Shown here piece after piece: positions 1 to 24,251 of a DNA stretch of 24,251 nt; the first letter of the stretch is position 1, and each line of letters opens with the position of its first letter. The notes below the pieces were generated by a model that was given only the letters and a program-made list of their open reading frames with translations, had not been told where the DNA came from and did not search any database. The stretch is taken from positions 1-24,251 of the IMG/VR virus record IMGVR_UViG_3300032087_000478; one strand, 5' to 3'. The DNA is from a virus. Made by a program: the position numbers and the translations under genes.

Positions 1-12
1 ATGTACGTACAT
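1..12. repeat. 12-bp perfect palindrome at window edge
   Basis: ATGTACGTACAT reads the same on both strands. On the minus strand it also offers an ATG starting at position 12, six bases past the stop of the coiled-coil gene, so it may simply be the first codons of the next gene downstream, which is cut by the window edge. Its symmetry would also suit a protein-binding site. The sequence shows only the palindrome; any function is a guess. Confidence 0.3.
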
Positions 13-17
13 ACTGT

Positions 18-257
18 CTATACTTTTTCGCCCCCCCCTATATAATTATTTTTAGAATCTATATAATCATTAGTGATAGCTTGTAACTCCTCTTGTAAGT
101 CTGCTAGTTGTTTCTTTAGTAGTAGCTCGTTAAGTTCTACTCCTTGCAGTCCTTGTTGCATTGTCTTTATTAATGATTGTTGCATCTTTATTAGTTGCTC
201 TTGCTTGTCTATTATTCTTTTAGCTTCATCGAATAAGTCTAGTAATTCGCTTGTCAT
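18..257 (-). CDS. Small coiled-coil protein, function unknown
   Basis: This 79-aa protein is almost entirely charged and Gln/Leu-rich helix. Residues about 5-65 show heptad-like spacing of Leu and Ile, as expected for a coiled coil. There is no signal peptide and no catalytic motif. The ATG overlaps the stop of the upstream methyltransferase gene (ATGA, 254-257), so it is probably translationally coupled to it. The C-terminus, YIGGGEKV, is encoded across a run of eight G, and a length change there would shift the last four codons into frames that stay open to the window edge. I recognise no family. It could be a structural or regulatory accessory of the early operon; that is inference. Confidence 0.6.
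   Translation of the reverse strand: MTSELLDLFDEAKRIIDKQEQLIKMQQSLIKTMQQGLQGVELNELLLKKQLADLQEELQAITNDYIDSKNNYIGGGEKV
31..38 (-). repeat. G8 homopolymer in the 3' end of the coiled-coil gene
   Basis: Eight consecutive C on the plus strand (G8 in the coding strand) lie in a sequence otherwise very poor in G and C. The run encodes two of the glycines of the GGGEKV tail. Such runs are prone to polymerase or ribosome slippage and to sequencing error. Both alternative reading frames after the run stay open to position 1. Confidence 0.8.
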
Positions 258-1015
258 TGTTCTAATATATTTAATTGTTTGTTATATTGTTTAATTCTTT
301 TTTTAGATAAGTTATAAGCATTTACATCTATGTCTATACCAATAAAGTTTCTGTTGTTTTTTTTACAAGCAATGCCAGTTTGACCAGTTCCCATAAAAAT
401 ATCTAATACTGTATCTTGCTCATTAGTAGATAACAACATACAAGTTTCTGGTATTTCTAAAGGAAATCCACTATGTCCATATTTACATTCTAGTTCCTTT
501 CTGCCAAAATTAGTATTAGTCTTATTTCCACTATTAAAAGGAATTTCCCACACATTACCAACATTCTTAGTTTTAAAAATATGAGGATTTATTTTGTAAG
601 CTAACTCTTTGTTTAAATTTATATCGTTGCTGGTATGTCTTAACATAAATATATATTCACATTGATTAGTTAGTTGTCTATTAGTGTTGGCTGGTTGCTG
701 GTTATATCTATACCAAATAATAGTATCGTGTAATTTAAACATCAATTGCTCTGTGGCTATTTCCATTAATTCAAAAGCTCTTGTTGTTATCTCACTATCA
801 TTTATAACATTTAAATAAAAAGTTCCATCTAATTTCAATATTCTTTTACACTCTTTTAGCCATTTATTACACCATCTTAAATACTGAGCGTAAGAATTAA
901 AATAAGCCTCATAAGCAAAACCTTTCCAATATGGAGGAGAAGTAATTATGCAGTCTATTGAATTGTCATCAATATTATTTAAAGCAGATAAACAATCACT
1001 GTTAATTAATTTCAT
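254..1015 (-). CDS. DNA methyltransferase, SPPY type (probably N4-cytosine)
   Basis: This 253-aa enzyme is predicted to transfer a methyl group from S-adenosylmethionine to an exocyclic amino group in DNA. The catalytic motif IV, TSPPYW, is at residues 25-30, and the AdoMet-binding motif I, DIFMGTGQTG, is near residues 205-214. That order (catalysis first, AdoMet pocket last) is the beta class. SPPY is commonest in N4-cytosine enzymes, whereas DPPY is typical of N6-adenine; the base specificity is therefore an inference. No restriction partner is next to it, so it is probably an orphan that protects phage DNA. Its start overlaps the stop of the DUF3310-like gene and its stop overlaps the start of the coiled-coil gene. 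Its C-terminal block (NRNFIGID) closely resembles that of the methyltransferase between the terminase genes. Confidence 0.88.
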   Translation of the reverse strand: MKLINSDCLSALNNIDDNSIDCIITSPPYWKGFAYEAYFNSYAQYLRWCNKWLKECKRILKLDGTFYLNVINDSEITTRAFELMEIATEQLMFKLHDTIIWYRYNQQPANTNRQLTNQCEYIFMLRHTSNDINLNKELAYKINPHIFKTKNVGNVWEIPFNSGNKTNTNFGRKELECKYGHSGFPLEIPETCMLLSTNEQDTVLDIFMGTGQTGIACKKNNRNFIGIDIDVNAYNLSKKRIKQYNKQLNILEQ

Positions 1016-1299
1016 TGTTCTCTATTGTTTAGTTTATCTAATTCAAAGTTAAGATGATTTATAGCCTTTTGTATGCAATCGTATGGACTATCGTGCTTGT
1101 AACTACTTCTAAGTAGATAGGTTACAGCTGTGCCTATGTTATAGCTTAAATCCCAATCCTCACACACTTTCCTAGCTTCATATCCATAAGTATTACCTAT
1201 ATAGTAGTTTGGTATAGGATTGCTCTTTAAGTCTTGTATAACTTCTTTAGCTTCGTCTATGTTTCTTGTATAGTCGTAGTAGTATTTACTCTTTGCCAT
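1012..1299 (-). CDS. DUF3310-like small phage protein
   Basis: A 95-aa protein. The second half (about residues 42-90) carries the pattern of the DUF3310 (SaV-like) family found in many phages: an Asn-Xaa-Gly-Xaa-Ala stretch, then TYLLRSSYKH, then a Lys-Ala-Ile-Asn-His-Leu helix. The family sits among phage early and nucleotide-metabolism genes, but its biochemical role is not established. Its N-terminus (MAKSKYYYDYTRN) is Tyr-rich and unassigned. The start overlaps the end of the HNH gene by 14 bases, and its stop overlaps the start of the methyltransferase gene. I am fairly sure of the family by pattern; the function is unknown. Confidence 0.7.
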   Translation of the reverse strand: MAKSKYYYDYTRNIDEAKEVIQDLKSNPIPNYYIGNTYGYEARKVCEDWDLSYNIGTAVTYLLRSSYKHDSPYDCIQKAINHLNFELDKLNNREQ

Positions 1300-1627
1300 T
1301 TCTTTTACGTTTTGCTTTTGCCCACGCTGTCTTTTGATTGTGATGTGGTAAACATAAAGTCATTAAGTTATCTTGGTTCAGTCTGTCACCACCATCTTTA
1401 ATCTCTATAATGTGGTCAATGATTATCTTATCTTTATAATTTACTTTGCCTTCCTCAGAACACCAGCGACAATGAGGCTCTCGTTCTATGTGCCATTTTC
1501 TAAGGTTTCTCCAAGCTCTGCTGTTATAAAAGTCATAGTTCTCGCTCTTATGCTTTTCAGTAAAGCCAGTAGTCTTTTTGCTACTTGCTATCCATTTTTT
1601 TTTCTTTCCCTTTGGTAGATTAGGCAT
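1286..1627 (-). CDS. HNH endonuclease
   Basis: A 113-aa nuclease. A zinc knuckle is formed by C53 and C56 with C92 and H95, and the HNH core is visible as DHI at residues 71-73, GG at 79-80, N87 and HH at 95-96. The N-terminus is Lys-rich and probably binds DNA. In many phages a stand-alone HNH protein lies next to the terminase and helps DNA packaging; here it lies in the early block, far from the terminase, so a role in DNA recombination, host DNA degradation or homing is as likely. Its ATG shares one base with the stop of the 65-aa gene upstream (TAATG). Family assignment is secure, role is not. Confidence 0.88.
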   Translation of the reverse strand: MPNLPKGKKKKWIASSKKTTGFTEKHKSENYDFYNSRAWRNLRKWHIEREPHCRWCSEEGKVNYKDKIIIDHIIEIKDGGDRLNQDNLMTLCLPHHNQKTAWAKAKRKRNGKE

Positions 1628-1824
1628 TAGTTTAAAAATTCTAAATCGTTGTCATCGTATTCTGGTAGCTTATACTCTATTGATATTATTGGTGGAATTC
1701 CGTTATTGTTTAGCCAATCATCTAAGCTATCAACTAAGGTATTTACAGCTCTATCTTTTGCATCGTCTAGCAGTTCTGTATCTTCTACCTTCAATTCTAT
1801 ACTAACACTCGCAATTATCTTCAT
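1627..1824 (-). CDS. Hypothetical acidic protein, 65 aa
   Basis: A short acidic protein beginning MKIIASVSIELKVEDTE and ending in an Asp/Glu-rich tail. The layout suggests a beta strand, a long amphipathic helix (about residues 17-40) and a second beta strand, a small alpha/beta fold. No family is recognised. It overlaps the upstream 51-aa membrane-protein gene by 23 bases and touches the HNH gene downstream by one base, so it is part of the same compact operon. An A-rich leader (AAAAGAA) precedes the ATG, as for its neighbours. The protein-like composition and tight packing support it as a real gene; function unknown. Confidence 0.6.
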   Translation of the reverse strand: MKIIASVSIELKVEDTELLDDAKDRAVNTLVDSLDDWLNNNGIPPIISIEYKLPEYDDNDLEFLN

Positions 1825-1957
1825 TTCTTTTATTTTCTTCAGCTATAAATCCTACAATAAAATAATGTACAAATATTACTAAAAATATAGGCAAACAACT
1901 CAATAATATTATTAAGGCTATCAGCGTTCTAAATATACTTTTTAAAGTCCTCAACAT
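1802..1957 (-). CDS. Small membrane protein, 51 aa
   Basis: A short reading frame from ATG at 1957 to TAG at 1802 fills what would otherwise be a 100-base gap. The protein starts with a basic stretch (MLRTLKSIFRTL), continues with a very hydrophobic segment at about residues 11-38 that can form one long or two short membrane helices, and ends in a charged tail rich in Glu, Asn and Cys (NEDNCEC). The topology by the positive-inside rule is N-terminus in the cytoplasm. It overlaps the 73-aa gene upstream by 29 bases and the 65-aa gene downstream by 23 bases. No family recognised. Tiny membrane proteins in phage early operons often act on the host envelope or in superinfection exclusion; that is speculation here. 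Confidence 0.6.
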   Translation of the reverse strand: MLRTLKSIFRTLIALIILLSCLPIFLVIFVHYFIVGFIAEENKRNEDNCEC

Positions 1958-2150
1958 CTAAATAGGTTTTAGTAAAGTATCTATCTGCATTCCTTTGTAT
2001 CTTTTCTTGTTCTATTCTGTAATCTTCTCTATATCCAAACATTAGTTGAAATCCTATGTCTGTTGTTATCTTTTTAGGCAATACTAACTCTAGTCCGTTT
2101 TCCGTTCTTTTATATATCTCTTGGTGTCTGGTCGCCCTATTAGACTTCAA
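1929..2150 (-). CDS. Hypothetical basic protein, 73 aa
   Basis: A 73-aa protein, MKSNRATRHQEIYKRTENG..., rich in Arg, Lys, Tyr and Asp, with no membrane segment, signal or known motif. Its start overlaps the end of the 121-aa gene by 11 bases and its end overlaps the 51-aa membrane-protein gene. The compact placement and balanced composition argue for a real early gene. Basic and aromatic residues would suit nucleic-acid or protein binding, but no function can be assigned. Confidence 0.55.
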   Translation of the reverse strand: MKSNRATRHQEIYKRTENGLELVLPKKITTDIGFQLMFGYREDYRIEQEKIQRNADRYFTKTYLDVEDFKKYI

Positions 2151-2505
2151 GAGTTGACTTGTATTTATTTATTATCCTTTCCATCTGTGTTTCATACCAT
2201 ATAGGAAAGTCGTAGGCTTGTTCGCCTTGCTCCCATACTCTATATAACACGGCTCTTAATCTTTGTGAAGCAGTTTTTGTCTTGCCGACTTCAAAGTCTG
2301 TGGTAAACTTTTCAACTTCCTCTTGCTCTGCTTTACTTATATCGTCAGAACTTATTAGAACCATTCCAGGAGATTTACGTAAGCTAAAAACCCTCATCAT
2401 TGTTTCTTCTGGTAGCTCTTGAGTATGTATGTTAATACTAAGAGTTCCGTCTGCTAGAGTGCTTACCTTGTTCACTCCTCCCTCGAATATTACCGTTTTT
2501 TTCAT
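2140..2505 (-). CDS. Conserved-looking phage protein, 121 aa
   Basis: I chose the start MKKTVIFEGG at 2505 because it follows ACAAAG directly, like several starts in this genome; an in-frame ATG at 2532 would add nine residues (MNLFYIFTK). The N-terminal half looks like a small beta-rich domain. The C-terminal half carries KTASQRLRAVLYRVWEQ followed by an aromatic-rich helix ending in MERIINKYK. From memory, this SQRLRAVLY-x-WEQ pattern recurs in phage proteins of unknown function near replication and recombination genes; I cannot name the family. It lies after the NinG-like gene and overlaps the 73-aa gene by 11 bases, which suggests a DNA-metabolism accessory. Confidence 0.65.
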   Translation of the reverse strand: MKKTVIFEGGVNKVSTLADGTLSINIHTQELPEETMMRVFSLRKSPGMVLISSDDISKAEQEEVEKFTTDFEVGKTKTASQRLRAVLYRVWEQGEQAYDFPIWYETQMERIINKYKSTLEV

Positions 2506-2573
2506 CTTTGTAAATATATAAAATAGATTCAATTATCCAATCTTCAGAGTTTAAAGTTTTAAACAACCGATTG

Positions 2574-2963
2574 TTAATCCAGCTCACTAATCTTTTGTTT
2601 ATACCTTTCGATTGCTTCCTCATAGTCTACTCTGTTTAGTTTTACTATTGTCTTTGCTCTGTGTTCTAACTCCTCTGCTGTGCCATCTCCAAACCTTTGG
2701 TCTAAATACATTCCAAACTTATATTGCTCTCCTTGTCTATACATATTGCACTTAACACATTGCACTTGAACATTTACCTCATCCCAACGAGTAGAGTGGT
2801 GGCTTCTACTTTGAAAGTGTCCAGCTTGTTGCTCTTTCCAATGTTTCTCTACTCCACAAGTGAAACACTTGACTCTACCTAAGTGGTCTGCATTTCTACG
2901 TCTTATAAACTGACTAAACAATACGTCTAGCTTTTTCTTTAGTTTACTTATTGTGGTTGGCAT
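2574..2963 (-). CDS. ninG: NinG-like (Rap) recombination protein
   Basis: A 129-aa protein matching the NinG/Rap family of lambda-like phages. The zinc-binding pattern is clear: CFTCG at about residues 33-37, then QAGHFQSRSHHSTRWDEVN with the conserved Gly-His-Phe and Asn, then QCVKCNMYRQGEQ. Lambda Rap is a structure-specific nuclease that cuts branched recombination intermediates and promotes RecBCD-linked recombination; the same role is inferred here. A Lys-rich helix precedes the zinc region and a helical region follows. Its start overlaps the upstream 141-aa gene by 20 bases. It belongs to the replication and recombination part of the early operon. Good confidence in family, moderate in activity. 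Confidence 0.82.
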   Translation of the reverse strand: MPTTISKLKKKLDVLFSQFIRRRNADHLGRVKCFTCGVEKHWKEQQAGHFQSRSHHSTRWDEVNVQVQCVKCNMYRQGEQYKFGMYLDQRFGDGTAEELEHRAKTIVKLNRVDYEEAIERYKQKISELD

Positions 2964-3369
2964 TGCCTATTTTTTTTATCTCTCTTTTATCTATTGCCTT
3001 AGTAAAAGACTCAACACGCTTTTTATAGAGTTCATAATGGTCTATTTGATTATTCTGTCTTTTTAATGCTTTAGACATCTTGTAATTTCTTAGAGCCTCG
3101 TTCCACATTGGAACATTAACAAAGTGTGGTCCATCATTCTCTCTGATGTGTTTATTTAAGGCAAATCTAACCTCCTCTAATTCCATAGAGCCATAATTGG
3201 TAGCTAAGTCATTACAAAATAAATTAGTCATTTGAACTATTATCTCAGCTTCTGGAGCTTGTCCAAGCTGAACATAAAGCGTAGATATAACGTCATAGCA
3301 TTGTCTTTTTAATTCTTTTATATCGTGTGCATATAGATACCACACTTGATTAGTCTTATTTTTTTTCAT
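2944..3369 (-). CDS. Hypothetical helical protein of the replication block, 141 aa
   Basis: A 141-aa, mostly helical protein. After a basic start (MKKNKTNQVWYLYAHD) it shows a pattern at about residues 58-92 (a helix with MELEEVRFAL followed by a His-Phe-Val-Asn-Val-Pro turn and a Trp/Leu/Tyr helix) that recalls phage proteins lying between the initiator and recombination genes in Bacteroidota phages. The Lys-rich C-terminus (KRVESFTKAIDKREIKK) may bind nucleic acid or a helicase. I cannot name a family; helicase loader or replisome accessory is only a context-based guess. It overlaps the 54-aa gene upstream by 14 bases and the NinG-like gene downstream by 20 bases. Confidence 0.6.
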   Translation of the reverse strand: MKKNKTNQVWYLYAHDIKELKRQCYDVISTLYVQLGQAPEAEIIVQMTNLFCNDLATNYGSMELEEVRFALNKHIRENDGPHFVNVPMWNEALRNYKMSKALKRQNNQIDHYELYKKRVESFTKAIDKREIKKIGNANHNK

Positions 3370-3520
3370 CTTTAGTTTGTTGTATGTGTTTCCACCCAGT
3401 TATTAAATAATGTGCATCCCAAGTTATTCTGTTTCTATATTTGTTGTCATTCTTGTAAATTTCAAACATCTTTTTTACCGTTACTTCTTTACGCTTTTTT
3501 ATATCTAAATAATCAATCAT
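3356..3520 (-). CDS. Small basic protein, 54 aa
   Basis: A short gene from ATG 3520 to TAA 3356 that fills the interval between two longer genes. It encodes MIDYLDIKKRKEVTVKKMF..., followed by an aromatic stretch containing ITWDAHYLITGWKH and a Lys-rich end. It overlaps its neighbours on both sides (8 bases with the 82-aa gene, 14 bases with the 141-aa gene), a pattern that fits the operon exactly and supports a real gene. No family is recognised. The mix of basic and aromatic residues would suit a DNA- or RNA-binding peptide. Confidence 0.6.
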   Translation of the reverse strand: MIDYLDIKKRKEVTVKKMFEIYKNDNKYRNRITWDAHYLITGWKHIQQTKDEKK

Positions 3521-3761
3521 TTACTTGCTTTTTTACTTCTATTAATACTTCCATGAGGCTGTCATATATCAGCTCTAGTTCCTTACTGCCCTCAGTCCAT
3601 TGTGTTATTTCTCTCTCGTATTGTGCTGCTACTTTTAAAAGTCTGTTAAACTTTAGTTTAATAATTCCAGCGTGTGAGCCTTTTAAACTGTATAGTTGCT
3701 CGTTAAAGCATCTAAACATAGCTATCAATAAAAGTAGGTCTGTTGTGTGTTCTTTAGTCAT
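3513..3761 (-). CDS. Hypothetical helical protein, 82 aa
   Basis: An all-helical 82-aa protein with two long amphipathic segments (about residues 6-28 and 35-80). It has no signal peptide or membrane span, and no family is recognised. The start lies inside the last codons of the replication initiator gene (8-base overlap) and the end overlaps the 54-aa gene by 8 bases, so the genes are probably translated as a chain. Position directly after the initiator makes a helicase-loader or primosome accessory role conceivable, but nothing in the sequence proves it. Confidence 0.55.
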   Translation of the reverse strand: MTKEHTTDLLLLIAMFRCFNEQLYSLKGSHAGIIKLKFNRLLKVAAQYEREITQWTEGSKELELIYDSLMEVLIEVKKQVND

Positions 3762-4458
3762 TGTGTTCTTTATTAATCATTTCTAGTCCTTTATGATAGT
3801 TGCTTAATATCTTTTGAACTTTGGTTTGTTTTTCTGTTTTAAGCTCAAATAATCCTTTCCAGCCATTCTCGATAGACTGCTGGATAATTTGCGCTTGGTT
3901 TTCTTTGTTGTTGTTGGAGATTCTTAATAGCTTAGAAATGGCAGCAGCTTCGCCTAGTGGTTTGTAAGTAGTTCTAAATTGTTCTTTTCTAAATTCTTTC
4001 CATAAATTCCAAGCATCTAAATTTAATTCAAAAGGATAATCCCTTTCTGTTTTAGTATTATTAGTATTTAGTTTATTTAAGTATTTAGTATTATTAGTAT
4101 TTAGTAGTGGTCGATTTTCTACATCTAGAATTTCTACATCTTGATTTTCTACTTCTTGAAAATCGGTATATGGTTTTTCAAAGACTATATAATCCCAAGA
4201 AACTATCTTCCCTTTCTCTCTTATTTGCTCTCGTTTCATATAGCCATTAGATGTCAGTTCTTTAAACGCTGAGTAGATAGCAGACTTGCCATCTGTACTC
4301 CATTTCTCAACCTCCTCAACGTATAGCTTCCAATCGTTAGGTAAAGCCAAGAGATGGCATAGCAATCCCTTAGCTTTTAACGACAAGTTCTTATTAAAGA
4401 TAAACTCATTGTTGATTGTGGTAAAGTTCTTAGACTTCTCTACTCTAATTCGCTTCAT
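3754..4458 (-). CDS. Replication initiator with N-terminal winged helix
   Basis: A 234-aa protein with the build of phage replication initiators (lambda O, DnaD or replisome-organiser type). Residues 1-95 form a winged-helix domain with the familiar pattern NLSLKAKGLLCHLLALPNDW, then a GKSAIYSAFKEL recognition region and a GYMKREQIREKGK wing. Residues about 100-140 are a low-complexity linker with two sets of short repeats (EVENQ/DVEIL/DVEN and two copies of LNTNNTK). The C-terminal region from about 145 is a helical domain (AWNLWKEFRKEQF...) that may contact the helicase or its loader. The linker DNA carries iteron-like repeats, so the protein may bind inside its own gene as lambda O does. 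It overlaps the HTH gene upstream by 14 bases. Confidence 0.75.
   Translation of the reverse strand: MKRIRVEKSKNFTTINNEFIFNKNLSLKAKGLLCHLLALPNDWKLYVEEVEKWSTDGKSAIYSAFKELTSNGYMKREQIREKGKIVSWDYIVFEKPYTDFQEVENQDVEILDVENRPLLNTNNTKYLNKLNTNNTKTERDYPFELNLDAWNLWKEFRKEQFRTTYKPLGEAAAISKLLRISNNNKENQAQIIQQSIENGWKGLFELKTEKQTKVQKILSNYHKGLEMINKEHND
4051..4105. repeat. Two 22-bp direct repeats, candidate origin iterons
   Basis: Positions 4051-4072 and 4084-4105 are identical over 22 bases and start 33 bases apart. Both copies are nearly pure A/T with a regular TTAGTATT pattern. They lie in the linker region of the initiator gene and encode two copies of LNTNNTK. Identity at every base, including third codon positions, is more than the protein repeat requires. 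They may form part of a replication origin, with the AT-rich stretch as the unwinding region; the alternative is a recent linker duplication. Confidence 0.8.
4116..4160. repeat. Three tandem 15-bp repeats, candidate origin iterons
   Basis: TTTCTACATCTAGAA (4116-4130), TTTCTACATCTTGAT (4131-4145) and TTTCTACTTCTTGAA (4146-4160) are head-to-tail copies differing at two to four positions. They encode the five-residue repeats QEVEN, QDVEI and LDVEN in the initiator. Their position beside the 22-bp repeats and inside an initiator gene matches the layout of the lambda origin, where iterons lie in gene O. Confidence 0.8.
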
Positions 4459-4675
4459 TTTCTATTTTATATTGAGCGTAACTAACTGGCTCTCCAAACT
4501 TATTCTCTGACTTGAGAATAGTAGTAGAAATGTTATATCCCTCATCTTTTAGAATAAATACTACAGCAGCTAATCGCATAATGCTATAGTCAAAAAATGC
4601 TTGTACTGGAGTTATTGGTCCAATCTCTTTAAGATGTCTAAGCACCTTGTCCTTCTGTGATAATTTCGTTTTCAT
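4445..4675 (-). CDS. Helix-turn-helix protein (HTH_39 type)
   Basis: A 76-aa protein matching the small phage winged-helix family HTH_39: a basic helix (QKDKVLRHLKEIG), then PITPVQAFFDYSIMRLAAVVFILKDEG, with the conserved Ala before the aromatic residue and the Arg-Leu-Ala core of the recognition helix, and a beta hairpin at the end. Such proteins bind DNA and often lie beside replication genes; target unknown. The start follows ACAAAG and lies within the end of the DnaA-like gene (38-base overlap). Its end overlaps the initiator by 14 bases. It could regulate the early operon or assist origin binding. Confidence 0.78.
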   Translation of the reverse strand: MKTKLSQKDKVLRHLKEIGPITPVQAFFDYSIMRLAAVVFILKDEGYNISTTILKSENKFGEPVSYAQYKIENEAN

Positions 4676-5069
4676 CTTTGTTATAAAATTTGGTTAATTT
4701 TTCTTTTAGTTCTAGTTGTGATTCTTTATTAGCTTGTAATCGTTGTATAACTTCCATCAGCTCCTCAACCTCAACTACATTTAAGTCACTTTTTACCATC
4801 TGCAATATAGTATTATATTTTTTAAAATAATAAGTATCTGTATCAACTAACATTCTATTTAATTTGTAGTGATGTATAACAGTAGCGTGATTTACTTTAA
4901 AATACTTTGCTATATGTAAATAAGGCATTCTAAGAACATCTCTAGCTATTGAGTATGTCATACGCTTAATATCTACAATATGTCGTTCTCTTGACCTACT
5001 TTTAAAGTCTTTTGTGGATATGTTACCAATGTAACAAGCTGTTTCTACTATTCTATTTAATTTATCCAT
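4638..5069 (-). CDS. Stand-alone DnaA domain-IV-like DNA-binding protein
   Basis: A 143-aa protein whose residues about 20-75 resemble the DNA-binding C-terminal domain of the bacterial initiator DnaA: SRSRERHIVDIKRMTYSIAR (the basic loop and first helices), HIAKYFKVNHATVIHH (the signature helix-turn-helix, where cellular DnaA has DHSTV-x-H) and a following helix. The AAA+ ATPase domain of DnaA is absent; instead a helical, Glu/Lys-rich tail (residues about 85-143) follows. It should therefore recognise DnaA-box-like sites without ATP-driven opening of DNA. Possible roles are replication initiation with the downstream initiator, recruitment of host factors, or competition with host DnaA. It overlaps the 92-aa gene by 8 bases. 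Confidence 0.82.
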   Translation of the reverse strand: MDKLNRIVETACYIGNISTKDFKSRSRERHIVDIKRMTYSIARDVLRMPYLHIAKYFKVNHATVIHHYKLNRMLVDTDTYYFKKYNTILQMVKSDLNVVEVEELMEVIQRLQANKESQLELKEKLTKFYNKDENEIITEGQGA

Positions 5070-5340
5070 TCATCTTAGTTTTAAAATACCATTCTTGAAG
5101 CTCTTGGCAATACTCTTGTCTTATAATAGTTTCAGAGATATATTTATCCCCTACATTTATATACCAGTCTGCTAGTCTTATCTCAAAATGGTCATCGTGT
5201 TCTATAAGCTCTGTTGCTTTCCTATTTAAATGTAACCAACCTTTGCCACGTCTTAGTCTAAAACAATAGCTGGTATCGTGGTCATATACTTCGTCACGTG
5301 ATTGTTTACTAAAAAGGTAAGTCTGTGCCATTACTATCAT
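5062..5340 (-). CDS. Hypothetical protein, 92 aa
   Basis: A 92-aa protein of mixed alpha/beta character, rich in Arg, Asp, Trp and Tyr, with a hydrophobic N-terminus (MIVMAQTYLF) that is too short for a membrane helix. The central part has the look of small beta-sheet phage proteins (SYCFRLRRGKGWLHLN), and the C-terminal helix is aromatic-rich (YCQELQEWYFKTKMNG). No family recognised. An alternative start three codons downstream (5331) is possible. It overlaps the end of the SSB-like gene by 32 bases and the start of the DnaA-like gene by 8 bases, so it is translated within the replication operon. Confidence 0.6.
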   Translation of the reverse strand: MIVMAQTYLFSKQSRDEVYDHDTSYCFRLRRGKGWLHLNRKATELIEHDDHFEIRLADWYINVGDKYISETIIRQEYCQELQEWYFKTKMNG

Positions 5341-5776
5341 TTTTTGGTTTTACATCGTTTACAATCCATTCTGTGAAAGTGTCAGCAATCTCTATAATCT
5401 CTGCTGGGCCTCCATCATTAGCTATACAATAATCTAAAGCGCATTTGAGAGAAACTTGTTTTGCTATTGCAATCTCTTTCTTTTTGTCTTTAGCGTTCCA
5501 TTCTTCCTTACTCATTTTATTGCTAGTGTTGGCTTTAAATCCTCCACCTTGAAAAGTTGAAGCTGGTTTAATTTTGTTGATTGTAGTGCCATTATACTCT
5601 CTTGTAGTTACTTCTATTAAAGCTGTCTGCCCTTCTATAAATTTATTTTGAGTTTCTGTCTTGGATAGGTACTCGCCTTTAAATCCATCTTCAAACTCTA
5701 GTAGCCACTTATAAAAGTGTCCATACTGAGATTCAAAATCCCCTACTTGTTTAACTGATTTAACTACTTTTTCCAT
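5309..5776 (-). CDS. Single-stranded-DNA-binding-like OB-fold protein
   Basis: A 155-aa protein. Residues about 3-70 have the alternating beta pattern of an OB fold (HFYKWLLEFEDGFKGEYLS, then a strand ending INKIKP). Residues about 98-140 form a helical region with IAKQVSLKCALDY, a pattern I recall from phage ssDNA-binding or replication-protein-A-like proteins. The chain ends TDLPF, which resembles the acidic tip (DDDIPF) by which bacterial SSB recruits replication and repair enzymes, joined by a flexible Lys/Asn/Asp linker. It probably coats single-stranded phage DNA during replication. It overlaps its neighbours by 17 bases upstream and 32 bases downstream. Family call by pattern only; moderately sure. 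Confidence 0.68.
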   Translation of the reverse strand: MEKVVKSVKQVGDFESQYGHFYKWLLEFEDGFKGEYLSKTETQNKFIEGQTALIEVTTREYNGTTINKIKPASTFQGGGFKANTSNKMSKEEWNAKDKKKEIAIAKQVSLKCALDYCIANDGGPAEIIEIADTFTEWIVNDVKPKNDSNGTDLPF

Positions 5777-5975
5777 AATTCATAAATTTAATTGATTTTA
5801 CTTTGTTTTCATTTTCATTTTTAATTTTAAGATAATTATTGAATGTCTGATTTAACTCCTCATATAATTTATCTAAAATTATTCTGTCATAAGCATAACG
5901 ATAGTCTAGTCTATTTCTTTCTATTCGATTTGCTATTACTCGTAGTTTTTCTACTAGTTCTTTTCTATCTTCCAT
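5760..5975 (-). CDS. Hypothetical helical protein, 71 aa
   Basis: A 71-aa highly charged helical protein, MEDRKELVEKLRVIANRIERN..., with two heptad-like helices, ending in a basic tail (SIKFMNYGKSS). There is no membrane segment and no recognised family. It overlaps the start of the SSB-like gene by 17 bases and lies six bases after the upstream membrane-protein gene, so it is the third gene of the early operon. It could bind DNA or another early protein; function unknown. Confidence 0.55.
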   Translation of the reverse strand: MEDRKELVEKLRVIANRIERNRLDYRYAYDRIILDKLYEELNQTFNNYLKIKNENENKVKSIKFMNYGKSS

Positions 5976-5981
5976 ATTAGT

Positions 5982-6212
5982 CTAATTAGTTCCGTATTTA
6001 ATGTAAAATACCACCATAGTGATAAAAGAGCCACTATATAGGCTTAACACCTCTGTGTAGTATATAGGTATCAAATTCAATAGAAGTAGCGTTAGAAAAG
6101 CTAAAACCATTAAATAAGAGCATAATTGAGTTAATGTAAAGCTAAAGAATTGTACTTGTGTTCCAAGCTCTAATTTAGCATCTAAGTAATTTGGTTTGTG
6201 TAAATCTTGCAT
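5982..6212 (-). CDS. Small inner-membrane protein, 76 aa
   Basis: A 76-aa protein with a hydrophilic N-terminus (residues 1-20) and two strongly hydrophobic segments, about residues 22-48 and 51-71, separated by a short polar turn (IYYTEVLSLYSG). This predicts a hairpin in the inner membrane with both ends on the same side. No family recognised. As the second gene of the early operon it would be made soon after infection; small membrane proteins at this place often block superinfection or anchor replication, but that is inference. The hairpin at 6241-6279 lies 28 bases upstream of its ATG and may affect its expression. Confidence 0.62.
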   Translation of the reverse strand: MQDLHKPNYLDAKLELGTQVQFFSFTLTQLCSYLMVLAFLTLLLLNLIPIYYTEVLSLYSGSFITMVVFYIKYGTN

Positions 6213-6240
6213 TGTTAGTTGTTTTAGTTAATGTTTTATA

Positions 6241-6289
6241 CCACCAAATCCTCGCATTTATTTCAGTGCGAGGTGGTGGGATTTTTTTT
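6241..6289 (+). terminator. Hairpin plus T8: intrinsic terminator on the plus strand
   Basis: Arms 6241-6245 with 6275-6279 (CCACC/GGTGG) and 6250-6256 with 6267-6273 (CCTCGCA/TGCGAGG) form a GC-rich stem with a ten-base loop and a small internal loop. T8 follows at 6282-6289 on the plus strand, the hallmark of a Rho-independent terminator for plus-strand transcription. On the minus strand the same hairpin has no T-run after it, so it should not stop the early operon; it lies between the 48-aa and 76-aa genes there and may act as an RNA processing or stability element. Confidence 0.7.
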
Positions 6290-6293
6290 AAAT

Positions 6294-6440
6294 TTAGTAT
6301 GGGTAAGTATTTTCTTTTTCTAATTTAGATAGTTTCTTTTGGACTTTGATTTTAGCTTCTTCTAGTGTTATAGTTCTGCCAAATTTAGCTTCCCATTTTA
6401 CTTCTTGTTTTGCTAGTGTTTCGATTACTTTAGAGTTCAT
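6294..6440 (-). CDS. Small helical protein, 48 aa, first gene of the early operon
   Basis: A short gene from ATG 6440 to TAA 6294. It encodes MNSKVIETLAKQEVKWEAKF, then a Gly-Arg-Thr-Ile-Thr-Leu turn and a Lys/Glu-rich helix ending in NTYPY. Composition and helical phasing look genuine, and the ATG lies 26 or so bases after the predicted transcription start of a good Bacteroidota-type promoter. No family recognised. The first early gene of a phage often encodes a small protein that alters host transcription or defence; nothing in the sequence proves that here. Confidence 0.62.
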   Translation of the reverse strand: MNSKVIETLAKQEVKWEAKFGRTITLEEAKIKVQKKLSKLEKENTYPY

Positions 6441-6472
6441 AATTTTTGTGTTTTAGTTTGTTAATTATGGTG

Positions 6473-6504
6473 CTAATATATAACCATTTTTTATTCTGTG
6501 CAAA
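6473..6504 (-). promoter_or_regulatory. Bacteroidota-type promoter of the early operon
   Basis: Reading the minus strand, TTTG (6504-6501) is followed after 20 bases by TATATTAG (6480-6473), which matches the Bacteroidota sigma-ABfr consensus TTTG...TAnnTTTG at seven of eight bases of the -7 box. The expected start is near 6466-6468, about 26 bases before the 48-aa gene. It sits in the one sizeable non-coding interval, right after the late-operon terminator. Confidence 0.72.
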
Positions 6505-6579
6505 CTTTTTAACAAAAAAAGTGTATTTTTTTTAGTTTACTAGAGTAAAAAAATGTTAAAGTTTTTTCAATATAAGCAT

Positions 6580-6612
6580 AAAAAAAGAGGATATTCGCTA
6601 AAATATCCCCTC
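6580..6612 (-). terminator. Intrinsic terminator of the late operon
   Basis: On the minus strand GAGGGGATATT (6612-6602), a six-base loop and AATATCCTC (6595-6587) form a stem with a two-G bulge, followed by T7 (6586-6580). It lies 60 bases after the stop of the phosphoesterase gene, the last late gene. The 6441-6672 interval holds only this terminator, the early promoter and no credible gene. Confidence 0.85.
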
Positions 6613-6672
6613 AAAACAAACTAATAAACAGGTTAATCACACTAATTTGCTAACCAAAAACGTGCAAATATA

Positions 6673-7728
6673 TTAAAAAATATGAGTTAGATGTGCTATT
6701 TGTCCAAATTCGTTATGTATAAATCCTTCAACTGCTTTTATACTACCAGTATATCCCTTTTGATAATGCCAAGCATCAGAGCCACTTGGAGAGCGTAAGA
6801 ACTCTACCGTTACTCCTACGTTATCAAAGCTAGTCATAAACTTATATCGTTGTTTGTGGTGTAGATGATGTAAATACCAGTATCTATATTTTGTATCTGC
6901 CCACATTTTAGGCTGTTCTTGTGCCATATGTAGAGGAAGATTAGGCAACTTAGCACCATCTCCGTGAGTCAATCCTATTAGACTATTCTTATACTTATAG
7001 TATTTTCTGTGCATTGGTTCAGCATCTACGCTTACAGCTTCTGTATTTCTATACCAAGCTTTGAGAGCGTGTGCTAAATGGAAGCCACTCATATAGTCGT
7101 GATTACTCATAGAGTGAACACAATCGACTGGAGCTATCTGCATTAGCATTTCTACTACCTCAACATAAAGCTCTAGAGCCTCTGTAAAGTGTTTATGCCA
7201 TTTTCCATCAACATCTTGTGCAGTTCCTTTTGTAGTAGTGCTATGCACGTTATCTGTGTGTAGTATATCATTACCTATACAAAACAATATGCGTTCAATA
7301 GGATAACCCTCAGCGTTTCTTAGAATACCCTTGACTCCCTCTCTAACTCTGTTCTTAGCTATTTCTACATTATATTCTTTTCCAGTTTCACTAGCATCGG
7401 CATATTTACCAATATGAACGTCTGCTGGATTAATTATAAGTAAATGACCGTCTTGTCTGTTAGGATAATCAATGGAGGGATATTTAGGAGCATAGTTAGA
7501 TATAAGATCCTCAATAGATTGTAAAAAATCATCTTTAGTATATTCATTAGGTTTAGCAAATATTGAGAACTTCTGACTCTTATACCAGTAATGAGAAACA
7601 GAGCCGACATCTATACCAACTTCGTTACACTCATCAGCTAGTAACGATTGTCTTTTTTTGTCGTTTCTATATTCGTCTATTAATTTCCATTCATCTTCTT
7701 TAAGTCTATACCTCTTAAAGTCTTTCAT
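6673..7728 (-). CDS. Calcineurin-like metallophosphoesterase with N-terminal HTH-like region
   Basis: A 351-aa protein with the metal-binding motifs of the calcineurin-like phosphoesterase superfamily in order: D103-x-H105 (PADVHIGK), G152-N-D154, N209-H-D211 (SNHD), H255 (GLTHGDG) and the His cluster at 287-291 (HHLHH). The fold hydrolyses phosphoesters with two metal ions; the substrate here, a nucleic acid, nucleotide or other phosphoester, cannot be read from the sequence. Residues 1-60 look like a helix-turn-helix region, which suggests DNA binding. It is the last gene before the late terminator and overlaps the holin gene by ATGA, an unusual place for such an enzyme. Strong superfamily call, unknown role. 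Confidence 0.83.
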   Translation of the reverse strand: MKDFKRYRLKEDEWKLIDEYRNDKKRQSLLADECNEVGIDVGSVSHYWYKSQKFSIFAKPNEYTKDDFLQSIEDLISNYAPKYPSIDYPNRQDGHLLIINPADVHIGKYADASETGKEYNVEIAKNRVREGVKGILRNAEGYPIERILFCIGNDILHTDNVHSTTTKGTAQDVDGKWHKHFTEALELYVEVVEMLMQIAPVDCVHSMSNHDYMSGFHLAHALKAWYRNTEAVSVDAEPMHRKYYKYKNSLIGLTHGDGAKLPNLPLHMAQEQPKMWADTKYRYWYLHHLHHKQRYKFMTSFDNVGVTVEFLRSPSGSDAWHYQKGYTGSIKAVEGFIHNEFGQIAHLTHIF

Positions 7729-8108
7729 TTATTTTTGATTTTCTCTAATCCTCTAGAACCAAAATAAGCACCTATACAAGTAATTAAAACTATTTGCAAT
7801 AAATCTACCCATTTATCTTCTACAATAAAGTCTATCATTCCAGCATCTATGAATATAAGCAAAGTAGTAGAAACTACAAGCCAAGCTAAGACTAATGGTC
7901 TGATGTTTCTAGGTAGCCAACTAGACTGCAAGTTATCTGACTCCCATCGTTTAGTAACTTCTTGTTCTATTAGAGCCTCTTGCTCTTGGATAATCTTTTG
8001 CAGTTCGTTCTTTAACTGCATTTTTTCTTCTTGAGATGTTATTACCTCATCGACAATCTTATCAGCTTTGCCTAATAAGTTGCCTAGTATGTTTCCTAAT
8101 ATAGCCAT
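7725..8108 (-). CDS. Holin, three-TM phage holin family
   Basis: A 127-aa protein matching the phage holin family with pattern RWxSDxxxxSWLPRNIRP (R54 to P71). It starts with an amphipathic Gly/Leu-rich segment (MAILGNILGNLLG), followed by a coiled coil at about residues 20-55 and two clear membrane helices at about 69-89 and 100-117, ending with a Lys-rich cytoplasmic tail. It would form lesions in the inner membrane at the end of infection, letting the endolysin reach the cell wall. It lies directly after the M15 peptidase, overlapping it by 13 bases, and before the phosphoesterase (ATGA overlap), a normal lysis-cassette layout. Confidence 0.86.
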   Translation of the reverse strand: MAILGNILGNLLGKADKIVDEVITSQEEKMQLKNELQKIIQEQEALIEQEVTKRWESDNLQSSWLPRNIRPLVLAWLVVSTTLLIFIDAGMIDFIVEDKWVDLLQIVLITCIGAYFGSRGLEKIKNK

Positions 8109-8515
8109 ATAGCGTCAGTTTTATCTTTATCAGTATCACAATGAATGAAAGTGTCAGCTATGCCGATACGAGTAAATCCAGCCATTATTAGACCGTTTAC
8201 TATTTTTTGTCTAGTTCCACTATCTTTGCAAACTATATCAGCAGCACAACCTTTTAAATGGCTTGAGTTAGCACTAGCCTTATAGCCTTGTTTTCTTAAC
8301 GTAACATTGTGTTGAGCTGTTCTAAAGCCAGACGATATTTTAAATGGTATATTAGCAATATCTCTAGCTCTGTCTAATTTCTTGAGAAAATCTTTTGTCA
8401 TATTCTTGCCACTACCTTTAGAGTCTGGAGAGTCAAACTCACTTAGCTTAAAATATTTCAATGCCATTTCTTTCTCTATCTTATCTATGCTTTTCTTCCA
8501 AATATTTAGATTCAT
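8096..8515 (-). CDS. Endolysin, M15-family peptidase
   Basis: A 139-aa peptidoglycan peptidase of the M15 (D-Ala-D-Ala carboxypeptidase/VanY-like) family. The zinc ligands are visible as H86 in SSHLKGCAADI, D93 in the same motif and H125 in FIHCDTD; SSGFRTAQHN (61-70) is the conserved substrate-side loop. It would cut cell-wall cross-links once the holin opens the membrane; no signal peptide is present, so export depends on the holin. The first ATG (8515) overlaps the stop of the preceding small gene (ATGA). A second in-frame ATG at 8467 gives MALKYFKLSEFDSPD, the usual start of this family, so translation may begin there. Confidence 0.86.
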   Translation of the reverse strand: MNLNIWKKSIDKIEKEMALKYFKLSEFDSPDSKGSGKNMTKDFLKKLDRARDIANIPFKISSGFRTAQHNVTLRKQGYKASANSSHLKGCAADIVCKDSGTRQKIVNGLIMAGFTRIGIADTFIHCDTDKDKTDAIWLY

Positions 8516-8628
8516 CCTTGTCCTCTAGTTAATTTTTTTCTTTGTGATTTACTAAGGTTTTTAGAGTGTACTCCCTTACGTTTTACTTTAGGTTTTTTTC
8601 TAAATGTGTAATTTAATCCTTTAGCCAT
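8512..8628 (-). CDS. Very basic small protein, 38 aa
   Basis: A tiny gene from ATG 8628 to TGA 8512, linked by ATGA to the endolysin and overlapping the 54-aa gene upstream by 8 bases. The peptide MAKGLNYTFRKKPKVKRKGV... is more than one third Lys and Arg and ends LTRGQG. From memory, short peptides of the type KPKVKRKGVHSKxxSSK...RGQG are frequent in marine phages beside lysis or structural genes, which supports a real gene, but their function is not known to me. Nucleic-acid binding or ribosome contact is possible from charge alone. Confidence 0.6.
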   Translation of the reverse strand: MAKGLNYTFRKKPKVKRKGVHSKNLSKSQRKKLTRGQG

Positions 8629-8785
8629 TTTTCTTACGGTTTTTAATTAGCTTATCGGCAGTATATATTATAGATAAAATCAATAGAATTATCTTCAAAA
8701 GCATTTCAACTTGTGTAAAGCTAATTGCTAATGTTGTTATGTTTAGGGTTAGAACGTCTGAGCATTCTTTAAATAAAGTTTTCAT
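8621..8785 (-). CDS. Small membrane protein, 54 aa, possible holin or antiholin
   Basis: A short gene from ATG 8785 to TAA 8621. The protein starts MKTLFKECSDVLTLNITTLA, has one clear membrane helix at about residues 25-44 (VEMLLKIILLILSIIYTA) and ends with a basic tail (KLIKNRKKNG), the charge pattern of small class-II or class-III holins. It lies three genes upstream of a recognised holin, so it may act as antiholin, second holin or envelope accessory. It shares four bases with the 41-aa gene (ATGA) and eight with the 38-aa gene. From memory, similar LTLNITT proteins occur in flavobacterial phages. Function inferred from place and topology. Confidence 0.65.
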   Translation of the reverse strand: MKTLFKECSDVLTLNITTLAISFTQVEMLLKIILLILSIIYTADKLIKNRKKNG

Positions 8786-8907
8786 TTTTCTAGTTCTTCT
8801 ATTTTATCTATAATTAATTTTAATACTACTACGACACTTTCATAGTCTCCAGATAGCATAGCTTCCTCAATGTCTATTTTTAGTTTTTCTATATCTTGTT
8901 TTATCAT
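8782..8907 (-). CDS. Small acidic helical protein, 41 aa
   Basis: A tiny gene from ATG 8907 to TGA 8782, joined at both ends by ATGA overlaps to the appendage-protein gene and the 54-aa membrane-protein gene. It encodes MIKQDIEKLKIDIEEAML, a short turn (SGDYESVV) and a second helix, LIIDKIEELEK, so a small helical hairpin that may dimerise. No family recognised. The perfect fit into a chain of coupled genes is the main reason to accept it. Confidence 0.55.
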   Translation of the reverse strand: MIKQDIEKLKIDIEEAMLSGDYESVVVVLKLIIDKIEELEK

Positions 8908-9728
8908 AATATTTTAAGTGTTTTTAGAACTATTGTATAACTTATCCTGGCATTACCTCCATTATTTGTAACACTATTGAAAGCTGGTAAAATAATATCT
9001 CCAGCAGCTAATGAATGTGACCTTGTTAAATCCTCAGCCTTGACTACTCTTTGAGAGTAGTTTGTGCCAGGTCCAGCACTAATATCAGCAGCAGCATAAG
9101 CTCTTAATGTAAAGTCTTTTGTTTGAGTGTTGGTTGCTGCATTATAATCTGGAGTTCCACAAAACAGACCGACAGCAGTTTGATAATTTCCGACTCTAAA
9201 AATATTTGCTCTAAAACCTATTAAAGTGCAATCATAAGGAACTTGTATTGCAGCAGTTTGAATTGCTTGTGTAACATTGGTTAATTCACTTGTTCCTACG
9301 GTTGTTCCTTTGTCGGTAGTTGTAGTGTTCCAAGAGTGGTTAGAGATACCAGAAGAACTAAATGTTTTCCACGCTTCTTCTGATGCTGCTTGACTAGAGA
9401 AAGTTATATATTGCAGACTAGAGTGAGTTCTATCAAACTTTTTTTCTCTGTTCATTAACAATACGCTACCAGCAGGTATAATTTGATTTACTGCTGTTGA
9501 TGCAAATTGTAATCTAGTTGAGTTATAATTAACATCAGCGTTAGCTGTAAATGATATCAGTTGCCCAGTATCAGCACAAATAACATTTACAACATCTCCA
9601 GATTTTATTATTGTATCTGTGCTTGTCGTTGATGGAATGATATTTAAAAAAGTCAATGTCAAGCTAGTGGTGTTATCTGATGTAACACCTATTGACTCAT
9701 TATGTATGTAATTACTTAAATTTCCCAT
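8904..9728 (-). CDS. Putative tail fibre or virion appendage protein
   Basis: A 274-aa protein rich in Thr, Ser, Asn and Ala and almost free of Lys and Glu clusters, typical of beta-structured phage fibres. The N-terminal 100 residues look like a small beta domain (TSLTLTFLN, a Gly-Asp turn, then a strand region). The C-terminal region, with AAGDIILPAFNSVTNNGG followed by ISYTIVLKTLKIL, has the pattern of jelly-roll domains at fibre tips. It comes directly after the tail hub gene and before the lysis genes, the usual place for the host-recognition protein. No specific receptor-binding motif is visible, so receptor binding is inferred. One base separates it from the hub gene. Confidence 0.6.
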   Translation of the reverse strand: MGNLSNYIHNESIGVTSDNTTSLTLTFLNIIPSTTSTDTIIKSGDVVNVICADTGQLISFTANADVNYNSTRLQFASTAVNQIIPAGSVLLMNREKKFDRTHSSLQYITFSSQAASEEAWKTFSSSGISNHSWNTTTTDKGTTVGTSELTNVTQAIQTAAIQVPYDCTLIGFRANIFRVGNYQTAVGLFCGTPDYNAATNTQTKDFTLRAYAAADISAGPGTNYSQRVVKAEDLTRSHSLAAGDIILPAFNSVTNNGGNARISYTIVLKTLKIL

Positions 9729-9729
9729 T

Positions 9730-11862
9730 TTAAAAAGCTGGTATAAATTCGTCAGCTACTGCTATATTTGAAATTGTACCACTTGATACAGTTTGTGTAT
9801 CAGTACTTAAATCTATTTCATACCATACTCCACTCCAAACTTCTTCATTAGCCTTATAAGTAACTTGATAAGGAGCATACATCGTTGAATCTATTTCTAT
9901 ACCATTTATGAAATGATATTCATTAGTCTTGTCTGTAATCTTCAAACTACCATTAAATATCTTTGCCCCTTGCATCTGTCCTTTTAAGACTTGGTTAACT
10001 TGTAATTGAGTAAACTCTACACCACTCCCAGAGCCAAAGGCCTTCCAAGTTGCATTAGTACCATCATCAAAAGCTTGAGTAGTATAGTTATATGTTTCTA
10101 ATCTTCCAACTGCTCCACTTGTTGGTCCAGTGCCAAAGAAATTTTCATCTAATTCTAGTTTAGCACCATCGCTAATAATTGTACCTCCAGGAGAATTTTT
10201 TGCAATAAAGAATTTACCTGATACAACTTCATTATCTAATAAATATTTGATACCTTGATTCTCGTCATTTTCTGGAGCAGAGAATATTAATATTCTAGTT
10301 GGGTCAATTGTTGAAGTTGTGTCAGTTATTTCTATTTGTGCAGAGCCTTGAGGGACACCAGCATAGTTATTGTAAAAACATTTTGCATAAGCCTCTAAAA
10401 ATAATTGTCCGCTTTCAGGAAGCTCTGTTGTTTGTACGTTTACATTAATATAATCATTATTAGTTACGGGACTTGATTGCAATAAATTTGGTCCAACAAT
10501 TTGAGTCACTGGATGAATATTTGTAGTTGTCCAATCAGTATTAAAGTTATTATTTAAAACATAATAGTGAGTAGTTGCAGAATTTCCAACCAGTCTGAAT
10601 CTAAAAGCTAAATATAATAACACATTGTCATTTACTCCAGTAACGTCACTAAAATCAACTGCACCATTTCTTATAATTACAAAATCTCTATTTATTGAAA
10701 TGCTTGAACCATTTAGAGCAGCAACAGAACCTAAGTCTATAATAAGTTTATCGCTTGATGATAAATTAAAATCATAATTTGAGCCAGTATAATTGACATT
10801 ATTAAATCTATAACCATTCCAAATTGGTATCTCGTTAGAGCTAAATTCGTAATCTGTTGAAGTGTCACTATTATTGTTATAAGTTATGAATGGTATATCA
10901 AATGGAGTTAAATGAGCATACTTACCTTTTACTTCTTTGAGTACTGGTAGCATACCAAAATCAGCACTGAATCTTTTTATTGTTGTACCCTCTGCTAATG
11001 TCTTTGATGTCGTACCATTTGTTGAAGGATTTACTGAACTTGAATTAACATACTTTCTAAAAAAGTTAGTATTCGGACTTTTCCAATTATCATAATTATT
11101 TACGCTTACTATGTGCCAAGTTCCGTCACTAAAAAAACAACGTACGCAAAAGCTCTTACATATTGAATCTAATAAAAAGAAAGTGTCCTTATATTTTTTT
11201 GTTCCATCATCTTCATTTACTTCAACAAAAGCCATAAAATTAAACCTGCTGAAGTTTAGTGGGTCTCTGAATGAAACATAAGTTGCTGAGTCAGTACTCC
11301 AATTGACATAAGTAAAAATCAAATCCTCGTTAGCTGCTATGTAATTATCAGTCCAAGGAATTTGCAGTCTAAAAGCATTTAAAAAATAAGCAATAACTTG
11401 GAATGATGATGGTGTAGAATAACCGACATTCTCATTAAAAGGTTTATCTTTTAAAGTAGCTAAACCATCAATTGCTGTTAGTGTAACTTTTTGTGGATAG
11501 CCTATATCTTTTTCATTTGATACATCATTTAACAATACACCAGCCCAATATAAATCATAACTTGAGTCATCAGTACTTTTATAAATGGCCATATCAAAAG
11601 TACCGAATGCTTTTGTGTTGATATTATTTACAACAGCTCTCTGTGCATCATTTTCTAAAAAAATATCAAACCTAACTTGACTAGGTATTAAACCAGTAAA
11701 TCTATTATCTGTATCTGTTTGGTATGTTAAGCTAAATCCATCAGCTCCAACATTAGGAGTGTATTGTGTAGAATCAGACGAATCGTTATTAAAAACTTCG
11801 ATTTTGTAAAAAGTTCCGTTATCTGTTTGAAACTGTAATAAGAATTTTCTATCTCTTGCCAT
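9730..11862 (-). CDS. Tail hub/tip protein, 710 aa, putative
   Basis: A large beta-rich protein placed directly after the tape measure gene (TAATG overlap), where siphoviruses encode the distal tail and tail-associated hub proteins. Residues 1-150 have the feel of a Dit- or gp27-like hub: SYDLYWAGVLLND followed by VTLTAIDGLATLKDKPF, a pattern I recall from Bacteroidota phage tail proteins. The rest is Asn/Thr/Ser-rich, with a possible carbohydrate-binding or beta-sandwich part in the middle and a C-terminal domain with VWSGVWYEIDLSTDTQTV. No peptidase or hydrolase motif was found. It could combine Dit and Tal functions in one chain. Structural role likely, exact identity unsure. Confidence 0.65.
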   Translation of the reverse strand: MARDRKFLLQFQTDNGTFYKIEVFNNDSSDSTQYTPNVGADGFSLTYQTDTDNRFTGLIPSQVRFDIFLENDAQRAVVNNINTKAFGTFDMAIYKSTDDSSYDLYWAGVLLNDVSNEKDIGYPQKVTLTAIDGLATLKDKPFNENVGYSTPSSFQVIAYFLNAFRLQIPWTDNYIAANEDLIFTYVNWSTDSATYVSFRDPLNFSRFNFMAFVEVNEDDGTKKYKDTFFLLDSICKSFCVRCFFSDGTWHIVSVNNYDNWKSPNTNFFRKYVNSSSVNPSTNGTTSKTLAEGTTIKRFSADFGMLPVLKEVKGKYAHLTPFDIPFITYNNNSDTSTDYEFSSNEIPIWNGYRFNNVNYTGSNYDFNLSSSDKLIIDLGSVAALNGSSISINRDFVIIRNGAVDFSDVTGVNDNVLLYLAFRFRLVGNSATTHYYVLNNNFNTDWTTTNIHPVTQIVGPNLLQSSPVTNNDYINVNVQTTELPESGQLFLEAYAKCFYNNYAGVPQGSAQIEITDTTSTIDPTRILIFSAPENDENQGIKYLLDNEVVSGKFFIAKNSPGGTIISDGAKLELDENFFGTGPTSGAVGRLETYNYTTQAFDDGTNATWKAFGSGSGVEFTQLQVNQVLKGQMQGAKIFNGSLKITDKTNEYHFINGIEIDSTMYAPYQVTYKANEEVWSGVWYEIDLSTDTQTVSSGTISNIAVADEFIPAF

Positions 11863-13859
11863 TAGTAACCTCTTGTTCTATCTCTATTCTTTCTAGCTCT
11901 ATCTGTGCTTATTAATATATCTGAGCCACTTATTCGACCAAAGACCTCAACACTTCCTTGACCTTGACCAATCATTGATTTTAGCTTGTCAAGTGGTGCT
12001 ATAACTTCTGGATTAGACATTGATGTTCCTGGTCCTTCTCCAACTAGACCTAATGTTGCTCCAGTAACTAATCCACCATCTGCAAAGGCTGGTATTTGTG
12101 TTGAAGCAATTGTTGCTATTTGAGCAGCTCCTATTACACCAGCAGCGATTGACAATGGTATATTAGGCAATGCTTTTACAACAGCAGCAGCAGTTGCTAC
12201 GGTTGCCTCAAGTATGGCCATAGCTTTAGCTCTTTTTGCTTGTTTTTTATCTGCATCAGCTTTTTTCCTAGCAAATTTTTCATTGATGTTATTTATTGCT
12301 TTTTCTTTAGCTTCTTCACTCATTAAAGAATTGTTAATGTTTTCAATCTCTTTAGCTTTTTCATTATCTAACTCAGTTATTCTTTTATTATGTAATTGAC
12401 TGAATAAATTAGAAACGCCTCCCATTAAATTTGATATTTCTGAAAATGTGTTTAGTAGTGTTGCTTTAAATTCTTCAGAAAAATCAAAAAAAGCCTCACT
12501 AAAACTTTCTAATCCCTCTGGTTTAATATCTTCAACACCCTCTAACTCTGTTGGTATTGACAAGTTAGTAGGGACAAGACCAGTCTTTTTAGGCTCTATT
12601 CTTCCTGGTGCTGCTTTCCTTTCTATTGTTATAGGAGTTTTCTTTGGTATTGCTTTTATTGATTTTGTAAGATTATCAACATCGGTTGTCGTATCTTTTA
12701 CCTCTTTGTCAAATTCCTCGAGTTCTAAAGTATCTATTAACTTAATTTCTAAACCAGGTATTTCATTAATTGATTCTATCATTTTATTGATAGCTTCAAT
12801 GACTCCGTTAGCAATCTTTCTAAAGAAGTTTCTAATCTTGACAGCAGTTTCGCTTGACGATGTTGCTAAATAAATTATACCAGAAACAACAGCAGCTATT
12901 GCAGTAGCTATTGCACCAATAGGATTGGTAGCCATAGCAAGAGTTAAAGCTCTTATAATCGTTACTAAACCACCAAGAGCTGTAACAATTTTACCAACAA
13001 AAAAAATAGCTGGGCCTAATGCAGCAGCAAAACCTGCAACTTTCACTATTGTTTCTTTTTGTTCTTCTGTGAGATTACTAAAAGCAGTTGCAAACTTTTG
13101 TATCTTAACAACCATTTTAGTTGCTATTGGCAATAATATCTTACCAAATTGCTCTCCTAGCTGCTTTATAGATTCTTGCAATACTCTAAATTGATTTGCA
13201 AAACCATCACTTGTTCTTGCAAAATCTCCTTGAGCGTTAGCAGTATTTTCCATAATAAAAGCATATCTCAAAGCTACTTTTTGAGCTTGAGTCATACTCT
13301 TTACATTTGAATCCATTCCTCTACTTAAGGCAAACGACTCTAAGTTTGCTTGAGTCATCACAATACCAAGTTTTTTAAGGCTTTCAGTTTCTCCAGTAAA
13401 TACACCAGCTAAAGCAGTTTGCGCTTGTTCAATTCCAATATTCTTGAACGATGCTAAATCTCCAGCTAGACCAACTAAAGATGTAGACATATTAGCAGCC
13501 TCATCTTGTGATAGACCCATAGACGTAGCCATATCGCCAAATAAAGATGCCATCTCTAAAGCACTACCCTCAGCAATACCGAAAGACTGTAAAGTCGTTT
13601 TTGCAAATTTTTGAACTTCTTGTGAAGATTCTCCAAAAGCTACATTTACTTTGTTTAATGATTCATCAAAATCTGAAGCTAACTTGACTGCTGCTGCTCC
13701 TAAACCTAAAATAGGTAAAGTTACGTTTTTTGTTAAATTTTGTCCAGTTTTTTTAAGATTACCACCAAACTTCTTCATTGAGGAGGATGCTTTCCTCAAT
13801 CCAGTCATAAATTGCTTATCGTTTAACGATAACTTAATACTTAATGTTTTCTGACTCAT
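11862..13859 (-). CDS. Tail tape measure protein
   Basis: A 665-aa protein with the TP901-type tape-measure core at residues about 30-260: FDESLNKVNVAFGESS, then AEGSALEMASLFGDMATSMG and the FKNIGIEQAQTALAGVFTGETE stretch. Residues about 265-345 contain three hydrophobic, Ala/Gly-rich helices that may enter the host membrane during DNA ejection. A Lys/Glu-rich coiled coil lies at about 500-560, and the C-terminus contains FADGGLVTGATLGLVGEGPG, a typical tape-measure end. At the usual 0.15 nm per residue it predicts a tail of roughly 100 nm. It starts within the end of the frameshifted chaperone gene (26-base overlap) and ends one base into the hub gene. Confidence 0.9.
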   Translation of the reverse strand: MSQKTLSIKLSLNDKQFMTGLRKASSSMKKFGGNLKKTGQNLTKNVTLPILGLGAAAVKLASDFDESLNKVNVAFGESSQEVQKFAKTTLQSFGIAEGSALEMASLFGDMATSMGLSQDEAANMSTSLVGLAGDLASFKNIGIEQAQTALAGVFTGETESLKKLGIVMTQANLESFALSRGMDSNVKSMTQAQKVALRYAFIMENTANAQGDFARTSDGFANQFRVLQESIKQLGEQFGKILLPIATKMVVKIQKFATAFSNLTEEQKETIVKVAGFAAALGPAIFFVGKIVTALGGLVTIIRALTLAMATNPIGAIATAIAAVVSGIIYLATSSSETAVKIRNFFRKIANGVIEAINKMIESINEIPGLEIKLIDTLELEEFDKEVKDTTTDVDNLTKSIKAIPKKTPITIERKAAPGRIEPKKTGLVPTNLSIPTELEGVEDIKPEGLESFSEAFFDFSEEFKATLLNTFSEISNLMGGVSNLFSQLHNKRITELDNEKAKEIENINNSLMSEEAKEKAINNINEKFARKKADADKKQAKRAKAMAILEATVATAAAVVKALPNIPLSIAAGVIGAAQIATIASTQIPAFADGGLVTGATLGLVGEGPGTSMSNPEVIAPLDKLKSMIGQGQGSVEVFGRISGSDILISTDRARKNRDRTRGY

Positions 13860-14528
13860 TATCTTTATTTAGCAATTCATATTTCTTTTTAACATATTCT
13901 GCCCTCTTTCTTTGTTTTTTGATGTCGGTCTTAACTTTCTTTTTCTCCCATTCAAACTTAACAAGTTTTTGAGGAGTTAGATTTTGTCCTTTCTTAGTAT
14001 GTGGCTGTAAATTAACACAAGCCAACCATCTAACTCGTTCCCACTCTTGACGTTGTTCTAATTCAAATCGGTCATTGATACCTTTTTGAGTACATAGAAA
14101 CTCGTGAAAAGTTAGATTCCAAAAGTCTTTAGGTAATAAACCTAGACCATAAGCAACAGCCTCTAACTCATCCCAAGTTACTTCTTTTTTTTCGCCACTT
14201 TCTTCGTGGCTTTGTCGTTTCCCTCCGTTTCAAATTTAGCATTAAATTGCTCTGAGAATACCTCTAAAACTTTATTTAAAGCCTCAAAATCTTCGTCTAG
14301 CAAGTCAGCGACATCATCAACACTTAAAGAACATTCTTGACCACTCACTCGTGAGCCGTCTTTTATTCCGTTTAGGATTAGATAACAAGCATCATCTAAG
14401 CTCATACCCTCTCCTAGCTTATCTAAGTCAGCTAAACTTCTTCCAGTATCTTTACAGAATAACCTCAACGAGTTCATTCCAAATCTTACTGGGTAATCTT
14501 TTCCGTTTATTATAACTACTTCGTACAT
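13834..14528 (-). CDS. Tail assembly chaperone, -1 frameshift product (GT type), 231 aa
   Basis: Ribosomes that slip back one base at 14184-14190 leave the 116-codon frame at codon 115 and continue for 116 residues to the TAA at 13834, giving a 231-aa fusion. The extra part begins EVTWDELEAVAYGLGLLPKDFWNLTFHEF, which has the Trp-x-Leu-Thr pattern of the T domain of siphovirus tail chaperones, and ends in a Lys-rich coiled coil. In lambda the short G and long GT products together load the tape measure and recruit tail tube protein. The location between the tube gene and the tape measure gene, and the direction of the shift, fit that model fully. The downstream frame has no ATG of its own. Confidence 0.86.
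14178..14528 (-). CDS. Tail assembly chaperone, unshifted product (G type), 116 aa
   Basis: The zero-frame product. MYEVVIINGKDYPVRFGMNSLRLF is the usual opening of the G-like tail chaperone in HK97-type phages, followed by an acidic helical domain (residues about 30-95) and a Lys-rich end, TKKVAKKKK, encoded over the slippery A-run. It would be made in large excess over the fused form and bind the tape measure protein. The ATG follows AACAAAGAT, similar to other starts in this genome. The 72 bases between the tube gene and this gene hold a hairpin. Confidence 0.85.
   Translation of the reverse strand: MYEVVIINGKDYPVRFGMNSLRLFCKDTGRSLADLDKLGEGMSLDDACYLILNGIKDGSRVSGQECSLSVDDVADLLDEDFEALNKVLEVFSEQFNAKFETEGNDKATKKVAKKKK
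14184..14190 (-). promoter_or_regulatory. -1 ribosomal frameshift site A AAA AAG
   Basis: On the minus strand the heptamer A AAA AAG lies in the correct phase (gcg aaA AAA AAG aag taa), with a zero-frame stop one codon later. It is the same heptamer used by E. coli dnaX. The minus-one frame is open before and after and encodes a chaperone-like domain. A weak hairpin (TAGGT/ACCTA) lies about 40 bases downstream; I do not count it as a clear stimulator. Confidence 0.85.
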
Positions 14529-14554
14529 ATCTTTGTTAGTTTAAATTATTGCTA

Positions 14555-14585
14555 GTTGGAGCAGAGCCTAAGCTCATACCCCAAC
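14555..14585 (-). other. Hairpin between tail tube and chaperone genes
   Basis: Arms GTTGG/CCAAC (14555-14559, 14581-14585) and GAGC/GCTC (14564-14567, 14572-14575) can form a two-part stem with a tetraloop. No T-run follows on either strand, so it is not a normal terminator. It could slow decay of the tube-protein message or tune expression of the chaperone. Confidence 0.4.
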
Positions 14586-14600
14586 CAACAAAGAAATCAA

Positions 14601-15026
14601 TTATACAGCCGTTTTAGTTAATGCACCAGTACCCTCGATTGAACAAGAATAAGTTGGAGCATCTTCTGTCCCTCCAGAAATCTCTAGAGAAGTAATAAAA
14701 CCACTACCAGTTATAGTATAACCAGCTGGAGTTGCTAGAGCAAACGTAAAAGTTACAGCAGTTCTGCCGTACATTTGTTCAAACAACTCATCTACTTCTG
14801 TATCTCCAGCCACACCAGCAAAGTCCATAAGACCATCAGCCGAAAGACTAAAAGACTTTTGACCACCTAGCAAATCTCTAAAACCACTAGAGTCTTTAGT
14901 TGAGATGTCTATTGTATCTACATTCATTGAAAGTGAAACATTCTGAGAATGCATCAATTTCGCTTCCGTTCCTCCACTACTAGGAGAAACTTTTAGGATT
15001 AAATCCGTTCCGTTAAAAATTGCCAT
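14601..15026 (-). CDS. Major tail tube protein
   Basis: A 141-aa protein of the TP901-1-like tail tube family. MAIFNGTDLILKVS, then SLSMNVDTIDISTKDSSGFRDLLGG and, near the end, GFITSLEISGGTEDAPTYSCS with IEGTGAL follow the family pattern of strands: insertion of a beta hairpin and the conserved Ser-x-Glu-Gly-Thr-Gly end. Hexameric rings of this protein stack into the tail tube, with length set by the tape measure. It lies directly upstream of the chaperone pair, as expected. A 24-base AT-rich leader precedes it and nothing else of note is seen there. Confidence 0.9.
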   Translation of the reverse strand: MAIFNGTDLILKVSPSSGGTEAKLMHSQNVSLSMNVDTIDISTKDSSGFRDLLGGQKSFSLSADGLMDFAGVAGDTEVDELFEQMYGRTAVTFTFALATPAGYTITGSGFITSLEISGGTEDAPTYSCSIEGTGALTKTAV

Positions 15027-15050
15027 TTTCTTTTAATTTAAAATTTATAA

Positions 15051-15227
15051 TTAGCTAATATCTAAATCCTCAGAAGTTTCCTTCTTCTTAGACTTTTTCT
15101 TTGTTGTATCTATTGCATCATTGAACTTTAAAAAGTTTCTTACAACACGACCAACCTCATAAGATTGGCCTTCTTTGTATTCTACTCCTCTGCATTCAAT
15201 GTCTTTTTTTATCTTTACTTTATACAT
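15051..15227 (-). CDS. Small lysine-rich protein of the connector block, 58 aa
   Basis: A short gene from ATG 15227 to TAA 15051, lying two bases after the tail-terminator gene and 24 before the tube gene. MYKVKIKKDIECRGVEYKEG suggests a small beta-barrel or SH3-like N-terminal part, followed by a helix and a Lys/Ser-rich tail ending EDLDIS. Many HK97-type phages carry a small protein here, but I recognise no family. A role in head-tail joining or as a minor tail accessory is inferred from context only. Confidence 0.62.
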   Translation of the reverse strand: MYKVKIKKDIECRGVEYKEGQSYEVGRVVRNFLKFNDAIDTTKKKSKKKETSEDLDIS

Positions 15228-15229
15228 AT

Positions 15230-15649
15230 CTATCTATTTATGTTAAATCTGTAATCTTGTGCTATGCCATAAAACCCTTGCTCTCCAGCAGAATCGTCAA
15301 ATAATTCATTCTGATTTTGAAAAAATATCTTATCTACTACAACCCCTCTAAAATTTCCACTTGTATAATCTAAAGCTGTTCTCACTTTACCAGCTAAATC
15401 CACTAAACTGCTATATCTTATATCATATATACTTATTTGAATTGTAACATAGTCGTACTGACTTACACCGTTCTTAGTGTTATTAGGCTCGTCTGATACT
15501 ACTTGATAAGTAATATAAGGCAATAAAACATTACTAGGAAATTTGTAACGACTTGGAAAGATTCTAGGATTAGAGCCACTCTCAGATATTAAAGGCTGTA
15601 CATCTGAATCAAGAAATAATATTTCAAAAACTGCTTTACCTACTTCCAT
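15230..15649 (-). CDS. Tail terminator/completion protein, DUF3168 family
   Basis: A 139-aa protein with the DUF3168 layout: an N-terminal helix (VGKAVFEILFLDSDVQPL), then RIFPSRYKFPSN with the family's Pro-rich strand leading to LPYITYQVVSD, a strand YDYVTIQISIYD and a helix with LAGKVRTALD. Members such as HK97 gp11 cap the tail tube and make contact with the head connector. Its ATG shares a base with the stop of the gp10-like gene (TAATG). Good family match, and the order of genes agrees. Confidence 0.86.
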   Translation of the reverse strand: MEVGKAVFEILFLDSDVQPLISESGSNPRIFPSRYKFPSNVLLPYITYQVVSDEPNNTKNGVSQYDYVTIQISIYDIRYSSLVDLAGKVRTALDYTSGNFRGVVVDKIFFQNQNELFDDSAGEQGFYGIAQDYRFNINR

Positions 15650-16128
15650 TATTTCATTGTTTTAGCAAATCGTTTTTCTATAATAGTTTTAAGTTTAGTG
15701 ATAACACTATCCATCACTTGCTGACCTTTTGCTCTTGCAGTCTTATCAAGCATTCTCAAAGCTGGAGCATTATAATATCCATACTCGTGAAAGAAAAAAT
15801 AAAATCCAGTCTTATTAGCAGCCGAAAAACTACCTTTTACTCTTGGACCTACATAAACACTAGGCTTTCTTCCTCCTTTAGTTTTGCCATTTATTATACC
15901 TATTGACTTAACTAGCTGACCAGTTTTATCAGACTTAGCTCCTGGTCTAGTAGGTTTTATATCGCTCTTTATATTCGTTCTAAGCTCACTCCTCAAAGGA
16001 GTAGCAGACTTTCTTAAAGCACTTCTGAGAGTAGTTCTTAGCTTAGTATCTGAGCTAGGAAATAACCTATCCAAATCTTTTATGATTTGTTTTAGTTCTT
16101 TTTCGTCTATTTGAGCTGTTACTATCAT
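15649..16128 (-). CDS. HK97 gp10-like tail completion protein
   Basis: A 159-aa basic protein. Residues 1-40 form the N-terminal helix found in this family (DEKELKQIIKDLDRLF), followed by a Lys/Arg-rich stretch with RSALRKSATPLRSELRTNIK and the motif YVGPRVKGSF, then YFFFHEYG, and a C-terminal helix with MLDKTARAKGQQVMDSVITKL. The His-Glu-Tyr-Gly element is typical of HK97 gp10-like proteins, which help join head and tail. It overlaps its neighbours by one base on each side. Confidence 0.87.
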   Translation of the reverse strand: MIVTAQIDEKELKQIIKDLDRLFPSSDTKLRTTLRSALRKSATPLRSELRTNIKSDIKPTRPGAKSDKTGQLVKSIGIINGKTKGGRKPSVYVGPRVKGSFSAANKTGFYFFFHEYGYYNAPALRMLDKTARAKGQQVMDSVITKLKTIIEKRFAKTMK

Positions 16129-16466
16129 TATACCGTTAAATCTTGTGCATCGGTTTCCACCAATGTAAGTATTAATTTATCTTTTCTTCCAACCTCTTTA
16201 ATGCTTTTGATTGAATAAACCGTAGAGCCAAATTTTAAAGCATATTGTGGACTAACTCCTATATCTGTTCTGTATCTTACTAAACATTCTATCGTTTCCT
16301 TATTGATTAATGCGTCAGCATCATAAGTAGTATTGCCACTTTTAAAATCAAAGCTACCATAGATAGTAACAAAAGTTTGAACATTTACACCTCTTTCGCC
16401 ATATAGGTCATTGGTAAAAGTTCTTTTGTATAGTTTTAACTTTCTATCTAGTTTGCCTATTATCAT
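16128..16466 (-). CDS. Head closure/head-tail adaptor protein (SPP1 gp16-like)
   Basis: A 112-aa beta-rich protein matching the phage head-tail adaptor family: IGKLDRKLKLYKR at the start, then an extended loop with YGERGVNVQTFVTIYGSFDF, a strand with IECLVRYRTDI and a final strand with RKDKLILTLVETD. SPP1 gp16 and its relatives seal the portal after packaging and form the tail-docking surface. The ATG overlaps the end of the connector gene by four bases (ATGA). Confidence 0.87.
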   Translation of the reverse strand: MIIGKLDRKLKLYKRTFTNDLYGERGVNVQTFVTIYGSFDFKSGNTTYDADALINKETIECLVRYRTDIGVSPQYALKFGSTVYSIKSIKEVGRKDKLILTLVETDAQDLTV

Positions 16467-17092
16467 AGTTCTAGCAATCTATAAGGAGTTAGTAAGTGTT
16501 CTACCATCAATGGAAGTTCATTTACTTGAGTTCCCATAACAACGTCTTGACGATTCTCATAGTAACGACCAACAATAATATAAATAGCTTGTACTATTGG
16601 AGCTGGTACATCACTAGCTGTGCCACCTACTATAAACTCAACTTCTACTGCGTTTGGTCTTTCGTAAGTGTTTGGAAAATCTCCAGTTTCTGATTGGTAT
16701 ATCCTTCCTGGTCTTATCTTAGTATCAACATCGTATTCAGATGAAGCTAAAGTTTGTAAAGAGTTATTCTCATCATAATACTTAATATGAGTAACACTAG
16801 CAACCTCGCCAATTTGTAAGTCAATGTAAGGAGGAAACTCATCATAAAAAATATTGTAAGTCTGTGTAATTAATCTACGTCTAGTAAATTCCTCAACTAC
16901 ACCAGTAGCAACATTAATTAAAGACGTAATATAGTTATCGTCATCGTCATAGTCTGAGTCTATTCTTAAAAATGCTTTAGCCTCTGCTAGTGATATAACA
17001 GTTGAAGCTGGAGCAGTTTTGAGAACTAACTTTCCATAAGGTACATAGTCAGTACCTCTTAATGCGTTAAAGTTGTAGTTATAGTATTCCAT
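16463..17092 (-). CDS. Head-tail connector protein (HK97 gp6-like)
   Basis: A 209-aa protein of the phage connector family. Residues about 30-65 carry VISLAEAKAFLRIDSDYDDD and YITSLINVATGVVEEFTRR, the helical core of gp6-like connectors, and later parts form a beta region (YDEFPPYIDLQIGEVASV) and a helix PAPIVQAIYIIVGRYYENR. It would form a ring under the portal. It begins just after the terminator that follows the capsid gene, so its expression may depend on read-through. Confidence 0.88.
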   Translation of the reverse strand: MEYYNYNFNALRGTDYVPYGKLVLKTAPASTVISLAEAKAFLRIDSDYDDDDNYITSLINVATGVVEEFTRRRLITQTYNIFYDEFPPYIDLQIGEVASVTHIKYYDENNSLQTLASSEYDVDTKIRPGRIYQSETGDFPNTYERPNAVEVEFIVGGTASDVPAPIVQAIYIIVGRYYENRQDVVMGTQVNELPLMVEHLLTPYRLLEL

Positions 17093-17094
17093 TT

Positions 17095-17132
17095 AAAAAA
17101 AAATTAATGGAGAGAGTGTTTCCACTCCCTCC
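17095..17132 (-). terminator. Terminator/attenuator after the major capsid gene
   Basis: On the minus strand GGAGGGAGTG (17132-17123), a GAAA loop and CACTCTCTCC (17118-17109) form a ten-pair stem with one G-T pair, followed by ATTAA and T9 (17103-17095). It is the strongest hairpin in the head region and lies between the capsid stop and the connector ATG. It should end many transcripts after the capsid gene, keeping capsid protein high and downstream products lower. Confidence 0.82.
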
Positions 17133-17147
17133 GTTAAAATAAACAAA

Positions 17148-18356
17148 TTATGCTTCAATTAAGTTAGCAAAAGCAGTTCCATTCTGAACAGCATCTCCAT
17201 CAACTAAAGAAGTCAATATGTATCTTGGCTCTCCAGTTCCAGCGTTAGTATAGATGTCATATATAACGTCTAAGCCACCGAACTGAGCAATGTGTACTTT
17301 AGAGAAATCTCCGAATAAAGCGTGGTCTTTAGTAGCGCCACCACCGTTACCAACATTACTAGAAACGAATGAGAAATATCCGTTGATAGTTTTGTCAGAG
17401 TTATCATATAATGGAGAAACACTAGCAACTTGAGCAGCAGACTTAGCAGCAGTGTAAGCATTAGTATCTACTAAATAAGCCATTCTAGCACCCTCTAATT
17501 GAACACCAGCATCTAAGATAGCAGACTCAAGTGCGATAGCAGTAGCAGCTGAAAATGCAGCAGTTGAACCAGCAGCAGCATCAGCAAATATAGAAGTAGG
17601 AGCGTTAGATACATCACTTGTACCTAATAAAGCTTGTTCTAAAGTAGCAGCAACAGATTGAGCCATATTTCTTCTCAATGCAGCCTCGATAGAAGCGTTT
17701 TGAGCGATAGCCTCAGCAGAAACATTAACAATAGAGATAAGTTTCTTTGGAGATAATGTTACGCTAGAAGCAGTACCATTAGCAGCAGGAGCAGAACCAC
17801 CAGTCTCAGCAACGAAGCCAGAGTTGATAGCACTAAATACTGGAAACTTCATATTGTCTACTCCAGCATAGAAATTAGCACCAGCAGAAGCTAAAACTAA
17901 GTTTGCTTCTAATTGGTCAGTCCAAGCCATAACTTCAGTAGCGTTACCAGCAGCAGTAGCAACAGCAGCACGAGTTAGGATTGAAGATGGTATAGCAATA
18001 CCTTTGAATGATTGACCAGTATAACGAGCCTCGTTTCTTGCCTCTTGGTCCATCTCTTTTACAAGACCTTCTAAACGACCAGTAGCAGCTTGATTCATAG
18101 CATCTTGGAAAGAATAATCTCTCACTTCGCTAGGAGTGTTTTCTGTTACTTCTTTAACAGCTTTAGTAGCTTGAAGTTTCTCAAAAGATTCAGCTCTTAA
18201 AGCCATCTTGTTCAACTCCTCTACTTTTTCATTTAAAGAATCAAAGTTGCTTTGCTCATCAGAAGTTAAGTCACGACCCTCAGCAGATGCTACAAGTCCT
18301 TCCATTTTCTCGATAACCTCAGCTCTTTCTTCTTTATAAAGTTTTGATGTTTTCAT
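17148..18356 (-). CDS. Major capsid protein, HK97 fold
   Basis: A 402-aa protein. Residues about 1-105 form the helical, Glu/Lys-rich scaffold-like delta domain (SKLYKEERAEVIEKMEGLV and more), which the prohead protease probably removes; the mature shell begins somewhere after about residue 105. The Ala-rich rest follows HK97-family capsids: WTDQLEANLVLASAGANFY, LSPKKLISIVNVSAEAIAQ, then the region MAQSVAATLEQALLGTSDVS and a final part with GLDVIYDIYTNAG. A 16-base AT-rich gap separates it from the protease gene. The next feature downstream is a strong hairpin terminator. Confidence 0.92.
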   Translation of the reverse strand: MKTSKLYKEERAEVIEKMEGLVASAEGRDLTSDEQSNFDSLNEKVEELNKMALRAESFEKLQATKAVKEVTENTPSEVRDYSFQDAMNQAATGRLEGLVKEMDQEARNEARYTGQSFKGIAIPSSILTRAAVATAAGNATEVMAWTDQLEANLVLASAGANFYAGVDNMKFPVFSAINSGFVAETGGSAPAANGTASSVTLSPKKLISIVNVSAEAIAQNASIEAALRRNMAQSVAATLEQALLGTSDVSNAPTSIFADAAAGSTAAFSAATAIALESAILDAGVQLEGARMAYLVDTNAYTAAKSAAQVASVSPLYDNSDKTINGYFSFVSSNVGNGGGATKDHALFGDFSKVHIAQFGGLDVIYDIYTNAGTGEPRYILTSLVDGDAVQNGTAFANLIEA

Positions 18357-18372
18357 TTTTAGAAAATTAATA

Positions 18373-20064
18373 TTAATATTTATTTTTCAAGATTGTCAAG
18401 CGCATTTTATGGAGGCTGCGCTGTTTTAAATCTTGTTCATTTTTTTGTGCCTCTATTTTTTCAGCCTCAAAACTTTCTTGTAGTTTTTTAGCTTGTTCTT
18501 TTTCTTGCCATTCTTTCATAGAACGTAAAGCAACAGAACTACTTGCAGCATTGTACGCTGGATAAGTTACTGAGCTAACATCATACAATTGAGATACTTT
18601 GTCAATAGTTCTTATATTCATTCCGTCTTTAATCTCCCAACTATCTTCTTCAACAGTAAATGCAAAGCTAGATTGACTAATAGTTCCGTTCTTTAATAAT
18701 TCCATTAAATCTCTAGCTGTTGATGTATTTGGCATATCAGCCTCATATCTCAATCCTTTCTCATCGACAGATAGTCTTAGCGTTCCGTTAGTCGTTCTTG
18801 CTAGTACTAAATTAGCATCGTGGTTAACTAAAAATCTAACGTCATCATCTAAACGACCTTCAAATGCTTTTGGAGATATATACTCTCTAAATCCACCTAA
18901 GTCATTAGACATAGAGTTAAACACAGCACCATAACCAACAACTGTTGGCTTATCTCCATCCATTCTAAGCTCTAAGTCTTGAACATCAAAAGTTCTAACC
19001 TCTTGATTTGGGTTTATTCTAATCTCAGTTTTTTCTTCCTCGTGTCCTGGATAGTGGTCTGCTTCATCCATCTCGTCATCTTGTTCGTCTATCATTTCAA
19101 CGTCATCGACATTTTTACCATAGTAAATAATTATTGAGTCATCAGTTTCCTCAATCTTTTGAATGTGTCTTAAATCGTGCTTTTTCATAAATCTATTATT
19201 TTCTTCCATTTCTTTTTTTACTGGATGATTATCTGGCAATAAATCTGTGTCGTGCTTACCACCTTGAAATCTACCTTTTTTAAGAGCAAATAAAAACGAG
19301 TTAACTCTTGCCATTGCCCATTGTTCTGGACTTGAAACGTTTGGTCTAACAGAGCCAGGATTGGTATTGTAAGCTCCTACGCCTCTATCAAAAACTTTTT
19401 CAAGTTCAGCGTAAGTAGTGCGACCATTCCAAGCTAAATCAAGCTCTTTTACTTCTTCGTTATGTTTTTCAACTTTATTTTCTAAAGCCTTTTTTACTTT
19501 ATCACTAACTTGGTTTTCTTCTTTCTTGCCCTCTAGCTTTTTAGTTAGTTCTAAAATTACGTCTTTCATTCCTTGCTCTCCAAGTGTTCCAATCGTACCC
19601 CATTTAATTTGAGCAACTACACCACCAACATTTGAAAGGTTTGGTTCTGTATCTCCTTTGAATTGTTTGCCATCTTCAAAGTGTCTTTTTATCCAAGCCT
19701 CTCTCTCTTTTATCCATTCTCTGATAGACTCAGTATCTTGACCATCTCTAGCTCTTTCCCATAACATAAAAGCCTCATTTCCTCTTATGTTGCCTCCAGC
19801 TTTCCATATCTCTGGAGTCTGTTCTTTAATAGTTTTAGCAAAGTCAAAATCAAATTGTGGTTCTTCACTATTTCTTAAACTTATCTTTTTATCGTCTCCT
19901 TTGTTAGGAAAGTTAGTTTGTCTTTCCTCATCATCTTCTAGTTGAGCATAACATACTGCTAGACGTTGGTCGTTGTCGTCATACTCTTTCATAAACTCGT
20001 CAGCCATACATCTCTCGATGAACTCCTCGTTAGTTTCGTCTATATTTTTAGTAGGTATAGGCAT
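18373..20064 (-). CDS. Prohead protease with long N-terminal extension, 563 aa
   Basis: Residues about 355-515 are an HK97-type prohead protease (peptidase U35/S78): VVGYGAVFNSMSNDLGGF, FLVNHD with the catalytic His415, and ISQSSFAF with Ser466. It would mature the capsid. The first 350 residues are unusual, since these proteases are mostly near 200 aa. They begin with a Cys-containing motif (EEFIERCMADEFMKE, then QRLAVCYAQ; Cys19 and Cys38) seen in several phage capsid-module proteins. A helical domain (IREWIKEREAWIKRHF, then VVAQIKWGTIG) and a further domain (RGVGAYNTN, EQWAMARVNSFLFAL, GGKHDTDL) follow, then an acidic linker at about 318-346. A Lys/Gln-rich tail follows the protease. It shares one base with the portal gene. 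Confidence 0.85.
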   Translation of the reverse strand: MPIPTKNIDETNEEFIERCMADEFMKEYDDNDQRLAVCYAQLEDDEERQTNFPNKGDDKKISLRNSEEPQFDFDFAKTIKEQTPEIWKAGGNIRGNEAFMLWERARDGQDTESIREWIKEREAWIKRHFEDGKQFKGDTEPNLSNVGGVVAQIKWGTIGTLGEQGMKDVILELTKKLEGKKEENQVSDKVKKALENKVEKHNEEVKELDLAWNGRTTYAELEKVFDRGVGAYNTNPGSVRPNVSSPEQWAMARVNSFLFALKKGRFQGGKHDTDLLPDNHPVKKEMEENNRFMKKHDLRHIQKIEETDDSIIIYYGKNVDDVEMIDEQDDEMDEADHYPGHEEEKTEIRINPNQEVRTFDVQDLELRMDGDKPTVVGYGAVFNSMSNDLGGFREYISPKAFEGRLDDDVRFLVNHDANLVLARTTNGTLRLSVDEKGLRYEADMPNTSTARDLMELLKNGTISQSSFAFTVEEDSWEIKDGMNIRTIDKVSQLYDVSSVTYPAYNAASSSVALRSMKEWQEKEQAKKLQESFEAEKIEAQKNEQDLKQRSLHKMRLTILKNKY

Positions 20065-21254
20065 TATTCTTTATCCTCCTCCTCTATATCTCCAACTGGA
20101 GCAAAGTTTAATGGCATAAACAATTGGTCGCCTTCTGGACCTACTCTATTCAAGTCCTCCATTCGTCTAATCTCATTAATAGACAAAGCACCAATAGAAG
20201 CCATCTCTCTATAATAACTAGCACGACTTGAACTATCTCCTCTAAGTAAAGCCTTAGCATCTAGCTTTACAGTAAACAAACCAAACTCTCTATCTCTAAA
20301 CAATTTTCTGTTTAGCTCTTGCTCTATCATTACCATATAAGGCATTAGCGTAAATCTTACGAAGTCAATACTCAAAGCCTCAATAGATGAGTAATTAGCA
20401 GCTTTCTCTAAGTGACCAATCAACGACAATGGTACTTTAAATATTCTTGCTACTTCCTCTATCTGAAATCTACGAGTTTCTAAAAGCTGATACTTATTAG
20501 CATCAATGTTAGTTTGCTCGAATGTCATACCCTCCTCTAAGATAGCAGTCTTACCAGATACAAATGAGCCAGAGTAATTCTGATTCCAAGAGTTCTTTAA
20601 TCTTGCAACTGCTTCTTTACTTAGTTTGCCTGGATGTTTAATAACTCCACCAACTTGAGCAGAGTTTCCTAGATAACTGTTGGCAGTATCATTAGCTGCT
20701 ATGGAAGTTGCTATTGTTGTGTTTTGTGCTTTCAATACGCTAACACCCTCACAACCATTAAAGGATAAGTTGAAGAAGTGTAGCATATCTTCTTTCATTA
20801 CTCCAATCTCATAGTCTTTAATGTCGTAAAAAATTTGTCCTTCGTGCTTTATTACTTTGACATCTTCTGGATTGATAGGAATAAGTGAGATTGGTCTTGC
20901 GTTACCATCTCTCTCAATATAAAAATACGCATTCCCCTCTAGCAATAAGTTGGTCATCAGAGTATCTAGGAATGTGTAAGGTGTCATATACTCGTTAGGA
21001 TTACGAGCTAGTAGTCGGTAGATTGGATGGCTAACGTCAGTTATTTTGTCGTTATCCTCCTCGACTCTGTAAACTTTTATAGGTAGACTTGCGATTGATT
21101 CACTAATAACTCTAACACACGCAAAGACTGCGCTAAATGTTAAAGAAGTATCTCTATTTACTGCCGTTTTGTTAGCTGCACCATAGCCACCAAACACAGC
21201 TCTTAAAAAATTATCTCCACGCTTTTCTGAACGTAGGAAGTCAAATAGTCCCAT
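20064..21254 (-). CDS. Portal protein, HK97 family
   Basis: A 396-aa protein of the HK97-type portal family. SAVFACVRVISESIASLPIK is the typical early helix and strand, followed by HPIYRLLARNPNEYMTPYTF, LLLEGNAYFYIERDG and the wing region, then LGNSAQVGGVIKHPGKLSKE and the channel region NIDANKYQLLETRRFQIEEV with IFKVPLSLIGHLEKA. Twelve copies would form the ring through which DNA enters and leaves. Length is normal. The 42-base gap upstream carries a promoter candidate; its end shares one base with the protease gene. Confidence 0.92.
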   Translation of the reverse strand: MGLFDFLRSEKRGDNFLRAVFGGYGAANKTAVNRDTSLTFSAVFACVRVISESIASLPIKVYRVEEDNDKITDVSHPIYRLLARNPNEYMTPYTFLDTLMTNLLLEGNAYFYIERDGNARPISLIPINPEDVKVIKHEGQIFYDIKDYEIGVMKEDMLHFFNLSFNGCEGVSVLKAQNTTIATSIAANDTANSYLGNSAQVGGVIKHPGKLSKEAVARLKNSWNQNYSGSFVSGKTAILEEGMTFEQTNIDANKYQLLETRRFQIEEVARIFKVPLSLIGHLEKAANYSSIEALSIDFVRFTLMPYMVMIEQELNRKLFRDREFGLFTVKLDAKALLRGDSSSRASYYREMASIGALSINEIRRMEDLNRVGPEGDQLFMPLNFAPVGDIEEEDKE

Positions 21255-21272
21255 AAAATTGTAATTACTTTA

Positions 21273-21301
21273 CAAAGATAAGAGAAATCGCAAAAGTCAA
21301 A
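21273..21301 (-). promoter_or_regulatory. Bacteroidota-type promoter before the portal gene
   Basis: On the minus strand TTTG (21301-21298) and, 17 bases later, TATCTTTG (21280-21273) match TTTG...TAnnTTTG; the -7 box is a perfect match and the spacer is inside the 17-23 range reported for flavobacteria. It falls in the only clear gap of the head block and would start transcripts about 14 bases before the portal ATG. The -33 part overlaps the last codons of the terminase gene. Confidence 0.6.
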
Positions 21302-22865
21302 TCCACATTATTCCTCTATCGTCATAGGTAGATGAGTCGCTAGAATCGTCATTCATATAACATCCTAAAGCCATAACAAGCGCAACCATTCCATCAATCT
21401 TCTCAGTTGATTTACTCTTATCCATTTTAATATTACCAGCTGGGTCTGTTTTCATAGCTAAGTTAGAACACATCCACCTCAATACTTTGTTACCAGCGTG
21501 GTTAATCTGTTTGCCTAGTACTAGCTTCTCAAGTTCTTTAGTTGGTGCTGACATACTAGCAAAGCCTTGCCCATAGCTCTCCATTGGCAATCCATCTTCT
21601 GTTAAGTCAATCACTAGTTGGCTAGAGTTCCATCTATCGTAGGCTATTGACTTTATATTTACAACCTCAGCCACTTCTTTAATTCTACGTTTTATATAGT
21701 TGTAATCGGTGACATCGCCATCTGTGAGTTCGAGTAGATTCTCCTTGGACCAACCTATATAATCAACTTGGTCACGTCTTGAACGAATAAAAGCATTATC
21801 TTTTGGAGCAAAGAAATAAGGAATAATTGTAAATCTATCATCTTCTGGAATGATTAAAACAAAAGCTGAAACATCTCGAACACTAGCTAAGTCCAGTCCA
21901 GCGTAAGCTGTCATCCCTTTGTAATCCTCTAAGTGTATTGGTGCTTTGTTACACTCCATCCATTGCTGGTCACTAAGCCACTTACTAGCTGATGACATCC
22001 ATTGGTTTAGATGTAACATTCTAAATGTATTCTCATAGCTAGGTAGCTTGATAGCTTTCTCTTGTTCTCTTTTGAGATAGTCTAACTTAACTACTCCACT
22101 TTCAAGTCCAGGATTAGCAATCTTCAAAGCCTCCTCACTTGTCCAATCTGTTTCTAAATCACAAGCATACTTGACATAGTAAAAACTAGAGTCTTTGATT
22201 ATGCCCTCTGATACTTTACGACCATACTCCTCAGTCTTGTAGCATATCGACTCTCTGTTATATCCAGCAGTAGTAATGGCTATTGTCATTGGCTGTCTCC
22301 TACTACCAACTGAAGTAGTCAAGGCATCCCAAAGACTAGAGTCTTTCTGAACGAAAAACTCATCCATACAAATGAAACTAGCGTTGTATCCAAACTTAGA
22401 ACTTGCCTCAGAACTAATAGCCTTAAATGCTGAATTGCTTTTCTCGTGGATGATAGAGTTCTTAAATACCTTCAGATTCTTGTTTAGTTGATTGTCAGCT
22501 CTTACCATTCCACTAGCTACGTCAAATATAATACCAGCTTGTTGTCTATCTCCAGCAGCAATATAACATTCGGCACTAGGCTCGTTATCGGCTAGTAACA
22601 TATACAAAGCAATAGCACTTATCAAAGTTGACTTACCGTTTTTTCTTGGTAGACAAATGTAAGCAGTTCTAAATCTTCTTAGACCACTATCTCTATACTT
22701 CCAACCGAATAAATCTCTAACTATTGTATTTTGGAATGGCTCTAATTTAAATGGCTGACCCCCCAACTCTCCTTTGATATGCTTGATGTGATTCTCTATA
22801 AAGTAAACAACTCTATCTGCTGCCTTGTCATCAAAGAAAAAAGTCTTGTCCTCTTTAAGTTTCAT
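21297..22865 (-). CDS. terL: Terminase large subunit
   Basis: A 522-aa packaging motor and nuclease. Walker A is PRKNGKST (residues 73-80), Walker B FICMDE (164-169), and the coupling motif follows in ITTAG (197-201). The nuclease domain shows three acidic positions suitable for two metals: D325 in YAGLDLASVRD, D410 in IAYDRW and D491 in EKIDGMVALVMAL. It cuts concatemers and drives DNA into the prohead through the portal. Its ATG overlaps the stop of the embedded methyltransferase gene (ATGA). Family: TerL of the terminase_1 type. Confidence 0.93.
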   Translation of the reverse strand: MKLKEDKTFFFDDKAADRVVYFIENHIKHIKGELGGQPFKLEPFQNTIVRDLFGWKYRDSGLRRFRTAYICLPRKNGKSTLISAIALYMLLADNEPSAECYIAAGDRQQAGIIFDVASGMVRADNQLNKNLKVFKNSIIHEKSNSAFKAISSEASSKFGYNASFICMDEFFVQKDSSLWDALTTSVGSRRQPMTIAITTAGYNRESICYKTEEYGRKVSEGIIKDSSFYYVKYACDLETDWTSEEALKIANPGLESGVVKLDYLKREQEKAIKLPSYENTFRMLHLNQWMSSASKWLSDQQWMECNKAPIHLEDYKGMTAYAGLDLASVRDVSAFVLIIPEDDRFTIIPYFFAPKDNAFIRSRRDQVDYIGWSKENLLELTDGDVTDYNYIKRRIKEVAEVVNIKSIAYDRWNSSQLVIDLTEDGLPMESYGQGFASMSAPTKELEKLVLGKQINHAGNKVLRWMCSNLAMKTDPAGNIKMDKSKSTEKIDGMVALVMALGCYMNDDSSDSSTYDDRGIMWI

Positions 22866-23629
22866 ATAAGCCTTAGTTGAGATTGGTGTTCTTTAATTCT
22901 TTTACTTGCAATCTCAAAATAGTTTTTATCTTTTTCTATCCCTATAAAATTTCTATTCAAATTTTTACAAGCTACTCCAGTTGTTCCACTACCCATAGTA
23001 AAATCTAATACTGTTTCGTTTTCTTTGGTGTATGTTTTAATAAGATACTCTATTAATAAAACTGGTTTTTGTGTTGGGTGTTTTTTACTTCCTTTGGGAG
23101 TGTTAGGTACACTTTTAAATTTTAATACTGTTTTAGGATTTACTTTTGTATTATCATAATAGGTAGCTTCTTTTTTTCCTATATTTATGTGATTCGATTT
23201 ATTTGGACTTCCTTGTATTTTATATTTAGCTCTCAATAAGCTGGTTTTGTTTCTTTCAGCTAATTGTTTGTTAAAAGTTGGTTTGCTTTTATTTACAAAT
23301 ACGCTTATTATTTCGTGATACTTCATAGGCATATATGAATTTTGAGCCATTCCAGTAGGCATTGATTTTTCCCATATCCAGTCATATTTAAAGTTATTAA
23401 TATTGCTCATTCTTAAAGCACTACTAAACGGCTCACTACCAAATAAAACTATTGCGCCATTAGGTTTTATTATTCTGTTTAATTGTTCCCACATTGCTTC
23501 AAAAGGAATTACATTATCCCATTTACAAGCTGTTGTTCCGTATGGTGGGTCTGTAATTATAGCATCAATACTATTATCTCTAATAGATTTCATTACCTCT
23601 AAACAATCTCCGTTATATAAGTCAATCAT
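22862..23629 (-). CDS. DNA methyltransferase, DPPY type, embedded in the terminase operon
   Basis: A 255-aa beta-class enzyme: catalytic motif IV TDPPYGTT at residues 26-33 and AdoMet motif I, DFTMGSGTTG, at about 209-218, followed by NRNFIGIEKD. DPPY points to N6-adenine methylation. HPTQKPVLLIEYLI (184-197) is the conserved helix before motif I in this group. It lies between the two terminase genes and overlaps both (TAATG with the small subunit, ATGA with the large subunit), so all three are made together late in infection. No restriction enzyme is near. It may protect DNA just before packaging or mark a site near the packaging start; both are inference. Confidence 0.9.
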   Translation of the reverse strand: MIDLYNGDCLEVMKSIRDNSIDAIITDPPYGTTACKWDNVIPFEAMWEQLNRIIKPNGAIVLFGSEPFSSALRMSNINNFKYDWIWEKSMPTGMAQNSYMPMKYHEIISVFVNKSKPTFNKQLAERNKTSLLRAKYKIQGSPNKSNHINIGKKEATYYDNTKVNPKTVLKFKSVPNTPKGSKKHPTQKPVLLIEYLIKTYTKENETVLDFTMGSGTTGVACKNLNRNFIGIEKDKNYFEIASKRIKEHQSQLRLI

Positions 23630-24102
23630 TAGTCAAAGAAATTAAAATCGTCATTCCTTTCCTCATCTTGCTCTGGCATACTAAGAGAAGCTCTGCTGCT
23701 CGGAGTAAATCCAAATTGCGTAGCAATTTTCATTGCATTCTGTAAAGCGTTTTGCATTACCTTATACTTTGGTGCAATCTTACTAGACCTCAACCTACCG
23801 TCTCTATCAACGGTCTGCTCTGTAAAGTTGCCTTGTAACTCTTGAGCTATCTCTCGGTAAATACCTATCTCGTTGCAATAGGCTGCTAAGATTGATAAGT
23901 CAGTCAAGTGTAACATCTTAATATTGGCTAGTTCGTTAGTGACTAAGTCCCATTCGTCTGCGCCTTGTTTATTGAGAAAGGAGGGAGCTGAAGGCATACT
24001 AACAACTTGAGAAGTTTCCATTTCATTTCCCACTAACCTGGATTTCTCTAGTGTGCCTTTTAGCTCCTTTACTTTTGTTGGTATTTTTTTTCTCCCTCTC
24101 AA
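23629..24102 (-). CDS. terS: Terminase small subunit, P27 family
   Basis: A 157-aa protein that begins MRGRKKIPTKVKELKGTLEKSR, the usual P27-family opening, followed by PSAPSFLNKQGADEWDLVT, LTDLSILAAYCNEIG and a C-terminal helix region with IAPKYKVMQNALQNAMKIATQFGF and TPSSRASL. It recognises viral DNA and delivers it to the large subunit. The start is a TTG that overlaps the stop of the preceding methyltransferase (TTGA at 24102-24099), a rare start codon that ties its translation to that gene. No alternative ATG lies within the conserved N-terminus. Confidence 0.9.
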   Translation of the reverse strand: MRGRKKIPTKVKELKGTLEKSRLVGNEMETSQVVSMPSAPSFLNKQGADEWDLVTNELANIKMLHLTDLSILAAYCNEIGIYREIAQELQGNFTEQTVDRDGRLRSSKIAPKYKVMQNALQNAMKIATQFGFTPSSRASLSMPEQDEERNDDFNFFD

Positions 24103-24251
24103 AATATTCTAGTTTGTGCTTGATGGTTTTTTATTCTTTTGATTGCGTTGTCATAGTATTCTTTGTCAAGCTCATAGCCAGTTAAATCGTAGCCTAAGTT
24201 GTGACAAGCTATTGCTATTGAGCCACTACCTAAGTGAGTGTCTAGTATTTT
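24099..24251 (-). CDS. DNA methyltransferase, C-terminal end only (cut by window edge)
   Basis: The last 50 residues of an open frame enter from the right edge: KILDTHLGSGSIAIACHNLG, then YDLTGYELDKEYYDNAIKRI and a basic end, stopping at TGA 24101-24099. DTHLGSGS is the AdoMet-binding motif I of phage N6-adenine or related amino-methyltransferases whose catalytic motif comes first, and it is distinct from the motif in the two other methyltransferases here. The N-terminal catalytic part is outside the window, so activity cannot be judged. It is coupled to the terminase small subunit by TTGA. Confidence 0.82.
   Translation of the reverse strand, partial: KILDTHLGSGSIAIACHNLGYDLTGYELDKEYYDNAIKRIKNHQAQTRIF

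Follow-up and report, generated by a model that had tools for sequence, protein, structure and literature searches.

Exchangeable N-terminal modules on a phage prohead protease recur on portals and other head proteases

Introduction

Why would a phage prohead protease carry some 350 additional residues ahead of its protease domain? The question is raised by an open reading frame (ORF) in the viral record IMGVR_UViG_3300032087_000478 of IMG/VR, of which positions 1 to 24,251 (hereafter the window, 24,251 nucleotides in full) were analyzed. An initial annotation, made from the sequence letters without database searches, considered the extension to be either a built-in scaffold or a packaged enzyme released by self-cleavage. 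Here, we ask whether the extended gene is real, where else its parts occur, and which role fits their distribution.

Domain layout of the extended prohead protease

The layout drawn in the initial annotation was borne out in all its parts (Table 1). The protease domain, placed there at about residues 355 to 515, was located within a few residues of that position by Pfam (PF04586, Peptidase_S78, residues 364 to 520, E 1.8e-46, 158.7 bits versus a cutoff of 21) and by NCBIfam (TIGR01543, residues 374 to 510, 103.2 bits versus a cutoff of 59), and the ORF matched PHROG 80, head maturation protease. In an S78 alignment of 310 rows, every row without a gap at the site had H415 (306 of 306) and S466 (305 of 305); we take these two to be the catalytic residues of S78, and since both are kept in every non-gap row, the window protease looks active as judged by its residues. 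The proposed two-Cys motif consists of the only two cysteines of the 563-aa ORF, each kept in 29 of 31 nonredundant module A rows. The Trp-rich helical domain corresponds to module B, which holds five of the nine tryptophans of the ORF (residues 87, 102, 117, 124, and 155) and is helical in the predicted model, and the third domain, recognized earlier by its GGKHDTDL end, is DUF5824 (PF19141, residues 194 to 265, 29.6 bits, above the gathering cutoff of 25). S78 and DUF5824 were the only Pfam families on the protein, and a missing match would not exclude an effector or conflict domain. The linker is indeed acidic (residues 293 to 354, net charge -13), and this region is the insertion place of two further modules in relatives, D (DUF3721-like) and K (P-loop kinase-like). 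In the window protein, modules B and C are close to neutral (net charges of 0 and -1), which offers no clue from sequence charge that they bind DNA.

Table 1. Features of the head gene region in the window
Feature	Coordinates	Strand	Description
HK97-type major capsid protein (MCP)	17148..18356	-	Phage_capsid match at residues 150-392
Whole ORF, N-terminally extended prohead protease	18373..20064	-	563 aa, ATG start
C-terminal tail, residues 531-563	18376..18474	-	Fast evolving
S78 prohead protease domain, residues 355-530	18475..19002	-	Family matches; H415 and S466 conserved
Residues 293-354	19003..19188	-	Conserved short stretch RHIQKIEETDDSIIIYY, then acidic linker
Module C, residues 182-292	19189..19521	-	DUF5824 (PF19141), helical, GGKHDTDLLP end
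Module B, residues 48-181	19522..19923	-	Trp-rich helical domain, without Pfam family
Module A, residues 1-46	19927..20064	-	Helical hairpin with Cys19 and Cys38
Portal protein (PF04860)	20064..21254	-	Pfam; overlaps protease start
Terminase large subunit	21297..22865	-	Pfam

The protease gene is located between the portal and MCP genes. The roughly 150 N-terminal MCP residues that precede the Phage_capsid match are, we infer, a delta-domain-like scaffold region. Elsewhere in the window, a DNA methyltransferase gene (22862-23629) lies between the genes read as the terminase small and large subunits; in L008 and similar loci, the terminase genes abut without a methyltransferase, and in others the gene at this place differs in length. 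A second DNA methyltransferase, of N6/N4 type, is encoded at the opposite window end (254-1015), and a small HNH-like protein was called by eye at 1286-1627.

The extended gene is not an assembly artefact

Full-length relatives with 88 to 93% identity recurred on many independent IMG/VR contigs; the contigs are metagenomic, and one locus (L001) is 100% identical to the window and may not be independent of it. With the window ORF as the reference and 34 orthologues (28 to 33 usable per segment), median dN/dS was 0.099 for module A, 0.032 for B, 0.093 for C, 0.068 for the protease, and 0.393 for the C-terminal tail; modules A, B, and C are under purifying selection. The near-complete relatives on many contigs, together with the low dN/dS of A to C, confirm that the extended prohead protease is real and that the fusion error feared in the initial annotation did not produce it. 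Parts of the extension are in fact missing in some close relatives, as an error might have led one to find, but the cause is module exchange.

Module exchange among close relatives

Comparison of domain order in related phages, suggested at the outset, revealed modules that were shuffled, inserted, or lost between close relatives. Across 59 close portals, 12 module arrangements were seen, with at least 23 changes on the portal tree (at least 13 for D alone); with 25 of its 55 inner branches open, this tree has low resolution, and the 23 changes are a rough minimum. In position, B can be replaced by a second helical module, B' (GRGGTEVGVARARD...WALWGGD). The arrangement is A-B-protease in L056 (MCP 98% and portal 95% identical to those of the window), B'-protease in L055 (MCP 96% identical), and A-B'-C-D-protease in L044 (MCP and portal 96% identical), with module D being similar to DUF3721. 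B'-protease was also encoded by L057 and seven similar loci (portal 92 to 94%, MCP 77 to 83%), and L063 and L065, with more distant portals (71 to 73%) and, for L065, a distant MCP (42%), had A and a B' remnant only. Module K is a rare P-loop kinase-like insert (5 matches) with a weak AAA_33 match (E 0.009). Such a kinase-like module lies inside the prohead protease extension of L047 (3781-6003, the locus with the weak AAA_33 match), L128 (1169-3220), and L170 (415-2385), at a position that varies by phage.

Carriers of the modules in other phages

Module HMMs and module names were made in this analysis. Viral contigs (viral_contigs) were scanned four times with B or C alone and once with B' alone, with no protease or portal sequence in the queries; the census also took in a whole-protein scan, one genome scan, and named phage records. 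Confirmed relatives numbered at least 556 to 582 per module scan, and the best 80 of each favor relatives of the first query row. Among the matches listed, there were 452 module-bearing ORFs, 394 of them nonredundant. Of the 394, 191 had S78, preceded by the modules in 175 and followed by them in 16; the other 203 were without it. Modules, prohead protease, and MCP formed a single ORF in 61 of the 394, all among the 175 with N-terminal modules (e.g., L074, L076, L077, L184, L193, and L210).

The 202 ORFs with neither S78 nor MCP were reduced to 54 cluster representatives, 52 of which were scanned with Pfam (two partial ones were omitted). Portal families were found in many of the 52 (Phage_portal in 16, Phage_portal_2 in 4, Portal_Mu in 1, and the P23-45 portal in 1), as were MuF (PF04233, in 8, partly the same proteins as the portals), XkdF protease (6), and ClpP-type protease (2); one PAP2, one DUF2213, and one CTP-transferase-like protein were also seen, and some representatives were without a recognized partner. 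The portal partners include HK97-, lambda-, and Mu-type portals, and the module-bearing viruses as a whole infect bacteria or archaea. The extension is not specific to the S78 protease: its modules also occur with portals, with portal-MuF proteins, and with head proteases of the XkdF and ClpP types.

Named phages encode several of these combinations. Archaeal viruses carry B', C, and D; in the haloviruses HRTV-28 and HRTV-4 the modules are on a portal-MuF protein, and in HGTV-1 they are on a prohead protease. In Roseobacter phage CRP-821, they are on a protein annotated as the major capsid protein, and in Vibrio phage 382E49-1 the module-bearing protein adjoins a minor head gene. Modules also stand alone inside the head gene cluster. 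The group that includes L109 encodes B-C as a protein of its own, two genes past the portal gene, and has a ClpP-like head protease; in L156, a relative of L109, the same slot is filled by C and a different module. Stand-alone copies occur in PaBG and SCTP-2 as well. Partners beyond the known prohead-interior proteins were the CTP-transferase-like protein in Melnitz-3, PAP2, the PaBG stand-alone copy, and an 80-aa protein in HTVC111P. In Pseudomonas phage PaBG (L203:2965-3297), B' alone makes up a protein of 110 aa that is annotated as a putative DNA-binding protein and adjoins topoisomerase genes.

Among genome contigs (genome_contigs), 1 of 85 pattern matches encodes B, as B with an S78-like head protein, in a scan that pattern seeding narrows; plasmids searched for the modules gave no match. 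B-C was present in 183 records of Salinibacter ruber M8 phages (within OR896163-OR896349). In the record read through, Salinibacter 15_1, a divergent S78-like protease region follows B-C in a protein annotated as hypothetical. A cupredoxin-like stretch (YYCVNHSGMGG, by eye) lies between or before modules in L184 (4635-5738), L178, L194, L196, L214, and L216; that of L214 matched baseplate wedge and virion proteins in PHROGs. In L202 (3986-4762), L212 (1323-2123), and L311 (3487-4377), B' is followed by a domain matching the C-terminal part of a DNA methyltransferase family in PHROGs, which in L212 also matches several head maturation proteases and is perhaps another mobile head module. A literature search covering few subscription journals found no paper on the modules, on DUF5824, or on DUF3721 with phage.

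Structure predictions and fold searches

Structure prediction and a fold search, both proposed in the initial annotation, gave helical domains and no PDB fold with E below 1. The AlphaFold2 model of A to C combined a high pLDDT (85.5) with a pTM of only 0.52, i.e., confident helical domains with low mutual order, as for separate domains A, B, and C. The helices of module A are predicted at residues 12 to 21, 23 to 27, and 31 to 48. A sequence search of solved structures gave no match up to E 1, and Foldseek of the A-C model against the PDB returned nothing below E 1.7.

The model of B' (pLDDT 96.9) has five helices, and its relatives in BFVD were in portal, prohead protease, XkdF, and Mu gp29 entries, with TM-scores over the query of 0.71 to 0.96 among the 50 rows listed. 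Alignment of B with B' by hhalign gave E values of 0.012 to 0.022, a score matched by 1 of 150 column-shuffled controls, and five main helices are present in each model; hhalign and models together are suggestive of one family. No useful hhalign signal was obtained for B versus C or for B' versus C.

Two other candidates were set aside. The helical region of the mimivirus R596 sulfhydryl oxidase (3td7) was the top VIA-align chain for both B (Z 7.2, 114 aligned, rmsd 3.8) and B' (Z 5.0, 79 aligned, rmsd 3.0), below the meaningful level for helical matches. The name ChaB was borne by one BFVD hit; no ORF had a ChaB-like motif when all were searched for it.

Proposed role and alternatives

The same domains on other head-interior proteins of distantly related phages suggest that the modules ride inside the head as passengers or serve as its inner fittings. 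Our preferred reading, toward which we lean by a narrow balance, is that the extension is a string of small, separately folded, exchangeable modules that reach the prohead interior through fusion to a resident protein, here the prohead protease. Modules would enter the prohead by being fused to a protein bound for its inside; in this marine phage, that carrier would be the protease, and what the partners have in common would be their place in the prohead interior, close to the portal. Once the shell has closed, the protease would cut the linkers while degrading itself, and the freed A-B-C might stay with the packaged genome, to act in the head or to leave with the DNA. Carriers are nearly always one per sequenced neighborhood. 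Conservation of the modules across bacterial and archaeal viruses suggests a target that all of these share, be it packaged DNA, the ejection path, or some universal host component. An inhibitor of a single host's defense protein is disfavored by how strongly B is conserved and by the presence of B', C, and D in archaeal viruses. Some observations count against the preferred reading: a dN/dS as low as that of B would be unusual in an arms-race effector, PDB Foldseek gave no fold with E below 1 for A to C, the proteins named above from Melnitz-3, PaBG, and HTVC111P and the PAP2 protein are not known to be prohead-interior proteins, and some representatives were without a recognized partner.

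The strong conservation of the modules would also fit a structural contact, and the serious rival is an assembly adaptor or portal-proximal core, whose modules would bring portal, MuF, and protease together or, as an internal core, nucleate the prohead and be destroyed at maturation. The modules are shared by portals, portal-MuF proteins, and proteases, all of which have to come together at the portal vertex, and in the accessible text of the relevant papers the head-internal DarA and Hdf of P1 also affect head size (PMC12810830) and internal protein III of T4 affects head assembly (PMC9026906). Yet modules are lost or replaced while MCPs stay 96 to 98% and portals 92 to 96% identical, and a docking pair might need modules on both partners, whereas a second ORF with B, B', or C was present at just 8 of 446 loci (about 12 kb or less each); we judge this adaptor unlikely, if well worth weighing. 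A built-in scaffold, shaping the capsid like the HK97 delta domains or lambda Nu3 and then being removed, would suit helical domains on a prohead-interior protein whose gene adjoins portal and MCP, but the MCP has its own N-terminal region before the capsid fold and hardly changes when the modules do, the extension is down to A and a B' remnant in L063 and L065 and to B' in L057 and its relatives, and the same domains sit on ClpP-, XkdF-, and S78-type proteases and on portals. On this sequence evidence the scaffold is disfavored and, in our estimate, very improbable. Of what the initial annotation had proposed, separable domains in a multidomain head maturation protein stand, with partners that mostly point to the prohead interior; the built-in scaffold finds no support, as the module set shifts while MCP, portal, and protease hardly do, and a packaged enzyme and its release by self-cleavage are conjectural.

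A catalytic effector injected into the host, in the manner of a polyvalent enzyme, might account for the numerous polar positions that are invariant in B (GGN, RExW..RH, AQ.KW) and C (RG.GAY, QWA.ARVN.FL, D.DLLP) and for the kinase-like module that relatives insert in the same region. That insertion is rare, however, and no enzyme family or catalytic fold was matched for A, B, or C by Pfam, the solved-structure sequence search, or PDB Foldseek; we regard such an effector as improbable. Finally, a hidden internal start, which the initial annotation had raised as a separate start for the protease alone, would leave the extension untranslated with the protease. In-frame ATGs are present at M286, M293, M324, M332, and M368, those at 293, 324, and 332 favoring this possibility, and an ATG lies between the last module and S78 in 169 of 175 related ORFs. 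None of the internal ATGs of the window has an SD-like sequence, whereas the annotated start has a strong one upstream (GAGGAGGAGG), a weak contrast given an SD-like motif at just 41 of 163 annotated starts in relatives. Codon-level purifying selection in all modules also opposes an internal start, to which we give hardly any credence.

Beyond the preferred reading of modules carried into the prohead by the protease, the set A, B, B', C, D, K, and others might be a general cargo or genome-handling layer that moves by fusion among the prohead-lining proteins of tailed bacterial and archaeal viruses (several portal types, MuF, and three kinds of head protease) and has one conserved activity, with B and B' as two branches of one five-helix domain; we put this forward tentatively, as possible rather than probable. 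If the preferred reading is true, the extension marks a widespread route by which proteins enter phage heads as fusions to the maturation protease, perhaps with a built-in means of release, and provides function-guiding context for DUF5824 and DUF3721-like domains. It would also raise the question of whether the same fragments end up in the virions of S78, ClpP, and XkdF phages that share these modules.

Comparison with known systems

With HK97 gp4-type prohead proteases, the window protein shares the protease domain, the catalytic His and Ser, and the gene order portal-protease-MCP; it differs in its approximately 350 extra N-terminal residues in three domains. HK97 gp4 is not known to carry such residues. 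The initial remark that this is not the textbook form is true against HK97, although the form is common, given the number of relatives per scan and the Salinibacter records.

The head-internal proteins of other phages offer a second comparison. The internal proteins and Alt of T4, DarA and Hdf of P1, and the ejection proteins of SPN3US are, in the available portions of the sources, internal to the head and cut by the prohead protease (PMC9026906, PMC12810830, PMC5694885), and those of T4 and P1 are ejected with the DNA (PMC9026906, PMC12810830). They are products of separate genes, many with targeting propeptides, as in SPN3US (PMC5694885), whereas here cargo-like modules are on the protease. 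The same portions report that the T4 protease drops from 72 copies to 3, with the internal proteins being retained (PMC9026906), and that P1 DarA is cut by the protease while darA affects head size (PMC12810830); the DarA case implies that cargo and assembly roles can coexist.

The closest known kind is that of polyvalent and MuF- or portal-fused head-packaged proteins. The accessible text of Iyer 2017 describes fusions of effector domains to MuF or portal, as well as assemblin-like (prohead-type) peptidases at the C terminus of polyvalent proteins, thought to be active in virion assembly (PMC5512222), and that of a polymorphic toxin survey of 2012 describes MuF-based delivery (PMC3482391). 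As presented in these sources, such proteins are multidomain, encoded in the portal-terminase head cluster, and predicted to be packaged (PMC5512222, PMC3482391). The window protein likewise has several domains in one polypeptide, is encoded with portal and terminase, and has its peptidase toward the C terminus (S78 at residues 364 to 520 of 563), the modules being C-terminal to S78 in only 16 of 191 relatives; MuF, in contrast, was not found in it by Pfam. Its modules are small, mostly helical, and outside the effector domains described in the accessible parts of those papers, and a single set is exchanged among portals and proteases of the S78, XkdF, and ClpP types. New here is the carrier, which is the head maturation protease itself.
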